The translations under genes were made by a program, and so were the position numbers. The notes under the pieces were generated by a model, which saw nothing but the letters and a program-made list of their open reading frames with translations, was not told the DNA's origin and did not search any database. From contig JACRHD010000059.1 in NCBI GenBank assembly GCA_016234115.1, positions 1 through 57,857 of the forward strand: a stretch of 57,857 nucleotides of DNA, in the 5' to 3' direction. Within the stretch, counting starts at the first letter, position 1, and the number at the start of each line of letters is the position of its first letter. This DNA is from Nitrospirota bacterium. Its GTDB lineage: Bacteria > Nitrospirota > Thermodesulfovibrionia > UBA6902. Of this stretch, positions 1 through 57,857 are shown piece by piece.

Positions 1-125
1 AGGCACAGAGACACTGAGAAAACAAGAGGTTATCGAATAATTTTGCTTCATCACTTAGGTGAATGATTCATATTGGCCTTTTCTCTTATTTTTTAACTCT
101 GTGCCTCCGTGCCTCTGTGGTTAAC
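1..125. repeat. CACAGAG-family inverted repeat
   Basis: The window opens with AGGCACAGAGACACTGAG, and the end of the segment (about 97-123) carries the near-complementary CTCTGTGCCTCCGTGCCTCTG followed by TGGTTAAC. The two ends can pair across the intervening A/T-rich bases. Related CACAGAG/CTCTGTGG segments recur near 4850-4980 and 11060-11215, so this is one copy of a dispersed palindromic repeat. No gene is seen in it. Confidence 0.6.
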
Positions 126-454
126 TGCTTTTTCTAAGTTAATTAATTGAAATAGTCACTCCTCTCTGTGAAAGAATTTCAACGCCGGGTCAATACTCTT
201 TCTTTCGCCGGCATTATTCGGTTATTCCGATCTTACTCGTCCAGGGTCTGCGGTCATTCAGGAAGTTATACCCGGCATAATACCAGTCCCATCGTAAAAA
301 GGTGAATCAGCTTTTTTCCGACATCGGTCATCATCCTGTTTTAATTTTATCACCGGTACGGGGGGGTGGCTATGCCTGGGTAAGGAACCGTTTGTTAATG
401 TGCTCGTAAACAAACAGGCGAAATAGTTTTGCCTCATCAATAAAATTCGTTTTG
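126..454. other. Intergenic stretch without recognisable gene
   Basis: No open frame here has a convincing start, ribosome binding site or familiar protein. A 70-codon frame on the minus strand (258-470) has no family resemblance and overlaps the promoter of the next gene. A short GCCGG/CCGGC pairing lies near 184-221 but is not followed by a T run, so it is not called a terminator. Confidence 0.5.
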
Positions 455-483
455 TTGACATAGCGGGCACAAAGTCTTATTAT
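455..483 (+). promoter_or_regulatory. Sigma70-type promoter for the small lipoprotein gene
   Basis: TTGACA (455-460) is a perfect -35 box. It is followed by a 17-base spacer and TATTAT (478-483), which matches the -10 consensus at five of six positions. Transcription would start near 490, giving a leader of about 60 bases before the ATG at 553. Confidence 0.7.
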
Positions 484-552
484 GCTTATAACAATATTCG
501 GCCAACGCAGGATATTTTCACAGATCCAAAATGAAAGGGGGTGTTCGGTGTT

Positions 553-762
553 ATGAAAAAATTATGGATTCTTATCATTTCACTTGCACTGGCTTTTTCT
601 CTGAGCCTGGCCACGGGCTGCAAGAAAAAAGAAACGACTGAGGTCAAGGAAACAACTGAAGAAGCAGCTACGGAAACAAAGGCTGAAGGCGGCGAGAAAC
701 AGATGGAAGAAGGCGGGCAGGCCGCGGCTCCGGAAAAACCGAAAACGGGAGGCTATCAATAA
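553..762 (+). CDS. Small putative lipoprotein, charged, unknown function
   Basis: A 69-residue protein with an N-terminal MKK, a hydrophobic stretch and a lipobox-like ATGC. The cysteine near residue 23 would be lipidated after signal peptidase II cleavage. The mature part is almost entirely Lys, Glu, Thr and Ala, so it should be a flexible, unstructured tail tethered to a membrane. The ATG at 553 is preferred because the AAAGGGGG run ends at 540, 12 bases upstream. A GTG at 541 would abut that run. The gene has its own promoter (455-483) and terminator (836-865), so it is a single-gene unit. Function is unknown; short lipoproteins of this kind are common and poorly conserved. Confidence 0.75.
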   Translation: MKKLWILIISLALAFSLSLATGCKKKETTEVKETTEEAATETKAEGGEKQMEEGGQAAAPEKPKTGGYQ

Positions 763-835
763 CTATCCGTCCCCTGCTGTAATGAATTCCCCTGTTTTTC
801 GAGGGAGCTGATTATCTGAGTATAATTTATACGTT

Positions 836-865
836 AAAAGGGCCTGGAATTTTCCAGGCCCTTTT
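836..865 (+). terminator. Intrinsic terminator after the small lipoprotein gene
   Basis: AAAAGGGCCTGGAA and TTCCAGGCCCTTTT are perfectly complementary 14-mers separated by two bases. The stem ends in A and T runs on either side, so it can terminate transcription in both directions. It lies 74 bases after the lipoprotein stop codon. Confidence 0.85.
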
Positions 866-987
866 GTATTGATTTCATGTTGAGGTTTAGTGGTGGGAAT
901 CATTATTTCGATAAGCTCTGCAAAAGGACCCCCTTTCCGCAAAGAGACGTATATTTGCACTCACGGGGTGATTAAAGTTTGGAAGGA

Positions 988-1221
988 TCAATTGCCGCTC
1001 ACCATCCCTATTGCCGCAAATACGTCCCTGCTTAAACCGAAGACGCTCGCAAACGCGTTCCCGGACGCCGCGCCTGCAAAAAAAATCGGCGTCACTATGC
1101 CTCCGCTCCCGCCGAAACCGAGTGTTATAGACGTGAACATCATCTTGAGAAGAAATGCCGCCACGGGGACATCCCCTCCTTCAAGCGCTGTTTTGATAGT
1201 GTCAAGTCCCAGATAACGTGT
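988..1221 (-). pseudogene. Fragment of a ClC-family chloride channel/antiporter
   Basis: Reading the minus strand from about 1218 down to a TGA at 988-990 gives roughly 75 residues that include YLGLDTIKTALEGG, TLGFGGSGGIVTPIFFAGA and FASVFGLSRD. GxGGxGGxxxPxxxxGA is the selectivity-region signature of ClC chloride channels and H+/Cl- antiporters. ClC proteins are normally above 400 residues, so both the N-terminal two thirds and the C-terminal end are missing. There is no start codon or ribosome binding site. The fragment begins about 30 bases after the stop codon of the glycosyltransferase fragment at 1247. The plus-strand frame over the same bases is only its antisense shadow. The family call is strong; that it is non-functional follows from its length. 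Confidence 0.75.
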
Positions 1222-1246
1222 TTTTCGAGCAGTTTTTTTCTCACAA

Positions 1247-1437
1247 TTACAGCTCCATTACGTTCTTTCCCTTGTTTTCCAGCGAATACCACACCGACAA
1301 ATAATCCCTTGTCTGCCTCGTTATAAGGAAATTAATCCTCACATATTCCCGGCCCCTTTCGCCCATCCGGGCTGCCATGTCGGGGTTGTTGAGAAATTGG
1401 CGGACCCTGAACGCCGCTCCTTCTACCGAGTGGTCCG
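1247..1437 (-). pseudogene. C-terminal fragment of a GT4 trehalose-synthase-type glycosyltransferase
   Basis: The minus-strand frame from about 1437 to TAA at 1247-1249 encodes about 60 residues including SVEGAAFRVRQFLNNPD, MGERGREYV and NFLITRQTRDYL. This is the typical end of GT4 retaining glycosyltransferases of the TreT (trehalose glycosyltransferring synthase/phosphorylase) group, where a GREHVxxNFLITRxLRDYL block closes the protein. The upstream 85% of the gene is absent. An in-frame TAA at 1439-1441 precedes the homologous part, and the fragment starts about ten bases after the stop codon of the SPFH gene. It lies in the row of truncated osmoadaptation genes. TreT rather than another GT4 enzyme is probable but not certain. 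Confidence 0.65.
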
Positions 1438-1447
1438 GTTACCCTTT

Positions 1448-2305
1448 TTATTTCTTCTGGATATCTCCCACGCCTACAAACGGCATTGCTCCGCTTCCAG
1501 TAACCTGGGGGAGTATGCCGTTCCATTTTTCTATGGCCTTGAGATTGGCCTCTATTTTTCTAAGCTCTATGAGATCTCCTGAAATATTTGCTTTCTGCAG
1601 CCTCAGGGACTCTGCCTCTGCCTGTGCCGCCGTGATTGTCTGCTCTGCCTCTATCTTTATCCTGTCGAGGTCCCTTTTTGCCTTCAGTGCAAGCTGTTCG
1701 GCTGTCTGCTTGGCCTCAATGGCCTCTGTAAATACCTTGGAAAAGCTGAATGAGACAATAGAAAACGCATCAACCGCAATGTTGTGCGGCAGGAGTCTTT
1801 TAGTCAGGGTTTCCTGCATTTCCGCGCTTACCGCCGGCCTCTTTGTTATAAGTTCTTCTGCTGAATATCTGGCTGACACAGCCTTCATTACCTCTTGTAT
1901 AGCAGGGTCTATAATACGCTCCTTGAAGTGTACCCCGAGGGTCTGATAAACAATATTCGCCTTGTCGGGTATGACGTGATAGTTAAGCGCGACCGATGAA
2001 GTCACATCCTGAAGATCAGCCGATGCGGATGCGGCGTCTGTCTCTGCCTTCTGCACCTTGACGTCCACCCGGACAATCTCCTGCATTATGGGCATCCTGA
2101 AATGCAGCCCCTCTCCAAACACAGTCGGCTGGACAGCGCCGAAATTAAGGACGACCCCTCTTTCACCTGCCCCAATCTGGACCCAGGGCCTCAAAAACAT
2201 GAAAAACAGCAGAATTACTCCAATAATCAATACCAGCCTCACAGGGCCTTTCTTCATTGCAGACTGCATGGCATCTTTTGCCATGTAAATATCTCTCTCG
2301 TCCAT
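1448..2305 (-). CDS. SPFH/prohibitin-family membrane protein
   Basis: A 285-residue protein with one N-terminal membrane segment (about 22-38), then an SPFH/band-7 domain (about 41-225), then an Ala/Glu/Lys-rich coiled-coil tail. Proteins of this family (prohibitin, stomatin, HflK/HflC) oligomerise at the membrane and scaffold or restrain proteases and other membrane proteins. Length and layout match bacterial prohibitin homologues. The start at 2305 is supported by AAGGAGG seven bases upstream. It is the only intact gene in the row of truncated genes between 988 and 4279. Its stop codon is followed within about ten bases by an unrelated glycosyltransferase fragment, so its downstream neighbourhood has been rearranged. 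It could still be expressed, but no own promoter was recognised. Confidence 0.88.
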   Translation of the reverse strand: MDERDIYMAKDAMQSAMKKGPVRLVLIIGVILLFFMFLRPWVQIGAGERGVVLNFGAVQPTVFGEGLHFRMPIMQEIVRVDVKVQKAETDAASASADLQDVTSSVALNYHVIPDKANIVYQTLGVHFKERIIDPAIQEVMKAVSARYSAEELITKRPAVSAEMQETLTKRLLPHNIAVDAFSIVSFSFSKVFTEAIEAKQTAEQLALKAKRDLDRIKIEAEQTITAAQAEAESLRLQKANISGDLIELRKIEANLKAIEKWNGILPQVTGSGAMPFVGVGDIQKK

Positions 2306-2334
2306 TGTACGGCCTCCTTCTTATTTGAAGTGGT

Positions 2335-2745
2335 TTATTTTATCCGTTCCTTTTCCTCACGCATATAAACCGTCCTGTGCGGGAAAGGTATCTCTATCCC
2401 TTCCTCCTTAAATCTCCTGAACATCCTTTTCCTCAATTCATGCTGCGCGAGATACTGGTCCACAAATTCACTGACCTGGCAGATAAGCGTGAAATCGAGA
2501 GAGCTTTCACCGAAGCCAGGGATAAATCTCACAAAAGGCTCGGGCTCTCCAAGCAGTCCCGGCACCTGGCCTACTGCTTTCTTAGTTTCTTCAACAAGTA
2601 TCCTTTCAACCTTCTCAGGTTCTGCCGAATAGCTTACACCAACCGGTATCAAAAGAGACATGCGTTTTTCAGGCAGGTAGTAATTCGTCACAATGTTCTG
2701 TGAGAGTTTGCTGTTAGGGATTACAACCATGTTGTTGGGCAGCAT
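2335..2745 (-). pseudogene. C-terminal fragment of an MscS-type mechanosensitive channel
   Basis: The 136 codons begin MLPNNMVVIPNSKLSQ and continue with a TNYYLPEKR segment and an alpha/beta cytoplasmic domain. This matches the end of the MscS beta domain (usually VVIPNSKLSE/Q followed by TNY) and the C-terminal vestibule. The whole membrane part, including the pore-lining TM3 helix, is missing, so it cannot form a channel. An ATG lies at the break, but no ribosome binding site is seen. Upstream sequence switches directly to the 3' end of the phosphoglycerate glycosyltransferase, and the two frames overlap by about 32 bases. Its stop lies 29 bases before the SPFH start. It could be made as a soluble fragment, but a decayed gene is more likely. 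Confidence 0.75.
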
Positions 2746-3412
2746 CCTTATCCACCGCGTTCTTTATCATGCCGAGGATATCAGGGATAGCCGACGTCAC
2801 CCTGTCCCAGCTCGCTATTAGAGGAACACCGAGAGGGTCTTCGGTAATTATCTCCGCGGCCTTCTTTATCCCGTTTGTAAACGTGTCCACCGCGAGACTC
2901 TCCTCATGCCTGTCGAAGAACAGACCGTTAATTGCCGCATCGTCTTCATACCGCTTCAGCATGTCCTGCGCTGTCCTGACATATGTCGCAACCAGTGTCT
3001 TGAAAAAGCCGTCGGAAAACACGATCCCTTCCGATGCAAGCGTCCTGAAGACGGATTTGCTTATATCGACACACATCTTGTGCAGTCCCTTTGTGGCGTC
3101 TTCAGGAGAAAGTATCTGATGTTTGTGTTCGTAATTCTCCGCTATGTCCACCTGGCAGACCCTCCTCCATGAAGTATTGCGGTAAACCTCCGCAAGGACC
3201 CCTACCTCAAGCCCCCAGTCGCCCGGTATCTTGTTTACCCTCGCAAGGTCTATATCCATCGAAAATTCACCTGCCAGGGGATATCTGAAGCTGTCGAAGA
3301 ATAAAAGGAGGGGATGATGACCTATTATCCTCTGAAGTGATCTTATCAACGGCGTGACGAGGAGCCTCGACCTTTCGAAAGATATCGAAGCCCTCACCGG
3401 AAGGAGCGCCAT
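2714..3412 (-). pseudogene. C-terminal part of a glucosyl/mannosyl-3-phosphoglycerate synthase-like glycosyltransferase
   Basis: Homology starts near 3372 with SRLLVTPLIRSL and runs through DSFRYPLAGEFSMD, RVNKIPGDWGLEVGVLAE and QVDIAENYEHKHQ. This resembles the second half of GpgS-type enzymes, which transfer glucose (or mannose) from an NDP-sugar to 3-phosphoglycerate to make the compatible solute precursor. The N-terminal nucleotide-sugar domain with the DxD metal site is absent. The residues before 3372 belong to an NhaD fragment read in another frame. The last eight residues (from about 2750) come from MscS sequence in a shifted frame. The nearby opposite-strand phosphatase of the same pathway supports the assignment. 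Glucosyl versus mannosyl specificity cannot be told. Confidence 0.6.
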
Positions 3413-3516
3413 TCTTATACTCTGTTCTTTTCAAATGAAAGCCGAGAAACATCAGCAACCCGAGACCCGTCATCATGCCCAGGAAGGGCGGCAGATGCAG
3501 ATTCCCGTCGTCATCT
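3370..3516 (-). pseudogene. Internal fragment of an NhaD-type Na+/H+ antiporter
   Basis: About 48 codons on the minus strand read DGNLHLPPFLGMMTGLG, then GFHLKRTE, and end with GFDIFRKVE. The LPPFxGMxxGLGxL helix followed by a cytosolic loop ending in FDIFRK is characteristic of NhaD antiporters, which are normally above 400 residues. Both ends are missing. At its 5' side the sequence changes at about 3516-3520 to the opposite-strand phosphatase. At its 3' side it changes at about 3370 to the glycosyltransferase. Family assignment rests on a short but distinctive stretch. Confidence 0.6.
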
Positions 3517-3532
3517 GCGGGGCTTCGCCGAA

Positions 3533-4279
3533 ATGCCGGCCCTGTCTCTGATAAAAGAAAAGAGCATACCCCTGATAATCTGTTCAAGCAAGACCCTGCC
3601 GGAGATAGAACATTACAGGAAGAAGCTTTACAATCTCCATCCCTTCATTTCTGAAAACGGGGGCGGGGTCTTCATTCCAAAAGAATATTTCAGATTTCAG
3701 ATTTCAGATTTCAGATTTGAAATTGAAGAAAAGGGCAAATATCATATCATCAGGCTTGGAGCAAAGTATCCCGACCTGAGAAGGGCCGTGCAGGACCTCC
3801 GCAAAGAAGGCTTCAGCGTAAAAGGATTCGGAGACATGACTGTTGAAGAAATCTCCGCCCTGACCGGACTCGGCATAGAAGAGGCGGAGATGGCAAAGGA
3901 GAGGGACTTTGATGAGCCGTTTATATTTCCAGAGGCAACTTATGAATTGCCCCTGCTTTTGGATGCGATCAGGAAGAAAGGCTTCAAACATACTCAGGGA
4001 AAGTTTCACCACCTCCTCGGCAACAGTGATAAAGGGAAGGCGGTATCAATTCTCATTGAGTTATACAAAAAAGAATCCGGTGAAATCACGACTGCCGCCG
4101 TCGGCGACAGCCAAAACGATGTCCCGATGCTCGAAGCAGTCGATCATCCAGTCATCGTTCAGAAGCCCGATGGAAAATTTGATCCGCAAATATACCTCCC
4201 TGATTTAATAAAAGCAGAAGGCGTCGGCCCGGAGGGCTGGAACAAAGCAGTGATTGAGCTTATAAACCTCCGGCCGTAA
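3533..4279 (+). pseudogene. mpgP: Mannosyl-3-phosphoglycerate phosphatase (HAD family), N-terminally truncated
   Basis: The 248 codons carry HAD motif II (CSSK, residues 17-20), FISENGG (38-44), a lysine motif III region (DKGK, about 167-170) and motif IV GDSQND (191-196). These match mannosyl-3-phosphoglycerate phosphatase, which dephosphorylates mannosyl- or glucosyl-phosphoglycerate to the compatible solute. Recognisable homology begins at about 3521, four codons before the ATG. The first 20-30 residues of the family, including the DxDGT nucleophile of motif I, are gone and replaced by antisense NhaD sequence. Without the nucleophilic aspartate the protein should be inactive. Four ATTTCAG units lie inside the frame at 3687-3714. 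It is head-to-head with the truncated synthase of the same pathway. Confidence 0.7.
3687..3721 (+). repeat. Heptanucleotide array (ATTTCAG x4) inside a coding frame
   Basis: Four perfect ATTTCAG units (3687-3714) are followed by a variant ATTTGAA. They encode FRFQISDFRF in the phosphatase fragment. Three extra units add exactly 21 bases, so the frame is kept. Similar 7-bp arrays occur between ribosomal genes at 48387-48424 and 49565-49598. Confidence 0.8.
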
Positions 4280-4472
4280 AATTCCTGACGTCCTCCGTCA
4301 AAAATGAAGGCTGAAGGCTTTCATTGACGCCGGGATTGCACCTGCTTCAAGCTACATTCCGGCCCGACGATAGGTTATAATTTATTACAGTTTAATCTGA
4401 AAGCAGGGCGTGGTACCCTTGTCCCTGTTTAAGTGGACCGTAAGATTGTCTTCCTGTAATTCAAGAGGATCG

Positions 4473-4673
4473 ATGACGGACATAAAAAAATTCAACACCT
4501 TCGCGGCCCTCTCCGCTCTGCTTGTATTTTGCATCCTCTCCTATAATGTCCTGCAGGAGTATATATCAACAGAGCTTGGAGGTTATATCAAACGGCGCGT
4601 TTACTATGAGCAGGTGCTTTCAAAAAAAGGGCTCGGCCTGCATAAGGGCAAATACTGGAGAAAAGCGAATTAA
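4473..4673 (+). CDS. Small single-pass membrane protein preceding the AmmeMemoRadiSam genes
   Basis: A 66-residue protein (MTDIKK start) with one hydrophobic helix (about residues 10-28) and a basic tail ending HKGKYWRKAN. The ATG at 4473 is chosen because AAGAGGA lies seven to eight bases upstream; an earlier in-frame ATG at 4410 has no such site. It is 375 bases before the radical SAM gene, separated by repeats. Its tail resembles the end of the 39-residue peptide encoded at 6026 (EAKFWRRAK): both finish with lysine, an aromatic residue, Trp-Arg, a basic residue and Ala. A shared role with the AmmeMemoRadiSam enzymes is therefore suspected. No known domain is recognised, and the coding call itself is moderate. 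Confidence 0.55.
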   Translation: MTDIKKFNTFAALSALLVFCILSYNVLQEYISTELGGYIKRRVYYEQVLSKKGLGLHKGKYWRKAN

Positions 4674-4689
4674 TGCACTCATCTACAAA

Positions 4690-5016
4690 AGGAAGTCAGC
4701 CACGGATTTACGCGGATTGTCACAGATATTCGTGAAAAAGACAGAAGCTGAGAAGTTGAGGACTCCCGAAACACAATAACATTCTGCAAGTTCCATATTT
4801 TATCTGATTATCTGCGTTGATCCGTGGCCAAAATCCACCACCTAACCACAGAGGTCACAGAGAAAGTCATTGTTATTCAGGAAAAAATACCATAATAGCT
4901 GCTTTAACTCTGCACACACCCCGGCATTTATAAAAAAACTTGCTCTTCGCAATAAGCCCTTGATATCCGGGAGAAAAAACTCTGTGGCTTGTCTTTTGAT
5001 GGTGAATCAAGGGTGG
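4690..5016. repeat. Composite of inverted and CACAGAG-type dispersed repeats
   Basis: This gene-free stretch holds two repeat units. GCCACGGATTTACGCGGATT (about 4697-4717) pairs with the GCGTTGATCCGTGGCC segment (about 4813-4828). The segment 4838-5016 carries CTAACCACAGAGGTCACAGAG and, at 4980-5014, CTCTGTGGCTTGTCTTTTG plus GATGGTGAATC. The latter is nearly identical to the reverse complement of 11038-11072, on the far side of the AmmeMemoRadiSam locus. Confidence 0.7.
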
Positions 5017-5042
5017 CTAAATATCTTTTATAAATTTATAAT
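5014..5042 (+). promoter_or_regulatory. Candidate promoter of the radical SAM gene, leaderless start
   Basis: A perfect TATAAT (5037-5042) ends six bases before the ATG at 5049. The -35 region 17 bases further up (TGGCTA) is weak. No Shine-Dalgarno sequence lies before the gene, which agrees with a leaderless transcript. Confidence 0.4.
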
Positions 5043-5048
5043 ATCCTC

Positions 5049-6029
5049 ATGAGTACAAAGGTCCAGTGCGTACTCTGTCCCACGGAATGCGAGCTTGAAA
5101 ATTATCAGGTCGGCGGCTGCAGGGTGAGGATAAACAGGGATGGCGTCCTGTACAGTCTTGTATACGGGGCCCCGTGCAGCGTGGCCGTGGACCCTATAGA
5201 GAAGAAGCCTTTTTTTCACGTGCTCCCCGCTACGGGCGCGTTTTCCCTGGCTACTGCCGGATGCGTGCTCAACTGCAAATTCTGCCAGAACTGGCAGATA
5301 TCGCAGGCGAACCCTGAGGACGCGGACAACCTTGATATGCCTCCCGACGACGTTGTCAGAAAGGCCCTGTTTTACAATTGCAGGAGCATCGCCTACACTT
5401 ATACGGAGCCGGCGGTCTTTTACGAATACATGTACGACACGGCCGTGTCGGCGAAAAATCACGGTCTGTTGAACCTCATGCATACTTGCGGATATTTCAA
5501 TGAGAAGCCCTTAAGGGAGTTGTCGAAATACATGGACGCGGCATGTGTCGATCTCAAGGCCTTCACTGAGGACTTTTACGCCAGGGTCTGCGGCGGCAGG
5601 CTCAGGCCCGTCCTTGACGCGCTCGTGGTGCTTAAAGAAGAGGGTGTGTGGCTTGAGATAACGAACCTCGTTATACCTACGCTCAATGACGATATGAAGA
5701 GGGTCCGGGAGATGTGCCGGTGGATCATAAAGAATCTCGGCGCTGACGTGCCCATTCATTTTTCCCGTTTCTTCCCTGATTATAAACTCAAGGATCTTCC
5801 ACCCACGCCTCCTGAAACATTGGAGAACGCAAGGAGTGCGGCCATTGATGAAGGTTTAAGATATGTGTATATCGGCAATATAAGGAGCAGCTCCGAGGAC
5901 ACACGCTGTCCTTATTGCGGCAGTCTCCTTGTTGAGAGGATAGGGTATTTTGTAAAACAGAACAATATTTCCAAAGGAAAGTGCGCCTCCTGCGACAACG
6001 TGATCGCGGGAATATGGGGGGGGGAATGA
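5049..6029 (+). CDS. amrS: AmmeMemoRadiSam system radical SAM enzyme
   Basis: A 326-residue radical SAM protein with the cluster motif C72-x3-C76-x2-C79 (GCVLNCKFC). An N-terminal CVLCPTEC element and a C-terminal zinc-type pair (CPYCG and CASC) flank the barrel, which is the layout of the AmmeMemoRadiSam family (relatives of pyruvate-formate-lyase-activating enzyme). These enzymes occur beside MEMO1 and AMMECR1 proteins; the reaction is not known. The family usually has an EAxFYxKL segment before the first cysteines. Here that segment is missing, and the protein starts just before the cysteines. The next ORF overlaps its stop codon as ATGA, so coupled translation with the small 6026 peptide and the MEMO1-AMMECR1 fusion is expected. 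The gene symbol is a label for the family only. Confidence 0.92.
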   Translation: MSTKVQCVLCPTECELENYQVGGCRVRINRDGVLYSLVYGAPCSVAVDPIEKKPFFHVLPATGAFSLATAGCVLNCKFCQNWQISQANPEDADNLDMPPDDVVRKALFYNCRSIAYTYTEPAVFYEYMYDTAVSAKNHGLLNLMHTCGYFNEKPLRELSKYMDAACVDLKAFTEDFYARVCGGRLRPVLDALVVLKEEGVWLEITNLVIPTLNDDMKRVREMCRWIIKNLGADVPIHFSRFFPDYKLKDLPPTPPETLENARSAAIDEGLRYVYIGNIRSSSEDTRCPYCGSLLVERIGYFVKQNNISKGKCASCDNVIAGIWGGE

Positions 6030-6145
6030 CGAGGAGAATTTTTTTAAAATCCATTGTCCTTGGAAGCGTGGTCGGTTATTTTACCAAAAAGATACGGGCC
6101 GGAAACCGGGTGAAAGAGGCGAAGTTCTGGAGACGGGCGAAATGA
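6026..6145 (+). CDS. 39-residue peptide with RR-type signal, coupled to the AmmeMemoRadiSam genes
   Basis: ATG at 6026 overlaps the radical SAM stop codon as ATGA, and the TGA at 6143 overlaps the ATG of the MEMO1-AMMECR1 gene the same way. The peptide starts MTRRIFLKS, which fits the twin-arginine pattern (S/T-R-R-x-F-L-K), followed by a short hydrophobic stretch. It ends EAKFWRRAK. Two four-base overlaps on both sides make a translated gene very likely despite its size. The tail resembles that of the 66-residue protein at 4473, and also the EAxFW stretch that normally opens AmmeMemoRadiSam radical SAM proteins, which is absent from the enzyme here. A role as an export-linked partner or docking peptide is an inference. 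Confidence 0.7.
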   Translation: MTRRIFLKSIVLGSVVGYFTKKIRAGNRVKEAKFWRRAK

Positions 6146-7563
6146 CTTCAACGAAATTCCTGTGTCTTGTCATCGCCTTCCTGTTCATATCCTTCACCCC
6201 GGGATGCTCTGAAACCGTAAAGGAGCCTGCCGTTGCCGGGTCTTTCTATCCAGCAGACCCTAAGGAACTGTCCCGGACTGTCGGGGAGTTTCTCTCCAAT
6301 GCGGTGGACGGGACTGCCGATGGAAGACTTGTTGCTCTCATCTCCCCGCACGCGGGTTATATGTATTCCGGGGCCGTGGCGGCCCATTCTTACCGGCGCT
6401 TAAAGGGACGCGATATCAGGACCGTTATCCTTATCGGGCCCAGCCATCATAAGGCCTTCGAGGGCGCTTCCGTGTATGAGAGGGGGAAGATGAAGACCCC
6501 TCTGGGCATGATCGGGATTGACAGCAAGACGGCAAGGGCGCTTATCAATAAAGACGCCGATGTCACATTCTACCCTGAAGCATTTGAAAAAGAGCATTCA
6601 CTCGAGGTGCAGATACCGTTTATCCAGAGTGTCCTGAAGGACGCCAGGATAGTGCCGGTCCTTATAGGAAATCCGACGAAGAGGTCCTTTGATTTCCTGA
6701 CCGGAAAATTGATAGAGATAATGAGAAACGATGAAAAGACCCTGCTGATAGCGAGCACGGACCTCTCTCATTATCATGACTATGAGACCGCGGTGACGAA
6801 AGACAGGAAAGTCATAGACGCGGTGGAAAGGATGTCGGTTGAAGACCTGCAAAAATACCTCATGACAGGCGAAGGCGAGATGTGCGGCGGGTATCCTGTA
6901 TTGTTCGCGATGACCGTTGCGAGGGGGCTGGGCGCAACGAACGGTCTTCTTTATAAATATGCAAACTCCGGGGACGTGACCGGAGACGGGACGCGCGTGG
7001 TCGGCTACGCTGCCATGGGCCTTTACAAAAGCCCCCTTACCGGCGCGGAAAAGGACAGGCTGCTCGACCTTGCCAGAGAGACCATCAGGCTCTATGTCAG
7101 AGACGGAAAAATACCTGAAGTCAATATAAGCGACAAAAGGCTGATGACAAACGGCGCGACATTCGTAACCATAAAAGCAAACGGCATGCTGAGGGGCTGC
7201 ATCGGGAACATTTTTCCTGTTATGCCGCTTTATCAATCCGTAATCCATAATGCCGTCAGCGCGTCTTCAAGGGACCCGAGGTTCCCTCCCCTCGGCCCGG
7301 AAGAAATAAAGGACATCGACGTCGAGGTTACGGTCCTTTCCGCCCTCGAGCCGTGTAACGACAAGAATGAGGTTGAGGTCGGAAGGCACGGGCTTTACAT
7401 TGTAAAGGACGACCGCAGCGGCATACTCCTTCCGCAGGTCCCGGTGGAACAGGGGTGGGAGAGGGACACGTTTCTCAGGCAGGTCTCTATAAAGGCGGGG
7501 CTTCCCGGGGACGCGTGGAAAGAGGCGGACCTGTACCGCTTCACGGCGGAGATTGTTCATTAG
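6142..7563 (+). CDS. Lipoprotein fusion of MEMO1-like and AMMECR1-like domains (AmmeMemoRadiSam B and A)
   Basis: A 473-residue protein with three parts. A signal peptide ends in a lipobox-like FTPGC (Cys22). A MEMO1-like domain follows (about 28-290; AVAGSFYPAD, ISPHAGYMYSGAVAA, LIGPSHHKAFEG, STDLSHYHDY), related to class III extradiol dioxygenases. An AMMECR1 domain follows (about 305-472; LRGCIGNIFP, SSRDPRFPPL). In most genomes the two domains are separate genes beside the radical SAM enzyme, so the fusion itself confirms that they act together. The lipobox puts both domains outside the cytoplasm, on a membrane, whereas the radical SAM enzyme must be cytoplasmic; the RR-signal peptide encoded between them may matter here. 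The metal-binding histidines of the MEMO domain appear present. Substrate unknown. Confidence 0.92.
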   Translation: MTSTKFLCLVIAFLFISFTPGCSETVKEPAVAGSFYPADPKELSRTVGEFLSNAVDGTADGRLVALISPHAGYMYSGAVAAHSYRRLKGRDIRTVILIGPSHHKAFEGASVYERGKMKTPLGMIGIDSKTARALINKDADVTFYPEAFEKEHSLEVQIPFIQSVLKDARIVPVLIGNPTKRSFDFLTGKLIEIMRNDEKTLLIASTDLSHYHDYETAVTKDRKVIDAVERMSVEDLQKYLMTGEGEMCGGYPVLFAMTVARGLGATNGLLYKYANSGDVTGDGTRVVGYAAMGLYKSPLTGAEKDRLLDLARETIRLYVRDGKIPEVNISDKRLMTNGATFVTIKANGMLRGCIGNIFPVMPLYQSVIHNAVSASSRDPRFPPLGPEEIKDIDVEVTVLSALEPCNDKNEVEVGRHGLYIVKDDRSGILLPQVPVEQGWERDTFLRQVSIKAGLPGDAWKEADLYRFTAEIVH

Positions 7564-7569
7564 AAAAGC

Positions 7570-7659
7570 TATCAGCGCTCAGCTTTCAGCAATCAGCAAG
7601 AAAACAGACTTCCTTAGCTGACTGCCTTAGCTGACTGCTGAAAGCTGATTGCTGAACGG
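7570..7659. repeat. GCTGAAAGCTGATTGCTGA-family inverted repeat
   Basis: GCTCAGCTTTCAGCAATCAGC (shown as 7577-7597) is complementary to GCTGAAAGCTGATTGCTGA (7638-7656), with GACTGCCTTAGCTGACTGC between. A second copy lies at 33261-33343. It separates the MEMO1-AMMECR1 gene from the spermidine-synthase-like gene. Neither arm has the T run of a terminator. Confidence 0.8.
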
Positions 7660-7680
7660 CTCAGAAAATACAGCAGCCAT

Positions 7681-9771
7681 ATGATAAACCTTCCTGTTAT
7701 ACTGATGGGGACGAGCTCCATTGTCCTGCAGATAATCTGTCTGCGGCAGGTCCTCTCAACTTTTTCCGGCAACGAGCTTGTTATCGGGATAGCGCTTTCC
7801 GTATGGCTTGTATTTGTCGGCATCGGCAGCTTGATCGGCTCAAGGATAAAATTCAGCAATGCCTTCGGCTGGTCTTTCGTGATCATCGCCCTTACTGCAC
7901 AGGTCGCTGTCCTGCTCATCAAGGCCGTCAGGCCTGTCCTCTCCCTCGGGTTAGGGGAAGTGGTCCCGCTTCCCGCTACAATATTATGGACGGCCCTCAG
8001 CTTGGGACTGCTGTGTCTTTCAGTCGGCGTACAATTTCCCCTTGCCGTTTCTTACCTGAAAGATAAAGCGCCGGAGGTTTACAGCTTCGAGGCCGCCGGG
8101 GCATTTGCAGGCGGCGCTATTTTTACCTTCCTGCTGGCGGGCAATGCGGACGTGTACAAATTGGCCGCCCTTGCAGCCGTCATAAATATCCTTGTCGCCT
8201 CTTTTGTCCTCAAAAACAAAACCGTGCTTCTCTTTCTGCTGCTGCCGCTCCTCTTTTTCGCCGGAGGCAGCAATATCTTGTCGCCGCTTCACCACAAAGG
8301 GGTTGAAATTGTGCTGCAGGAGGAATCGAAATACGGCGAGATAACCGTACTCGGGATAAAGGACCAGTTCAATGTCTATTCGTCCGAAAAATTGCAGTTT
8401 TCCTATCCCGATCCGCAGGGGGAAGAAATGCGCGCACATGTCCCGATGGCCCTCCATCCGGGCGCGCGCCGGGTGCTTGTCATAGGCGGCTCTCCTGCCG
8501 TCATAAGGGAGTTCCTGAAATACCAGGTGTCCCGCCTCGATTTTGTCGAGATCGATCCGGTGCTGATAGAGTTTTCAAAAAGGATCCTGAACGCGGACGA
8601 CCTGCGGTCCCTCGAAAATAAAAGGGTCCGGGTGCTTCACACTGATGCGCGGCGGCACATAAAAGCTCTGCCTCATGACGTATATGACCTTATAGTCCTC
8701 AACCTGCCGGAGCCCTCCACCGCAAGCATAAACAGGCTCTATACCGTCGAGTTCTTCAGCGAAGCAAAAGCAGCGCTTAACGATGAAGGGGTCCTATACC
8801 TGGGCCTGCCGGTTTCATACGGATATATAGGCCGGAGGATGCAAACGGCAAACGGATCGGTTTACAAAGCGATGGAGAATATTTTTCCTCACGTCGCGGT
8901 ATCATCCGAAGAATACGGGATCATCGCGGCGTCTGAAAAGGGCATCAACATAAAGGCGGATGAACTGTCGGGGCGTTTTTCGGCGTCCGGAGTTCATACC
9001 GCCCACTTCCGGCCTTATTCGTTCAGTGATATCTTTTCACCGATAAAGGTGGAAATGGTCAGACAAAGGCTGGGGACCACTCATAACGTCAACAGCGACC
9101 GGCAGCCGCTGTCATATATTTACAACCTGATGCAATGGTCGGATATCCACGGCGGCAAGTGGCTGAACGCCGTCCTGGACCTTGAAGCGCGCGCCATATT
9201 TATTTTCCTCGCAGCGGCGCTTATCGCAATGACCGTTCTCTTTATAAAGAACTCCGGGGCGGTCTCGTATGCGGTATTCACGACCGGCTTCAGTACAATG
9301 TCGTTGTCGGTCATTATAATCCTTGCGTACCAGTCCGCTTTCGGTTATGTATATGAAATGATCGGCATGCTCACCGGCACATTCATGTTAGGCGGGGCGG
9401 CAGGCTCTTATATCATGAGAAATACGATAAACCGTCTGAAATGGCTCCGGGGGTTTGACGTTCTTGTCGTTGTACTCATGACGGCCTCTGCCGTCCTGAT
9501 GAAAAACGAGGTAATGTTTTATGTAATAATATTTATCTCGGGATTATCAGGCGGCGGACAGTTTGCGGCCGCGAGCCTGTTATTCACGGAAAACAAGACA
9601 GGGGGACAGGCAGGGACTCTTTATGCAACGGACCTCGCCGGCTCATTCCTGGGGTCTTTTCTGACGGCGATTTTCATGGCGCCCTTGCTGGGCATTCTGA
9701 ATACGCTCATGTTTCTGGCAGCAGTAAAAATGCTTTCACTTGTTTTGATGCTCAACAAAAGATTTATTTAA
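7681..9771 (+). CDS. Membrane protein with spermidine-synthase-like domain
   Basis: A 696-residue protein: about six membrane helices (1-200), a cytosolic spermidine-synthase/methyltransferase fold (about 205-480) and a second membrane block (about 500-696). The nucleotide-pocket motif is VLVIGGSP (265-272), the ribose-binding acid is FVEID (288-292) and a DAR block follows at 322-324. The catalytic region that reads DSSDP in true spermidine synthases is NLPEP here (341-345). The acid base that deprotonates putrescine is therefore replaced, and aminopropyl transfer to putrescine is doubtful. Proteins of this architecture are widespread and unassigned. The FMN-binding polyferredoxin starts six bases after its stop, so the two are co-transcribed. 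Confidence 0.85.
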   Translation: MINLPVILMGTSSIVLQIICLRQVLSTFSGNELVIGIALSVWLVFVGIGSLIGSRIKFSNAFGWSFVIIALTAQVAVLLIKAVRPVLSLGLGEVVPLPATILWTALSLGLLCLSVGVQFPLAVSYLKDKAPEVYSFEAAGAFAGGAIFTFLLAGNADVYKLAALAAVINILVASFVLKNKTVLLFLLLPLLFFAGGSNILSPLHHKGVEIVLQEESKYGEITVLGIKDQFNVYSSEKLQFSYPDPQGEEMRAHVPMALHPGARRVLVIGGSPAVIREFLKYQVSRLDFVEIDPVLIEFSKRILNADDLRSLENKRVRVLHTDARRHIKALPHDVYDLIVLNLPEPSTASINRLYTVEFFSEAKAALNDEGVLYLGLPVSYGYIGRRMQTANGSVYKAMENIFPHVAVSSEEYGIIAASEKGINIKADELSGRFSASGVHTAHFRPYSFSDIFSPIKVEMVRQRLGTTHNVNSDRQPLSYIYNLMQWSDIHGGKWLNAVLDLEARAIFIFLAAALIAMTVLFIKNSGAVSYAVFTTGFSTMSLSVIIILAYQSAFGYVYEMIGMLTGTFMLGGAAGSYIMRNTINRLKWLRGFDVLVVVLMTASAVLMKNEVMFYVIIFISGLSGGGQFAAASLLFTENKTGGQAGTLYATDLAGSFLGSFLTAIFMAPLLGILNTLMFLAAVKMLSLVLMLNKRFI

Positions 9772-9777
9772 ACTCTT

Positions 9778-10983
9778 ATGAAAAAAATCAGAACGGCTTT
9801 TCTCATAATCGCGGCGCTCTCCCTTATCGCCGGGCGTATCTTCATGCCCGAAGAAAAAATCGATGAAAAAAGACACCTCAGCGAAATAGCTCCCGGCTCA
9901 AGCTTCTCGGACAAAAAAGGCGATCCCCCGCGCTATCAGGCGGACAGCGGGTCCATTGCATTCAATACCTATGACCTGGTCCCTCATATCAGGGGATACG
10001 CCGGACCGATCCGGCTCCTGCTGGCACTGGATTACAAAGGGAAGATAACCGGAATCAGGATACTTTCTCACAGGGAAACCAAAAACTATGTGCACTATGT
10101 GGAAGGTCCTCAATACCTTAAACAGTTTATAGGCAAGGGGGTAAATGATCCGTTCAGAGCGGGGGAGGACATCGAGGCCGTCAGCAGGGCGACTGTGAGT
10201 GTTGAGGCGCTTGCGGAAACGGTGCGGGAGTCAACGAGAAAGGCCGCGTCTGAGGTCTACGGTCTTCGCGTTGAAGGCGCGGAGGGGGCGAAGCGCGCCG
10301 ACACAGGATGGGTAGTGTATCTGTCGCTCTTTATTCCGGCCTATGCCTTATATTCCGTCACGCGCAGACCAAAGAGGCTTTTGCGGTCGAGGGACATCAG
10401 CCTCGTCCTCGGCATCGTTATTATAGGCGTTTACCTCGCGACCCCCTTTTCAATCCTTCATGTCTTCAATACGACTCTTTTAAGATTGTCTTCCTCCCTT
10501 CTGCTGTACGTAATAGCGATAAGCACGATGCTGTCCATAATGTTCGGCGGCAGGTTTTACTGCGGCTGGCTCTGCCCGTTCGGCGCGCTCGCGGAATTCA
10601 TCGGAAGGCTGCCTTTTAGAAAGTGGGACATCCCTGTGGAAACGGACGACAGATGGAGAAGGCTCAAATACTTTCTTCTCATTCTTATTACAGCCGTGGC
10701 CCTGGCCGGAGCGCCTGTGGAATACGTAAACTATGAAACGTATGTAACGCTCTTTTCTTTTCACGGCAACACCCTCACGTGGCTGCTTGTAATATTGATG
10801 CTCGTGATAAATATCCGGGTGGAGAGGTTCTGGTGCAGGTATTTGTGTCCTGTCGGGGCCCTCGCCGGCCTGTTTTCGAGGAAAGACGGCGGATATACCG
10901 GCAGGAAGGACTGCCCCATGTCCAACAAGCCCTCGCCTCATATATCGGAATGCGTCAGATGCAACAGATGTTATAAATTATAA
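9778..10983 (+). CDS. NosR-like FMN-binding, 4Fe-4S membrane protein
   Basis: A 401-residue protein. After an N-terminal helix comes an FMN-binding domain (about 60-165) with AVSRATVS at 134-141; Thr139 fits the position that ApbE flavinylates in RnfG, NqrC and NosR (usual motif SGAT). About five membrane helices follow, with two CxxxCP elements (CGWLCPFGAL 262-271 and CRYLCPVGAL 353-362), then a terminal cluster from C379 to C392/C395/C398. This is the NosR/NapH-type design for carrying electrons between a quinol or ferredoxin pool and a periplasmic flavin. The protein ends right after the last cysteines, so a second ferredoxin cluster found in longer relatives is missing. Its place beside the AmmeMemoRadiSam and spermidine-synthase-like genes suggests it supplies electrons to that pathway (inference). 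Confidence 0.82.
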   Translation: MKKIRTAFLIIAALSLIAGRIFMPEEKIDEKRHLSEIAPGSSFSDKKGDPPRYQADSGSIAFNTYDLVPHIRGYAGPIRLLLALDYKGKITGIRILSHRETKNYVHYVEGPQYLKQFIGKGVNDPFRAGEDIEAVSRATVSVEALAETVRESTRKAASEVYGLRVEGAEGAKRADTGWVVYLSLFIPAYALYSVTRRPKRLLRSRDISLVLGIVIIGVYLATPFSILHVFNTTLLRLSSSLLLYVIAISTMLSIMFGGRFYCGWLCPFGALAEFIGRLPFRKWDIPVETDDRWRRLKYFLLILITAVALAGAPVEYVNYETYVTLFSFHGNTLTWLLVILMLVINIRVERFWCRYLCPVGALAGLFSRKDGGYTGRKDCPMSNKPSPHISECVRCNRCYKL

Positions 10984-11037
10984 GTTATACGGAAAAAGCG
11001 GCAAGGCAAAGTCTCAGTCATTTCACGCCCACGCAGC

Positions 11038-11217
11038 AACCCTGATTCACCATCAAGAGACAAACCACAGAGACCACAGAGGAAAAAAATAAATATTAAT
11101 CCACAGATTACACTGATTAACACAGATGTATTTAGAAATAATTTTTCAATCTGTGAAATCTGTATAATCTGCGGATAAATAAATCTTTTCTCTGTGCCCT
11201 CTGTGGTTAGGTGGGTG
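11038..11217. repeat. Nested inverted repeat of the CACAGAG / CAGATTACAC family
   Basis: ACCACAGAGACCACAGAGG pairs with the CTCTGTGCCCTCTGTGGT segment at about 11191-11209. Inside that, ATCCACAGATTACACTGAT pairs with ATCTGTATAATCTGCGGAT. Positions 11038-11072 are the reverse complement of 4980-5014, with two substitutions and one gap. No gene lies between 10984 and 11273. Confidence 0.8.
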
Positions 11218-11238
11218 GATTCTGGGCAACGCCTTCGC

Positions 11239-11268
11239 TTTCCATTAAGTTATTGTAATTGATATAAT
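11239..11268 (+). promoter_or_regulatory. Candidate promoter with leaderless start of the polyprenol-phosphate-mannose-synthase-like gene
   Basis: TTTCCA (11239-11244, four of six consensus matches), an 18-base spacer and a perfect TATAAT (11263-11268). The ATG follows after only five bases (CCTGC), and no ribosome binding site is present, so the transcript should start at or within a few bases of the start codon. Confidence 0.5.
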
Positions 11269-11273
11269 CCTGC

Positions 11274-12275
11274 ATGAAGAAGACGCTCGTCATTATCCCC
11301 ACATTCAACGAAAGAGAGACCCTTCCGAAAGTTATCGGCTCCATTTTGAAGCGCGAGGGGTTTGACGTGCTCGTGGTAGACGACGGTTCTCCTGACGGGA
11401 CCGCGTTGCTTGTGAAGGAAATGATGTCTGAGGGCGGCCGGATTTCACTGATCGAACGGCCGGGAAAGCTGGGGCTCGGGACCGCGTATGTGGAGGGTTT
11501 CAAATGGGGGCTTGAAAGGAATTATGATTATCTTGTCGAGATGGACGCAGATCAATCCCACGACCCGGACGACTTGCCCCTGATTATAAAGCAAATGGAT
11601 AAGGGCCCCGGCCTGGTCATAGGCTCCCGGTATCTTAACGGGACAATCAGTGTCGTAGGGTGGGACTTCCGGCGACTGCTGATGTCGAAATTCGGGAACT
11701 TTTATGCGTCACGCACCCTCGGGCTCCTCTTTACCGACCTGACCGGCGGTTACAGGTGTTTCTCAAGGGAAGCCCTTATGTCCATAGGCATTGATAAGCT
11801 CCGTTCAAACGGTTATGCGTTCCAGATTGAAACGGCGTATCGCGTCGCGACGGCAGGCATCCCGGTCGGCGAGGTCCCTATTATCTTTCGCGAGCGGGCG
11901 TCGGGCGAATCCAAGATGTCGAAGAAGATAATCAGGGAGGCTGTCATACTCCCGTGGAAATTGAGGCTCGGACGACTCTTTGACGCCCGGAACAGTGGAG
12001 CATCCCGGGATATCCCATACCATTTCAGGACGATCACCGGATTTCTCATGACTTTCGCGGGAATCACGGGTGGTCTGCGGTTGGGGTGGTGGCTGAGCAC
12101 CGAGAGGAACATAATAGATATTCTTCACGAGTTCAAGCTGGGGCTGCCGGCCTGGGCTTGGGTATCAATGAAGATCGGCCTGTCCGCATTTTTCGCGGCA
12201 CTGTTTTTGTCGCTGGTGTTCACAGCGGTCATCGCAGTCTTTGCGGGAGGCGGACAAAGGGGTAAAAAGGAATAA
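11274..12275 (+). CDS. GT2 glycosyltransferase, polyprenol monophosphomannose synthase-like
   Basis: A 333-residue protein with a GT2 domain (about 1-235): VIIPTFNERETL at the N-terminus, the uridine/guanosine-binding VVDDGSPDGT and the metal-binding EMDADQSHDP. GGYRCFSREAL and FRERASGESKMSKKI further on are typical of Dpm1-like enzymes. These transfer mannose (or glucose) from a nucleotide sugar to polyprenyl phosphate, making the lipid-linked donor used by GT-C membrane enzymes. A C-terminal hydrophobic segment (about 298-322) anchors it. Three TMTC-like proteins and another GT-C protein encoded in the next 15 kb on the other strand are plausible users of such a donor (inference). No Shine-Dalgarno sequence precedes the ATG. 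Confidence 0.85.
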   Translation: MKKTLVIIPTFNERETLPKVIGSILKREGFDVLVVDDGSPDGTALLVKEMMSEGGRISLIERPGKLGLGTAYVEGFKWGLERNYDYLVEMDADQSHDPDDLPLIIKQMDKGPGLVIGSRYLNGTISVVGWDFRRLLMSKFGNFYASRTLGLLFTDLTGGYRCFSREALMSIGIDKLRSNGYAFQIETAYRVATAGIPVGEVPIIFRERASGESKMSKKIIREAVILPWKLRLGRLFDARNSGASRDIPYHFRTITGFLMTFAGITGGLRLGWWLSTERNIIDILHEFKLGLPAWAWVSMKIGLSAFFAALFLSLVFTAVIAVFAGGGQRGKKE

Positions 12276-12305
12276 CGGGCCCGGTTCTTTTTCTCTATCG
12301 CACTG

Positions 12306-12461
12306 CGGGAGGCATGATTCAAAAACATCTTGAAAGCAATGAGATTATTTGTAAGGACTTTTCGCTCTTTAAGATATTGCTTTTACAGAGTGTGCTTTTT
12401 ATACCACGCGAAAATTCCGGATAAGGGATTGCAGCAACATGTTTTTGAATCATACCTCCCG
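12306..12461. mobile_element. MITE-like element with 27-bp terminal inverted repeats
   Basis: CGGGAGGCATGATTCAAAAA begins at 12306. Its reverse complement recurs at 12435-12461, and over 27 bases the two ends differ at only two positions. The 156-bp element has no coding capacity and an A/T-rich centre. It lies between two convergent genes (stop 12275 and stop 12482). No clear target-site duplication was seen at its edges. It fits a miniature inverted-repeat transposable element or a long stem-loop. Confidence 0.6.
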
Positions 12462-12481
12462 GAGTTTATGAATAATGCGGG

Positions 12482-13210
12482 CTAAAAATTGCTCCACAAT
12501 ACAAAGGTCTCATCCGCCTCGAGCGTAGTGCTGTGACTGGATGATTTCCGGCTGACCGTATGGAGGTTGGGACACCATGAGAACACCTGCAGAAACAGCT
12601 CATCTGTTATTTCAACCGGTTCCAGTTTGGTCGCTTTATGATAATGAACATGCATCCTGAACAGACCGTTTCTCTTTAATACACGCTTGACTTCCAGGGA
12701 CGTCCTGCGCAGATCGTCTACATGATCGATGGCATTTACCGAAATTATCGCGTCAAAGAATTCGTCTTCAACAGGGATATTTTCCGAAACCGCATGTATG
12801 AATCTGCAATTGTCATAGTAATGCAGGGGAAACCCGGCTTCCAGATATTTATGCAGGAGCGGTTCCAGACAATATACTTCGCAGTTCCTGAAAACCGAGG
12901 CGCTCGGCATGGGTCCGGCCCCGATATCCATGAGTTTCAAACCCGAGAAGGTGTCGTCCGTCAACTCTAAATCCTTCAGGTACTTGACCTGCTGATGCAA
13001 TTTCAGCCACGTCAATATACTGCTGTCCTTCAAATTAGAGACCTTGATTTTCTCTGTCTCCGCCGGATTAGGCGTTTTATAATAACTGGTCAGTTCTCCT
13101 GTATACCATTTCTCCAGGTTTTTAATTAAGTCTTTCCAGAAATCGGATTCAGCCTCCTGTTTAGAGCTTGACAGCCTTCTGACTTTGTCGGCCACTCTTT
13201 TAAGGATCAT
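12482..13210 (-). CDS. Class I SAM-dependent methyltransferase
   Basis: A 242-residue protein. Residues about 80-190 form a Rossmann methyltransferase core: LMDIGAGPMPS (motif I), YCLEPLL (acidic loop end of beta 2), AIISVNAIDHVDDL (motif IV region) and VLKRNGLFRMHVHYH (motif VI region). The N-terminal 75 residues are helical and unassigned. The histidine-rich strand MHVHYHKAT is somewhat unusual. The substrate is unknown; its neighbours make sugars, lipids or peptides of a surface polymer plausible. It is transcribed alone. A palindrome and a weak promoter lie upstream at 13244-13293, and the ATG at 13210 has no strong ribosome binding site. Confidence 0.8.
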   Translation of the reverse strand: MILKRVADKVRRLSSSKQEAESDFWKDLIKNLEKWYTGELTSYYKTPNPAETEKIKVSNLKDSSILTWLKLHQQVKYLKDLELTDDTFSGLKLMDIGAGPMPSASVFRNCEVYCLEPLLHKYLEAGFPLHYYDNCRFIHAVSENIPVEDEFFDAIISVNAIDHVDDLRRTSLEVKRVLKRNGLFRMHVHYHKATKLEPVEITDELFLQVFSWCPNLHTVSRKSSSHSTTLEADETFVLWSNF

Positions 13211-13243
13211 TATTTGCCTGTGCGCTGAAGCAGCATGGTGAGA

Positions 13244-13293
13244 AATGTGAATATCACATTCTTATAGTAATATAATTTATTAGGGATTTACAA
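13244..13293 (-). promoter_or_regulatory. Candidate promoter with overlapping operator palindrome
   Basis: On the minus strand TTGTAA (13288-13293), an 18-base spacer and TACTAT (13264-13269) form a weak promoter for the methyltransferase gene. The expected start point falls within AATGTGA-ATA-TCACATT (13244-13260), a 17-base palindrome with seven-base perfect arms. Such placement over the start site suggests a repressor operator. The TGTGA half-sites recall CRP/FNR sites, but the three-base centre is shorter than the six of CRP. Confidence 0.4.
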
Positions 13294-13348
13294 TTCAGCA
13301 TAGGCCCCTCTTTGGAGCGCCGGAAAAAACGACGCGCGCTCAGCCCCT

Positions 13349-14476
13349 TTATGGGCGTGGTCGTTTCAGCCGTCCGACAATGCGCTGAAGCCGGTCAAAA
13401 ACAGACCCGAGCGCTGCCTTCTGTTCGGTAGTAATGATGCCGGCAAAGACCCTCCGGTATACCTCTTCCAGCCGGCGGCGAAGCCTTTTTTGCGCAAGCT
13501 CATAGCTCAGGTCCAGCAGCTCCGCATCTTCCGGGTCAATATTCGCCGCTGCGATCTCCTCTAATTCATGCGCCCCATAAGTAACATAAACATGAGCGCC
13601 GTGCCGCATGCAGCGTCCGCACAGGCTGTGGCCTTCTCTGAGCTTCCGGATTTCATCCAGAGACATGTCAAGGTAGTTCCCCAGCGTAAACTTCCCGGCA
13701 TGATAGATTCCGCAGCACAACTGGACGTTGCCCCTGAAGTCCATGCTGATCTGTGAGTCACGCAGGCTGCATGTCCGCTCCCTTCTCCTCCGTGAGGTCT
13801 CGAGCGCTTTTTTCAGCGGGAGCGCGAGGCTGTCGATCAGTTGACGGTCCTCGCCGGTCAGCGGAAATTCGTTATTGTCCCCGTCCGCGTAGCACAGGAC
13901 CTTCTCAACCGGGAACATGAGCGCCCATACCGGCTGGAACCCGAAGCCGAGACCCGCCGCGAACTCCCTCATCAACGGCTCCTCTTTCAGGTTGTGTTTA
14001 TACCTGTGATAGTAGACGTAAATCCGTGTGGATGCCTTGTTGCGCTTCTTCGCCTCAGCCAGCTCCACCATGTGTTTCTTGACCCGTTCTATGTCCCCTC
14101 CCCTGTGAGTGCGGCCGTAAACTTCCTGGGTAAAGCCCGAGGCTGAAATGCGGAAACTGAAGGGGTCGGCCGCCATGACGGCGTCCGCGTTACGCATTAT
14201 GTTCAGGTTCGAGCTCAGGTAGCAACTGACGCCGGCGTTTTGTACAATGCGCACGAGTTCAGGCAGCCCGGGATGTAGCATGGGCTCGGCCCAGTTGAAC
14301 AGTCCGATGCCCGCTATCCGGCACTCGGACCCGGCCTTCCTTATGATCCGCGCAAGCAGCTCCGGCTCCATGAAGCCCTGGTCCAGGCGATAATCCCTGA
14401 CGTTGCCCTGAGGGCAGGAAGGGCACCGCAGGTTGCAGGAGCCCGTCACATCGATGTCAAAGGCAAATCTCTTCAT
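13349..14476 (-). CDS. Radical SAM/SPASM-type protein
   Basis: A 375-residue protein starting KRFAFDIDVTGSCNLRCPSC. C14, C18 and C21 form the radical SAM CxxxCxxC site that binds the 4Fe-4S cluster and SAM. A barrel follows (about 5-230) with NWAEPMLHP. A SPASM/twitch-like region follows with cysteines in CSLRDSQ, VQLCCGIYH and LCGRCMRHG, the usual auxiliary cluster ligands. The last 80 residues are helical and basic. The start codon overlaps the stop of the YfhO-like gene as ATGA, so the two are translationally coupled. Relatives act in peptide maturation and in cell-envelope or glycan pathways, and the substrate here is unknown. It is the last gene of the minus-strand run that starts at 26178. 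Confidence 0.85.
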   Translation of the reverse strand: MKRFAFDIDVTGSCNLRCPSCPQGNVRDYRLDQGFMEPELLARIIRKAGSECRIAGIGLFNWAEPMLHPGLPELVRIVQNAGVSCYLSSNLNIMRNADAVMAADPFSFRISASGFTQEVYGRTHRGGDIERVKKHMVELAEAKKRNKASTRIYVYYHRYKHNLKEEPLMREFAAGLGFGFQPVWALMFPVEKVLCYADGDNNEFPLTGEDRQLIDSLALPLKKALETSRRRRERTCSLRDSQISMDFRGNVQLCCGIYHAGKFTLGNYLDMSLDEIRKLREGHSLCGRCMRHGAHVYVTYGAHELEEIAAANIDPEDAELLDLSYELAQKRLRRRLEEVYRRVFAGIITTEQKAALGSVFDRLQRIVGRLKRPRP

Positions 14477-16881
14477 GGCCGGGTCAGAGAAGACCGATCA
14501 CTCCTGAATATTACAAAAAGCATTCCGGCAAGGAGCGCCCCGCTGAAAGCCATAGCGGCGTAGATGAGGCGGGGGACATATTCAAAGACAATCGTATGAT
14601 CGCCTTCAGGCACGATCACGCCCCTGAAGACGCTGTTGGTCCTGTATATTGTCGTTCGCGTCCCGTCGATGCGGGCCTCCCAGCCGGGATAGAACCGGTC
14701 AGAGAGCACTACAAATCCCTCGCCCCTGAATCTCGTCGATAACGCGACCCTGTCGGGCCTCTCCTCCTGGATTCTCACATAACCGGGAGAAAAGCCTGCA
14801 GCGCCGATCTCCCGCAGGTCCCCGGTCGAGACAGCGGCTTCATTCCACGGGTAAATCCTGTATGAGAACAGACCCCGCCTGAGATCATCCGCCGAATCAA
14901 CGGGCTTCAGCGTCATGACGGAATAAGCCCTCGGCAGGACAAGTAAATTTTCATAAAGGACGATACGGCCATAGTCCCCTATTTTCCGGTAAACCGGGCG
15001 ATACTCATCCGTCTGCGGAATTCCGGCGACCGGGGGAAGAGGAAACAGCACACCCGCCCGGTTTGTCACCAGGCGCCGCTTAATGTCCACAACGCCTCCG
15101 ACAGCGCTGGAGACCGCGAGGTATTTCGCGTTCATCATGCTCAGGACCGAATTGTTTTCCAGGACAGATCGCCATACCCTGGGCGGCTGCGCATACATCC
15201 GGGGAAAAATCTTCGTATAGTCTCCTGTCTCAAGCGATTCATAACCCTCTACGAGACGTATCCCGTAAGGCAGGGCAGTCAGAGGCGGCACCTCGCTGTC
15301 CAGAAAGACCGTCCTGCCGTCCGCGGCCGCTGAAAGAGTGGAATAGAGTGCCCTGTTGTAATTTTCCACATCATCCCTGTGCGGTATGTCGGTCATCTTC
15401 CACAGCAATGCCTCCACGAAAATGACAGCGAATATTCCGGCCAGGAAAAGCGTCTGCAAGGCCTTTTTTTTCGCCTTAAGATAGGCAAGGACGCAGCCAA
15501 GACAGACGGACATGATAATGATCGGGGTCGAGATGGAAGCATCGGAAATGCTCAGCGCCTTCTCCGGTATATCAGCGCGTTCCCACCTGAGCTGAAAATG
15601 GCTCATGCCGGAAAACACGCCTTTGAAAAAAGCCCTCAGCGAATCGTCGAAAAAAAGGAAAACGACTGAAGACGCGACGATTGCCGCGGCAAGGACCGTG
15701 ACGAGCGCGGTATTAAACCGCCGCTCCCTGCCCCTTTCCTGCAAAAAAGATATGCCGAAGCCCGCAAGGACGCTCAGCGCGAAAGACACCTCAAGCATAT
15801 GCTTGGAAGCGCCCCTGAAGGCATTGTATCCCGGAAGACGATAAAGCAGCCTGTTGAGCGGCGGGATGCCGTCGCCGAGGGACAACGCAAAGGCGAGGGC
15901 GGCAAGTGCCCCCCAGAACAGGATGTACGGGTTTTTCTTCCATTTCACGATGACCAGGAGGGAAAGAAGAAAAGGCAGGGCGCCGATAAAGGCCTCCTGT
16001 CCGAGATCAGGGACCGGTCCCCACATCTCTCCGCGCTGACTGCCGCCGTAATAGTAGAAGAAGGGAAAGACGAGCGTGGGTATCTTATGGATCGGAAAAG
16101 CATATGATGAAAAGAACTCATAAGTGGCCCCTGTTCTGTCCGCCATTGCGGACAGCTCGCGTGAGGCGATAATCTGGGGAAGCGCAATAAGAATTCCCAG
16201 CGCCAATGAAAGGGCGCACGACAAAGCGAATTTCAGTCGCTGCGGCTTCCCCTGGTAAAAAAAGTGGAACAGCACATAGAGGACCAGCACAATACCCGTG
16301 TAGAAACTTATCTGCGGATGGCCCGCAAAGACCTGCAACCCTATTGCGAGTCCCGCGTATAAGGCATATTTTATCTTTCCTTCTTTCCTCAGCCGTTCAT
16401 ACAAATAAAGAATAAGGGGTATCCAGACGGCTGCATTGATTACGGACTGATGGTTAAGGTGCGCGGGCAGGTAGCCCAGGAAGGAAAAGACGGCCCCCGA
16501 GACCAGGGAAGCGAATACGCCGGCCCCGATTTCTCTTACATAAAGGAATGTGAAAAAACCGGCGAGCGCGAAATGGAGCATCAGATTGAGATTGAAGGCC
16601 CGGACGGGCTCCAGCAGCAGCGGCAAGAGGACGTTAAAAGGATAAAGGGCGCCGGCTTCCATTGCAGCGAACATGGGAAACCCCGAATACTCCAGCGGGT
16701 TCCAGAAAGGAAACATAAAATTCCTGTACTGCTCCGTCATGGAGATCATTACCGGGTAGTAATATTGAAAACCGTCTTCGACGGTCAGCAGGGCGCTTTT
16801 CAGGAACACATCATTAAAATACAGGCAGGTAAGAGCGACAAAAACGGCAAGATATCCGATCTCTCTTTTCAACCCAGACAT
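14473..16881 (-). CDS. YfhO-family GT-C-like membrane protein
   Basis: An 802-residue protein with about a dozen membrane helices (roughly 8-530) and a C-terminal extracytoplasmic domain (about 540-770) rich in beta strands. A final helix lies near 775-795. The first outside loop carries LLTVEDGFQYYYPVM; an acidic pair in this loop is typical of GT-C enzymes that use polyprenyl-phosphate sugars. The PFWNPLEYSGFPMFA segment and the overall layout match the YfhO family, of which a Bacillus member modifies lipoteichoic acid with sugar. Here it is coupled to a radical SAM gene downstream and follows a methyltransferase. A glycosyl transfer outside the membrane is the likely activity; the acceptor is unknown. 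Confidence 0.8.
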   Translation of the reverse strand: MSGLKREIGYLAVFVALTCLYFNDVFLKSALLTVEDGFQYYYPVMISMTEQYRNFMFPFWNPLEYSGFPMFAAMEAGALYPFNVLLPLLLEPVRAFNLNLMLHFALAGFFTFLYVREIGAGVFASLVSGAVFSFLGYLPAHLNHQSVINAAVWIPLILYLYERLRKEGKIKYALYAGLAIGLQVFAGHPQISFYTGIVLVLYVLFHFFYQGKPQRLKFALSCALSLALGILIALPQIIASRELSAMADRTGATYEFFSSYAFPIHKIPTLVFPFFYYYGGSQRGEMWGPVPDLGQEAFIGALPFLLSLLVIVKWKKNPYILFWGALAALAFALSLGDGIPPLNRLLYRLPGYNAFRGASKHMLEVSFALSVLAGFGISFLQERGRERRFNTALVTVLAAAIVASSVVFLFFDDSLRAFFKGVFSGMSHFQLRWERADIPEKALSISDASISTPIIIMSVCLGCVLAYLKAKKKALQTLFLAGIFAVIFVEALLWKMTDIPHRDDVENYNRALYSTLSAAADGRTVFLDSEVPPLTALPYGIRLVEGYESLETGDYTKIFPRMYAQPPRVWRSVLENNSVLSMMNAKYLAVSSAVGGVVDIKRRLVTNRAGVLFPLPPVAGIPQTDEYRPVYRKIGDYGRIVLYENLLVLPRAYSVMTLKPVDSADDLRRGLFSYRIYPWNEAAVSTGDLREIGAAGFSPGYVRIQEERPDRVALSTRFRGEGFVVLSDRFYPGWEARIDGTRTTIYRTNSVFRGVIVPEGDHTIVFEYVPRLIYAAMAFSGALLAGMLFVIFRSDRSSLTRP

Positions 16882-16913
16882 TACGCTGATATTATAAATA
16901 AAACAGTCTTTTT

Positions 16914-17657
16914 TTATTTCTTTCTGGCTACGCAGAATATAGACAATCCAAAGGGGAAATTCACTCCGCCGAGTATAAGCCTGTTTTCCAGCGTCAGGAC
17001 ATTCCGCAGAGAGCTGTTTAAAAATGCCGGGAGTCGGCCGACGTCCGATTCTATTCTCCCGCGGTCGGGGGAAATAAATTTTTTCACAATTCTCATTGAC
17101 ACGATCAGGGGGAAAAGCAGGCTGTTGCGATAAGTTATTCTCTCAATCTCAAACCCTGCCCTCTCTACCTTGTCTCTCAGTTCCCGCAGGGTATACCTGT
17201 GCCGCGCGTGACTCGCCCTGTCATGAGGGCCCTTCAGAAAATCATAAGCCGGCACGTTTAACACAAGCATGCCTCTTTGGGCGCTTACGCGATGAAGCTC
17301 ACTCAGGGCCTCAGCGTCATCCGACACGCTTAAATGATAAAGGACGTCGAGAGAAATTACTATATTGAAGGAATTGTCTTTAAGCGGCATTTCCAGTAAG
17401 GAACCCTTCGACAGTTTGACCAGGTTTCGCATCCTGCAGAACCTTATTGCCTCTTCGGAGATGTCCAGACCAAAAGCGTCATAAGCGTCGCATTCGGCAA
17501 GCATCCCGCCGGTGCCGCAGCCTGCATCCAGTATGACCTGCTTTTCTCTTCTGCTAATAAAACTGTCCACAAAGGCCAGGACCAGTTTTCTCAAACCGCT
17601 GTACCACCAGTGGTCGTCTTCCACACTGTACATTACTTCGTATTCTTTCTCTTCCAT
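16914..17657 (-). CDS. Class I SAM-dependent methyltransferase
   Basis: A 247-residue protein: an N-terminal YSVEDDHWWYSGLRKLV segment common in methyltransferases of glycan clusters, then the core with VILDAGCGTGGML (motif I), AFGLDISEEAI (motif II), IVISLDVLYHL (motif IV) and GMLVLNVPAYDFL. It ends with RHRYTLRELRDKVERAGFE and a hydrophobic tail. WWY-type enzymes of this group are often found with GT2 and GT-C genes and are thought to methylate sugar or lipid intermediates. It lies 32 bases before the YfhO-like gene and 59 bases after the TMTC-like gene on the same strand, consistent with one transcript. Confidence 0.82.
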   Translation of the reverse strand: MEEKEYEVMYSVEDDHWWYSGLRKLVLAFVDSFISRREKQVILDAGCGTGGMLAECDAYDAFGLDISEEAIRFCRMRNLVKLSKGSLLEMPLKDNSFNIVISLDVLYHLSVSDDAEALSELHRVSAQRGMLVLNVPAYDFLKGPHDRASHARHRYTLRELRDKVERAGFEIERITYRNSLLFPLIVSMRIVKKFISPDRGRIESDVGRLPAFLNSSLRNVLTLENRLILGGVNFPFGLSIFCVARKK

Positions 17658-17716
17658 ATGGCGTCCCTGTTATTTGAACATCATAACAACCGGCGACCGT
17701 CCCGCACAAGCCCCGT

Positions 17717-19501
17717 TCATTTCCCCGGCCTTGCCCGGCGGGCGGCGTCATAATGCCCCCGCGCCTCATCCGCCCTTCCTGTCGCGCTGTAGGCGACTGC
17801 AAGGTTATAATGCGCTTCGGCATGATCGGGGTCCAGGCGCAGGGCCTCCCGGAAGTGTTCAATCGCCTTGTCGAATGCCCCCACTGCCCCGTACGCAGAA
17901 CCGAGGTCCGCGAGCGCGCCGGCATCGTCAGGCCGAAGTTCCGCGACAACGCGGTAATGCTCCAAGGCCTCTGCGTAATGACCGCCCGTGTACAGGGCTG
18001 AAGCGAGATTTTTGCGGGCGGCTGCAAATCCCGGGTTCAACCGTATGGCTGTCATGTATTCATCGACAGCCTCCTTCAGCCGCCCCTGTTTATAATATAC
18101 GATCCCGAGATTCGCGTGGGCGTCGGCATATCCCGGCTTCAGTGTGACGGCTTTACGCAAATCCGCGACAGCCCTGTCAAGCTCTCCCGACCTGCTGAAG
18201 GCCAGGCCTCGATTATTATAGGCGAAAAAACACCGTACAGGCTCTCTTTCGATTACATAGCTCCAGAGGGTTTCGCTGTTCCTCCATATCCCGGTTTGTC
18301 GGACGGTCAGATATGACAGCGCAAGAAGCAGGAGCAGGGCCGCGCCGGCGCCGAACAGCTTGAGGAAAAGTCCCCTTGTTTCGAGTCCGCTGAATTTCAT
18401 GCAGAGCCAGGCCGCCCCTGCGCCGGCAGCAAGGAACGGGCCGATGCCGGGCAGATATGTATACCGGTCCGCCATTGCCTGGCTTCCGACCTGCACAAGG
18501 CCGAGCACGGGGAAAAGGGTAACTACATAATAAACCCATATCGCAGGCAACAGCTTTCGCTTTTTAAAGGCGTACACACCCGCGGATATTGCAGTTATCA
18601 GGAGCGCCGCTGAAATATACTCCGGAGACAAGAGTGATACCTGCTCGGGATAGGGATAATACGGGACAAGATTCAGCGGCAGTATGATATTGACCAGGTA
18701 GGCCGAGAGCGCCTTGACCGCCACAAGCATCCGTGCCGGCGCCGGGACCGTTTCCATAAAGGCCATTGTCCCTCCGGCGTGCTGCGCTGATAAGGTCAAA
18801 AGCGAAGAACCGACGCCGAGACCGATAAAAGGAATTTTCTTCACAAGCGCGGTCCTCAATGACGGAAAAGAACGGACACGCTCAAGAGGATAAAAGTCCA
18901 GGACCAGAAGTACGGCAGGGAGACTTACCGCCATAGGCTTGCTCAGCAGGGCGAGGATGAAGAAAAAATATGTCTTAAAAGTCTTATCGTGCAAGTAGCT
19001 TATGATGCTCAGCAAATAGAACATCGCGCAAAGGAGATCTTTCCTCTCGGAGACCCATGCCACAGATTCCACGTGCACGGGATGAAGACCGAAAAGCAGG
19101 CCGGTTGTTGCGGCGGCAATAAAACCTTTGTTCAAACCGTTCAAGCCGTTTGAACATTTTGGACCGCTCTCCCATAACCTCACGACCAGCAATACCACTA
19201 TAAAAGTATTGACCGAATGGAGGACATTATTGCTCAGGTGATGTCCCAGGGGATTCAGTCCCCAGACGGCATAATCCAGGGCATGAGAGATCCACGTAAG
19301 AGGATGCCAGTTGCCGGCGTGAAACGACGTAAACGCCCACCGGAGGAAGGCGGCATTCAATGAAAAGATGCGCGTATTCTCGAAGACATACTGACTGTCG
19401 TCCCATTCGACGAAGTCGTTCTTCAGGGCCGGGAGATAGACGAGAAATGTTATGAGAGCGACAGAAACGGCAAGGCCGTATCTGATACTCTTCATACGCA
19501 T
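17717..19501 (-). CDS. TMTC-like membrane glycosyltransferase with TPR domain
   Basis: A 594-residue protein. About ten membrane helices (8-400) are followed by five or six tetratricopeptide repeats (about 415-590; [32 protein letters not shown]). The first outside loop has VEWDDSQYV, an acidic pair as expected for a GT-C catalytic loop. [18 protein letters not shown] matches the loop conserved in eukaryotic TMTC O-mannosyltransferases. A transfer of sugar from a lipid carrier to protein is plausible; the TPRs may bind the acceptor. The start at 19501 overlaps the GT2 gene, and a second ATG at 19495 gives the more usual ATGA overlap. The loop [14 protein letters not shown] is encoded by an inserted short repeat (19130-19155). 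Confidence 0.8.
19130..19155 (-). repeat. GTTCAA-type 9-bp repeat inside a TMTC-like gene
   Basis: GTTCAAACCGTTCAAGCC followed by GTTTGAAC lies in frame within the gene. The same units occur in gene gaps at 34033-34093 and 41003-41087. It sits in the loop that holds a different, 7-bp repeat in the two other TMTC-like genes. Confidence 0.7.
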
Positions 19502-20253
19502 AGAGACCTTCCCCCGCTGCTGAAAATCTTGAACTTCATTAACCCGCGTCTGCTCAAGATGAATTTCATTATGCCGGTCAGGACCCCGAACCCGTATTTT
19601 ACGCTCCTGCTGAAATTTATGGACGACGCCTCTTTGAAATATCTGGTCGGGCAGCTCAGTTCCCCGATTTTGAAACCGAAATAGACCGTCTGCAGCAGCA
19701 TCTCGCCGTCAAACACAAAATCGTCGGAGTTCTCTTCAAGAGGCAGTTTCTCCAGGACTTCACGCGTGAAAGCGCGGAAACCCGTATGGTATTCGGACAG
19801 TTTCACTCCGAGGGCGAGATTTTCAACGAGAGTAAGGAACCTGTTGGCGATATATTTGTACAAAGGCATCCCCCCTTTGAGGGCCTCTCCCCCGAGTATT
19901 CTCGAACCGAGGACAGCGTCATAATGACCCGAGGCGATCATGGCGGCCATGGCGGCCACAAGCCGTGGAGAATACTGGTAATCGGGATGCACCATTACGA
20001 CGATGTCCGCGCCGAGCCTCAGCGCCTCCCGGTAGCAGGTCTTCTGGTTGCCGCCGTATCCCCTGTTTCTGGTATGTACGATCGTATTTATGCCCATGTC
20101 CCTGGCTACTCGCGCCGTAGCGTCTCCCGAGGCGTCATCAACGAGGATCACATCATCTACGTACTCATGCGGAAGTTCTTCGTAAGTCCTTTGCAGTGTC
20201 TTCTCCGCGTTATACGCGGGCATTATCACAATAAGTTTTTTGCCGAGGATCAT
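19492..20253 (-). CDS. GT2 family glycosyltransferase
   Basis: A 253-residue enzyme with [27 protein letters not shown] (nucleotide-sugar site), [16 protein letters not shown] and [14 protein letters not shown]. In that last element the usual DxD is [11 protein letters not shown] and [15 protein letters not shown] are typical of a GT2 group near Dpm1/DPG synthases that works on lipid carriers. No long membrane segment follows the catalytic domain. It overlaps the TMTC-like gene at its 3' end (stop TGA at 19492-19494) and follows the GT-C gene after 45 bases. It may load a polyprenyl phosphate or extend a surface glycan (inference). Confidence 0.82.
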
Positions 20254-20298
20254 AAGGTCGCCTCCTTCCCTGACTAAACCAATATAATATTACCGGGC

Positions 20299-22050
20299 TC
20301 ATTTTTTCACAAATATATATGTCTTCATCCACTCATCCGAAGACGCCTGCGTCCGGAACCAGTGATGCGGAAAGTCCCGGTGAAGCTCGGGTATGTTGTT
20401 CACCGCGTAATCGACGACCGGGAAAGATATCTCTTCATACGGGGAGCCCTGAATCAGGCCTGAAAATACGGTCTTGAAATTTTCCCAGTCCTTTCGATAC
20501 ATAATTACGTCGGGCCGGACATTCGCGTCCCTTTGCAGATTGTTTCCCGTAAACCCGATTGTGGTCCTGGCATCGAGGTAGTACATAAAGGACGTCTCCT
20601 CATAATTCGTGGCAATAACGAGTCCGTCCGTCTTTCCGTATTTCGCCCGGATATAAGGGATGGCATGGTCCAGCGGCCCCTGGTACGGGTGGGTCAATTC
20701 ATAGATATGGCCTCTGAGAAACGGCAGGTTATTAGAGATGTGAAAGGCGGCAAAGGCGATGAGTATGATGACCAGCGCCTTCCTGTAATAAACCGCAACC
20801 CCCGACCGAAGCTGAGAGGTAATATTGAAGAGCACCGCCGCATCCATAATGATGATGAGCGTCAGCACCGGCTGCAGGGGAATAAAATACCTCGTGAAAA
20901 GGGGATTGGGTATCCTTGGTATCGCAAAAAAATAGACGATAAATACCGTGGACAAAAAGGCGGAGAAGACCACCCTGGGCATATCAAGGACATATGCCTT
21001 CTTATCGGACACATATCCTGTCAGGACAGCCGTCAGGAGCAGCGCTTTTAAAAAAATTGCCGCAAGGACAAGGTCGGATGACATAAAAAAGCCCCATATG
21101 AAGGAGAGATTATCCAGATACATGCCTGCGGCGTCCGTCTTAAATCCCAAGGCATAGTATTCAGAGAGTTTTTCCGAAATATTAAAGACGTCAAAGAAAA
21201 GCATCAGGGGATAAACCGGTATCAGCGTCAGGAGGCAAGGCAGCATGTTCCGCGCATAATGACGGAACGGGCCGTCTCCGGCGCTCCTCAGCAGCAGATG
21301 AATGACGAGAGAGCCTGATTCAAAAAGAGATATGGCCGCCATAAACACGAAATACGCAGGGGAAAATGTAATGTAAAGAAAAAACAGCGAGACGGGCATA
21401 ATAACAAGATAACCAGGATATCGCGTCTCTTTCAGTATCCGGAATCTCGCGTAGACAAAAATAATGAAGGAGGACAAGAACACGGTCACGGCGTAATATC
21501 TCGCGTCCCTCAAGTGCAGCGTTAGAGGCACAGAAAGGATTTCGATTAATATAAAGAGCGCCAGGAACCGTGTCTTCGAATATCCGGAATAAAAAAAACG
21601 GGTCCCAAGCAGCGCGGCCCCAAAAAGGCCCGCGAGCCCGAGCGCGGCAAATACCGTTCTTATGATCCCGGTCCTGACGAAGAAATCATCGCTCATTGCC
21701 GCCAGCCTGACCCCGAGGGCCGCAATATAATACTGCCCCCAGCCGGCGCCGCCGACATAGGCGTCTGTCTTTCTGTCAATGCCCAGCGACTTGTCCCCCG
21801 GATACTGGAGGTCATAAAATACGTTCTTTCCGTCATGCACCTTCGGATAACCGAACTGCAGCACCCTCACGCCCCCCATCACTGTCATGCCTTCATCAGC
21901 CCAGAAGAGAGGATAGGAGATGTTCTTGAAGATACTTATCGCCAGCAGAAAAGAAAGAAGAAAGACGAGGGCGGTCATCAACTTTCCCCCGGTCTTTGCA
22001 TTGAAATATCCTTCAGAAGTTTTGAACATGACGGTCTTCTCCGGTCTCAC
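20299..22050 (-). CDS. GT-C-type membrane glycosyltransferase-like protein
   Basis: A 583-residue protein with about eleven membrane helices and a C-terminal outside domain (about 470-583). The first loop holds YPLFWADEGMTVMGG, placing an Asp-Glu pair where ArnT/PMT-type GT-C enzymes have their catalytic acid. HLRDARYYAVT further on is a motif seen in that superfamily (often LxRDARPYAL). No TPR repeats follow. The GTG at 22050 overlaps the preceding stop as GTGA. An ATG at 22029 with GGAG nine bases upstream is an alternative start. Donor probably a polyprenyl-phosphate sugar, acceptor unknown. It lies between two TMTC-like genes and the GT2 gene. Confidence 0.75.
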   Translation of the reverse strand: MRPEKTVMFKTSEGYFNAKTGGKLMTALVFLLSFLLAISIFKNISYPLFWADEGMTVMGGVRVLQFGYPKVHDGKNVFYDLQYPGDKSLGIDRKTDAYVGGAGWGQYYIAALGVRLAAMSDDFFVRTGIIRTVFAALGLAGLFGAALLGTRFFYSGYSKTRFLALFILIEILSVPLTLHLRDARYYAVTVFLSSFIIFVYARFRILKETRYPGYLVIMPVSLFFLYITFSPAYFVFMAAISLFESGSLVIHLLLRSAGDGPFRHYARNMLPCLLTLIPVYPLMLFFDVFNISEKLSEYYALGFKTDAAGMYLDNLSFIWGFFMSSDLVLAAIFLKALLLTAVLTGYVSDKKAYVLDMPRVVFSAFLSTVFIVYFFAIPRIPNPLFTRYFIPLQPVLTLIIIMDAAVLFNITSQLRSGVAVYYRKALVIILIAFAAFHISNNLPFLRGHIYELTHPYQGPLDHAIPYIRAKYGKTDGLVIATNYEETSFMYYLDARTTIGFTGNNLQRDANVRPDVIMYRKDWENFKTVFSGLIQGSPYEEISFPVVDYAVNNIPELHRDFPHHWFRTQASSDEWMKTYIFVKK

Positions 22051-24118
22051 CGGATATTTCTCAACTTTGCGCAGCCCTCCACGCTGCCCAGGGAACAGGC
22101 CTTGCGGAAGTCTGCCTCCGCCCTGCTCATATCGCCCTTCTTCGCGTACACATTTCCACGGCCCCTGTATGCTTCGGGGTCCCGCGGACTGAGTTCCGCG
22201 AACCTCGAATAGGCGTTCAGCGCGTCGTCAAGCCGTCCAAGGGAGGCGCAGGCCGCGCCCAGGCCGTAAAAAGCCGCGCCGTCATAGGGATTCAGGGTAA
22301 CGGCTTTCAGATAGACTTCAGCCGCCTCGGCGAACCGGCCCAGTTTTCTCAAGGCGTGGCCGAGATTCGAATACACGACACCGTTGCCGGGGTCCAGCGC
22401 AATTGCCTTCCTGAAATTGTCGATGGCCCTGTCAAGCCGGCCCGTGACCGCATATGCCGTTGCGAGATTGGAATAAGCAAAATAGTTGCCGGGACTCAGT
22501 GAGACGGCCCGTTCATACATGTCTATGGCTTTGTCATAACGGCCCTTTTCGTAATAGGCGATTCCGAGGTTATTATACACTTTCGGTGAATCAGGGTTCT
22601 TTCTCGCCACGTCCTCCCATAGACGGACCTTGTCCGTCCAGAGTGAATTCCGCGCATACGTAGCGTAAGAGAGCGTCAGGATGATCACAAGAAAAGCGGT
22701 AAAGGGTATCTTTAATGACATGCCGCGGGGCCTCCAGAGCAGGGATGCGCAGCCCGCAGATGCAAGGAAAAAACCGGCTGATGGGAGATAGACCCTGTAT
22801 TCATCTATCACCATGGCAAGAGGAATGACGCTCGATTCGACCGAGAGCGTTATAAAGAACCACAGGATGCCGAAGGCGACAAGGCGCAAAGGGCCTATGG
22901 CCCAGGGCATAGAGCGCAAAGCAGAGGGTCCTTCACCATGCTCTATGCTCTTTGCTCTATGCTCTATGCTCTTTGCGCTACGCGTCTTATAGACCAGATA
23001 CACCGCAGTCCCGAAAAGGGCCGACAGGACCAGGAAAGACAGCAATACCGGCAGTTCAAAAAGCGAATTGTATATGGGGTAATCATAGACGACATTCTGG
23101 TTTACAGGGCAAAGAAGAAGCCGAAGGTATGTGACGATCACCCTGAACTGGGTAAAAAAGTATTCCGTGCCCGACAGGTTTTCATAACCGAGCGCAGCAG
23201 GCTCCGTCATAGGTTTCATTGTTTCCCCGAGAGACCCTTCAATTTGCATAATCGAGACAGGAATGATCAGCATGGTGAGCAGAAACGGCGCAAGCCGCAA
23301 CAGCCTGCGTCTGAGCGCCCCGGTGAAAAACAGAAATTCATAAAGCGTTATCACGACCGGCAGGGTGAACGCATTCTCCTTGGTCTTCATGGCCAGGACT
23401 GCAGCGAGCAAGGAGCAAAGGGCATAGAGCAGGGAACGCCTACTGCCTTTTGCGCCTTGCACTATGCCCTCTGCCCTGTGCGATTCTAATCTCGCTTTGA
23501 TATACAAAACCAGCGAAAGCAGATAGAACATACTTACAAGCGAAGTAAGCCTCTGAAAGACATAAGTCACCGCCTCGGTCTGCACCGGATGGGAGACAAA
23601 CAGAAGCGCGACCGCAAGGGCAAGGAACTGCGTATGGGGCATAGGGCAGGGAACATAGGACTCTTCGTATGTTGCACTCTGCGCTATGCTCTTTGCGCTT
23701 TGCCCCTTGCCCCTTGCCCCTCAAAATACGGTGTCCTCAAAGTCAGCAGGACCATGAAGTATACAAGTACGGCATTGGTTATATGGATAGCGAGATTGAC
23801 CACATGATATCCCGTAACGTCAAACCCGTGAAGCCTGTAGTTGAGGGCAAAGGTGAGATAACCTATATAGCGGTTTTTAAATGAGTAGGGGTTCATTCCC
23901 GGCACAGAAGAAGGGTCCATAAAGCTGGAAAGGTCCCTGACGGAAAGGTTGTCGACAATATACACCGCTTCGTCCCACTGAAACGGGCTGTGGAATGTGT
24001 TTGAATAGACGATAAGCCCCAGGACTGCAATAAGCAACAGGTGAATGACCGGTTTACTGATCAGGCCGGCGCCCCCCCGGCCCCTTGAAACCCTGGACCC
24101 CTGGACCCCGTATTTCAT
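22047..24118 (-). CDS. TMTC-like membrane-TPR protein, frameshifted in a 7-bp repeat
   Basis: The first part (24118 to a TAG ending at 23684) encodes KPVIHLLLIAVLG, FQWDEAVYI and HITNAVLVYFMVLLTLRTPYF. The rest (frame open from about 23725, first ATG 23642, to 22047) encodes HPVQTEAVTYVFQR, further helices and about five TPRs. Together they align end to end with the intact gene at 24115-26178. The break lies in three copies of GGGGCAA (plus strand 23700-23720), where the paralogue has four units. One more 7-bp unit would restore a single frame of about 690 codons. Start 24118 is chosen because its ATGA overlaps the upstream stop. Either a phase-variable gene or a recent pseudogene. The loops near residues 190 and 300 are encoded by other repeats. 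Confidence 0.75.
22938..22988 (-). repeat. In-frame 7-bp repeats (GCTCTAT/GCTCTTT) in the frameshifted TMTC-like gene
   Basis: On the plus strand the units read GCTCTAT, GCTCTTT, GCTCTAT, GCTCTAT, GCTCTTT and then degenerate copies. They encode KSIEHRAKSIEHGEG on the minus strand. The same loop of the paralogue has related units at 25024-25093. Confidence 0.8.
23700..23720 (-). repeat. Heptanucleotide array (TTGCCCC x3) at the frameshift
   Basis: Three perfect TTGCCCC units (GGGGCAA on the coding strand) lie where the two halves of the TMTC-like gene change frame. A change by one 7-bp unit shifts the frame by one base, which is what is needed to join them. The paralogue has four units at 25756-25783. 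Confidence 0.85.
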
Positions 24119-26178
24119 CGGAACCGGCCGCTTCTCAGATACTCGCAACTTTCCCTGCTGCCCAGGGAGCAGGATTTTTGGAAGTCCGCGAGCGCCCTGT
24201 TCAAGTCGCCCTTATCAGCATACACAACCCCGCGGTTTCTGAACGCTTCGGGATTGTACGGGCTGATCTCCGCAAATCTTGAATAGGCGGCAAGGGCGTC
24301 GTCGAGACGGCCGAGTCTCACATATGCCGTGCCGAGTCCGTGATAGGCGCTGCTGCTGTTAGGGTCGATCTCAATTGCCCTGATATGGTTCTCCACAGCT
24401 TTATCCGGCCGGCCGGTTTGATTGAATGCGCGGCCCAGATTGATATACGCGATGCTGTTTTTCGGGTCCAGGGCGACGGCCTGGGTAAACGCCCCGATAG
24501 CCTTATCGACCCGGCCTGTCGCAGCGTAAGCGACCCCAAGATTTACATAGGCCGTTCGATAGGAGGGATACAGCGAGATGCAGTACTCATACGCTGCAAT
24601 CGCCTTTTCGTACTGCCCTTTTTCACTATAGGCGATCCCAAGATTATTATACCCTCTCGGTGAGCCCGGGCTCTTGCTAACTGCATCCTCCCACAGGCTT
24701 ACCCTGTCGCCCCACAAAGAATTCCTTGCGTAGGTGGCGGACGCAAGAACGAGTATGATCGTCCCGAAAACAACGACGGCAACCTTCTGTCTCTGCGGGG
24801 AAGCGACGGGGAAGCTCTGAAAAAGCAGCAGTACGCCGCTGACCAGGGCCAGAAAAAAACCTGCCGAGGGCAGGTATACCCTGTACTCATTAATTACCAT
24901 AGGTATCGGGATAACGCTCGATTCGACCGAGAGCGTTATGAAAAACCAGAGGATGCCGAATGCCGCAAGGCGCAAAAGGCATAGGGCACAGGGCATAGAG
25001 CGCAGGGCAGAGGGTCCTTCGCCATGCTCTTTGCTCTGTGCTCTTTGCTCTGTGCTCTTTGCGCCATGCGCTATGCTCTTTGCCCTATGCGTCTTGTAAA
25101 TCAGATACACCGCAGTCCCGAAAAGCGCCGACAGGACCAGGAAAGACAGCAATACCGGGGGGGTGAAAAAAGACCGGTAGACGGGGTAATCATAGTTGAT
25201 GTTCTGGCTTACCGGCAAAAAGATAAGTCTTATATAAGTGATGACCACCCTGAACTGGGTTAACAGATATTCTGTCCCGGAAAGCTTCCGGTAGCCGAGC
25301 GACGCGGGGTCTTTCATCTGGCCCATTATCTCCCCTGCGCTGTCCCCGGATTCCATAGTGATTATCGTCAGAGGCACGATCAGCATGGTGAGCAGAAACG
25401 GCACAAGCCGCAGCAGCCTGCGTCTGAACGCCCCGGTGAAAAACAGAAATTCATAAAGCGTTATCACGACCGGCAGGGTGAACGCATTCTCCTTGGTCTT
25501 CATGGCCAGGACTGCGGAAATAAGGGACAGAACATAAAAGACAGAGTTGGGAGTTAAGAGTTTAGTTGTTTGAATTTTGAATCTTGAATCTTGAATCTCT
25601 TCCTGCCCCTTGACTCTGCCTTTGATATAGAGCGCCAGCGACAACAGATAGAACAAGCCGACAAGGGAAGCAAACCTCTGAAAGACATAAGTCACCGCCT
25701 CGGTCTGCACCGGATGCGCGACAAAGAGCAATGCAACGGCAAGCGGGAAAAACCCCTGCCCCTTGCCCCTTGCCCCTTGCCCCTCAAAATACGGCGTCCT
25801 CAAAGTCAGCAGGACCATGAAGTATACAAGTATGGCATTGGTTATATGAATGGCGAGATTGACCACATGATATCCCGTAACGTCAAACCCGTGAAGCCTG
25901 TAGTTGAGGGCAAAGGTGAGATAACCTATGTAGCGCGATATCAGGGCGTCATCCAGCAAATCCTCGGCACGCGAGGGATGAAGAAAGTAGTCGAAATTCA
26001 TGATAAAGGGGTTCTTCACGATATAGTCGGCCTCGTCCCACTGAAAAGGGCCGTTGAAAGTATTGGAGTAGGCCAGGAGGCCGAGAAGTCCGATCATGAA
26101 AAGATGTACGGCCGGTTTATATAACAGGCGGCGCTGCCCGGTCTGCGGCGTCCGTTCATTCTTTGAAGCCTGGCCCAT
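24115..26178 (-). CDS. TMTC-like membrane glycosyltransferase with TPR domain (intact paralogue)
   Basis: A 687-residue protein. The membrane part has about ten helices (20-480), a first-loop FQWDEADYI acidic motif and HPVQTEAVTYVFQRFASL, which matches the conserved TMTC loop. About five TPRs follow (500-680; RGYNNLGIAYSEKGQ, SAYHGLGTAYVRLGR). TMTC proteins in animals O-mannosylate cadherin-type domains using dolichyl-phosphate mannose. In bacteria the family is common but unassigned. Three loops are built from short repeats: GQGARGKGQG near residue 130, EIQDSRFKIQTTKLL near 190, and AKSIAHGAKSTEQRAQS near 360. A candidate promoter (26184-26213) places the RNA start at or near the ATG, and no ribosome binding site is present. 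First gene of the eight-gene minus-strand run. Confidence 0.82.
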   Translation of the reverse strand: MGQASKNERTPQTGQRRLLYKPAVHLFMIGLLGLLAYSNTFNGPFQWDEADYIVKNPFIMNFDYFLHPSRAEDLLDDALISRYIGYLTFALNYRLHGFDVTGYHVVNLAIHITNAILVYFMVLLTLRTPYFEGQGARGKGQGFFPLAVALLFVAHPVQTEAVTYVFQRFASLVGLFYLLSLALYIKGRVKGQEEIQDSRFKIQTTKLLTPNSVFYVLSLISAVLAMKTKENAFTLPVVITLYEFLFFTGAFRRRLLRLVPFLLTMLIVPLTIITMESGDSAGEIMGQMKDPASLGYRKLSGTEYLLTQFRVVITYIRLIFLPVSQNINYDYPVYRSFFTPPVLLSFLVLSALFGTAVYLIYKTHRAKSIAHGAKSTEQRAQSKEHGEGPSALRSMPCALCLLRLAAFGILWFFITLSVESSVIPIPMVINEYRVYLPSAGFFLALVSGVLLLFQSFPVASPQRQKVAVVVFGTIILVLASATYARNSLWGDRVSLWEDAVSKSPGSPRGYNNLGIAYSEKGQYEKAIAAYEYCISLYPSYRTAYVNLGVAYAATGRVDKAIGAFTQAVALDPKNSIAYINLGRAFNQTGRPDKAVENHIRAIEIDPNSSSAYHGLGTAYVRLGRLDDALAAYSRFAEISPYNPEAFRNRGVVYADKGDLNRALADFQKSCSLGSRESCEYLRSGRFR
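25024..25093 (-). repeat. In-frame 7-bp repeats in the intact TMTC-like gene
   Basis: Plus-strand units GCTCTTT, GCTCTGT, GCTCTTT, GCTCTGT, GCTCTTT and degenerate neighbours encode a Lys/Ser/Glu/Gln-rich loop. Unit order and number differ from those at the same place in the frameshifted paralogue (22938-22988), showing independent change since duplication. Confidence 0.8.
25756..25783 (-). repeat. Heptanucleotide array (four units) in the intact TMTC-like gene
   Basis: CTGCCCC followed by three TTGCCCC units, encoding GQGARGKGQG on the minus strand and keeping the reading frame open. It corresponds to the three-unit array at 23700-23720. Confidence 0.85.
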
Positions 26179-26183
26179 AAAGT

Positions 26184-26213
26184 AATATATAGGGGTAAAG
26201 GGGCAGGGGTCAA
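26184..26213 (-). promoter_or_regulatory. Candidate promoter of the eight-gene glycan operon
   Basis: On the minus strand TTGACC (26208-26213, five of six matches), an 18-base spacer and TATATT (26184-26189, five of six) end five bases before the ATG at 26178. The -35 box lies inside a GGGGTCAAGGGG repeat. The start of transcription would be at or inside the start codon. Confidence 0.45.
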
Positions 26214-26305
26214 GGGGCGCGGGCAGGAGACCCGGATATCCATCATCGTGTCTTTGTATTTATATTTTTTGTTATGATAAATCCGTTAAGGAACTCTCAA
26301 CTCAG

Positions 26306-27208
26306 ATGACTCCGGACGCCAAACTTATCGAAATACTTTGTTGTCCGTCCTGCAGAGGAGACCTGCGGACCGGCAACTCTCCACAGGACCTTGTTTGCGT
26401 GTCCTGCGGTGAATCTTTCGGCTCCTCAGACGGCATCTTCGAGATGTTCCGGTCCGCCGACCTTGCCGATCCCTTCTTTGCCGGATACAGGGAAGATTAT
26501 GAAGAACATGCAAAGGGTGGGCCCGATATTACCCAATGGTCCTGGCTGGAGGCCCTGGCGATCTTTATGGGGCGGTGCGATGACCGTCTTGTCCTTGATA
26601 TCGGCTCTGCCGACGGCAAGCTGGGGGCATATATTGCCGGTCAGACAGTCTGTTTTGATATCAGCCTGACGTGTCTGAAGACTGCAAGGGGAAAGGGCCT
26701 GACTGCCGTTGCAGGCAAGGCCGAGGTTTTGCCTTTCAAAAGGGTCTTTGACATCGTGGTCCTGTCAAACATCCTGGAGCATGTCCCTGATCCAGGCGCG
26801 GTAATAAGGCATGTCGAATATGTCCTGAAGCCCGGAGGCCGGCTCTATGTCGTCGTCCCGTATAAAGAAGACCTCTCATGGTATGAACATGACGCTGTTC
26901 TCGACCCTCACCTCGTGAGCTTCGATCTCCCCCGGATCAGGCGCCTCTTGCGCAATTTCAGGGTCACCAGGCAAAGATTCACTCTCTTCACAACCTCCAG
27001 GCCCCTCTATTCTGTAAAATCCTTCATAAAGGACTTCAGCCCGCGACTGTATAAGAGACTGCGGGGCGTAAAAAAATCCATTGGAGGTCCGGCGTGCAAG
27101 GGCACATTCCCACGATGGAGGAATGCGCTGAATTATTGCCCCAATGCCCTTGTTCTGCCGTTGATGAGGCCGTATTTGATCATGCTTGAGACAGAGTTCA
27201 GGGAATGA
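26306..27208 (+). CDS. SAM-dependent methyltransferase with N-terminal zinc ribbon
   Basis: A 300-residue protein. Residues 1-50 form a Trm112-like zinc ribbon (LCCPSCRGDL and LVCVSCGESF, two CxxC pairs). A class I methyltransferase core follows (about 85-200; LVLDIGSADGKLG, VCFDISLTCL, IVVLSNILEHVPDP, LKPGGRLYVVVPY). The C-terminal 90 residues are basic. This two-part layout is common among methyltransferases of glycan and cell-wall clusters. It is divergent from the eight-gene operon and meets the patatin gene tail to tail with 12 bases between. A TATGAT box at 26273-26278 could belong to its promoter; AAGGA lies 13 bases before the ATG. Confidence 0.82.
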   Translation: MTPDAKLIEILCCPSCRGDLRTGNSPQDLVCVSCGESFGSSDGIFEMFRSADLADPFFAGYREDYEEHAKGGPDITQWSWLEALAIFMGRCDDRLVLDIGSADGKLGAYIAGQTVCFDISLTCLKTARGKGLTAVAGKAEVLPFKRVFDIVVLSNILEHVPDPGAVIRHVEYVLKPGGRLYVVVPYKEDLSWYEHDAVLDPHLVSFDLPRIRRLLRNFRVTRQRFTLFTTSRPLYSVKSFIKDFSPRLYKRLRGVKKSIGGPACKGTFPRWRNALNYCPNALVLPLMRPYLIMLETEFRE

Positions 27209-27220
27209 CTTTCGGGAACA

Positions 27221-29377
27221 TCAATCTGTCCCGGCATTTTCCCTCTTCAGGTGCTCAATCAGGGACTTACTTTCATCCACCATGTTAAGCGCAAGCCTGT
27301 ATCCAAGCTCGCGGTAGGCCTCAAACTGGGTCTCGTCAAAAAACTGGTCCGTAGTTGATTGGTCAGGGAAGGTCTTGTTGGCGCTCTTGAAGCTGTAGAT
27401 ATCAACCGGAAGCCCCGGGGTCAGCACTGTGTTTATATAATAGATTTTTCCCTCCGTCCCGTCAGGATACTCGACGGAGCCGACGGCATAGCCCCTTGCG
27501 GACAGGTTCAGTTTTTCATTAAAGGCGTCCCCGCCGGCCGTTCCGGGCAGCAGCTTATGGAGGTCTTCCTCAAAGCGTATATCAGTCCCGAAGTCCACCC
27601 TTGCACGCCCTATCATATTACCGAGGTCGGCAAAGGTGCAGTTAAGGTCGGCGCTGCCGTCCACCATGATAATGACCTTTACCTTTCTTCTTATCAGCTC
27701 ATACAGGCCCGTATTGTCAAAGTGTCCGCCGTCCGACAACTCAATAAACCGGCCATCCTCCTTAAAACCTGTCCCGAGCAGCCCGTTGAGTCCGGGACAA
27801 AAATAATTCGGCGTGCGCGTCTTTTTCGACTTCGCGGGATTTGAGGCCCAGTAACCGAGCCTGAGGTTCATCATGGTCATAAGGAATGAAAGAAGCCTGT
27901 TGCGTGTCGGTCCGGCCCCCGCAACTCCAGTATGAGGATTGACGGCGGCCCCGGACACAGCCATGGCTGATGCAATGGTCATCTCGCCTTTGGAAAATTC
28001 TGCCGTGCTGAACCATCCGGTCGCGTCGCTGCCGCAAAAAAGCGAAGACAGAATAAAATTGTCCCCTCCCCTTCCGCGGAACTTCGCGTTCAAGGAATCT
28101 ATCAACACGATATTTGTATTGATAATATGGTAAGGCCCCGCGGAGCCTGGCCCGCACATGTCCTTCAGTTTCCCTGCATTGGCCCCGGTGGCAGGCCCCC
28201 ATTGCCCGCTCCTGACATTAGCGATGTCAGGCAAAAACGTCTCCATCAGCCGGTCGCGGTACACGCGGTGCAGTGAAACGTAATTCAGATTTACGAGAAG
28301 GCCGGTCGTCAGAGAAAGAATGACGGTTGAGACGGGCCATAACCAGCATTCAGCGGCATCCGCAAAAACATATGCAAGAAGCAGCAGGCCGTATATGAGC
28401 AGAAAAGACGCGCCCCAGACGAGGAGCTTGCCTAAAACGCCTTCGCCTTTTTCCTTCTGTTTCTGATCGATAATGAACTTGACGACCGCGCCAAGGGCTC
28501 CGAGCGCGGTGGAGCCGCCGGCCGCCCATGCAGCGATTTTGGCTTTTACCAATGGAAGCCCCCCGATGAGAAGAAGGCCTACGCAGAAGGCGAGGATGAC
28601 CCCCGCAAGGCATTGAAAGGCCATCCTCAACATGTAGGGCTTGTCAAAAATGCCGGTGGCCCTCTCCTTGTCCTTGCCCAAACATTTGTACAAACGGGTC
28701 ATCACTGAATAACCAAGGCTGAAGACCACGAAAATGGCGAACAACAGCACAGCGCACAGGACCGGTAAATTCATCGCGCTCATCCATGCAAGCCATTCGG
28801 CCCCCGCCGGCGCGGACACATTCTCAAACGCCTTGCCCTTGACAAGCGCGAAAATGACCGCGAAAATGAGCGGGAAATATACCATCAGGCCCAATATTAT
28901 GCTGCGTAGTATTACCGCGATCAGCGAGAAAGCGTTGAGGCACTTTCCGGGGTCCATGTAATTGCCGTGCTGACGGATAAAATCAAGCACGCTGTTTATG
29001 ATGCCGTCTGTCCTCGCGCCGACCCTGCTCTGGCCGAACGGGAAGTTATCCTTATCGACCCCATAGCGGACAGGGGCCCCGTTGTGTTCCCATTTGTCGT
29101 GCAGAAACCAGGTGAGAGACGAGCCGGTGTAGCCGCCGCCCGAGACCGTCGACAGGTAGTCGATCCATTTGAGGACATCTCTCTTGACCAGGGCCTGCAA
29201 GACACCGAGGCTGAAGGCAGCGGAGCGTATGCCGCCGCCGGAGATCGCAATGCCCGCGAGATTATCCGCGGAGACTTTTTCTGTAATACCCCGGTTTTTG
29301 CGCAGCGCGGCAATGCGGGCCAGCTCCTCATTCAGAACGGCCTGGTACGCGAACTTCTTGCAGCATCCGTCACTCAT
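27221..29377 (-). CDS. Membrane-inserted patatin-like phospholipase
   Basis: A 718-residue protein. It begins with a patatin domain: AISGGGIRSAAFSLGVLQAL (oxyanion-hole glycines 47-49) and YLSTVSGGGYTGSSL, where Ser79 would be the nucleophile. The usual GxSxG reads TVSGG here, a known variant. After this come about six membrane helices (140-370) that split the hydrolase fold. The domain then resumes and carries LSDGGHFDNTGLYEL, with Asp549 as second member of the Ser-Asp dyad. Such proteins hydrolyse acyl chains of membrane lipids; substrate and role are unknown. GGAGGAAGAA precedes the ATG. No signal peptide, so the catalytic part is probably cytoplasmic. Its upstream neighbour is an unknown membrane-anchored protein. 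Confidence 0.85.
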   Translation of the reverse strand: MSDGCCKKFAYQAVLNEELARIAALRKNRGITEKVSADNLAGIAISGGGIRSAAFSLGVLQALVKRDVLKWIDYLSTVSGGGYTGSSLTWFLHDKWEHNGAPVRYGVDKDNFPFGQSRVGARTDGIINSVLDFIRQHGNYMDPGKCLNAFSLIAVILRSIILGLMVYFPLIFAVIFALVKGKAFENVSAPAGAEWLAWMSAMNLPVLCAVLLFAIFVVFSLGYSVMTRLYKCLGKDKERATGIFDKPYMLRMAFQCLAGVILAFCVGLLLIGGLPLVKAKIAAWAAGGSTALGALGAVVKFIIDQKQKEKGEGVLGKLLVWGASFLLIYGLLLLAYVFADAAECWLWPVSTVILSLTTGLLVNLNYVSLHRVYRDRLMETFLPDIANVRSGQWGPATGANAGKLKDMCGPGSAGPYHIINTNIVLIDSLNAKFRGRGGDNFILSSLFCGSDATGWFSTAEFSKGEMTIASAMAVSGAAVNPHTGVAGAGPTRNRLLSFLMTMMNLRLGYWASNPAKSKKTRTPNYFCPGLNGLLGTGFKEDGRFIELSDGGHFDNTGLYELIRRKVKVIIMVDGSADLNCTFADLGNMIGRARVDFGTDIRFEEDLHKLLPGTAGGDAFNEKLNLSARGYAVGSVEYPDGTEGKIYYINTVLTPGLPVDIYSFKSANKTFPDQSTTDQFFDETQFEAYRELGYRLALNMVDESKSLIEHLKRENAGTD

Positions 29378-29484
29378 TTCTTCCTCCGATTGTGGACGGT
29401 CTTACTTGCAGTTCATTATGCATATACGCTTGCGAATTGTAATATTTCATTGCCCCCCCTCATGTCTTACAGTATTAATGCATG

Positions 29485-30048
29485 TTACTGAATGCCGATT
29501 GAATTCTTGAAGGCGTCCATCATCACGAAATATTGCGCCCGCACCTTCTGTTTCGGCAAGACTTCGCTTGAGTCGGTGAAGACGGCTTCCCATCCCTTTT
29601 CCCAATTATAGTTGCAGTTCATGCTTCTGTCTCCATCCGGACCCTTTATGAGCGAACGAATCCCGGCATCGTGACCGGGCCCCGTGTAGGTGACAAACAG
29701 CATAGAAATGAAGGACTGATACTCGTTGAAGAACTCTTCACCAAGTAGGTGTCTGTAGATGTTGACGGTCTTGTCCAGACTTCTCTTCGACTCGATGACG
29801 TCTTTTGGAGAAATTTCTTTCCAGTAACCGACCCACGTGTAGAAACAGAACAACTTGTTCAAAAGAGGCGAGATTTCATCGTAGAGAGAAAGCTTTTTTT
29901 CAATAAGCTTCTGATTCGACCATTGTATGTGCTCAAACTTCTTGAGCCTGCGACTGATCAACCAGCTCAGGGCCACAACCGAAACCGGCGTCAGAATACC
30001 CACCGCAAGTTTGGCGACCTCAAGTGAATTCCACGGATTTTCCGGCAA
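29485..30048 (-). CDS. Single-pass membrane protein of unknown function
   Basis: The protein has NPWNSLEVAKLAVGILTPVS leading into one membrane helix, then RRLKKFEHIQWSNQKLIEKKLSLYDEI and a helical cytoplasmic domain of about 140 residues. A similar arrangement occurs in unassigned bacterial proteins; no enzyme motif is visible. The frame is open up to 30153, but the TTG at 30048 is preferred because AGGAAGGGGAA lies just upstream and the residues before it look non-coding. An ATG start at 30153 would give 222 residues. It is 107 bases upstream of the patatin gene and may share its transcript. The start remains uncertain. Confidence 0.6.
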   Translation of the reverse strand: MPENPWNSLEVAKLAVGILTPVSVVALSWLISRRLKKFEHIQWSNQKLIEKKLSLYDEISPLLNKLFCFYTWVGYWKEISPKDVIESKRSLDKTVNIYRHLLGEEFFNEYQSFISMLFVTYTGPGHDAGIRSLIKGPDGDRSMNCNYNWEKGWEAVFTDSSEVLPKQKVRAQYFVMMDAFKNSIGIQ

Positions 30049-30171
30049 AGTTGAATTCCCCTTCCTGATACCGCAAAGCAGTATCACCTTATATCCCGCA
30101 CCCGTACTATGTACCGCTGTATTATTTACATGGAGGGGGCGATAGTCAAGCAAAAAAAAACCGGAATGGGT

Positions 30172-30365
30172 AACCCTTCACTGAAGGGTAAAGCTATGTC
30201 CCCTCTTTGGAAAAGAGGGGTAAGGGGAGATTTTTTGATGAGGAGATTTTTTGATGAATATTTTTATTACAAAATCCCCCTTCATCCCCCTTTTACAAAG
30301 GGGGAATTAACGTTGCCCTATCTATTAAAGAAAAGGGAGGGTAACTTCCACCCTTCAGTGAAGGC
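30172..30365. repeat. Nested inverted repeat (CCCTTCACTGAAGGG ends, CCCCTCTTT core)
   Basis: AACCCTTCACTGAAGGGT at the left is matched by CACCCTTCAGTGAAGG at the right. Inside, TCCCCTCTTTGGAAAAGAGG and CCCCCTTTTACAAAGGGGG are themselves hairpins, and GGGGAGATTTT faces AAAATCCCCC. The structure fills the gap between the unknown membrane protein and the convergent ketosynthase gene. It has the form of a non-coding mobile repeat; no target duplication was identified. Confidence 0.7.
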
Positions 30366-30383
30366 TTACTGGGAATGGCGAAG

Positions 30384-31679
30384 TCACCTTTCAAATGCCC
30401 CGAGGCACAAACACGCGTTCTGCCCGCCAAAGCCGAAGGAGTTTGATATGGCGACTCGGTGCTCTTTTGTTCTCGCTTCGTTTGGCACATAATCGAGGTC
30501 GCACTTCGGGTCGCGGAATTCGTAGTTGATGGTGGGAAGAATGATCGAGCGCCTGATCCCCTCGAGAGTGAGAATGCACTCGATAGCGCCCGCCGCCGCG
30601 ATGGTATGACCTAACATGGATTTGTTGGAGCTGACAGGGACGTCTTTTGCCCTTGCGCCGAATACCTCTTTTATCGCGCGCGTCTCGGTCAGATCATTCT
30701 GCGTTGTGGACGTTCCGTGCGCGTTGATGTAATCCACTTCTTCAATACCGACGGAAGCGTCTTCCATTGCGGCCTTCATGGCTATGACGGCCCCGAGTCC
30801 CTGAGGATGGGTGTCCGTTATCCGGTAAGAGTCCGCTGACGAGCCGTACCCCTTGAGCTCCCCCAATATTTCCACACCTCTTGCGCGCGCATGATTGAGG
30901 TCCTCCAGAACTACCGCAGCAGCGCCTTCGGACATTACAAAGCCGTTCCTCTTGCGGTCAAAAGGCCTGGAGGCGGTCTGGGGGGAGGCATATTTTTCAC
31001 AAAGCGCCTTCAGCAGGATGAACCCCGTCATACCGGCGAAATCAATGGTTGCCTCGCATCCGCCCGCAATCATGACGTCGCATTTTCCGTCCAGGATCAG
31101 GCGCATCGCCTCACCAATGGCCTGGGAGCCTGCGGCGCATGCTGAAACTATGGAAAGGCCGGGGCCTTTGCAATTAAAAAGGGTCGATAATATGGAGGAC
31201 GCGGTATCGGGTTTCCTCTTGAAGAAATTCAAGTATGGATATCCGCCTGCCTGAATGAGGCCTTTCATGTCCCAGCGCCCCTCTCCGTCGGAAAACCTGT
31301 TGACAAACAGCATGTCGCCGACAGAGGGATTATCACCGTGCGAACCCAATGAGACCCCGATGGCGTTGCGGTCTTCAACCTCATCAAGCCTCGACCGTCG
31401 CGTCGCCTCATCGGCGGCAATGCGCATAAGCCTGAGACCCCGCGAGGAGAATTTTCTCAGGGACTGGTCCGTCCTGCCCTCAAATTCTTCGACCCACGCA
31501 TTATCCACTTCTCCGCCGATCCTGCAGGGGAACCCGGTGGTATCGAATGATTTTACATAGTCTATGCCGGAGGCGCCCCTGACGCAGCTCTCGAATGTGT
31601 CCCCGGTATTTTTCCCGGACGGCGTAATCATCCCGTAGCCGGTGATTACCACCCTTCGTTTGGAAGATTGCAAAGACAT
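30384..31679 (-). CDS. Beta-ketoacyl-ACP synthase, FabF-like
   Basis: A 431-residue ketosynthase with the complete Cys-His-His set: C181 in VSACAAGSQAI, H321 in NAHGTSTTQND and H358 in MLGHTIAAAGA. NSFGFGGQNACL closes the fold. It condenses a malonyl-ACP unit with an acyl chain during fatty-acid-type synthesis. Length and motifs agree with FabF/KAS II. It ends an operon with an acyl carrier protein carrying a zinc ribbon (31681) and an enoyl-reductase-like SDR (32321). No ketoreductase, dehydratase or malonyl transferase is nearby, so the trio would have to borrow them from primary metabolism. It may make a special acyl chain rather than housekeeping fatty acids. No symbol is given because fabF itself is probably elsewhere. 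Confidence 0.88.
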   Translation of the reverse strand: MSLQSSKRRVVITGYGMITPSGKNTGDTFESCVRGASGIDYVKSFDTTGFPCRIGGEVDNAWVEEFEGRTDQSLRKFSSRGLRLMRIAADEATRRSRLDEVEDRNAIGVSLGSHGDNPSVGDMLFVNRFSDGEGRWDMKGLIQAGGYPYLNFFKRKPDTASSILSTLFNCKGPGLSIVSACAAGSQAIGEAMRLILDGKCDVMIAGGCEATIDFAGMTGFILLKALCEKYASPQTASRPFDRKRNGFVMSEGAAAVVLEDLNHARARGVEILGELKGYGSSADSYRITDTHPQGLGAVIAMKAAMEDASVGIEEVDYINAHGTSTTQNDLTETRAIKEVFGARAKDVPVSSNKSMLGHTIAAAGAIECILTLEGIRRSIILPTINYEFRDPKCDLDYVPNEARTKEHRVAISNSFGFGGQNACLCLGAFER

Positions 31680-31680
31680 A

Positions 31681-32244
31681 TCAGAACAGTTTCTTCTCGG
31701 ACTGGACTTTATTGAGCCACTCTTTTATTAAATCGTCGCCGTTGGTGAAGGCGGCCGCCTCGCCGCAGGAGCCGCAGGAGATGCGCGCCCCGCCGTCGGC
31801 TTTCCACGCGGAATTGCCGCACTTCGGACATTTTTCGGGAAGGCTGTCGAGCACGTCCATGACTCCTCTCACCATGGACTGCACAGTGACCAGGGCCGGC
31901 ACCTCGTCCATGTCCATTCCGTGCGCCAGCTCAGAGGCGCTGTCCCCGAAACGTATCTTCAGCAGCTCAACGGCCTTGTCCGTCAGTTGACCGTTTTCAT
32001 CTATGGCCGTGCCCTCGCCGAACATTTCTTCGATGTGCTCAAGCACAAAATGACGCGCCAGCTTCATCCCGAAGGCCTGCTCAAGCCTGTAGTTGATATC
32101 AAGGAAGTCCAGGGACTCAGCGCCCAGGTCTTTTATCAGGGACGTTTCAGGCCTTATTTGGGCTTCATCGACTCTCAGTGTTTCAGCTATGGCCTTTTTC
32201 ATTTCTTCAAATACGGCCGCCTCCGTAAGAAGCTTCTGACTCAT
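31681..32244 (-). CDS. Acyl carrier protein with C-terminal zinc ribbon
   Basis: A 187-residue protein. Residues about 10-95 form an acyl carrier domain; DLGAESLDFLD holds Ser44, the site for the 4'-phosphopantetheine arm. Ordinary ACPs are about 80 residues. Here a helical stretch and a zinc ribbon (C139-x2-C142 and C157-x2-C160) are added, followed by a short helix. The ketosynthase gene starts one base after its stop codon, so the two are co-translated. The ribbon may dock a partner enzyme so that this carrier is not mixed up with the housekeeping ACP (inference). Confidence 0.85.
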   Translation of the reverse strand: MSQKLLTEAAVFEEMKKAIAETLRVDEAQIRPETSLIKDLGAESLDFLDINYRLEQAFGMKLARHFVLEHIEEMFGEGTAIDENGQLTDKAVELLKIRFGDSASELAHGMDMDEVPALVTVQSMVRGVMDVLDSLPEKCPKCGNSAWKADGGARISCGSCGEAAAFTNGDDLIKEWLNKVQSEKKLF

Positions 32245-32320
32245 AATACCTCCTGAATATTCTAAAAAAGATATTTAAAATTGAAAATTCAAAAATTCAA
32301 GATTCAAAATCTTCAATCTA

Positions 32321-33094
32321 TCAAGCGCCGATGGCCGCCCTGAAAAGGGAATTACTCAGTCCCTTGTCGACGATGACGGTCTGTCCTGTTATGCCCCTGC
32401 TTTCAGGAGAGCACAAAAAGGCGGCCACGTCCGCTATTTCATCGGGCTCGACAAACAACTCATCCGGCAGCATGTCTATATGCTCCCAGTACTGCCTGAG
32501 CACCTTGAACGAGTCCGTCTTTACAATGCCGCCGCATACCGCGTTGACCAGAATTTTTCTGCCTCTCAGGCCCTCGGCGCAGTCTCTGACCACCGATTCC
32601 ATGGCTGCCTTCATGCTGCCTAACGGATAAGCCGGGTTGTAAAAACGGCTCCCGAGACTTGAGATAAAAACAATCCTCCCCTCAGTTTTTTCCAGCAGGC
32701 GCACACCCTCCTGGATGCAGAATATGTTGCCCAGGTAATTTGTCTCGACAAGCTGACGCAGCTCGCGTTCGAAGAGTTTTTCAAACGGTTTAAAAGGCGC
32801 CTTTGCCGCGTTAAGAATGAGCATGTCCAGGCGTCCCAATTTCTCGCCTGTTTCGGCAAATAATCTCTTGACATCGTCCTTGACGGCGATATCGGCCTGC
32901 ACCATCAGGGCGCGGCGGCCGGACCCCTCAATCTCCCTGCACAACAGTTCCGCCTGCTCCTGCGATGAGCCGCCGGCCTTCCGGTAATTAATAACAATGT
33001 CCGCGCCCGCAGCCGCAAACTTGCGCGCTATGGCGTTGCCTATGCCTCTTGAACTGCCGGTGATCACGGCGACTTTGTCTTTGAACGGGAGCAT
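32321..33094 (-). CDS. Enoyl-ACP-reductase-like short-chain dehydrogenase (FabL type)
   Basis: A 257-residue SDR with TGSSRGIG (12-19) for NAD(P)H, LNAAKAPFKPF and SSLGSRFYNPAY. Near the active site the spacing from Tyr156 to Lys162 leaves five residues between. FabL and FabI have six and classical SDRs three, so this is one residue shorter than FabL around the site. VNAVCGGIVKTDSF and GQTVIVDKG resemble FabL (enoyl-ACP reductase III). Reduction of an enoyl- or keto-acyl chain on the neighbouring carrier protein is the likely role. First gene of the trio, with a near-leaderless promoter at 33104-33132. Confidence 0.75.
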   Translation of the reverse strand: MLPFKDKVAVITGSSRGIGNAIARKFAAAGADIVINYRKAGGSSQEQAELLCREIEGSGRRALMVQADIAVKDDVKRLFAETGEKLGRLDMLILNAAKAPFKPFEKLFERELRQLVETNYLGNIFCIQEGVRLLEKTEGRIVFISSLGSRFYNPAYPLGSMKAAMESVVRDCAEGLRGRKILVNAVCGGIVKTDSFKVLRQYWEHIDMLPDELFVEPDEIADVAAFLCSPESRGITGQTVIVDKGLSNSLFRAAIGA

Positions 33095-33103
33095 AACCCG
33101 TCT

Positions 33104-33132
33104 ATTTTATAAAAAACATGTTTTTAAGTAAA
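33104..33132 (-). promoter_or_regulatory. Candidate promoter of the ketosynthase/ACP/reductase operon
   Basis: On the minus strand TTTACT (33127-33132), a 17-base spacer and TAAAAT (33104-33109). Only nine bases separate the -10 box from the ATG at 33094, leaving a leader of about two or three bases and no room for a ribosome binding site. Confidence 0.45.
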
Positions 33133-33137
33133 CTCTG

Positions 33138-33343
33138 AAAAAAAGGGGCAAGGGTCAGGGGGCAAGGGTCAAGGGAAAGACGTAGGGGCGACACGGCTGG
33201 TCGCCCGTACAGAAAGACACACACCGGGCGTAAAGGAGAGGCTGCCGAGGAATAAAAAAACGGCGATCAGCAATCAGCGAACAGCAGTCAGCCGAGGCAG
33301 TCTGTTTTTGAGCTGACCCCTGAAAGCTGATTGCTGAACGCCG
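33138..33343. repeat. Three repeat families in one gene gap
   Basis: The gap between 33095 and 33431 holds no gene. It contains GGGGCAAGGGTCAGGGGGCA (from about 33147), related to the GGGGCAA arrays in the TMTC-like genes. It also holds the palindrome GTAGGGGCGACACGGCTGGTCGCCCGTAC (29 bases, 33182-33210; arms GTAGGGGCGAC and GTCGCCCGTAC, loop ACGGCTG), and an inverted repeat with ATCAGCAATCAGC and GCTGATTGCTGAACGCCG (33261-33343), like the one at 7570-7659. Confidence 0.7.
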
Positions 33344-33431
33344 CATGAGATGTCTGCCCTTTGCGCCTGTAAAGATATTAACTGAAATTCCAGCGGTTCA
33401 AACCGTTTTTGATCGGACGCTTCCAGGAAGT

Positions 33432-33968
33432 TCAATGTCCGGCGGACTCGAGATATGTTCCTGCAAATTCAATGATGGCCCTGTATTTCACGAAATTCGA
33501 GGAAAGCTCCATAAACAGCTCCCGATGCTTAAATTCCGCGGCGATCCTGTAAGAGCGCCTCCCCTGTAATTCATAGAGGTCGGAAAGGCTCGAGCCGGGG
33601 ACGACAATGCTTCCAAGCAGCAGTTCTTTGCCCTTCCTGCCGCAAAGAATTGACGGGAACATGCCTAACATAAAGAGCGTATAGTCTCCGATATGTTTAT
33701 GGACCTGAAATTCCCTGTCGAAGCTCTGCGCGTTCATAAGCATATCTCCCTCTGAAAGTATGTCGGCCATGTCTTCAAGCTTACGGCCCTCCGCGTCCCT
33801 GATTTTATACAGCCTGTCCATATGGACGAATTCACAGAGTATCTGCTCTTCTATGTAATCAGCGATTTCCGCCTTGTCGGTCGTATTTAATTTAAAACCG
33901 TATTCAAGGGCGCTTCTGAAAAGTCTTCTTAACGGATGGCTTTCTTTTACTTCAGTCTTTCCCAGCAT
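33432..33968 (-). CDS. Conserved-looking protein of unknown function
   Basis: A 178-residue soluble protein without a recognised domain. It opens with MLGKTEVKESHPLRRLF, and its middle has helices with IADYIEEQILCEFVHMDRLY. A hydrophobic stretch YTLFMLGMFPSIL is too irregular for a clear membrane helix. AAAGGAGTG four bases before the ATG is a good ribosome binding site, which supports a real gene. It is divergent from the kinase/USP/Lon operon, with 260-odd bases between, so a shared control region is possible. Its codon use looks like that of its neighbours. Confidence 0.7.
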   Translation of the reverse strand: MLGKTEVKESHPLRRLFRSALEYGFKLNTTDKAEIADYIEEQILCEFVHMDRLYKIRDAEGRKLEDMADILSEGDMLMNAQSFDREFQVHKHIGDYTLFMLGMFPSILCGRKGKELLLGSIVVPGSSLSDLYELQGRRSYRIAAEFKHRELFMELSSNFVKYRAIIEFAGTYLESAGH

Positions 33969-34032
33969 AATTCACTCCTTTATCTGATATCTGAATTAAT
34001 TACTTTTCGTATCTTTTTATTTGAAACTTGAA

Positions 34033-34093
34033 CCTTTTTAAAAGGACCGTTCAAGCAGTTCAATCGGTTCAATCGGTCCAAACGGTAAAAAGG
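34033..34093. repeat. 9-bp GTTCAA repeat within an inverted repeat
   Basis: CCGTTCAAGCAGTTCAATCG, repeated as GGTTCAATCGGTCC, is enclosed by CCTTTTTA (34033) and TAAAAAGG (ending about 34093). The same unit occurs at 19130-19155 inside a gene and at 41003-41087. Confidence 0.65.
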
Positions 34094-34243
34094 CTACGTA
34101 CTTTCATTCAAACGCCCCTTAACGACATTAAGTTTTATCCTGTTGAGCCGATAATATTAACTACATTGCTGCTTATATACTTTATAAAAGATAAATAATG
34201 CCCGGCTGAAATCATTTTGACGGCTTAACTGTTGACAGACACG

Positions 34244-35266
34244 ATGAAAAATCAGCGCTCCCTTTACAGAGAGAGATTTACCGACGAAGAAATAAAGGAC
34301 ATGGTAGCCAGGCACGCGGGGGCCAGGCGTGTGCCCGGGAAGATCAATATTATTACCGACACGACGGATTTCTTCAGGGTCGAATACGCCGACATATTCA
34401 TCCTTGAAGACCGTCCATACCTTGTCGGCAATTGCAAACGCGAAGGCAGGTTCGGCATGGACGATCAGCCGAAATTCTGGGTCAAGACAGCCATAGACCT
34501 TATAAGCGGGGACCTGAAGATCATCAAGATGGTCTTTCGCGAAAGTCTTACCACCAGGGTCGGCGAGCTTGTATTCGAGTGCGTCAGAAGCCCCAGGAAA
34601 GAGGCGAGGATACTTGCCCTGACAAAGGACCATCCCCATTTCATGCATGGCTTCGGCATGAAGGACTCCGCCGGGAACATCATCAGGGTGATCGATTATA
34701 TTTATGGAAAGACGCTGTCCGATCAGGTGCCGGGATACGGCAAAGGGCACGAGGATTATTTTTACAACTACTTCCCTTTCGTCCTTGACGACTATATCAA
34801 GCTCGTCAATGCCATAAAATTCCTGCATGATCACGGAGAAAAGCACGGCGACATCAGGAGGGACCATATAATAAAGGAAAAAGAGGGCGGACCTTACCGC
34901 TGGATAGATTTCGACTTCAACTACATGCACAGGGAAAACATGTTCGGCTATGACCTGTTCGGCCTGGGCAACATTCTCCTCTACATTACCGGCCGCGGGG
35001 ACGTCACCACGCAGCACCTGAAAAAACATAATGGGGCCCTGTTCGGCCGGCTCACATGCGACGACCTGAACATCGTCTTCCGGAACAGGGTCGTGAACCT
35101 GAAAAAAATATATCCGTACATACCGGACCAGTTAAACAACATTCTGCTCCATTTTTCCATCGGGGCGAATATCTTTTACGACAACACGGTCCAGCTTCTG
35201 TCCGACCTCAGGGAAGCGAGGCAGGTCCTGGTCACTCCGGATTCATTAACTGAGGGAGTGCAATGA
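34244..35266 (+). CDS. Protein-kinase-like protein of the kinase/USP/Lon operon
   Basis: A 340-residue protein from the ATG at 34244; a TTG at 34232 would add four residues. No ribosome binding site fits either start. Kinase-fold landmarks: a lysine strand (LKIIKMVF), an Arg-Lys-Glu helix (SPRKEARILAL), the catalytic loop FLHDHGEKHGDIRRDHIIK, whose HGD replaces HRD as in aminoglycoside phosphotransferases and Kdo kinases, and WIDFDFNY in place of DFG. The catalytic Asp is present. The metal-binding Asn five residues on is replaced by His (DHI), so activity is possible but not assured. The glycine-rich loop is not evident. The stop overlaps the USP start as ATGA. A role in sensing or switching the membrane Lon protease is an inference from the operon. 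Confidence 0.75.
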   Translation: MKNQRSLYRERFTDEEIKDMVARHAGARRVPGKINIITDTTDFFRVEYADIFILEDRPYLVGNCKREGRFGMDDQPKFWVKTAIDLISGDLKIIKMVFRESLTTRVGELVFECVRSPRKEARILALTKDHPHFMHGFGMKDSAGNIIRVIDYIYGKTLSDQVPGYGKGHEDYFYNYFPFVLDDYIKLVNAIKFLHDHGEKHGDIRRDHIIKEKEGGPYRWIDFDFNYMHRENMFGYDLFGLGNILLYITGRGDVTTQHLKKHNGALFGRLTCDDLNIVFRNRVVNLKKIYPYIPDQLNNILLHFSIGANIFYDNTVQLLSDLREARQVLVTPDSLTEGVQ

Positions 35267-35742
35267 AAAACAACGGCAGCGGCAATGGGGCAAAGGACAG
35301 GCATATCCTCCTTGCGGTGGACGAGTCCAAAAGCGCCCAGCGCGCGCTTCTTTACGTGGCCGACTTCCTGGGGGGGCAGACCGGCTTCCGCGCCACTATT
35401 CTGAGAATCATCCCTGAACAGTCTGAAGATTATTTCGAGACGGAAACGGACCGGCAGGCATGGCTGGATGAACAGCGCGCAAGGGCCGGGGAGATGTTGG
35501 ACAATTATCGCAAGATTCTGGTCCAGTCGGGCTTCGAAGAGGAAAAGGTCGCTGTCAGGATAATCTCCGAATACTGCCGCTCCATTGCGGAATGCATACT
35601 GGAGCAGCAGAAGAAGCTCGGCTGCTGCACGGTAGTCGTGGGACGCCGCGTTATATCACGGAAGGAGGAATTTTTGTTCGGCAGCACCTCGGCCAGGATG
35701 CTGCACACGGCAAAAAGCTGCGCCTTATGGATAATAGAATAA
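35263..35742 (+). CDS. Universal stress protein (UspA family)
   Basis: A 159-residue single USP domain: HILLAVDESKSAQRALLYVAD at the start and VVVGRRVISRKEEFLFGSTS near the end. The ATP-binding group has G-x2-G-x9-G-(S/T). Here the second Gly is Val, while the final GST is kept, so nucleotide binding is uncertain. It closes with LWIIE, the usual last strand. It overlaps the kinase-like gene by four bases and the next gene by 16. Such overlaps imply that the four proteins are made together. In other bacteria USPs are effectors of stress physiology and sometimes partners of kinases. Confidence 0.88.
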   Translation: MKNNGSGNGAKDRHILLAVDESKSAQRALLYVADFLGGQTGFRATILRIIPEQSEDYFETETDRQAWLDEQRARAGEMLDNYRKILVQSGFEEEKVAVRIISEYCRSIAECILEQQKKLGCCTVVVGRRVISRKEEFLFGSTSARMLHTAKSCALWIIE

Positions 35743-36893
35743 CACACAATATCTGGATGATTTCCGAGGGCAGGTTTGTAAATCTCGATCTCAGCGGCAT
35801 CTGCGAACAACCTGTCTCAATGCCGGTCACGGAGTACGGCATCTCCGAACTTGCGAGGTATCTGCTCAGCCCGAATTCCATCTCGGTAGAGGAGAAGGTG
35901 ATCGGCTGCCGCGTCAAATACCGCGCGCCCCGGACGGGCATGACCAACCGCCTGAAAATGAAGTTCTTCTCCGGCAAAAACAGTGCGCCCGACAACTCCA
36001 GCGGGGTCGAAGAGATAATATCCTCCTCCGGGATGGGCTCGCCGCCGTTCCGTGATGAGGCCCTGAACAGGCATTTCGTAAAAATAAACGAATTACTGGG
36101 ACCGTACGATCCTGCGCGTAAAAAGATAGCCGCCCTCAACAGGGAAGAGATCGAAGACGTCAAGGCCGTCTGCGAAGACATCGGCGGGAACCGGTATCAT
36201 CTGAACCTCCAGGGAAACATCGGCGAGAAGTTGGCTTATGTAACGAATTCGATCACAAAGAGGGTCAACGTCACCTTCAGCAGGGCCTATCTTTCAAAGG
36301 GCCTGTTTGAGATGAGAGGCTTCAAATTCCCCTTGTACAACCCGCGCGCAAATTACCGGTTGATAAAATTTATCCGCAACAACCAGCCCGGATACTGCGT
36401 GCTCAACGCCGATTACAAGCTTGAATACCTGGTGACCGATCATGAGCTGATAAGTTTCATCCATATGCTGGAGCACGCCGTAAAGACCGACCCGAAACTG
36501 CTGGAGGCCCTCACCCAATGCATAAAGGGGGAAGCAAGGCCGCTGAAACTCTTTTTCTCAAAAAAACTCGATCAAAACTATACTGAAAAACACCTCCCCA
36601 TGACGTACCGCAAGGTATTCGACATCTATGAAATGAACGAGGTTGAAAAGGCCTCGGTCGCCAACATGCTTAACGACCACCAGAGTATAGTCTCCTTCAA
36701 TTATGTCCCGCGATGCGAGACGGGCAGACAGAAATTGTGCATCAATATTTCCGTCCTGCATGATATAAAAGCGCTCGAGCCGATACGGAGCCGGATGCCG
36801 CACCTGTATTCGGAGATAAATAAACAGGCGCCTTCGTCCGATATAGGCAGGCTGTACCTGCTGGATTCCATGAGAGGTTTTCAATATGTATAA
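35727..36893 (+). CDS. Unknown 388-residue protein between USP and membrane Lon
   Basis: No known domain is recognised. The protein has no membrane helix or signal. The N-terminal 100 residues include WMISEGRFVNLDLSGICEQP and a Lys/Arg-rich strand. The central part (about 120-260) has LNRHFVKINELLGPYDPARK and YVTNSITKRVNVTFSRAYL. The C-terminal third includes LINISV-like strands and DIGRLYLLDSMRGFQYV. The ATG at 35727 lies inside the end of the USP gene, and an ATG at 35757 would remove most of that overlap. Neither has a clear ribosome binding site. The stop overlaps the Lon start by eight bases (ATGTATAA). Strict coupling suggests a stoichiometric partner of the USP or the protease, perhaps an adaptor (inference). 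Confidence 0.8.
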   Translation: MDNRITHNIWMISEGRFVNLDLSGICEQPVSMPVTEYGISELARYLLSPNSISVEEKVIGCRVKYRAPRTGMTNRLKMKFFSGKNSAPDNSSGVEEIISSSGMGSPPFRDEALNRHFVKINELLGPYDPARKKIAALNREEIEDVKAVCEDIGGNRYHLNLQGNIGEKLAYVTNSITKRVNVTFSRAYLSKGLFEMRGFKFPLYNPRANYRLIKFIRNNQPGYCVLNADYKLEYLVTDHELISFIHMLEHAVKTDPKLLEALTQCIKGEARPLKLFFSKKLDQNYTEKHLPMTYRKVFDIYEMNEVEKASVANMLNDHQSIVSFNYVPRCETGRQKLCINISVLHDIKALEPIRSRMPHLYSEINKQAPSSDIGRLYLLDSMRGFQYV

Positions 36894-39147
36894 CGTCTAC
36901 CGGGATGAAGATTATAAATGGATCAGGGAGCTCATGACCTACCCGCAAACCCTGGAGAAAAACCTGGGTCATTTCGAAAACACCTCGCAGATCACCGTCC
37001 CCTCAGACCCCATTGAAAAGGTCATCTTCCAGGAAAAGGCCAGGAAGGCGATCAGAAAGGTCGCCCAGAACCGTGGACATCTGCTGCTGGCCGGTAAGCC
37101 CGGCACCGGGAAGTCGCTTCTGGCCGACATGTTTAATCACGTCATCGACAAATCGCTGGGGGACTATATCCGTCACAGGGAAGCCATAGTGGCATATCCC
37201 GGCAAGGACCAGAACCACGTGCGCATCGCGTATGCGGAGCCCGACCGGATTGAAGAGTACATAAGCATGGCAAACCAGGGGATCGAGAACGCAAGGGAAA
37301 GCATAGAGGAGTTTTCCCTCGACAAGCAGATTAATTCCGTAACGAAGGTGAAGACCGCGCTTTTATGGGTCACAGGCGCGAGCCTCGCGGCCGGGATTTT
37401 TTTCCCGCCGGCCTTCATCGTCACCGGCCTGTCGGGAATCGGCGCGATATTCATGTTCATGCAGGAGAACAATCACAAGGTGCAGGAGAAGATACAGCAG
37501 GAGCTCCAGAACACGAAGTCGGCAAATGTAAAACACCTCGTGGACATGATTCCCGAGGTCCTTCACGATCCCAGAAGAGACACGAACCTCATGATACGGG
37601 TGTCCGAACCCAATTCCCACAATATGAAGGGGGGGTTCAGGCATGACCCCTATCAGTCCGGCAACCTTCACACGCCTATCCACAAAAGGGCCTATCTTGG
37701 CGCCCACGCGAAAGCCCCTATCATTTATATCGACGAGCTGAAGACATTGATAAAAGAGGGCTACATGTCGAGCCTCCTTGAGATCATGCAGAACAAAAAA
37801 TATATGCTGGAAGGCGGGAAGAACACCGGGAGCGGGGCCGCGGACAGGTCTGAAAATTATCTGAAGGCCGACAACATAATCATCGCCTGCTGCAATCATG
37901 ACACCCTGCACTATCTTCAGGAAGAAGGCGACGGCGCGTTCCTGAGCAGGATAGAAGACAAAGGGGAAATTATCAATATGGAGAACTCCGTGCCCGAGAC
38001 GAAGGAAAATATCGCCCAGGTGGCGCAGTATATCAAACAGGAGATAATAAACCTCGAAAGAGAATTTGACGAGACCTGGGGAACGGTAATAGAAAAAGAA
38101 GGCCTCGCCGGCGTCAGGAGAAGGAGCGAGCAGATCATCGGCAGGAGACTGCCCTTTGACTACAGACTCAAAGTCAGGGAGTTTTCCAGGAATGCCGTCG
38201 CCGAGATAATAAAAGAGCTGAGGTGCAGGGCGTCGGACGGAAAATTGAGCTGCATTTTGAGACCCATTAACGGGATCATCAAGACCGCCGAGCTCGAGGC
38301 CATAACCGAGAATTCCGAATTTGTGGACCCGGGACACATCAGAAAGGCCCTGAGGGAGCATACGAGCATCGAGGGCGCTGTTTCAAGGGAAATATTCGAG
38401 CACAAAAAAGACCTGAAAAAATATATCACCTCTATGACGGATTCCATCGGGTACGTAGTAGGTCTTGCCGTGATACGCTCGCGTTCGAGCGGACAGATGT
38501 TCGGCCAGCCCCTTCCGATACATTGTCAGATCAACGCCGGCGGCTCCGACGTCGTCACCGCGCCGGGGAAACTGGGCGACATAGCGAAGGCGGCGGCCGA
38601 AAACGTCAGGGCCTCGATAAAAAAACTGCTCCAGAGGGTCGGGGCGCCCTATGTGGGATATGAAATGCACATCGAATACATTCAGGCGCACGACGGCGTT
38701 GAAGGAGACAGCGCCTCGGTCGCCATGAACATCGGCCTGATATCGGACTACATCCGGCGGCCCGTAAGCCAGAAGTACGGCATTACCGGCTCATTGACCG
38801 GCGAGATCATTCTGCCTGTAGGAGGGGTCACCGAGAAGGTAAGGTCCATCATGGATACCGACCTCACCATGGAAGGCGCGTGCGTCCCGTGGCAGAACAA
38901 ACACGACATAGAGCCCCTGCTCGTCAACGCGGAATTCGAATATATCCAGAAAGAAGAAGTGCCGGGCCTCAGGATTTACAGGACGGAGGGAAAACGGGAC
39001 CCGTTTGACGTTTATTTCTGCAAGACAAAATATAACGCCTATCGCATATTGATGGACGTGAGCAAAGAGGAAGTGGAAGAAATGATAACCGACAGAAGCA
39101 AACAGGACATGGAAGCCATACGAAATGCAAGGGGCAGGAATGGTTAA
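36886..39147 (+). CDS. Membrane-anchored LonB-type ATP-dependent protease
   Basis: A 753-residue AAA+ protease. Walker A is GKPGTGKS (70-77). A hydrophobic insertion with two membrane helices lies at about 157-194 inside the ATPase domain, as in archaeal-type LonB. Walker B is IIYIDE (279-284). The sensor region has IIIACCNHDTL. The Lon protease domain occupies about 515-740, with Ser609 in VEGDSASVAM and Lys651 in PVGGVTEKV forming the catalytic dyad. The usual PSAG after the Ser is replaced by a GDSAS context. Lon proteases degrade damaged or regulatory proteins. This one would work at the inner face of the membrane. It is the last gene of the kinase/USP/unknown operon and overlaps its neighbour. 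The housekeeping Lon is expected elsewhere. Confidence 0.9.
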   Translation: MYNVYRDEDYKWIRELMTYPQTLEKNLGHFENTSQITVPSDPIEKVIFQEKARKAIRKVAQNRGHLLLAGKPGTGKSLLADMFNHVIDKSLGDYIRHREAIVAYPGKDQNHVRIAYAEPDRIEEYISMANQGIENARESIEEFSLDKQINSVTKVKTALLWVTGASLAAGIFFPPAFIVTGLSGIGAIFMFMQENNHKVQEKIQQELQNTKSANVKHLVDMIPEVLHDPRRDTNLMIRVSEPNSHNMKGGFRHDPYQSGNLHTPIHKRAYLGAHAKAPIIYIDELKTLIKEGYMSSLLEIMQNKKYMLEGGKNTGSGAADRSENYLKADNIIIACCNHDTLHYLQEEGDGAFLSRIEDKGEIINMENSVPETKENIAQVAQYIKQEIINLEREFDETWGTVIEKEGLAGVRRRSEQIIGRRLPFDYRLKVREFSRNAVAEIIKELRCRASDGKLSCILRPINGIIKTAELEAITENSEFVDPGHIRKALREHTSIEGAVSREIFEHKKDLKKYITSMTDSIGYVVGLAVIRSRSSGQMFGQPLPIHCQINAGGSDVVTAPGKLGDIAKAAAENVRASIKKLLQRVGAPYVGYEMHIEYIQAHDGVEGDSASVAMNIGLISDYIRRPVSQKYGITGSLTGEIILPVGGVTEKVRSIMDTDLTMEGACVPWQNKHDIEPLLVNAEFEYIQKEEVPGLRIYRTEGKRDPFDVYFCKTKYNAYRILMDVSKEEVEEMITDRSKQDMEAIRNARGRNG

Positions 39148-39300
39148 GCCCCGCAGCGCAGTTGAAGTTATGTGGGTCCCGGCAAGCTCTGGGCCTCAGG
39201 GTGACAAGCATGTCATGGTGGGCCCTTCGATAATCTCAGGACAGGCCCCGTCCAACCATAGCGCGCTTAACATTCGTTTTGTCGCCATAACTGAGGGGTC
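39148..39300. repeat. Gene-free stretch with dispersed-repeat segment
   Basis: The segment near 39217-39253 reads GGGCCCTTCGATAATCTCAG then GACAGGCCCC. It resembles the short TTCGACAAGCTCAGGACAGGC-type repeats common between genes in many bacteria. A 66-codon frame over 39125-39325 runs through it and shows no protein family; it is not called. Confidence 0.4.
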
Positions 39301-39321
39301 ACAGGTAATTTCATTTTTATG

Positions 39322-39350
39322 TTGATAATTTTGAAATGAATCTTTAAAAT
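39322..39350 (+). promoter_or_regulatory. Sigma70-type promoter for the 38-residue ORF
   Basis: TTGATA (39322-39327), a 17-base spacer and TAAAAT (39345-39350), each five of six to consensus. The RNA would start near 39357, about 40 bases before the ATG at 39397. Confidence 0.6.
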
Positions 39351-39396
39351 TATCGCGGTGGTTAATTAAGCTTTATGACATAAAAGGAGGCCTTGC

Positions 39397-39513
39397 ATGA
39401 ATATGCAGGAGTTGATCGACAAGGAAACCGACGACGGCGGCTATGACGACAGCGGGAACATGTTTGTCGCTGAAACGATAAACGAACTGAGCCGCCCCCT
39501 TCCATCCCGTTAA
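39397..39513 (+). CDS. 38-residue acidic peptide, unknown function
   Basis: ATG at 39397 is preceded by AAAGGAGG at six bases' distance, one of the best ribosome binding sites in the window. The peptide runs MNMQELIDKETDDGGYDD onward to LSRPLPSR and is strongly acidic in its first half. It has a promoter (39322-39350) and a hairpin terminator (39582-39618) of its own, so it looks like a real small gene. No family is recognised. It lies between the membrane Lon gene and the cold-shock gene, which suggests a stress-related role but does not prove it. Confidence 0.6.
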   Translation: MNMQELIDKETDDGGYDDSGNMFVAETINELSRPLPSR

Positions 39514-39581
39514 CCGGCATTTGACTTTTTGATGTTAAAGATGCCATTATTTATGCATTCTTATGAACTTTTGACACCGGC

Positions 39582-39618
39582 AAGGCTACAGAGATTTTTT
39601 TTCTTTGTGGCCTTTTTT
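39582..39618 (+). terminator. Hairpin with T run before the cold-shock gene
   Basis: AAGGCTACAGAGA and TCTTTGTGGCCTT pair over 13 bases with two G-U pairs. The loop is A/T-only, and a T run follows directly. It can end the small-ORF transcript. As no other promoter is obvious for the cold-shock gene, it might instead act as an attenuator in a common transcript. Confidence 0.65.
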
Positions 39619-39668
39619 ATTTAAATCTGGATTCAACCGGAATTAATATATCAGGTAAGGAGGTAAGA

Positions 39669-39872
39669 ATGGCAAAGGGAACTGTAAAGTGGTTCAATGA
39701 GTCCAAGGGCTTCGGTTTCATAACCCAGGACGATGGCGGCCCTGACGTTTTCGCACACTCTTCGGAAATCAAGGGCGACGGCTTCAGAAACCTTGCTGAA
39801 GGCGATAAAGTAAGCTTTGACGTCGTTCAGGGCGACAAAGGCCCAAAGGCAGTAAATATCGTAAAGCTGTAA
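39669..39872 (+). CDS. csp: Cold-shock protein (CspA family)
   Basis: A 67-residue OB-fold protein covering the complete family. The RNA-binding motifs are [10 protein letters not shown] (RNP1) and VFAHSSEI (RNP2, usually VFVHFS). The Phe of the second motif is thus replaced by Ser, while the His is kept. It binds single-stranded RNA/DNA and melts RNA hairpins in cold or stress. AAGGAGG lies six bases before the ATG. No clear promoter lies in the 50 bases after the upstream hairpin. A strong terminator follows at 39880-39917. Confidence 0.95.
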
Positions 39873-39879
39873 ACCCGGA

Positions 39880-39917
39880 AAGCAGTCCCGGTCGGCCCGG
39901 GACTGCTTCTTCTTTTC
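39880..39917. terminator. Bidirectional terminator between csp and mlaD
   Basis: AAGCAGTCCCGG and CCGGGACTGCTT form a perfect 12-base stem with a five-base loop, followed by TCTTCTTTT. The convergent mlaD gene ends at 39918, directly beside the T run, so the hairpin probably ends both transcripts. Confidence 0.88.
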
Positions 39918-40979
39918 TTAAAAGACGCTGAACTTGAAATATCTCCCGGGATTTTCTTTTATATCTTTTATCAGCGCGTTCAACTCCGTCAGGGTCGTCT
40001 TGAGTTCTCTGGAAAGATCATCGTCTTTCACGAGTTTTCCAGCAAGCCCTTCCCCCCTGTCTATCTTTGCGAGCAGACTCGCGAGTTTTTCAGAAGCCGA
40101 ATTTACATTCTTATACAGGCTGTCGTCTTCCATCAGCATGTTGATGGTCCCTTTTGAAGAGGCAAGTCTCTGCGTAAAGGCGTCGAGGTTTTCAGAGGCA
40201 TGCTGAAACCTGTCATAAAGCGAAGGGTCGCTGATCAGCTTGTTGAGGGTCCCCTTCGATTCCCTGAGGGACCTTGCAAAGAGATTGATGTCTTTTACGG
40301 AAGATGAAATATCCTGGTACAGGGTCTCGTCATTCACCAGCTTCCCTATCGTGCCCGTGCCGCCTTCCATCTTTCTGAGCAGTATCGTAAGCTCGCCCGT
40401 CGTGTCTTTGAGATTATCGTAAACAGAGGGGTCATTCAGCAATCTTGACAGCGTGCCCTCGCCCCTCTCTATTTTCTTCAAAATCGCCTCGAGGATGTTC
40501 ACAAAATCGGATATCTTGGCGATGGACTCCTGCCCGGTCCTTACCATGTCCGAGATCTCTATGGTGGTTTGCCCGGAGACAGTGCCGCCGGACTGCAATG
40601 CGGCGGCGTCTCCTGAACCGGGGGTCAGTTCGACATACTTATCGCCCAAGAGCCCCAGTGTCAGGATAGTGGCCCGTGAATCCTGTTTGAGGAATTTAAG
40701 CGCCTCGGCCGATATCGAGATCTCCGTCCGTATTTCCCTGCCGGCCGTGAAGTTGATGGCTTTTATGGAACCGATCTCCACCCCGGAAAACCAGACCGGC
40801 GCACCCTCCCGCAGCCCCTTGATATCGGTAAAGGTGGCATATATCTTCGCCTTCGGGGCAAATACTTTTTCAATATTGCCGGCGAATATTACCGCAAGGA
40901 ACACAATACCGATTGCGACGGTCACGACGATGCCGACCCTCAGTTTCGCCCACCTCTGCTGCTTTACGTAATCGTACAT
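39918..40979 (-). CDS. mlaD: MCE-family lipid-transport protein MlaD
   Basis: A 353-residue protein with an N-terminal membrane anchor (about 15-36) and an MCE domain (about 43-120; YATFTDIKGLREGAPVWFSG). A long tail is built from five imperfect copies of a G-x-L/I-x-x-L-x-x-D-x-x-Y motif (GTLSRLLNDPSVY, GTIGKLVNDETLY, GTLNKLISDPSLY, GTINMLMEDDSLY, GLAGKLVKDDDL). In the Mla system the hexameric MCE ring sits on the MlaEF transporter and moves phospholipids between inner and outer membranes. E. coli MlaD is about 180 residues, so the repeat tail is an extension, known in other lineages. It is separated from mlaF by a 9-bp repeat array. Confidence 0.92.
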   Translation of the reverse strand: MYDYVKQQRWAKLRVGIVVTVAIGIVFLAVIFAGNIEKVFAPKAKIYATFTDIKGLREGAPVWFSGVEIGSIKAINFTAGREIRTEISISAEALKFLKQDSRATILTLGLLGDKYVELTPGSGDAAALQSGGTVSGQTTIEISDMVRTGQESIAKISDFVNILEAILKKIERGEGTLSRLLNDPSVYDNLKDTTGELTILLRKMEGGTGTIGKLVNDETLYQDISSSVKDINLFARSLRESKGTLNKLISDPSLYDRFQHASENLDAFTQRLASSKGTINMLMEDDSLYKNVNSASEKLASLLAKIDRGEGLAGKLVKDDDLSRELKTTLTELNALIKDIKENPGRYFKFSVF

Positions 40980-41002
40980 TTATTCACCTCCGTAATATGA
41001 AA

Positions 41003-41087
41003 CCGCTTGAGCAGTTTGAGCAGTTTGAGCGGCTTGAGCAGTTTGAACGGTTCAAACAGTTCAAGCGGCTGGAACGGTTCAAGCTGT
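41003..41087. repeat. 9-bp tandem repeat array (GAGCAGTTT / TTCAAGCGG)
   Basis: Units GAGCAGTTT, GAGCAGTTT, GAGCGGCTT, GAGCAGTTT, GAACGGTTC, AAACAGTTC, AAGCGGCTG, GAACGGTTC follow each other with a 9-base period and turn into their own complement half-way. The array fills the gap between mlaF and mlaD. Related units at 19130 and 34033. Confidence 0.85.
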
Positions 41088-41089
41088 TA

Positions 41090-41833
41090 TTATGCCACGT
41101 GCAGTTCACTGATAAAGCTCCTCAATTCGGCATCGGCCGTATTTTTCAGCGCGTCAATTGCCCCGTCGAATACGATGCGGCCGCTCCTGATATACATAAA
41201 ACGTTCCGCGACCCTGGCCGCGTCAGTTACCTTGTGAGTTACGATAATAAATCCCGGCCTGCCGGGCGGTTCTCCAGTTGAGAGGTCCCCGATGAGTTTG
41301 CATATATTTTCAGATGTAAGGGGATCAAGCCCCGTCGTAGGCTCGTCGTAGAGCATCATCCGTGGTTCGCCCGCTGCCAGAGACCTCGCGATGGCGACCC
41401 TCCTCTGCATCCCCCCGCTCAATTCCGCTGTCATCAGTTCAATGGCGTCCTCTATTGCCAATCTCTTCAAAAGGCTTCTTACGCGCTCTTCTATCTCATC
41501 CTCCGAATATTTCGTGTATTCCCTCAGACTGAAGGCGACGTTTTCCCTTACATTCATGGAATCAAAAAGGGCGCCCTCCTGAAATACAATGCTGAAATTC
41601 ATGCGGACGTCCCTCACTTGGGTCTCAGAAAGGTCCGTAATGTCCTGGCCATTTATAATAATTTTCCCATCATCCGGGTGCACCAGCCCAAGGACAAGCC
41701 GCAGGATAGTGGTCTTACCTTCCCCGCTGCCGCCCAAGATCGCGACCTTTTCGTGGAATTGCGCCTTAAAACTCAGCCGGTCCAGCACAACACGTTCTCC
41801 GTATGCAAGCGTGACGTCCCTGAACTCTATCAT
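41090..41833 (-). CDS. mlaF: ABC transporter ATPase MlaF
   Basis: A 247-residue ATPase with Walker A GGSGEGKTT, Q-loop VFQEGALFDS, signature LSGGMQRRVAIARSL, Walker B MMLYDEPTTGLDP and the switch His in VTHK. LFDSM in the Q-loop area is typical of MlaF. It powers phospholipid movement through MlaE and MlaD. The start at 41833 overlaps the mlaE stop as ATGA. A longer open frame up to 41977 only reads mlaE sequence in another frame. mlaB and mlaC are not in this window. Confidence 0.93.
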   Translation of the reverse strand: MIEFRDVTLAYGERVVLDRLSFKAQFHEKVAILGGSGEGKTTILRLVLGLVHPDDGKIIINGQDITDLSETQVRDVRMNFSIVFQEGALFDSMNVRENVAFSLREYTKYSEDEIEERVRSLLKRLAIEDAIELMTAELSGGMQRRVAIARSLAAGEPRMMLYDEPTTGLDPLTSENICKLIGDLSTGEPPGRPGFIIVTHKVTDAARVAERFMYIRSGRIVFDGAIDALKNTADAELRSFISELHVA

Positions 41834-42594
41834 ACCCTCTCCCCCAGGGCGAACAGGAGGACCCTCGTAAGCACGAAGTCGGTTATTATGATCATGATCG
41901 TCGAGATCACGACAGCCGACGTGGTCGCCTTCCTCAGTCCCCGCGCCCCGCCTCTGGCGGAAAGCCCCATATAGCAACTGATGCAGGCAATGAGGTAGCC
42001 GAAGAGGAACGGTTTTATGACTCCGGAGAATATGTTTTTGAAATTCATGATGTCCCTTATCTGGCTCCAGTAAAACGATCCGCTCTGGTGGCTGACAAAT
42101 ACGGATATATAATATCCTCCAAGCAGCGAGACCGCGTCGCCGATTACCGTCAGTACGGGGAGCATCAGCACTGCGCCGACAACACGGGGGGTTACGAGCT
42201 TTTTAAGCGGATTGACGCCGTGCACTCTCAGGATGTCCACCTGATGTCCCAACACCATGGAGCCGATTTCCGAAGTGATGCCGGAGCCGACCCTCCCCGC
42301 AAAGCTGAGGGCTATCGCCACAGGGCCTATTTCCCTGATTATCGCCAGCCCGACTATCCTCCCGGTATACATTTTCAGTCCCAGGGCGGTGAGCTCCGCG
42401 GATATCTGCAGGGACAGCGCCATGCCGATAAAGAGGGAGACGAGGACCACGATAAAGAGAGAGCCGGTCCCCATATAATCCATCTGCTCTACCGTGTCTC
42501 TCATATAGAGAGGCCTGCGCAAGACGTTCAGCGGGGCATTTACGGACAACAGATAGAAATCCTGGACCCTTAAGATCAACTCACGGACTTTCAT
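41830..42594 (-). CDS. mlaE: ABC transporter permease MlaE
   Basis: A 254-residue membrane protein with about five or six helices and the conserved MlaE stretches VVLVSLFIGMALSLQISAEL, IREIGPVAIALSFAGRVGSG and MGLSARGGARGLRKATTSAVV. It is the inner-membrane core of the Mla phospholipid transporter. First gene of mlaEFD. No ribosome binding site lies before the ATG. The -10 box of a near-perfect promoter ends six bases upstream, so translation should start on a leaderless mRNA. The terminator of the ribosomal operon (42655-42688) separates the two units. Confidence 0.93.
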   Translation of the reverse strand: MKVRELILRVQDFYLLSVNAPLNVLRRPLYMRDTVEQMDYMGTGSLFIVVLVSLFIGMALSLQISAELTALGLKMYTGRIVGLAIIREIGPVAIALSFAGRVGSGITSEIGSMVLGHQVDILRVHGVNPLKKLVTPRVVGAVLMLPVLTVIGDAVSLLGGYYISVFVSHQSGSFYWSQIRDIMNFKNIFSGVIKPFLFGYLIACISCYMGLSARGGARGLRKATTSAVVISTIMIIITDFVLTRVLLFALGERV

Positions 42595-42600
42595 AGCGAA

Positions 42601-42629
42601 ATTATACAGTTTAACTTCCCGATTGACAA
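42601..42629 (-). promoter_or_regulatory. Strong sigma70-type promoter of mlaEFD, leaderless
   Basis: On the minus strand TTGTCA (42624-42629), exactly 17 bases and a perfect TATAAT (42601-42606). The mlaE ATG begins seven bases after the -10 box, which is where transcription normally starts. Confidence 0.75.
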
Positions 42630-42654
42630 CGTTTCCTGGGCCGGGCGAAAATGA

Positions 42655-42688
42655 ATAAAAAAGGCGCCCTGGGGACCCGGGACGCCTT
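42655..42688 (-). terminator. Intrinsic terminator of the ribosomal protein operon
   Basis: Read on the minus strand, AAGGCGTCCCGGG and CCCAGGGCGCCTT pair over 13 bases with one G-U pair and one mismatch. The loop is two bases and TTTTTT follows. It lies 26 bases after the rplQ stop codon. Confidence 0.85.
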
Positions 42689-42713
42689 CATGATTTCCGA
42701 TCAATTCGAGAGC

Positions 42714-43145
42714 TTACTTTCCTTCCTTCTTCTCCTCTTTCGCCTTCTTCTTTCCCTCTTTCTTTACTTCCGTTGTCTCGCCCTTCAGTAAACCGTAATC
42801 CGCGAATTCCAGGATAGCCATGGATGCGTTGTCTCCCGCGCGGAAACGCGTCTTCACTACGCGGAGATACCCGCTGCTTCTTGTGATCTTCGGCGCTATC
42901 TCGGTGAACAGTTTCGCGATGATTTTGCTGTTCGGTATCCTGGAGATGGCCAGCCTCCTTGAATGAACGTCGCCCCTTCTTGCGAAGGTAATGACGCGCT
43001 CGGCAAGTCTCCTTGCCTCACGTGCCTTTTCCACCGTCGTTTCAATCTTGAGGTGTTCGAACAATGATGTGACAAGCCCTCTCAGAAGGGCCTTTCTCTG
43101 GTTTGTATTTCTTCCGAATCCTCTTCCCGATATTTTATGTCGCAT
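42714..43145 (-). CDS. rplQ: 50S ribosomal protein L17
   Basis: A 143-residue L17: MRHKISGRGFGRNTNQRKAL opens the typical bacterial form, and RSSGYLRVVKTRFRAGDNA is conserved. The last 25 residues are an extra Lys/Glu-rich tail (KKEGKKKAKEEKKEGK). L17 lines the exit-tunnel surface of the 50S subunit. It is the last gene of the alpha part of the operon; its start overlaps the rpoA stop by 11 bases, which couples the two. Confidence 0.96.
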   Translation of the reverse strand: MRHKISGRGFGRNTNQRKALLRGLVTSLFEHLKIETTVEKAREARRLAERVITFARRGDVHSRRLAISRIPNSKIIAKLFTEIAPKITRSSGYLRVVKTRFRAGDNASMAILEFADYGLLKGETTEVKKEGKKKAKEEKKEGK

Positions 43146-44229
43146 TTCCCGCTCCCGCTCTCCTGGCTTTGGATAATCTCTCGAGTTCTTCAGGGTCTAT
43201 CCGCATATTGAAATGCAGCCCCATGCCGAGAATGATCTCCTTTATCTCATTTAATGACTTGCGGCCGAAATTTTTTGTCCTCAACATTTCATATTCCGTT
43301 TTCTGGACAAGCTCCGCGATCGTACGAATATTGGCGTTCCTCAGGCAATTATACGAACGGACCGACAACTCAAGCTCTTCCACGCTCTTCAGAAGGTTAT
43401 CATTAATCACCGCGGGGTCATTTTCATAATATTCCACGGGGGCCTCATCAGGCGGGTCATCCGCAGGGTCTGTGTCGTCCGGACCGGCCATGACCGGTTC
43501 AGGTTCAGGCTCAGACTCAGGCTCATTCTCTCCTTCGAGAGAAAAGAGCGAGAGATGCTCCGCGAGCACGCCGGCTGCCTGCGTCACCGCCTTCTGGGGA
43601 GTAATGCTGCCGTCGGTCCATATTTCCATGACGAGTTTATCATAATCCGTCGAGCGGCCTACCCTCGCGCCTTCTATCCAGAAGTTTACCTTCCGGACCG
43701 GGGTAAATATGGAATCTATCGTTATGGTGTCGACCGGCTGGTCGGCTTTCTTGTTCATGTCGGCGGTGACGTATCCCTTTCCCTTTTCAACATTCAATTC
43801 CATTGTAAAATTGAAGTTCTTCTCCACCGTCGCAATGTGCTGCTCCGGGTTGAGTATCTCGACATGTCCGCCCGTGTCGATATCCTTTGCCGTTACCGCG
43901 CCCGGCCCCTTAAAAGAGACCGCCACCATCCTCGGCTCCTCGCCATGAAGCTTCAATCTCAACTGCTTGATATTGAGCACGATGTCGACGACGTCTTCTT
44001 TCACGCCGCTTAAAGTGGAGAATTCGTGAAGCACGCCGGGTATCCTTATGTAAGTAACCGCGGCGCCCTCAATAGATGAGAGCAGGACCCTTCTCAGGGC
44101 ATTGCCGATCGTGGTCCCGTAACCTCTTTCAAAAGCCTCGGCATAAAGCTTGCCATATGTATTTGTAAGGCTCTCAGTATCAAAAGAAATATTCTCCGGC
44201 AATTGAAAGCCCTTATTTTTCAGATCCAT
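43135..44229 (-). CDS. rpoA: RNA polymerase alpha subunit with long acidic linker
   Basis: The 364-residue product starts MDLKNKGFQLPENI at 44229, where AGGAGG lies four to five bases upstream. The longer frame to 44250 would run through that site. The N-terminal domain (about 1-231) has FERGYGTTIGNALRRVLLSS for dimerisation and assembly. The C-terminal domain (about 276-345; LELSVRSYNCLRNANI and TKNFGRKSLNEIKE) contacts promoter UP elements and activators. Between them lies an unusually long linker of about 44 residues, rich in Glu, Asp and Pro (EPESEPEPEPVMAGPDD). In E. coli the linker is about 14-20 residues. The domain pair is otherwise normal. Confidence 0.97.
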   Translation of the reverse strand: MDLKNKGFQLPENISFDTESLTNTYGKLYAEAFERGYGTTIGNALRRVLLSSIEGAAVTYIRIPGVLHEFSTLSGVKEDVVDIVLNIKQLRLKLHGEEPRMVAVSFKGPGAVTAKDIDTGGHVEILNPEQHIATVEKNFNFTMELNVEKGKGYVTADMNKKADQPVDTITIDSIFTPVRKVNFWIEGARVGRSTDYDKLVMEIWTDGSITPQKAVTQAAGVLAEHLSLFSLEGENEPESEPEPEPVMAGPDDTDPADDPPDEAPVEYYENDPAVINDNLLKSVEELELSVRSYNCLRNANIRTIAELVQKTEYEMLRTKNFGRKSLNEIKEIILGMGLHFNMRIDPEELERLSKARRAGAGNAT

Positions 44230-44358
44230 TAAGCCTCCTATAATATGCATTATTGATTACACCGACAAAAAAGACGATGACACAGATTATCTCTCTTTTT
44301 ACCTGTGAGTCCGTCTTCTGATCAGTGAAACCATTTTTTTCTTATCCGTGCGACAGTT

Positions 44359-44985
44359 CTACTTTGAATAGAGCTCGACGATCAACTGTTCCTGTACCGG
44401 CAGGTCGATTTCATCTCTCTCCGGGGCCTGCAGCAATTTGCCTTTCAGGCTATTTATGTCCATTTCCAGCCAGGAAGGCAGGCCGCGGTGTTCCATCTTT
44501 GCGATATTTTCCTCTATGATATTCAGCTTCCTGCTCGCTTCCTTTAGGCCTATTATATCACCTGTGCGCAGCCGATACGACGGTATAGTCACGCGCCGCT
44601 CGTTGACTGTAACGTGTCCATGCAGCACAAACTGTCTCGCCTGCCTGCGGTTCGACGCAAAGCCAAGGCGGTACACTACGCTGTCGAGTCTGAGTTCCAA
44701 GAGCTGCAGCAGATTGCTTCCGGCAACGCCTTTCATGCTCTCCGCATGGGAGAAGGTCCTTTTAAACTGGTTTTCCAGGACCCCGTAAATCTCCTTTGCC
44801 TTCTGCTTCTCCCTGAGCTGCATCGCATAGTCCGAAAGCTTTTTCCTCTTTTGCCCGTGCTGGCCCGGCGCGTATTTTCTTCTCTCAACGCCGCACTTGT
44901 CCGTATAACACCTGTCGCCTTTCAGAAACAGTTTTTCACCTTCTCTTCTGCACAACCTGCACAGTGCGTCTCTATACCTTGCCAC
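44359..44985 (-). CDS. rpsD: 30S ribosomal protein S4, zinc-binding form
   Basis: A 208-residue S4 with the four-cysteine zinc site near the N-terminus (LCRLCRREG and DRCYTDKCGVE). The S4 RNA-binding domain is at about 95-155 (LELRLDSVVYRLGFASNRRQ). S4 starts 30S assembly by binding 16S rRNA and can repress its operon. Its start codon shares one base with the rpsK stop. A 129-base gap with no clear feature separates it from rpoA; most genomes have a shorter one. Confidence 0.97.
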   Translation of the reverse strand: MARYRDALCRLCRREGEKLFLKGDRCYTDKCGVERRKYAPGQHGQKRKKLSDYAMQLREKQKAKEIYGVLENQFKRTFSHAESMKGVAGSNLLQLLELRLDSVVYRLGFASNRRQARQFVLHGHVTVNERRVTIPSYRLRTGDIIGLKEASRKLNIIEENIAKMEHRGLPSWLEMDINSLKGKLLQAPERDEIDLPVQEQLIVELYSK

Positions 44986-45371
44986 TATACTCTTCTCCTT
45001 TTCGGGGGTTTTGTGCCGTTGTGAGGGACCGGGGTCACATCCTTAATAAGATTTACATCGAGTCCTGCCGCCTGCAGCGCCCTGATCGCGGATTCCCTTC
45101 CCGCGCCTGGACCTTTCACGAAAACATTTATCTGACGCATTCCCATGCCGATGGCCTTCCTCGCTGCAACATCCGCCGCCACCTGGGCAGCGTAGGGCGT
45201 GCCTTTGCGTGATCCCTTGAAGCCCTGTCCGCCGGCCGAGGACCAGGTCACTACATTACCGTTCTGGTCGGTTATCGTAATTAACGTATTGTTGAAAGTC
45301 GCCTGTATATATGCCTCTCCGGCGTGTACCGTCTTCTTTTCTTTTTTTCCGGCTTTCTTCTTCTGGGCCAT
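44985..45371 (-). CDS. rpsK: 30S ribosomal protein S11
   Basis: A 128-residue S11 with [20 protein letters not shown] and [18 protein letters not shown], then [17 protein letters not shown] at the end, all typical. It forms part of the 30S platform near the E site. It lies seven bases after rpsM and its stop overlaps the rpsD start by one base, so the three are a translational unit. Confidence 0.97.
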
Positions 45372-45378
45372 TATATTC

Positions 45379-45750
45379 CTACACTCCCTTCTTCTTCATG
45401 CCGACTGCCTTGCGGGGGCCTTTTCTTGTGCGGGCATTGGTCTTTGTCCTCTGTCCTCTTGCGGGCAGTTTCGACTTATGCCTGAGACCCCTGTAGCTGC
45501 CGATGTCCTGAAGTCTTTTTATATTCATCGAAATTTCACGTCGTAAATCGCCTTCAACCTTGTAATCCTTGTCTATTGCGGCCCTCAGCTTCACACCCTC
45601 TTCATCAGTAAGGTCCTTCGCCTTCTTGTTGAAATCAATGCCTGTTTCCTGCAGTATCTTCCGGGAATAACTTCTCCCGATACCGAAGATTCTTGTGAGA
45701 GCTATTTCGACCCTCTCCTTGTTTGGTAAATCAACTCCCGCTATTCTCAC
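45379..45750 (-). CDS. rpsM: 30S ribosomal protein S13
   Basis: A 123-residue S13 ([18 protein letters not shown] start, [12 protein letters not shown] near the end). It sits in the head of the 30S subunit and contacts the P-site tRNA and 50S bridges. The gap of 67 bases to rpmJ contains AACTCTGAACTCTCGACTCC, a tandem-like short repeat. Length is as usual for the family. Confidence 0.97.
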
Positions 45751-45817
45751 TTTCTTTTCTCCTATATCTTAATCAGAAGTTGCTTCTTAACTCTGAACTC
45801 TCGACTCCAAACTCTCT

Positions 45818-45931
45818 TTATCCCTGTCTCTGCTTGTGCTTCGGGTTGGCGCAGATGACCCTTACGACGCCCTGTCTTTTCAGTATCTTGCATTTAGAAC
45901 AAATAGGTTTTACCGACGAACGAACTTTCAT
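45818..45931 (-). CDS. rpmJ: 50S ribosomal protein L36
   Basis: A 37-residue L36, short but unmistakable: [20 protein letters not shown], then [13 protein letters not shown]. It carries the zinc ligands (CxxC, Cys, His), so it is the zinc-containing form rather than the cysteine-less one made under zinc shortage. GGAG lies five bases before the ATG. It lies in its usual place between infA and rpsM. Confidence 0.95.
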
Positions 45932-46020
45932 TTATTCTCCGTTATAAATATGATTATATCATCAATTTCGCGAATGCCCCTCTTCAACATGGAAGGACAA
46001 GGAAATTTCCCGCCGACTTT

Positions 46021-46239
46021 CTACTTGAATCTGTACGTTATCCTTCCTTTTGTGAGGTCATAGGGCGAAAGCTCGACCGTCACCTTGTCTCCCGGCAGTA
46101 TTTTTATAAAATGCATCCTCATCTTGCCGGAGACATATGCCAGAATCTGCTGTCCATTTTCAAGCTCTACCCTGAACATCGCATTCGGCAAGTTCTCTTT
46201 AATTGTACCTTGTACCTCTATGGCATCTTCTTTTGGCAT
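46021..46239 (-). CDS. infA: Translation initiation factor IF-1
   Basis: A 72-residue OB-fold protein ([20 protein letters not shown] start, GRITYRFK end) that covers the whole family. IF-1 binds the A site of the 30S subunit during initiation and helps IF-2 and IF-3. It lies 27 bases after map and 89 bases before rpmJ. Bacteria that carry infA here usually have it in this order. Confidence 0.97.
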
Positions 46240-46266
46240 TCCGGAACTTATAATTATAAGTATTCT

Positions 46267-47016
46267 TTATTGTTTAGTCAAGATGACGTTTCCGTCTCCT
46301 GTGATAGCTATCGTATGCTCAAAATGGGCCGACAAACTGCCGTCTTTCGTGACCGCCGTCCACCCGTCGTCCAGGACCGCCACTTCCCATCCGCCGGCGT
46401 TGACCATGGGCTCAATGGCCAGCGTCATGCCGTCCCTGAGCTCCGGTCCCTGTCCCGGCCTGCCGAAATTGGGAATTTGCGGCTCCTCGTGAAGCTCTCT
46501 TCCTATACCGTGGCCCACAAAATTCCTGACCACCGAAAAACCTTCTTCTTCAGCGCACTGCTGAATGGCTGACGATACATCGGAAAGCCTGTTGCCGGGA
46601 AGCGCCTTTTCTATCCCTCTGTTCAACGCCTCTTCAGTGGCCCTTATCAGCCTCTCCGCCTGCGCGGATACACCCTTTCCGACGGGCAAAGTCAGCGCGG
46701 CGTCACCGTAGAATCCCTTGTAATATACTCCGATGTCAAGGCTTACGATATCTCCGTCTTTAAGCCTGACCAAAGAAGGAATGCCGTGCACGACCTGTTC
46801 GTTGACCGAGGTGCAGACACTCGCGGGATATCCTCTGTATCCTTTAAACGCGGGCCTTGCTCCCCTGGAAATGATAAAAGATTCCGCATACTTGTCAAGC
46901 TCAATGGTCTTGACCCCGGGGGCAACACCCTGTTTAATTCCTTCCAGGACTTCTGCTACAATCCGGCATGCGTCCGCCAGCCGCTTTATTTCGTCCTGTG
47001 ACTTTAGAATTATCAA
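46267..47016 (-). CDS. map: Methionine aminopeptidase type I
   Basis: A 249-residue enzyme that removes the first methionine of new proteins. The metal ligands are visible: Asp in SLDIGVYYKG, Asp in GDAALTLPVG, His in FVGHGIGRELHEEPQI and Glu in MTLAIEPMV and near the end. The start is a TTG (47016; codons for LIILKSQ-like read as MIILKSQ) without a good ribosome binding site. The 58-base gap to secY contains a palindromic GTAGGGGCG repeat. The adk gene that normally lies between secY and map is absent. Confidence 0.95.
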   Translation of the reverse strand: MIILKSQDEIKRLADACRIVAEVLEGIKQGVAPGVKTIELDKYAESFIISRGARPAFKGYRGYPASVCTSVNEQVVHGIPSLVRLKDGDIVSLDIGVYYKGFYGDAALTLPVGKGVSAQAERLIRATEEALNRGIEKALPGNRLSDVSSAIQQCAEEEGFSVVRNFVGHGIGRELHEEPQIPNFGRPGQGPELRDGMTLAIEPMVNAGGWEVAVLDDGWTAVTKDGSLSAHFEHTIAITGDGNVILTKQ

Positions 47017-47030
47017 TGATCAAATCGTCA

Positions 47031-47057
47031 GTAGGGGCGGGGTGAACCCGCCCCTAC
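47031..47057. repeat. GTAGGGGCG palindrome between map and secY
   Basis: GTAGGGGCGGG and CCCGCCCCTAC form a perfect 11-base-arm palindrome. Same family as the elements at 33182, 49991, 50590, 53464 and 57687. It lies within an operon, so transcription must pass through it. Confidence 0.85.
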
Positions 47058-47074
47058 ATTAACTAACAACGTTT

Positions 47075-48382
47075 TCAGCCTTTCCTGCCCCGGAGCCTTC
47101 CCTTTTTCAGAAATCCTTCGTATGAGCGGGTGACCAGATGGGACTCAATCTGCGACATGGTATCTAGTCCCACGCCCACGACTATAAGAATGGAAGTCCC
47201 CCCGAAGTAGAACGGCACATTAAAATACTTCTGAAATATGTCGGGCAATATGCACACTCCCGCCAGATAAGCAGCGCCGCCGAAGGTTATCCTTGTAAGA
47301 ACGTGATATATGTAGTCCGACGTCTTCTGCCCGGGTCTTACGCCGGGGACAAATCCCCCGTGCTTTTTCAGGTTTTCGGCGATGTCCATCGGGTTATAAA
47401 TAATTGATGTATAAAAATAACAGAAAAAGAAGATCATACTCACATAAAGCACAGTATAGACCGCTTTTCCAGGGGCGAGCTGGTTTGACAGTGTCTGCAC
47501 CCACGGAATTGCAATGAAGCCCGCAATAGTAGCGGGAAAGCTCAGAATCGAGGATGCAAAGATAGGAGGTATGACACCCGAACTGTTCACCCTCAGCGGC
47601 AGATGAGTGCTTTGCCCTCCGTATACCTTTCTGCCGACAACACGTTTGGCATACTGCACGGGGATCTTTCGCTGACCTCTCTCCATAAACACAATAATTC
47701 CGATAACCGCAAGCATCATCACTATTACAAGCAGCATCAGGAGGATATGGAGTTCGCCTGCCCTGATCAGGGCTATAGTGCTGATAGTAGCGTTAGGAAA
47801 CCCCGCAACGATTCCAGCGAAGATAATGAGAGATATCCCGTTGCCGATCCCGCGCTCCGTTATCTGCTCGCCGAGCCACATGATAAAGGCGGTCCCGGAG
47901 GTCATGGTAATCATGGTCATGAGCCTGAACGCCCAACCGGGGTTCTGAACAAACGCCCCCTGGTTCATACTTTCGATTCCGACCGCTATGCCGAGGGACT
48001 GTATAATACTTATCACTACTGTTCCATACCGTGTATAACGGATAATTACTTTTCTGCCGCTTTCACCTTCCTTCGCAAGCTTTGCCAGCGCGGGAATTAC
48101 AATGGTAAGAAGCTGAAGAATGATTGAGGCGCTTATATACGGCATGATACCGAGCGCAAAGATGGTCGCGCGGGACAGTGCGCCTCCGGAGAACATGTCG
48201 AAGAACCCCATCAGCGCGCCCCCCTTGGCCAGGAGGAACTTGCTCAACTCTTCACCGTTGATCCCAGGTGTGGGGATATGGGCGCCGATTCTGTAAACGG
48301 CAAGTAGTGCAAGAGTAAAAAGTATCCTGCTCTTGAGTTCGACTACCCTGAAAACATTTTGAAAGCCGCTGACAACGCTCAT
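47075..48382 (-). CDS. secY: Preprotein translocase subunit SecY
   Basis: A 435-residue protein with ten membrane helices, the channel of the Sec translocon. IGAHIPTPGINGEEL at the first helix, MWLGEQITERGIGNGISL, the cytosolic loop RKIPVQYAKRV and GVRPGQKTSDYI are all conserved. The length matches the family. It follows rplO after 34 bases that hold a 7-bp repeat, and it precedes map directly, not adk. Confidence 0.97.
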   Translation of the reverse strand: MSVVSGFQNVFRVVELKSRILFTLALLAVYRIGAHIPTPGINGEELSKFLLAKGGALMGFFDMFSGGALSRATIFALGIMPYISASIILQLLTIVIPALAKLAKEGESGRKVIIRYTRYGTVVISIIQSLGIAVGIESMNQGAFVQNPGWAFRLMTMITMTSGTAFIMWLGEQITERGIGNGISLIIFAGIVAGFPNATISTIALIRAGELHILLMLLVIVMMLAVIGIIVFMERGQRKIPVQYAKRVVGRKVYGGQSTHLPLRVNSSGVIPPIFASSILSFPATIAGFIAIPWVQTLSNQLAPGKAVYTVLYVSMIFFFCYFYTSIIYNPMDIAENLKKHGGFVPGVRPGQKTSDYIYHVLTRITFGGAAYLAGVCILPDIFQKYFNVPFYFGGTSILIVVGVGLDTMSQIESHLVTRSYEGFLKKGRLRGRKG

Positions 48383-48386
48383 AATA

Positions 48387-48424
48387 TTTTGAATTTCAAA
48401 TTTGAAATTTCAGATTTCAAATTA
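48387..48424. repeat. AAATTTG-type heptad repeat between secY and rplO
   Basis: TTTGAATTTCAAATTTGAAA followed by TTTCAGATTTCAAATT, 7-bp units in both orientations. It reaches into the last codons of rplO (stop 48417-48419). Confidence 0.75.
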
Positions 48425-48854
48425 TTTCTATGCTTCCTTGCGCCCCAATTATTTTCTCTTTCGCGGATTCGCTGAAGGCGTGGGCCTTGACCGTGAGAGG
48501 TTTTGTCACGTCTCCGACGCCTAAAATCTTGACGCCGTCCTTTAAATTCCTTATCAACCCTTCACGGTGAAGGACTTCCGGCGTGATTGACGCTTCCTCC
48601 AGCCTGGCAAGGTCTTCTATATTTACAATCGCATATTGTTTCTGGAAAATGTTTGTGAACCCCCTCTTGGGGAGCCGTCTCTGCAGAGGCATCTGGCCGC
48701 CTTCAAACCAGGGCCTGGTTCCGCCGCCGGTCCTCGCCTTCTGTCCCTTATGTCCTTTACAGGATGTCTTTCCGTGGCCTGAGCCGCAGCCCCTGCCGAC
48801 TCTCTTTTTATTTTTCCTGCTCCCTGGAGCCGGCGCAAGATCTGATAATTTCAT
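48417..48854 (-). CDS. rplO: 50S ribosomal protein L15
   Basis: A 145-residue L15: [39 protein letters not shown] and [15 protein letters not shown] are typical. It is a late assembly protein of the 50S subunit. It begins directly after the rpmD stop, without a gap. Its last codons lie at the edge of an AAATTTG-type repeat (48387-48424). Confidence 0.96.
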
Positions 48855-49043
48855 CTAATCCTCCGATACTTCGCTGACTTCAATCAGATGAGACGTCTTG
48901 TGGATCATCCCCCTGACAGAAGATGTATCCTTATGTTTAACGCTCTGGTTGATTTTTCTCAGGCCGAGGGCGTGAACAACTCTTCTCAGTTTTTCAGGCG
49001 AGCCGATCAGGCTTCTCTTTAACGTTACCTTAAGCATTTTCAC
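48855..49043 (-). CDS. rpmD: 50S ribosomal protein L30
   Basis: A 60-62-residue L30 ([34 protein letters not shown]). The GTG at 49043 has GGGGG six bases upstream; the ATG at 49037 is the alternative and would give MLKVTLKR. Either start lies within the last codons of rpsE, an overlap of 8-14 bases. It is a small protein of the central 50S region and is absent in some lineages, so its presence here is of note. Confidence 0.95.
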
Positions 49044-49548
49044 TTGCGGCCCCCTGTTCTTCTTCCGCCTTGCCGGTCCTTTTCTGAACGCTCTCGGAAT
49101 CCTTCATTTTCAAAAGTCCGTTCATTGCCGCGCGAACGGTATTGAAGGGATTGCGGCTGCCCAATGATTTTGCGACGATATTTCTTATTCCGGCAACCTC
49201 CATGACGGCCCTGACCGGACCGCCCGCGATAAGGCCTGTTCCGGGTTTGCCCGGCAAAATGACTACCTTCCCGGCGCCGTACTCTCCGTTAATCTGGTGA
49301 GGCACTGTTCCGTCGATGATCGACACCTTGACCAGCGCTCTCTTGGCATGTTCAACGGCCTTTCTTATGGCCTCCGGGACCTCTGCCGCCTTGCCTTTGC
49401 CGTAACCGACGTGACCGTTCTCATCGCCGACGACAACAAGGGCGCTGAAAGAAAAACGCCTTCCGCCTTTCACGACCTTTGCCACTCTGTTTATATGTAT
49501 GACCTTGTCTTTTAACGGCCCAAGGCTTTCAGCGTCAATCCTACCCAC
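49030..49548 (-). CDS. rpsE: 30S ribosomal protein S5
   Basis: A 172-residue S5 with [20 protein letters not shown] and [20 protein letters not shown] in the double-stranded RNA-binding part, and [17 protein letters not shown] in the C-terminal domain. It takes part in decoding fidelity and mRNA unwinding at the entry channel. A short Glu/Ala tail follows. A 54-base gap with an AAATTTG array separates it from rplR. Confidence 0.97.
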
Positions 49549-49564
49549 AATTCCTCCGCAAAAT

Positions 49565-49598
49565 AAATTTGAAATTTGAAATTTGAAATTTGAAATTT
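49565..49598. repeat. AAATTTG heptanucleotide array between rpsE and rplR
   Basis: Nearly five perfect AAATTTG units. It is the clearest 7-bp array in the ribosomal operon. The sequence is self-complementary in period, so it can also form a weak stem. Confidence 0.9.
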
Positions 49599-49602
49599 AA
49601 AA

Positions 49603-49968
49603 TCAAAATTCCAGGCCGCCTTCCCTCGCCGCCTCCGCCAATGCCTTGACCCTTCCGTGGTAAAGATATCCGCTCCTGTCGAACACAACCTTGCGGATCC
49701 CTTTCCCCGTCGCCCTGCCGGCAATTAATACGCCGACCATTTTCGCGGCGTCCTTATTGCCGCCTGTCTTTATCTTCCCTTTCATCTCCTTGTCGTTGCT
49801 CGAAGCGGAAACAAGGGTCTTGCCCGCGTAATCGTCAATTATCTGCGCGTATATATGGTTAAGACTCTTGAATACATTCAACCTCGGCTTTTCCGGCGTG
49901 CCTACGACCTTCTTCCTCACTCTTGAATGTCTGAGTTGCCTTTTTTCTTCTTTCGTGAATGCGCTCAA
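49603..49968 (-). CDS. rplR: 50S ribosomal protein L18
   Basis: A 121-residue L18 ([40 protein letters not shown]) of normal length. It binds 5S rRNA together with L5 and so fixes the central protuberance. It lies 63 bases after rplF, in a gap filled by a GTAGGGGCG palindrome, and is followed by a 7-bp array. Confidence 0.97.
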
Positions 49969-49990
49969 CTTTAATTACCTCTGTATTGAA

Positions 49991-50019
49991 GTAGGGGCGA
50001 CCCGACGGGTCGCCCGTAC
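49991..50019. repeat. GTAGGGGCG palindrome between rplR and rplF
   Basis: GTAGGGGCGACCCGACGGGT continues as CGCCCGTAC. The arms GTAGGGGCGACCCG and CGGGTCGCCCGTAC are complementary except at one position. Like the copies at 50590 and 33182 it ends with GTAC or CTAC. Confidence 0.88.
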
Positions 50020-50031
50020 ATTATTATTTCG

Positions 50032-50574
50032 TTATTTCTTGCCGGCCTTTCCGACTTTCAGCTTGATAAATTCGTTGGCATACCTGACGCCCTTTCCCTT
50101 GTATATATCAGGCGCCCTGAGGCCGCGTATGTTGGCGGCTACCTGTCCCAGCAACTGGAAATCAACGCCCTGAAGAGTTATCTGCGTCTGTTTTTTATCG
50201 ACTTCCGCGGTTATCCCGTCGGGCAGTTGAAATTCAACCGCGTGAGAATATCCCAAGGTAAAAACGATCTTCTTCGGCTGGACCTGCGCCCTGTAACCGA
50301 CTCCCGATATGTCGAGCACCTTCTGAAATCCGGCCCCGGCCCCGGTAACCATATTCGCAATAATATTCCTTATCGTCCCGTGCAGCGACCGGGACTGTTT
50401 TGTATCGTCAGGTCTTTCAACAAGAAGGTTTTTTTCCTTCATGGATACGGTAATCCCAGGGGGAACATTACACTTGAGTTCACCCTTGGGTCCCTTGACG
50501 GACACGAGATCGCCCTGTATTGTGACGTTAACTCCGCCCGGAACCTGTATTGGACTTCTCCCTACTCTCGACAT
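50032..50574 (-). CDS. rplF: 50S ribosomal protein L6
   Basis: A 180-residue L6 with two similar domains: MSRVGRSPIQVPGGVNVTI at the start and GPKGELKCNVPPGI, then LPDGITAEVDKKQTQITLQG and DIYKGKGVRYANEFIKLKVG. It sits near the elongation factor site of the 50S subunit. It has repeat palindromes on both sides (50590-50618 and 49991-50019) in the short gaps to rpsH and rplR. Confidence 0.97.
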   Translation of the reverse strand: MSRVGRSPIQVPGGVNVTIQGDLVSVKGPKGELKCNVPPGITVSMKEKNLLVERPDDTKQSRSLHGTIRNIIANMVTGAGAGFQKVLDISGVGYRAQVQPKKIVFTLGYSHAVEFQLPDGITAEVDKKQTQITLQGVDFQLLGQVAANIRGLRAPDIYKGKGVRYANEFIKLKVGKAGKK

Positions 50575-50589
50575 TTTGTCTCCTGTTAC

Positions 50590-50618
50590 GTAAGGGCGAC
50601 CCGGCGGGTAGCCCCTAC
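50590..50618. repeat. GTAGGGGCG-type palindrome between rplF and rpsH
   Basis: GTAAGGGCGACCCGGCGGGT continues as AGCCCCTAC. It pairs with itself over most of its length with two mismatches. It is the second copy within 600 bases. Confidence 0.85.
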
Positions 50619-50626
50619 ATTATTTC

Positions 50627-51022
50627 TTACCATATACTGCACAATACTTCGCCGCCGATTCCCTGCTGCCGGCACACTTCATCGGGAAACAGCCCCTTCG
50701 AGGTCGACAGGATGGCTATGCCGTATCCTCCCATAACCACGGGTATATTCGTCTTGTCCACGTATACCCTTCTGCCGGGTGTGCTGACCCTCTTCAGTCC
50801 TGTCAACGCCTTATCGTTGTTGTCCAGATACTTCAAAGTAATCCTGATGACGCCCTGCTTCCTGTCCCTCAATACCTTGAAGCTTTTTATAAAACCTTTT
50901 TCCTTCAGAATCTTTATTATCTCTATCTTGATTTTTGATGCCGGCATGTCCACTTTTTCGAGTTTGGCCATGTTGGCGTTCCTTATTCTTGTAAGCAAAT
51001 CCGCGATCGGGTCTGTTATCAT
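50627..51022 (-). CDS. rpsH: 30S ribosomal protein S8
   Basis: A 131-residue S8 ([20 protein letters not shown] start, [38 protein letters not shown] end). It binds the centre of 16S rRNA and in E. coli represses the spc operon by binding its mRNA. It follows rpsN after 15 bases. A 52-base gap with a repeat separates it from rplF. Confidence 0.97.
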
Positions 51023-51037
51023 GTTTACGACTCTCCT

Positions 51038-51223
51038 CTACCAGCTTGATTTTGTAATGCCGGGGATCATGCCTTTAAGGGCCAAAGTCCTGAAGCATAT
51101 CCTGCACATTGCAAATTTTCTTAAGTAAGCCCTCGGCCTGCCGCACAATCTGCACCTGAAGTACTCTCGCACCTTAAACTTCGGCGGCCTGTTTGACTTG
51201 ATTATTAGACTCTTCTTTGCCAT
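51038..51223 (-). CDS. rpsZ: 30S ribosomal protein S14, zinc-binding type
   Basis: A 61-residue short S14 with two CxxC pairs (CRLCGRP and CRICFRT) that bind zinc, and ending [11 protein letters not shown]. This is the type Z (rpsN type Z) form, about 40 residues shorter than the zinc-free E. coli protein. It sits in the 30S head. It lies 36 bases after rplE. Confidence 0.97.
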
Positions 51224-51259
51224 TAATATTCCTTAATTTTGCTTTTTGAATTTTGTTCT

Positions 51260-51799
51260 TTAATTTCTAAAAGGCATTCCCATGTATAGAAGAAGCGCCT
51301 TTCCCTCTTCATTGGTCTTTGCCGACGTCGTAATAATAATATCCATGCCGTGTATGCTTGTGACCTTGTCGTAGCTTATCTCGGGGAATATTATCTGTTC
51401 TTTTACCCCGAACGCGTAATTCCCCCTGCCGTCAAACGATTTTGAGGAAATACCTTTAAAGTCCCTTATGCGTGGCAGGGCAAGGCTTATAAATTTATCA
51501 AGAAAATCAAACATCCGGACGCCCCTTAGCGTGACCCTGCACCCTATGGGCATACCTTCACGGAGTTTAAAGCCCGCAATGGATTTCTTCGCCCTTGTTA
51601 TAACCGGGGCCTGTCCCGCTATGACGGCCAGCTCCTTGACGGCCGCTTCCAGCGGTTTGATGTCCTGTATGGCTTCTCCCATACCGATATTAAGCACTAT
51701 GCTTTTGAGTCTCGGCACCTGCATAACGCTTTTGTATGAAAACTCTTTCATCAGCCGCGGCGCCACTTCCTTGATGTATTTCTCTTTCAGTCTCACCAT
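51260..51799 (-). CDS. rplE: 50S ribosomal protein L5
   Basis: A 179-residue L5: [20 protein letters not shown] start, [37 protein letters not shown] and [19 protein letters not shown]. It binds 5S rRNA in the central protuberance and contacts P-site tRNA. The frame stays open to 51859, but the residues upstream of 51799 only re-read rplX in another frame. GGGAGG lies 14 bases before this ATG. Only four bases separate it from rplX. Confidence 0.96.
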
Positions 51800-51803
51800 T
51801 GAA

Positions 51804-52121
51804 TTATTCGATGACCTCCCTGCACTTCTTACAGGTCCTGATCTTCCTGCCGTTCTCAAGAATATTATGTCCGGTCCGTGTCGGCTTGTCGCACTTGGGA
51901 CAGACCAGCATTACATTCGACCTGTGAAGCGGGGCTTCCCTTTCGATTATTCCGCCCTGGGCGTATTTCTTGCTGGGCTTCATATGCTTCTTGATCATAT
52001 TGACCCTCTCTATGAGCAGCCTGTCGTCGCCCGTCCGGACCGCGATCACCCGGCCCTTCTTTCCTTTTTCATCGCCGGTAGTGACCAGCACGTTGTCGTT
52101 CTTTTTGATTCCTAATCCCAT
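51804..52121 (-). CDS. rplX: 50S ribosomal protein L24, zinc-binding C-terminus
   Basis: A 105-residue L24 ([20 protein letters not shown] start, [14 protein letters not shown]-like core). The C-terminus carries two CxxC pairs ([10 protein letters not shown] and [10 protein letters not shown]), a zinc knuckle seen in many non-enteric L24 proteins. It starts 50S assembly at the tunnel exit. It lies 21 bases after rplN. Confidence 0.96.
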
Positions 52122-52142
52122 TTCTTCACCATAAATTTTAGT

Positions 52143-52511
52143 TTAAATTACCTCCGGCGCCAGAGATATGATCTTCATGAATTCCTTCCACCTCAGCTCC
52201 CTTGCGACGGGACCGAATATTCTCGTCCCCACGGGGTCCCCCTCGGGGTTGATAAGGACGGCGGCGTTCTGGTCGAATCTTATATATGAACCATCCGGTC
52301 TCCGCAGCGCCTTCTTGGTTCTCACCACGACAGCCTTGGCGACTGCGCCCTTCTTTACAGTGCCGTTAGGGTCGGCTTCTTTCACGCTCACAATAATTCT
52401 GTCGCCTATCCTTGCATATTTTCTGTGAAATCCACCCAGCACCCTTATGCACAGGACTTTCTTGGCGCCCGAATTGTCTGCAACTTCCAGAACGGTTTCC
52501 TGCTGGATCAT
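52143..52511 (-). CDS. rplN: 50S ribosomal protein L14
   Basis: A 122-residue L14 of exactly the usual length: [40 protein letters not shown] and [20 protein letters not shown]. It forms an intersubunit bridge with 16S rRNA. Its start overlaps the rpsQ stop by four bases (ATGA). Confidence 0.98.
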
Positions 52512-52756
52512 GATTGCCCTCTGTTAACGATTTCCATAACCTTCCATCTCTTGTCCTTGCTGATGGGTCTCGCTTCAATTATTCTGACCATGTCTCCCGC
52601 CTTGCACTTGTCCTCTTCGTCATGCGCCTTGAATTTAACGACCTTCTTTACGGTCTTTTTATACAGCGAGTGCTGCGTGATCCGCGTAACGGCCACTACC
52701 ACTGTCTTTTTCATCTTATCGCTTACGACTTCACCTGTATAAATCTTCTTTGGCAT
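52508..52756 (-). CDS. rpsQ: 30S ribosomal protein S17
   Basis: An 82-residue S17 ([40 protein letters not shown]). It binds the 5' domain of 16S rRNA early in assembly. It overlaps rplN by four bases. A 77-base gap with a palindromic repeat (52776-52825) separates it from rpmC; in most genomes these two genes are nearly adjacent. Confidence 0.97.
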
Positions 52757-52775
52757 CTTACCTTCCCGCGTTTAC

Positions 52776-52825
52776 TGTAGGGCGCCCCTTAAGGGTTGCG
52801 CCGCAAGGCTGAAGCCTTGCCCTAC
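52776..52825. repeat. TGTAGGGCG-type composite palindrome between rpsQ and rpmC
   Basis: TGTAGGGCGCCCCTTAAGGG and a second hairpin GCAAGGCTGAAGCCTTGC followed by CCTACA. The outermost TGTAGGG/CCCTACA arms are complementary. It resembles, but differs from, the GTAGGGGCG family. Confidence 0.8.
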
Positions 52826-52833
52826 ATATGCTT

Positions 52834-53028
52834 TTAACTCTTCTGCTTCTCAGTTATTACCGTCAGTATTTTTGCTATCTCTTTCCTGGCGTGCCTTATC
52901 CTCATCGGGTTTTCAATCTCGCCGGTCGTCTTCTGAAATCTCAGGTTGAAAAGCTCCTTCCTGAGGCTCTTCTCCTCCAGCAGCAGTTCGTCTTTCGTCA
53001 AGGCCCTTAATTCGGATATCTTTTTCAT
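52834..53028 (-). CDS. rpmC: 50S ribosomal protein L29
   Basis: A 64-residue helical hairpin protein (MKKISELRALTKDELLLEEK, LFNLRFQKTTGEIENPMRI). L29 sits at the tunnel exit next to L23 and is part of the docking site for trigger factor and SRP. It starts one base after the rplP stop. Normal length. Confidence 0.96.
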   Translation of the reverse strand: MKKISELRALTKDELLLEEKSLRKELFNLRFQKTTGEIENPMRIRHARKEIAKILTVITEKQKS

Positions 53029-53029
53029 C

Positions 53030-53440
53030 TTACGCAGACCTCTTTACAAATTTTACCGCTATCGAGAGCTTATAGCCGGCCAGCCTCAGCGCTTCCTTCG
53101 CAATGTCCTCGGTCACGCCAGCCATCTCATAAAGTATCTTCCCGGGTTTCACAACGGCCACCCACGACTCCGGCGCACCCTTGCCTTTTCCCATTCTCGT
53201 TTCAGCAGGTTTCTTGGTCAACGGCTTGTCAGGAAAAATCCTTATCCAGACCTTACAGCCCCTTTTCGCGTGTCTCGTGATCGCAACCCTGGCAGCTTCT
53301 ATTTGCCGGTTTGAGACCCAGCCCGGTTCAGTCGCCTTCAGTCCGTATTCACCGAAAGCCACTTCGGAGCCGCGGTACGCCTTACCGGTCATCCGGCCCT
53401 TCATCATTTTCCTGTACTTTACCTTTTTAGGCATTAACAT
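53030..53440 (-). CDS. rplP: 50S ribosomal protein L16
   Basis: A 136-residue L16 ([20 protein letters not shown] start, [40 protein letters not shown]). It positions tRNA in the A and P sites of the 50S subunit. Starts MLMPKK (53440) and MPKK (53434) are both possible. It lies 51 bases after rpsC, with a palindrome in the gap. Confidence 0.97.
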
Positions 53441-53463
53441 AATCTATTTTCCTTTTTAACTCT

Positions 53464-53490
53464 GTACGGGCGAGGTCACCTCGCCCCTGC
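53464..53490. repeat. GTACGGGCG palindrome between rplP and rpsC
   Basis: GTACGGGCGAGG and CCTCGCCCCTGC, complementary except near the ends. It abuts the rpsC stop codon (53492-53494). Confidence 0.82.
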
Positions 53491-53491
53491 A

Positions 53492-54157
53492 TTATGCTGC
53501 CGCTTCCGATCCTGTCGCCTGCGGAATCGGCTCATGCAGGATGTCGCCTTTATATATCCACACCTTGACCCCGATCCTGCCGTAGGTCGTGCTCGCCTCT
53601 GCAACTCCATAATCTATGTCCGATCTGAACGTATGCAGCGGCACCCTTCCTTCCCTGTACCATTCCGCCCTCGCTATTTCGGCCCCGGCAAGACGTCCGG
53701 CGCAGGCCACCTTGATCCCGAGAGCGCCGAAGCGCAGGGCGGAGGACACGGCCTTCTTCATGGCCCTCCTGAACGCCACCCTCTTCTCAAGCTGCATGGC
53801 TATATTCTCTGCGACAAGCTGCGCATCCAGCTCGGGTTTTCTGATCTCCTTTATATCCACACTCATCTCTTTTCCCGTAATAGCTTCCAGTTCCTTCTTT
53901 AACTTTTCGACTTCAGAGCCCTTTTTCCCGATAATTATGCCGGGCCGCGCCGTATGGATTGTCGCCTTTATCTTCTGTCCGGTCCTTGCAATCTCGACCC
54001 TGGGAACGCCGGCATGAAAGAGGTTTGCCTTTATAAATTTCTGTATATGCAAGTCCTCATGAAGCAGTTCCTTATAATTCTTCTTTGCAAACCATCTCGA
54101 ATCCCAGAATTTTATAATTCCCAGTCTCTGCCCTATCGGGTGTGTCTTCTGACCCAA
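53492..54157 (-). CDS. rpsC: 30S ribosomal protein S3
   Basis: A 221-residue S3 with the KH RNA-binding domain ([20 protein letters not shown]) in the N-terminal half and the C-terminal domain ([35 protein letters not shown]). It forms the mRNA entry with S4 and S5. A 98-base gap holding an inverted repeat lies between it and rplV; these genes normally overlap or nearly touch. Confidence 0.97.
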
Positions 54158-54169
54158 AATTACCTCCGT

Positions 54170-54245
54170 TTGTCGTCCGCAGATTGCACAGATTTCGCAG
54201 AAACAACTTCAATTGCAATCTGTGCCATCTGTGTAATCCGTGGCT
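54170..54245. repeat. CAGATTGCACAGATT inverted repeat between rpsC and rplV
   Basis: GTCCGCAGATTGCACAGATT at the left faces AATCTGTGCCATCTGTGTAA and TCCGTGG at the right, an imperfect palindrome of about 75 bases. It belongs to the same family as the inner repeat at 11100-11180 and the one at 4697-4828. Confidence 0.78.
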
Positions 54246-54255
54246 TCATTTTTCC

Positions 54256-54588
54256 TTATTCATCTGAGAGGACGACTGTTATATGGCTCGTTCTCTTTCT
54301 TATGACGTCGGCGCGACCCATCGCGCGCGGCTTCATCCTCTTCATAGTCGGACCCTGGTCCACAAGGACCTTCGCTATCTTCATGGCCTCCGGCTCGGCA
54401 ACCTTCTTCTGCTCGGCGTTTGCCATCGCGGACCTCAGCACCTTGGCAACGATCTTGCCCCCCCTGTGGGGAAGAAACTTCAGGCTTATCATTGCGTCGC
54501 CGGCCTTTTTACCCTTCAGGAGGGTCGTGACCCTTCTTACCTTCCTCGGCGCTATCCTCGCATATTTTAATATTGCTTTTGATTCCAT
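54256..54588 (-). CDS. rplV: 50S ribosomal protein L22
   Basis: A 110-residue L22 (MESKAILKYARIAPRKVRRV, VDQGPTMKRMKPRAMGRADV, RKRTSHITVVLSDE end). Its long hairpin lines the polypeptide exit tunnel at the narrow point. It starts four bases after rpsS, with which it is surely co-translated. Confidence 0.97.
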   Translation of the reverse strand: MESKAILKYARIAPRKVRRVTTLLKGKKAGDAMISLKFLPHRGGKIVAKVLRSAMANAEQKKVAEPEAMKIAKVLVDQGPTMKRMKPRAMGRADVIRKRTSHITVVLSDE

Positions 54589-54592
54589 TTTC

Positions 54593-54886
54593 CTAACCCT
54601 TCTTGCCCGGCTTTGCCGCTTCTTTCTTTTCGCCTGAGTGGGCCCTGAAGGTCCTCGTCGGTGAAAATTCTCCCAGTTTATGTCCTACCATGTTTTCCGT
54701 AACATAGACAGGTATAAATTTATTGCCGTTATGCACCGCAAGCGTATGCCCGATGAATTCAGGGGTTATCGTGGACCTCCGCGACCATGTCTTGATAACC
54801 TTCCTCTCATTCTTTTCATTCATTAAGAGAATCTTCTTTTGCAATTTCTCGGCCACATATGGTCCCTTTTTCAGCGATCTCGGCAA
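54593..54886 (-). CDS. rpsS: 30S ribosomal protein S19
   Basis: A 97-residue S19 ([20 protein letters not shown] start, [40 protein letters not shown]). It is located in the 30S head with S13. The 83-base gap to rplB is longer than usual and holds CATTTTACATTTTTCATTTT, a short A/T-rich repeat. Confidence 0.97.
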
Positions 54887-54969
54887 AGCTTCCTCCTAAA
54901 GAATTGTAAAACGCAAATGGCCTCTTCCCGTATCCCGCATTTTACATTTTTCATTTTGCATTATAAATT

Positions 54970-55788
54970 CTACTTCCTTTTCCGCACTATCAATCTGTCG
55001 GTCCTGCTGCTCTTCCTCGTCTTTTTACCTTCCGGCTGTCCCCATGGGGAAACAGGCGGTCTGCCGCCGGAGGTCTTTCCTTCACCACCGCCCAGGGGGT
55101 GGTCGATAGGATTCATCGCAACGCCCCTGACATGGGGCCTCCTGCCGAGCCAGCGGCTTCTTCCGGCCTTGCCCAGGGATATATTTTCTCTTTCCGCGTT
55201 GCCCACCTGTCCTATGGTGGCCATACAGTCGGAAGGGATCAGCCTCACCTCGGACGAAGCCATTTTTACGTGGCACATCTTTTCGTCCTTTGCAACAAGC
55301 TGGGCAAACGACCCGGCGCTCCTTGCGACCTTTCCTCCCCCTCCGGGCAGGAGCTCAATATTATGAATCACCGTACCCAGGGGTATATTCCTTAACGGGA
55401 GTGAATTGCCTGCCTTTATCTCTGCGTCGGAACCTGATACGAGCGAGTCGCCCACTTTCAGGCCCATCGGCGCAAGTATGTACCTTCTCTCGCCGTCGAG
55501 GTACTTCAGGAGCGCAATCCGCGAGGTCCTGTTGGGGTCGTACTCAATGGTCTCGACCGTACAGGGAATATTCATCTTGTTGCGCCTGAAATCTATGATA
55601 CGATACGCCCTCTTGTGGCCGCCGCCTTTCTGCCAGGCAGTGACCCTTCCGGCGCTGTTCCTGCCGCCTGTTTTCTTTATAGGCATCAGCAGCGGCTTAT
55701 GCGGCTTGCTCTCCGTAATTTCGCTGAAATCGAAACCGCTTCTGAAGCGCGTTCCGGATGATGTCGGCTTATATTTCTTCAGTCCCAT
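54970..55788 (-). CDS. rplB: 50S ribosomal protein L2
   Basis: A 272-residue L2 ([20 protein letters not shown] start, [40 protein letters not shown] near the peptidyl-transferase centre). It is one of the most conserved ribosomal proteins and is needed for subunit joining. The start is directly next to the rplW stop, without a gap. The length is as expected. Confidence 0.98.
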
Positions 55789-56079
55789 TTATACACCTTC
55801 AATAAAGTCTAATTTCTCTCCCTCTTTGAGAGTCACTATGGCCTTCTTCCAGTCCGGCCGTTTACCTTCGTACTTCCCCATGCGTTTTTTCTTTCCGTAG
55901 CAGTTCATCGTTGTAACGCGGTCCACCTTTACCTTGAAGATCTCTTCGACCGCTTTCTTGATCTCTATCTTATTGGCATTTGACGCCACCTTGAACAATA
56001 CCTTATTGTCCTTCTCCTTCATGATTGTTCCCTTTTCCGTCAAATGCGGTCCCTTAAGGACGTCATATACATTTTTCAT
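55789..56079 (-). CDS. rplW: 50S ribosomal protein L23
   Basis: A 96-residue L23 (MKNVYDVLKGPHLTEKGTIM start, ANKIEIKKAVEEIFKVKVDR). It forms the docking site for chaperones at the tunnel exit with L29. The start overlaps the rplD stop as ATGA. Normal length. Confidence 0.97.
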   Translation of the reverse strand: MKNVYDVLKGPHLTEKGTIMKEKDNKVLFKVASNANKIEIKKAVEEIFKVKVDRVTTMNCYGKKKRMGKYEGKRPDWKKAIVTLKEGEKLDFIEGV

Positions 56080-56699
56080 CCTGCGTAAGCCTCTTTCATT
56101 TGTTCAATTGCGTCTTTGGATATGAGCAGTTTCTCATGTGAGAGGACCGAATAGACATTCAGTTCTTTCACCCGCGCGACATTCACGCCCGGTATGTTCC
56201 GAGCCGCTAATTCGAGTTTCTCATTCTTTCCGTTTACGATTATAAGCACGTTTTTGAGTCCAAGCTTATCGAGCAGAGATTTGACCATCCTGGTCTTGGG
56301 CTCGGCGATGGACAAATCATCGATCACAACAACCTCGTTGTCGGCGTATTTCGCCGCAAGAGCGGAGTTGAGCGCCTGCCACTTTGCCTTCTTGGGCATT
56401 CTGTACGAATAGTCCCTGGGCTGAGGGCCGAATATTGTTCCTCCGCCCCTCCACAAAGGAGACCTGTTGCTGCCGGACCTGGCCCTGCCGGTGCCTTTCT
56501 GCCTCCACGGCTTCTTACCGCCGCCGCTTACAAGTCCCTTGGTCTTGGTTGCCGCAGTGCCCTGCCTCCTGTTTGCAAGGTGGTTGTGCACGGCCTCATA
56601 CAGCAGCGCCCTGTTGACGCCGACCCCGAATATATCGTCCGGGAGTTCAGCCTTCCCTATGGGATTGTTTTCCTTATTTATAATGTCCGTCTCTGGCAT
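56076..56699 (-). CDS. rplD: 50S ribosomal protein L4
   Basis: A 207-residue L4 (GVNRALLYEAVHNHLANRRQ, KKPWRQKGTGRARSGSNRSP for the extended tunnel loop, LLISKDAIEQMKEAYAG end). In E. coli L4 also controls the S10 operon. Its start codon shares one base with the rplC stop, and its end overlaps rplW by four bases. Confidence 0.97.
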   Translation of the reverse strand: MPETDIINKENNPIGKAELPDDIFGVGVNRALLYEAVHNHLANRRQGTAATKTKGLVSGGGKKPWRQKGTGRARSGSNRSPLWRGGGTIFGPQPRDYSYRMPKKAKWQALNSALAAKYADNEVVVIDDLSIAEPKTRMVKSLLDKLGLKNVLIIVNGKNEKLELAARNIPGVNVARVKELNVYSVLSHEKLLISKDAIEQMKEAYAG

Positions 56700-57334
56700 C
56701 AGCTTTCCTTCCGGGCAACAGCCTCATTTGATTTAATGATTACGTAGCCGCCTTCCGGCCCCGGGACCGAGCCCATGATAAGCATCAGGTTCTGGTCTTT
56801 CTTTATATCAAAGATTTCAATATTCCTTTGCGTGACCCTCTCACTTCCCATATGGCCCGGCAGGCCCTTGTTCTTCCATACCCTTGACGGGTAAGCGCTC
56901 GACCCTATCGATCCCGGCGCCCTGTTAAACATGGAACCATGAGAACCGGGTCCGCCTTTATAATTGTGCCGTTTCATGACACCCTGAAAGCCTTTTCCTT
57001 TTGATATCGCCGTTACCGACACCTTCTCTCCCTTAGAGAAAATATCAACGGTTATATTGTCTCCGGCATTGAACCCTTCCATTTTTATTTCCCTGACAAA
57101 ACGGTACGGCGGGGAAGAGGCCTTTTTAAAATGTCCCTGCGCCGGTTTCTTCACATTCTTCTCTTTCCTTATCTCGTCAAACCCCATTTGCAGCGCCTCA
57201 TAACCGTCTTTCGCCTTCTCTTTTTTCTGTACTACCTTTGCCGGTCCGGCTTCGAGTACGGTCACGGAAAACATACGTCCGTCCTCTGCAAACACCTGGG
57301 TCATCCCGACTTTTTTGGCAAGTATACCTTTCAT
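56699..57334 (-). CDS. rplC: 50S ribosomal protein L3
   Basis: A 211-residue L3 ([20 protein letters not shown] start, [40 protein letters not shown] for the loop that reaches the peptidyl-transferase centre). It starts 50S assembly with L24. It overlaps rpsJ by four bases. Confidence 0.98.
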
Positions 57335-57636
57335 AGCTTTATCTCTACATCCACTCCCGCCGCGAGATCGAGTTTCATAAGGGCGTCAACCGTCTGAGGA
57401 GTCGGATCAAGTATGTCCACCAGCCTCTTGTGCGTCCTTATCTCAAACTGTTCGCGTGATTTCTTGTCAACGTGCGGCGACCTCAGTACTGTTATTTTAT
57501 GGATCCGGGTCGGCAGCGGCACAGGGCCGGAAATTCTTGCCCCGGTCCTCTTTGCCGTCTCCACAATTTCCTTCACCGACTGATCAAGCAGTCTGTGATC
57601 ATACGCCTTTAAATTTATTCTTATCTTTTCATTCAT
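57331..57636 (-). CDS. rpsJ: 30S ribosomal protein S10
   Basis: A 101-residue S10 ([52 protein letters not shown]). It is part of the 30S head and also serves as NusE in antitermination. It is the first gene of the S10 cluster proper, 73 bases after tuf. A repeat overlaps the end of tuf in that gap; no promoter was recognised there, so it is probably read from upstream of tuf. Confidence 0.97.
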
Positions 57637-57686
57637 CCTTGTCTCTCTTACCTATGTATGGGCATATTGCCTAACGCCCGTATGTT

Positions 57687-57713
57687 GTACGGGCGGGGTC
57701 ACCCCGCCCCTAC
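57687..57713. repeat. GTACGGGCGGGG palindrome overlapping the tuf stop codon
   Basis: GTACGGGCGGGG and CCCCGCCCCTAC form the arms. The TAG that ends tuf (57710-57712) is part of the right arm. Next to it GCCCGTATGTTGTACGGGC makes a second small hairpin (57676-57694). Confidence 0.85.
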
Positions 57714-57857
57714 TCTATTACCTCGGTCACAACCCCTGCTCCGACCGTCCTTCCACCTTCCCTCACCGCAAACCTCAACTCCTTCTCCATCGCTATCGGC
57801 GTTATCAGCTCTATCTCCATCGTCACATTGTCTCCGGGCATCACCATCTCCACTCCC
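57710..57857 (-). CDS. tuf: Elongation factor Tu, C-terminal part (cut by the window end)
   Basis: The last 48 codons of EF-Tu: [39 protein letters not shown] and VTEVIE, then TAG. This is domain 3, which binds aminoacyl-tRNA and EF-Ts. The rest lies beyond the window. EF-Tu delivers aminoacyl-tRNA to the ribosome. The order tuf-rpsJ is the common one, and rpsL, rpsG and fusA would be expected upstream. Confidence 0.96.

Follow-up and report, generated by a model that had tools for sequence, protein, structure and literature searches.

Six neighbouring genes of a Nitrospirota bacterium appear to form an AmmeMemoRadiSam radical-SAM system that acts outside the cytoplasmic membrane. AmmeMemoRadiSam (TIGR04335, TIGR04336 and TIGR04337) is a widespread system of unknown function, parts of which have the human relatives MEMO1 and AMMECR1. 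Radical-SAM enzymes are usually thought to be cytoplasmic. The genes lie on the forward strand of the window, by which we mean the entire stretch of 57,857 nucleotides that was analysed (contig C44 of the 3.5-Mb genome G000).

The first gene encodes pep2, a 66-residue peptide with a single transmembrane (TM) segment (positions 4473-4673). It is followed by genes for the AmmeMemoRadiSam radical-SAM enzyme, here called rSAM (5049-6029), RRpep, a 39-residue Tat-type signal peptide (6026-6145; MTRRIFLKSIVLGSVVGYFTKKIRAGNRVKEAKFWRRAK), a fusion of MEMO and AMMECR1 that is predicted to be a lipoprotein (6142-7563), MFS-SpdS, a 14-TM carrier of MFS type with a spermidine-synthase-like domain (7681-9771), and a membrane protein with FMN_bind and Fer4_5 domains, predicted to be a transmembrane electron donor and referred to below as the FMN/Fe-S protein (9778-10983). 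A first-pass annotation had listed all of these genes except pep2, and each of them was confirmed where it had been placed. The rSAM scores 369 bits with TIGR04337 (cut-off 220) and the fusion scores 281 bits with TIGR04336 (cut-off 26) and 173 bits with TIGR04335 (cut-off 99), so the assignment to AmmeMemoRadiSam is confirmed. The reported ATGA overlaps that join rSAM, RRpep and the fusion are real (6026-6029 and 6142-6145).

The rSAM carries the CxxxCxxC cluster motif as CVLNCKFC (PF04055, 61 bits; cut-off 29.5), and its first residues are VQCVLCPTEC; the N-terminal EAxFY/W segment is missing. Almost every other family member that we sampled has this segment just before the first Cys motif, and it is the same segment that forms the C-terminus of RRpep (KEAKFWRRAK in the window, KEAxFW[RK]xx in general). 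The genome also encodes elsewhere a second MEMO and a second, signal-less rSAM copy (L002), which has the motif in cis (MKEAMAYEKLKGTDVKCHLC). The EAxxY/W motif was not found in cis in the window rSAM or in any other rSAM of this split type; enzymes of the split clade start with V-x-C-x-LCP. We considered whether an upstream in-frame start could restore the motif and rejected this, as no motif is present there and a stop codon lies at most 15 codons upstream in many copies. It is important to note that the N-terminal motif is an observation of this analysis and not part of the curated family definition, and that real variants exist (EADYSE, EGFIYK and EVMYY), so family-wide counts of it are inexact.

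AlphaFold was used to model L099, a TM-anchored relative (pLDDT 94 for the whole model); here the motif is folded onto the core of the enzyme with a pLDDT of 97-98. Because it is confidently folded there, the motif seems to be part of the enzyme fold, in which case the split form would have to obtain it in trans. The closest solved fold to this model is pyruvate formate-lyase activating enzyme (3cb8; Z 24 over 225 residues). The rSAM differs from that enzyme in having an extra N-terminal Cys motif and C-terminal CPxC/CxxC motifs, and a glycyl radical enzyme was not identified in the locus. In a tree of 117 enzymes, the split type of Nitrospirota forms one clade (100/100), while that of Omnitrophota (L115 and L116) is placed elsewhere, adjoining Tat-fused members (99/90). 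Well-supported branches thus force at least two changes on this tree, i.e., the split is read as having arisen at least twice. The clade's phylum includes Ca. Magnetocorallium, a metagenome-assembled genome from the same class as the window, whose enzyme is identical to that of genome G154. A Planctomycetota rSAM (L117:7983-8969) also has no N-terminal motif in cis; its partner peptide was not found in the short contig.

RRpep is present in all 28 Nitrospirota genomes that have both the MEMO-AMMECR1 fusion and a split rSAM, directly before MEMO even when the rSAM gene is on another contig. All 28 copies share the twin arginine and A-x-FW-[RKQ] without exception, and three close pairs give dN/dS values of 0.06-0.25, which indicate purifying selection. 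Given the invariant residues and the low dN/dS, we regard RRpep as a real, selected protein. The N-terminus, TRRIFLK, fits a Tat signal, with a motif of RRxF[L/K] type followed by a moderately hydrophobic stretch, and TatC is encoded in the genome. The C-terminus equals the N-terminus of relatives in which a Tat signal is fused to the enzyme. One might instead take RRpep to be a RiPP-like substrate peptide of rSAM and not a targeting subunit: a short peptide gene beside a radical-SAM gene is the usual RiPP layout, and the peptide would be exported by its own signal. However, the conserved part of RRpep is the enzyme family's own N-terminal motif, which occurs in cis across many phyla, and L066, like many other relatives, has the Tat part in one chain with the enzyme. 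We therefore set the precursor hypothesis aside as very improbable, and continue with RRpep as a putative targeting subunit. The export by Tat of a signal-less partner as a hitchhiker is an established mechanism (PMC10924467). The arrangement proposed here shares with it a signal that is carried by one partner and used by another, but RRpep, with its 39 residues, is little more than a signal and the missing enzyme piece.

The member of the module missed at first, pep2 (MTDIKKF...GLGLHKGKYWRKAN), is predicted to be a tether with its C-terminus outside and a docking motif of the form A/G-x-[YF]-W. The C-terminus, GLSLHKAMYW, matches the corresponding segments of two TM-anchored enzymes (DLSLKEAMFY in L099 and GLSMHIAEYW in L130). 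RRpep and pep2 carry the same motif; that they divide the labour between them is a guess. Within the phylum, pep2 is found in 20 of the 20 genomes with the FMN/Fe-S protein versus 0 of 13 tested genomes without it, and in several genomes it adjoins the FMN/Fe-S gene with the rSAM gene elsewhere. In family f15, MFS-SpdS and RRpep are present, and the FMN/Fe-S protein and pep2 are both absent. Further afield, the gene order is pep2, rSAM, RRpep and MEMO-AMMECR1 lipoprotein in L115 (Omnitrophota), and pep2, rSAM and RRpep in L123. In L116, the FMN/Fe-S protein continues at its C-terminus into a TM segment and the pep2 motif, while in L130 a TM segment with the motif precedes rSAM in the same chain, and the rSAM gene is just downstream of an FMN/Fe-S gene. 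These two fusions link the FMN/Fe-S protein, pep2 and rSAM. In addition, the TM segment that precedes the motif in L116 comes after a K-rich stretch behind the Fe-S pairs, from which the motif should be outside.

We surveyed 296 genomes of the phylum and fetched and compared their loci. A close MEMO-AMMECR1 fusion occurs in 31 of them, including two in which it is split into pieces, and 28 of these 31 have an rSAM of the window's type (59-75% identity to the window enzyme, with the window included in the count). The usual gene order is MFS-SpdS, FMN/Fe-S, pep2, rSAM, RRpep and MEMO-AMMECR1; in the window, MFS-SpdS and FMN/Fe-S come after the other module genes. Close homologues of MFS-SpdS (E < 1e-110) are present in 29 of the 296 genomes and the FMN/Fe-S protein in 20, and every one of these genomes has a split rSAM (29/29 and 20/20), even where the genes are unlinked. 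The first-pass annotation had suggested counting how often the two downstream genes accompany the system, and the outcome of this count is thus positive. Fisher tests against the 31 fusion genomes give p of about 1e-31 for MFS-SpdS and about 1e-20 for the FMN/Fe-S protein, values that overstate independence because the genomes are related. Two genomes (G101 and G284) at first sight have MFS-SpdS without the MEMO fusion; a split rSAM is present in both, and the genes are at contig ends. G284 also has a second, distant MFS-SpdS beside a second rSAM (G284:C64:1010-4191; 47% identity, open frame of 384 residues), and so a single cell may contain two systems of the exported type.

Export of the MEMO-AMMECR1 fusion, which had been predicted earlier, is very probable: a Cys after A, G or S ends a signal-like stretch in 29 of 31 orthologues. 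In the window this residue is Cys22, as previously assigned, although the lipobox, FTPGC, is a weak one that deviates at position -3 from [LVI][ASTVI][GAS]C. The AMMECR1 part contains the LRGCIG loop, which is a hallmark of its family. Given this loop and the resemblance of the rSAM relative's fold to pyruvate formate-lyase activating enzyme, it is possible that the substrate is a protein, with the loop as a candidate target of the activase-like rSAM.

MFS-SpdS was modelled with AlphaFold (pLDDT 90.6, pTM 0.90). In the model, seven TM helices are followed by a spermidine-synthase domain, inserted between TM7 and TM8, and then by another helical bundle, which we read as seven TM helices by counting the long helix at residues 503-554 as two. 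The domain matches the fold of spermidine synthases with Z up to 29 (1uir), and the TM part matches several MFS carriers with Z of 24-27, in alignments of about 320-335 residues that span residues 1-696. Among sequence models, NF037959, the fused MFS-spermidine synthase, is over its cut-off (43.0 bits; cut-off 40) and Pfam MFS_1 is below it (16.6 bits; cut-off 33.4). Charges mapped over 30 homologues give 18.9 K+R on the N-terminal side versus 3.1 on the domain side, with the same bias in 30 of 30 rows, and under the positive-inside rule the domain is predicted to be extracytoplasmic. Like spermidine synthases and NF037959, MFS-SpdS retains the ligands of ribose (Glu in 28 of 30 homologues) and adenine (Asp in 29 of 30) together with the fold and the MFS-type TM part. 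It differs from them in the predicted location of the domain outside the membrane and in its acceptor residues: the acidic residues of the aminopropyltransferase acceptor site are mostly lost among the homologues, and the window has GGSPA at the GGGDGG site, where the Asp is lost, and NLPEP in place of DSxDP. The best reading is that the domain binds an adenosyl compound and probably does not transfer aminopropyl groups.

The FMN/Fe-S protein is over the cut-off for both of its Pfam domains (PF04205, 46 bits; PF12801, 60 bits), and its layout is an N-terminal TM segment, FMN_bind, further TM segments and CxxxCP pairs. It shares with proteins of the NosR, NapH and RnfG type the combination of an FMN_bind domain outside with CxxxCP Fe-S pairs in one membrane protein. 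It is, however, far below their curated cut-offs (NosR 91 bits with a cut-off of 1000, NapH 49 with 234, napH_ 59 with 213, RnfG 32 with 102), and its partner here is a radical-SAM enzyme. The flavin motif is S-R-A-T in the window and S-R/K-A-T in seven relatives, with the Gly of [ST]GA[ST] replaced, and an ApbE gene is present in the genome. A covalent flavin is plausible, but not certain.

It might be supposed that MFS-SpdS and the FMN/Fe-S protein are functionally unlinked neighbours of the system, e.g., a polyamine or respiratory pair, given that NCBIfam places MFS-SpdS near polyamine aminopropyltransferases and that the two genes are dispersed in some genomes. The changes at the acceptor site speak against a role in polyamine synthesis, and the linkage of MFS-SpdS to the system holds in many phyla. 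Above all, the co-occurrence with split rSAM persists when the genes are unlinked, so we set aside the idea that they are mere neighbours and judge it to be quite improbable.

To collect relatives from other phyla, we scanned 84,980 species genomes once, using an alignment headed by L066, a Tat-fused relative from the same class, and obtained 80 loci. Signals were judged by hydropathy and by reading motifs. On this basis, a Tat, Sec or TM segment is fused ahead of the motif in 57 of the enzymes; of the others, 3 are split and 20 have no such segment. A MEMO with a signal accompanies the signal-bearing or split enzymes at 29 of 29 readable loci, versus 2 of 7 for signal-less enzymes, and the locus includes MFS-SpdS in 34 of 60 cases versus 0 of 20. 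The sample favours enzymes close to the query, and many of its contigs are short, so these numbers should be read as a contrast and not as proportions. Some observations count against an exported system. In two Bacteroidales loci (L109 and L113) a signal is on MEMO with none seen on rSAM, and three Nitrospirota genomes (G162, G124 and G186; loci L038, L061 and L062) have the exported MEMO-AMMECR1 lipoprotein, but RRpep, split rSAM, MFS-SpdS and the FMN/Fe-S protein are all absent; these three may be decaying systems, or the lipoprotein may have an independent role. Five Omnitrophota enzymes (L087, L102, L106, L110 and L112) have Sec-type signal peptides, in L112 with a lipobox-like LVTC, and would require Fe-S assembly outside the cytoplasm. 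Separately, in two Tat-fused enzymes (L101 and L139) an extra Cys/His segment divides the CxLCP motif from the EAxYY or ARFW motif before it.

The first-pass annotation had combined the exported fusion and its accompanying genes with a cytoplasmic radical-SAM enzyme whose product is exported. The former part stands, but the latter is not borne out in that form, as the evidence argues strongly that the enzyme itself is outside. In its relatives, Tat, Sec or TM signals are fused to the enzyme, RRpep resembles that N-terminus made in trans, and the spermidine-synthase domain of a partner faces outward in the prediction. The main argument for this location is that each partner exposes some part of itself on the outer side and that the relatives arrive there by way of various signal types. 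The opposing hypothesis is that rSAM is cytoplasmic, with RRpep and pep2 as anchors on the inner face, and acts on MEMO-AMMECR1 or a small molecule before export. In favour of an enzyme on the inner face, both SAM and reducing power are found in the cytoplasm, SAM is not known to occur outside it, and the split rSAM itself lacks a signal. However, a plain anchor needs no twin arginine, whereas RRpep has kept it with RRxF in all 28 copies; the enzymes of relatives are fused to signals of Sec, lipoprotein-like and Tat kinds; the motif in L116 and the domain of MFS-SpdS are expected to be outside; and a lipoprotein exported by Sec would be unfolded before export. We therefore consider a cytoplasmic location unlikely.

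In our judgement, the gene set, the split motif, the signal-like N-termini and the conservation of the module, as read from sequence, are probably best explained by an extracytoplasmic AmmeMemoRadiSam system with a signal supplied in trans, a tether, an electron donor and a carrier that handles SAM. For this extracytoplasmic system, the following scheme can be proposed. The rSAM would fold in the cytoplasm with its Fe-S clusters and without its N-terminal EAxFW segment. RRpep would then dock on it and supply the segment in trans, and its Tat signal would export the enzyme as a hitchhiker. Outside, the same motif on pep2 may hold rSAM beside the FMN/Fe-S protein, which would pass electrons across the membrane. 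MFS-SpdS, with its outward adenosyl-binding domain, may supply SAM to the outer face or clear its products from there, and the exported MEMO-AMMECR1 lipoprotein would be the partner or substrate of rSAM. The most specific version, i.e., a complete radical-SAM pathway outside in which a trans-assembled, Tat-exported rSAM receives SAM through the MFS carrier and electrons through flavin and Fe-S to modify MEMO-AMMECR1, and in which RRpep is a trans-acting Tat signal that completes the enzyme fold, is tentative, and we put its chances slightly below even.

The module resembles known AmmeMemoRadiSam systems in that all three proteins are over curated cut-offs. It differs from them in its predicted location outside the membrane, in the fusion of MEMO and AMMECR1 in a predicted lipoprotein, in an rSAM N-terminus that is made in trans, in three added membrane proteins, and in having a separate signal-less copy in the genome. 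In the open-licence PMC literature, we found no earlier description of AmmeMemoRadiSam function, of a periplasmic radical-SAM enzyme or of one with a Tat signal, and radical SAM, AMMECR1 and spermidine synthase all go unmentioned in two surveys of extracytosolic flavin proteins. The exported branch of AmmeMemoRadiSam thereby gains a compartment, a set of partners and testable interfaces. If the proposal is true, radical-SAM chemistry takes place outside the cytoplasm, a carrier handles SAM or its products there, and the targeting segment of an enzyme became separate genes at least two times.

Some further features of the window touch on its altered gene order. The repeat CACAGAGRNCACAGAG occurs at 4847-4862, 11066-11081 and 11190-11205, where its copies flank the six-gene module, and has no other copy in the window (0.01 expected); it may mark an insertion or rearrangement behind this order. 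An imperfect inverted repeat with arms of 26 nucleotides (88%; 7572-7655, of the GCTGATTGCTGAA type) lies between the genes for the fusion and MFS-SpdS, which is where the gene order departs from that of relatives. Elsewhere in the window, positions 27221-29377 encode a 718-residue membrane protein whose start is like a patatin-type lipase (GISGGGIRSAAFSLG).

Follow-up and report, generated by a model that had tools for sequence, protein, structure and literature searches.

The window, a stretch of 57,857 nucleotides, carries on its minus strand two paralogous genes arranged in tandem, each encoding a multi-pass membrane half followed by TPRs; one is intact and the other is broken into two open frames. 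The coordinates of these genes and of the heptad arrays in the window are given in Table 1. The start codon of the broken copy (ATG 24118) overlaps the stop of the intact paralogue in the tetranucleotide ATGA (window 24115–24118), so the two genes may be translationally coupled. The membrane (N-terminal) half had no Pfam or NCBIfam match, the sole matches to these collections being the C-terminal TPRs. The gene had been proposed to encode a glycosyltransferase, but a glycosyltransferase fold was not confirmed, TPR proteins dominating the results of a fold search.

Table 1. Paralogous genes and heptad arrays located in the window.
Feature	Position	Strand	Description
Broken copy, upstream half	23684..24118	-	ORF from ATG 24118 to stop 23684
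Broken copy, downstream open frame	22047..23720	-	557 codons stop to stop; first ATG 23642
Intact paralogue	24115..26178	-	multi-pass membrane protein with C-terminal TPRs, 687 aa
Broken copy, array 1	23629..23720	-	13 heptads in perfect 7-nt register; contains the frame break
Broken copy, array 2	23400..23486 (about)	-	inverted pair, in frame
Broken copy, array 3	22886..22985 (about)	-	inverted pair, in frame
Intact copy, array 1	25750..25784	-	(GGGGCAA)3GGGGCAG, in frame
Intact copy, array 2	25540..25606	-	GATTCAA/AACTC-type units, in frame
Intact copy, array 3	24967..25095	-	GAGCATA-type inverted pair, in frame
Array (ATTTCAG)4.6	3687..3718	+	in frame within ORF 3533-4279
Intergenic heptad array	33143..33175	+	GGGGCAA/GGGTCAA units
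Array (AAATTTG)5.6	49565..49603	.	at the end of one gene of the ribosomal protein cluster

The original prediction held that the gene lies in two frames meeting in three GGGGCAA units, and this was borne out. The frames of the broken copy overlap at 23700–23720, within (GGGGCAA)3, and its product stops after approximately 144 residues. The proposed repair, the addition of one 7-bp unit, does join the frames into one of full length, as would every other change in length equal to +1 modulo 3. The description of the array as three units long was correct only at the frame overlap, since the whole array comprises 13 heptads, of which the first three alone are GGGGCAA, followed by GCGCAAA/GAGCATA-type units and then by reverse-type units such as ATGCCCC. 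The lag-7 identity of this array was 0.61, compared with 0.27 at other lags, and the window contained 10 occurrences of GGGGCAAGGGGCAA with up to two mismatches, where 0.89 were expected. Hence, the heptad array is not a product of chance. Programmed frameshifting at the frame overlap was considered and set aside, as no canonical slippery heptamer was seen on inspection by eye.

Beyond the break, no stops or frameshifts were found in the other ~530 codons of the broken copy. The changes private to this copy fell at third positions in 8 of 12 cases within highly identical blocks and in 137 of 287 elsewhere, a codon-position bias resembling that of the intact copies and as expected for a gene that was used until lately or is still in use. 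With its frame otherwise open and the third-position bias retained, the broken copy lacks the extra disabling mutations of an old pseudogene. These results leave three accounts of the loss: a recent event, a reversible one, or an assembly error. Searches for a close orthologue of the broken copy found none; genome contigs gave relatives at 24–43%, and the best match in the same genus stood at 57%.

Two additional paralogues are present in this genome. The third copy, on contig C30, shares 72% protein identity with the intact gene, and its frame is open with three GGGGCAA units. Three units are therefore not by themselves the off state, and unit number alone does not decide the state of the gene. 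The intact paralogue had been credited with four units at the same site. It does carry four heptads there, but these are three GGGGCAA and one GGGGCAG, and the length of array 1 in the broken copy departs by 62 nt from that in the intact copy, not by 7, and by 68 nt from that in the C30 copy. The fourth copy, on contig C55, is more distant and also open, with heptads and a CCCCCCTTAAATTAAGGGGGG-type palindrome at the three shared loops. In this copy (L062:7280-8180) the palindrome adjoins the heptad runs and at one loop sits between two of them, all in frame. Inserts were observed at the identical three loops in the four paralogues and in homologues from other species, and the predicted structure model placed them in inter-helix loops of lower confidence.

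The intact and C30 copies show length differences of 21, 42, and 21 nt within arrays 2 and 3, each equal to three or six heptads; between the broken and intact copies, array 3 differs by 21 nt. Steps of 21 and 42 nt are expected if lengths move by heptads and only in-frame outcomes survive. In the broken copy, array 2 is built from a different unit family, and its net length difference is 12 nt. Furthermore, the broken, intact, and C30 copies form a mosaic (window 22047-26178 and L053), with blocks of 93–100% identity that are concentrated near the arrays, some of them flanking array 1. Triple identity was ~81% within 100 nt of the arrays versus 51% elsewhere, and third-position identity was 66% versus 30%. 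When tested by circular-shift permutation, the identity near the arrays gave p values of 0.018 (100 nt), 0.002 (150 nt), and 0.07 (50 nt). This concentration points to gene conversion, and conversion entering or beginning at the arrays would be the simplest account of the mosaic.

The heptads are not confined to these paralogues. A census of tandem arrays in 458 kb of sampled stretches of this genome yielded 98 arrays, 51 of which had periods of 7 (36 arrays), 14 (12), or 21 (3), while a single dinucleotide shuffle used as a control yielded nine arrays and none with these periods. Seven is thus the commonest tandem-repeat period in the genome, dispersed at many loci. By location, 28 of the 51 heptad arrays were intergenic, 15 lay at ORF edges, and eight were inside ORFs. 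An intergenic run at L057:2651-2727 contains 11 mixed GGGGCAA/GGGGCAT units. Folding as DNA of the inverted-pair elements gave hairpins with z scores of -3.7 to -6.0 against shuffles for six of them, the others being weaker; a long inverted pair of GGGCAAA-type heptads at L079:13240-13370 has a very stable predicted hairpin (z -6). The array at L080:7321-7356 was considered as a second split gene and rejected, since its ORFs match different families (VWA, TPR) and are probably two genes.

The GGGGCAA unit departs from the heptads overall, as most of the 15 further sites examined in this genome fall inside frames. Runs of (GGGGCAA)3-4 were located inside tgt, hisF, cobB, hemC, nifEN, the gene for 5-formyltetrahydrofolate (5-FTHF) cyclo-ligase, nrdJ, murD, murE, and mqnE, and at the ends of uppS, a penicillin-binding protein gene, and a GATase gene (host genes named by NCBIfam/Pfam). 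The repeat was in frame at 12 of the 13 internal sites (P = 1.7e-5 under random frame), the sole exception being the broken copy, whose exact run of 22 nt is also the shortest among 18 sites. Exact runs of 28–34 nt stand in frame in murD, murE, hemC, and nrdJ, which are essential genes. Comparison with PDB relatives showed that MurD, HisF, and Tgt are clearly extended at the insert sites by segments that those relatives lack, and in the MurD model two of these segments are low-confidence loops (119–133 and 188–197). GGGGCAA repeats contain no stops in any frame on either strand, which, by sequence logic, may explain the frequency of this unit in genes.

The number of units was also restricted. 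Among exact 7-periodic runs in 857 kb drawn from this genome and others of its genus, 10 had three units, 11 had four, and none had five or more; 24 distinct units were represented, and there was hardly any run of another period. A few longer runs, one of them with ten units, came from a sample chosen in part for its closeness to GGGGCAA sites. (GGGGCAA)5 was found in none of 61 genomes, 13 of which contain three or four units, indicating that long slipping arrays fail to accumulate. G-quadruplex formation alone was rejected as the explanation of the four-unit mode because units that are not G-rich also peak at four.

The same sites were compared in other species. At the HemC hairpin turn, 18 of the 41 readable orthologues of the order carry an insert of at least 18 residues, and all 18 inserts are strongly periodic at 7 (lag-7 identity of 0.52–0.73, p at the floor of 0.0005). 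Loops of 10–11 residues lack this periodicity, and one 16-residue loop is periodic. The units vary by species and their number is frequently four: (GGGGCAA)4 in this genome, with GGGGCAG as the last unit, (GGGTCAA)4 in genome G002, and (AAGTCAG)4 in genomes G008 and G030. Nine of 10 genomes from the genus carry heptad inserts in this loop (loci L136-L181), as does every readable genome from the order's other families, but almost no sister genus has them. The MurD loop before GITGTNGKST (loci L107-L126) holds different, unrelated repeat elements in many relatives, including GGCAAGA units, a GGGATTA/CCCCCTA inverted pair, and AAGTCAG units with a GGGGCGATTCATGAATCGCCC palindrome; further relatives have other palindromes, including GGGGCG..CGCCC, or no insert.

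The reading we favor, and consider probable, is that the frame break represents one of several paralogues losing its frame at a slowly evolving element of this genome-wide heptad class, rather than a fast switch. An element of this class would consist of about four 7-nt units per run, often followed by an inverted second run, and would be found between genes or in frame in permissive loops. In the first loop of the broken copy, the element would have reached a length incompatible with the frame. The break appears recent, perhaps dating from when array 1 was altered by conversion or acquired a second heptad run; any order of events in this array is a guess. The further full-length paralogues in the genome make the loss of the broken copy tolerable and plausible.

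A slipped-strand on/off switch, in which 7-nt slippage toggles the protein as in neuO of E. coli K1, was the explanation originally proposed, and we regard it as unlikely. Its arithmetic stands, as the unit is not a multiple of three, lies in a coding frame, and a single unit reopens that frame; the array lengths differ in heptad steps between copies, and the broken copy has no other lesion. Nevertheless, the exact run is limited to three units, the C30 copy is open with the same number, exact five-unit runs were absent from the 61 genomes, and essential genes hold longer exact runs in frame. Fast slippage at the array of the broken copy is unlikely because the essential genes with runs of 28–34 nt would then often be knocked out; judged by those runs, an exact array of 22 nt is probably too short for frequent slippage. 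That 7-nt units can switch is shown by neuO, a phase-variable O-acetyltransferase gene whose (AAGACTC)n array has 3–53 units in 64 genomes, with mixed lengths within one culture (PMC13001214). The two cases share a 7-nt unit in coding sequence whose number modulo 3 sets the frame, but neuO has long exact 5' arrays (20 units being the commonest) and measured switching, whereas three exact units within a mixed 13-unit array were found here, in a single genome (PMC13001214).

An assembly or consensus artefact, with near-identical copies mixed or an indel miscalled and the true gene open, seems less probable still. The genome is a draft in 69 contigs, inter-copy blocks of 93–100% identity lie on the flanks of the array, and a single-base error would account for the frame no less well than a 7-nt unit does; however, the array holds a perfect 7-nt register over all 13 units and does not resemble array 1 in the other copies, which makes a simple collapse not obvious. 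That the gene works in two pieces, re-initiation at ATG 23642 (~40 nt past the upstream stop and opening 531 codons) yielding the downstream half and the break being tolerated or functional, is very improbable, as this ATG lies within the repeat and lacks a recognized start context, and every aligned relative is unsplit at that position.

A more tentative proposal concerns the nature of the heptads. They could belong to an undescribed mobile or self-homogenizing DNA element that has roughly four heptads in each arm, is often arranged as an inverted pair, and sits in frame at fixed loops in core proteins throughout a bacterial order; its units would be rewritten together between species, as in HemC, while their number stays near four. 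The palindromic elements of Rickettsia are repeats inserted in frame, and tolerated, in protein-coding genes. In-frame insertion at loops of protein genes is also found here, a likeness of description, and the Rickettsia elements are not known to have a 7-nt periodicity.

Heptads were the most abundant class among long repeats with 5–11 nt units in most genomes of one survey, according to work cited in PMC4679880. The G-rich heptameric repeats GGGAATC of Xanthomonas, with a mode of four units, and GGGGATT of Nostoc also form genome-wide arrays, some in inverted pairs and some intragenic, with four G tracts capable of forming a G-quadruplex; here, in contrast, one genome has many unit sequences, AT-rich ones included, and the GGGGCAA arrays are mostly inside core genes (PMC4692102). 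Geobacter metallireducens has 49 elements of four heptads (GGACCGG), likewise between and within genes, but with a single consensus unit and, in the parts of that report available to us, no description of site occupancy across species (PMC2700814). The TAACTGA repeats of Beggiatoaceae and cyanobacteria are similarly abundant direct heptads (2–6 units per set in the main genome), but have one fixed unit and lie mostly right upstream of start codons (PMC4679880). In our incomplete coverage of the literature, no report was found of heptad elements that occupy conserved sites in core enzymes throughout an order.

The frame break resembles damage to a spare copy more than a dedicated switch, and a frame break of 7 nt need not mean phase variation. 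The real puzzle is the insertions themselves. Heptad repeats are known from several phyla, while their origin and spread are not known. Those described here stand in frame in essential enzymes and in loops shared by many species, with units that change as a block and a sharp ceiling near four. These loop sites therefore provide a natural series for comparing insertion, unit replacement, and loss at one site.
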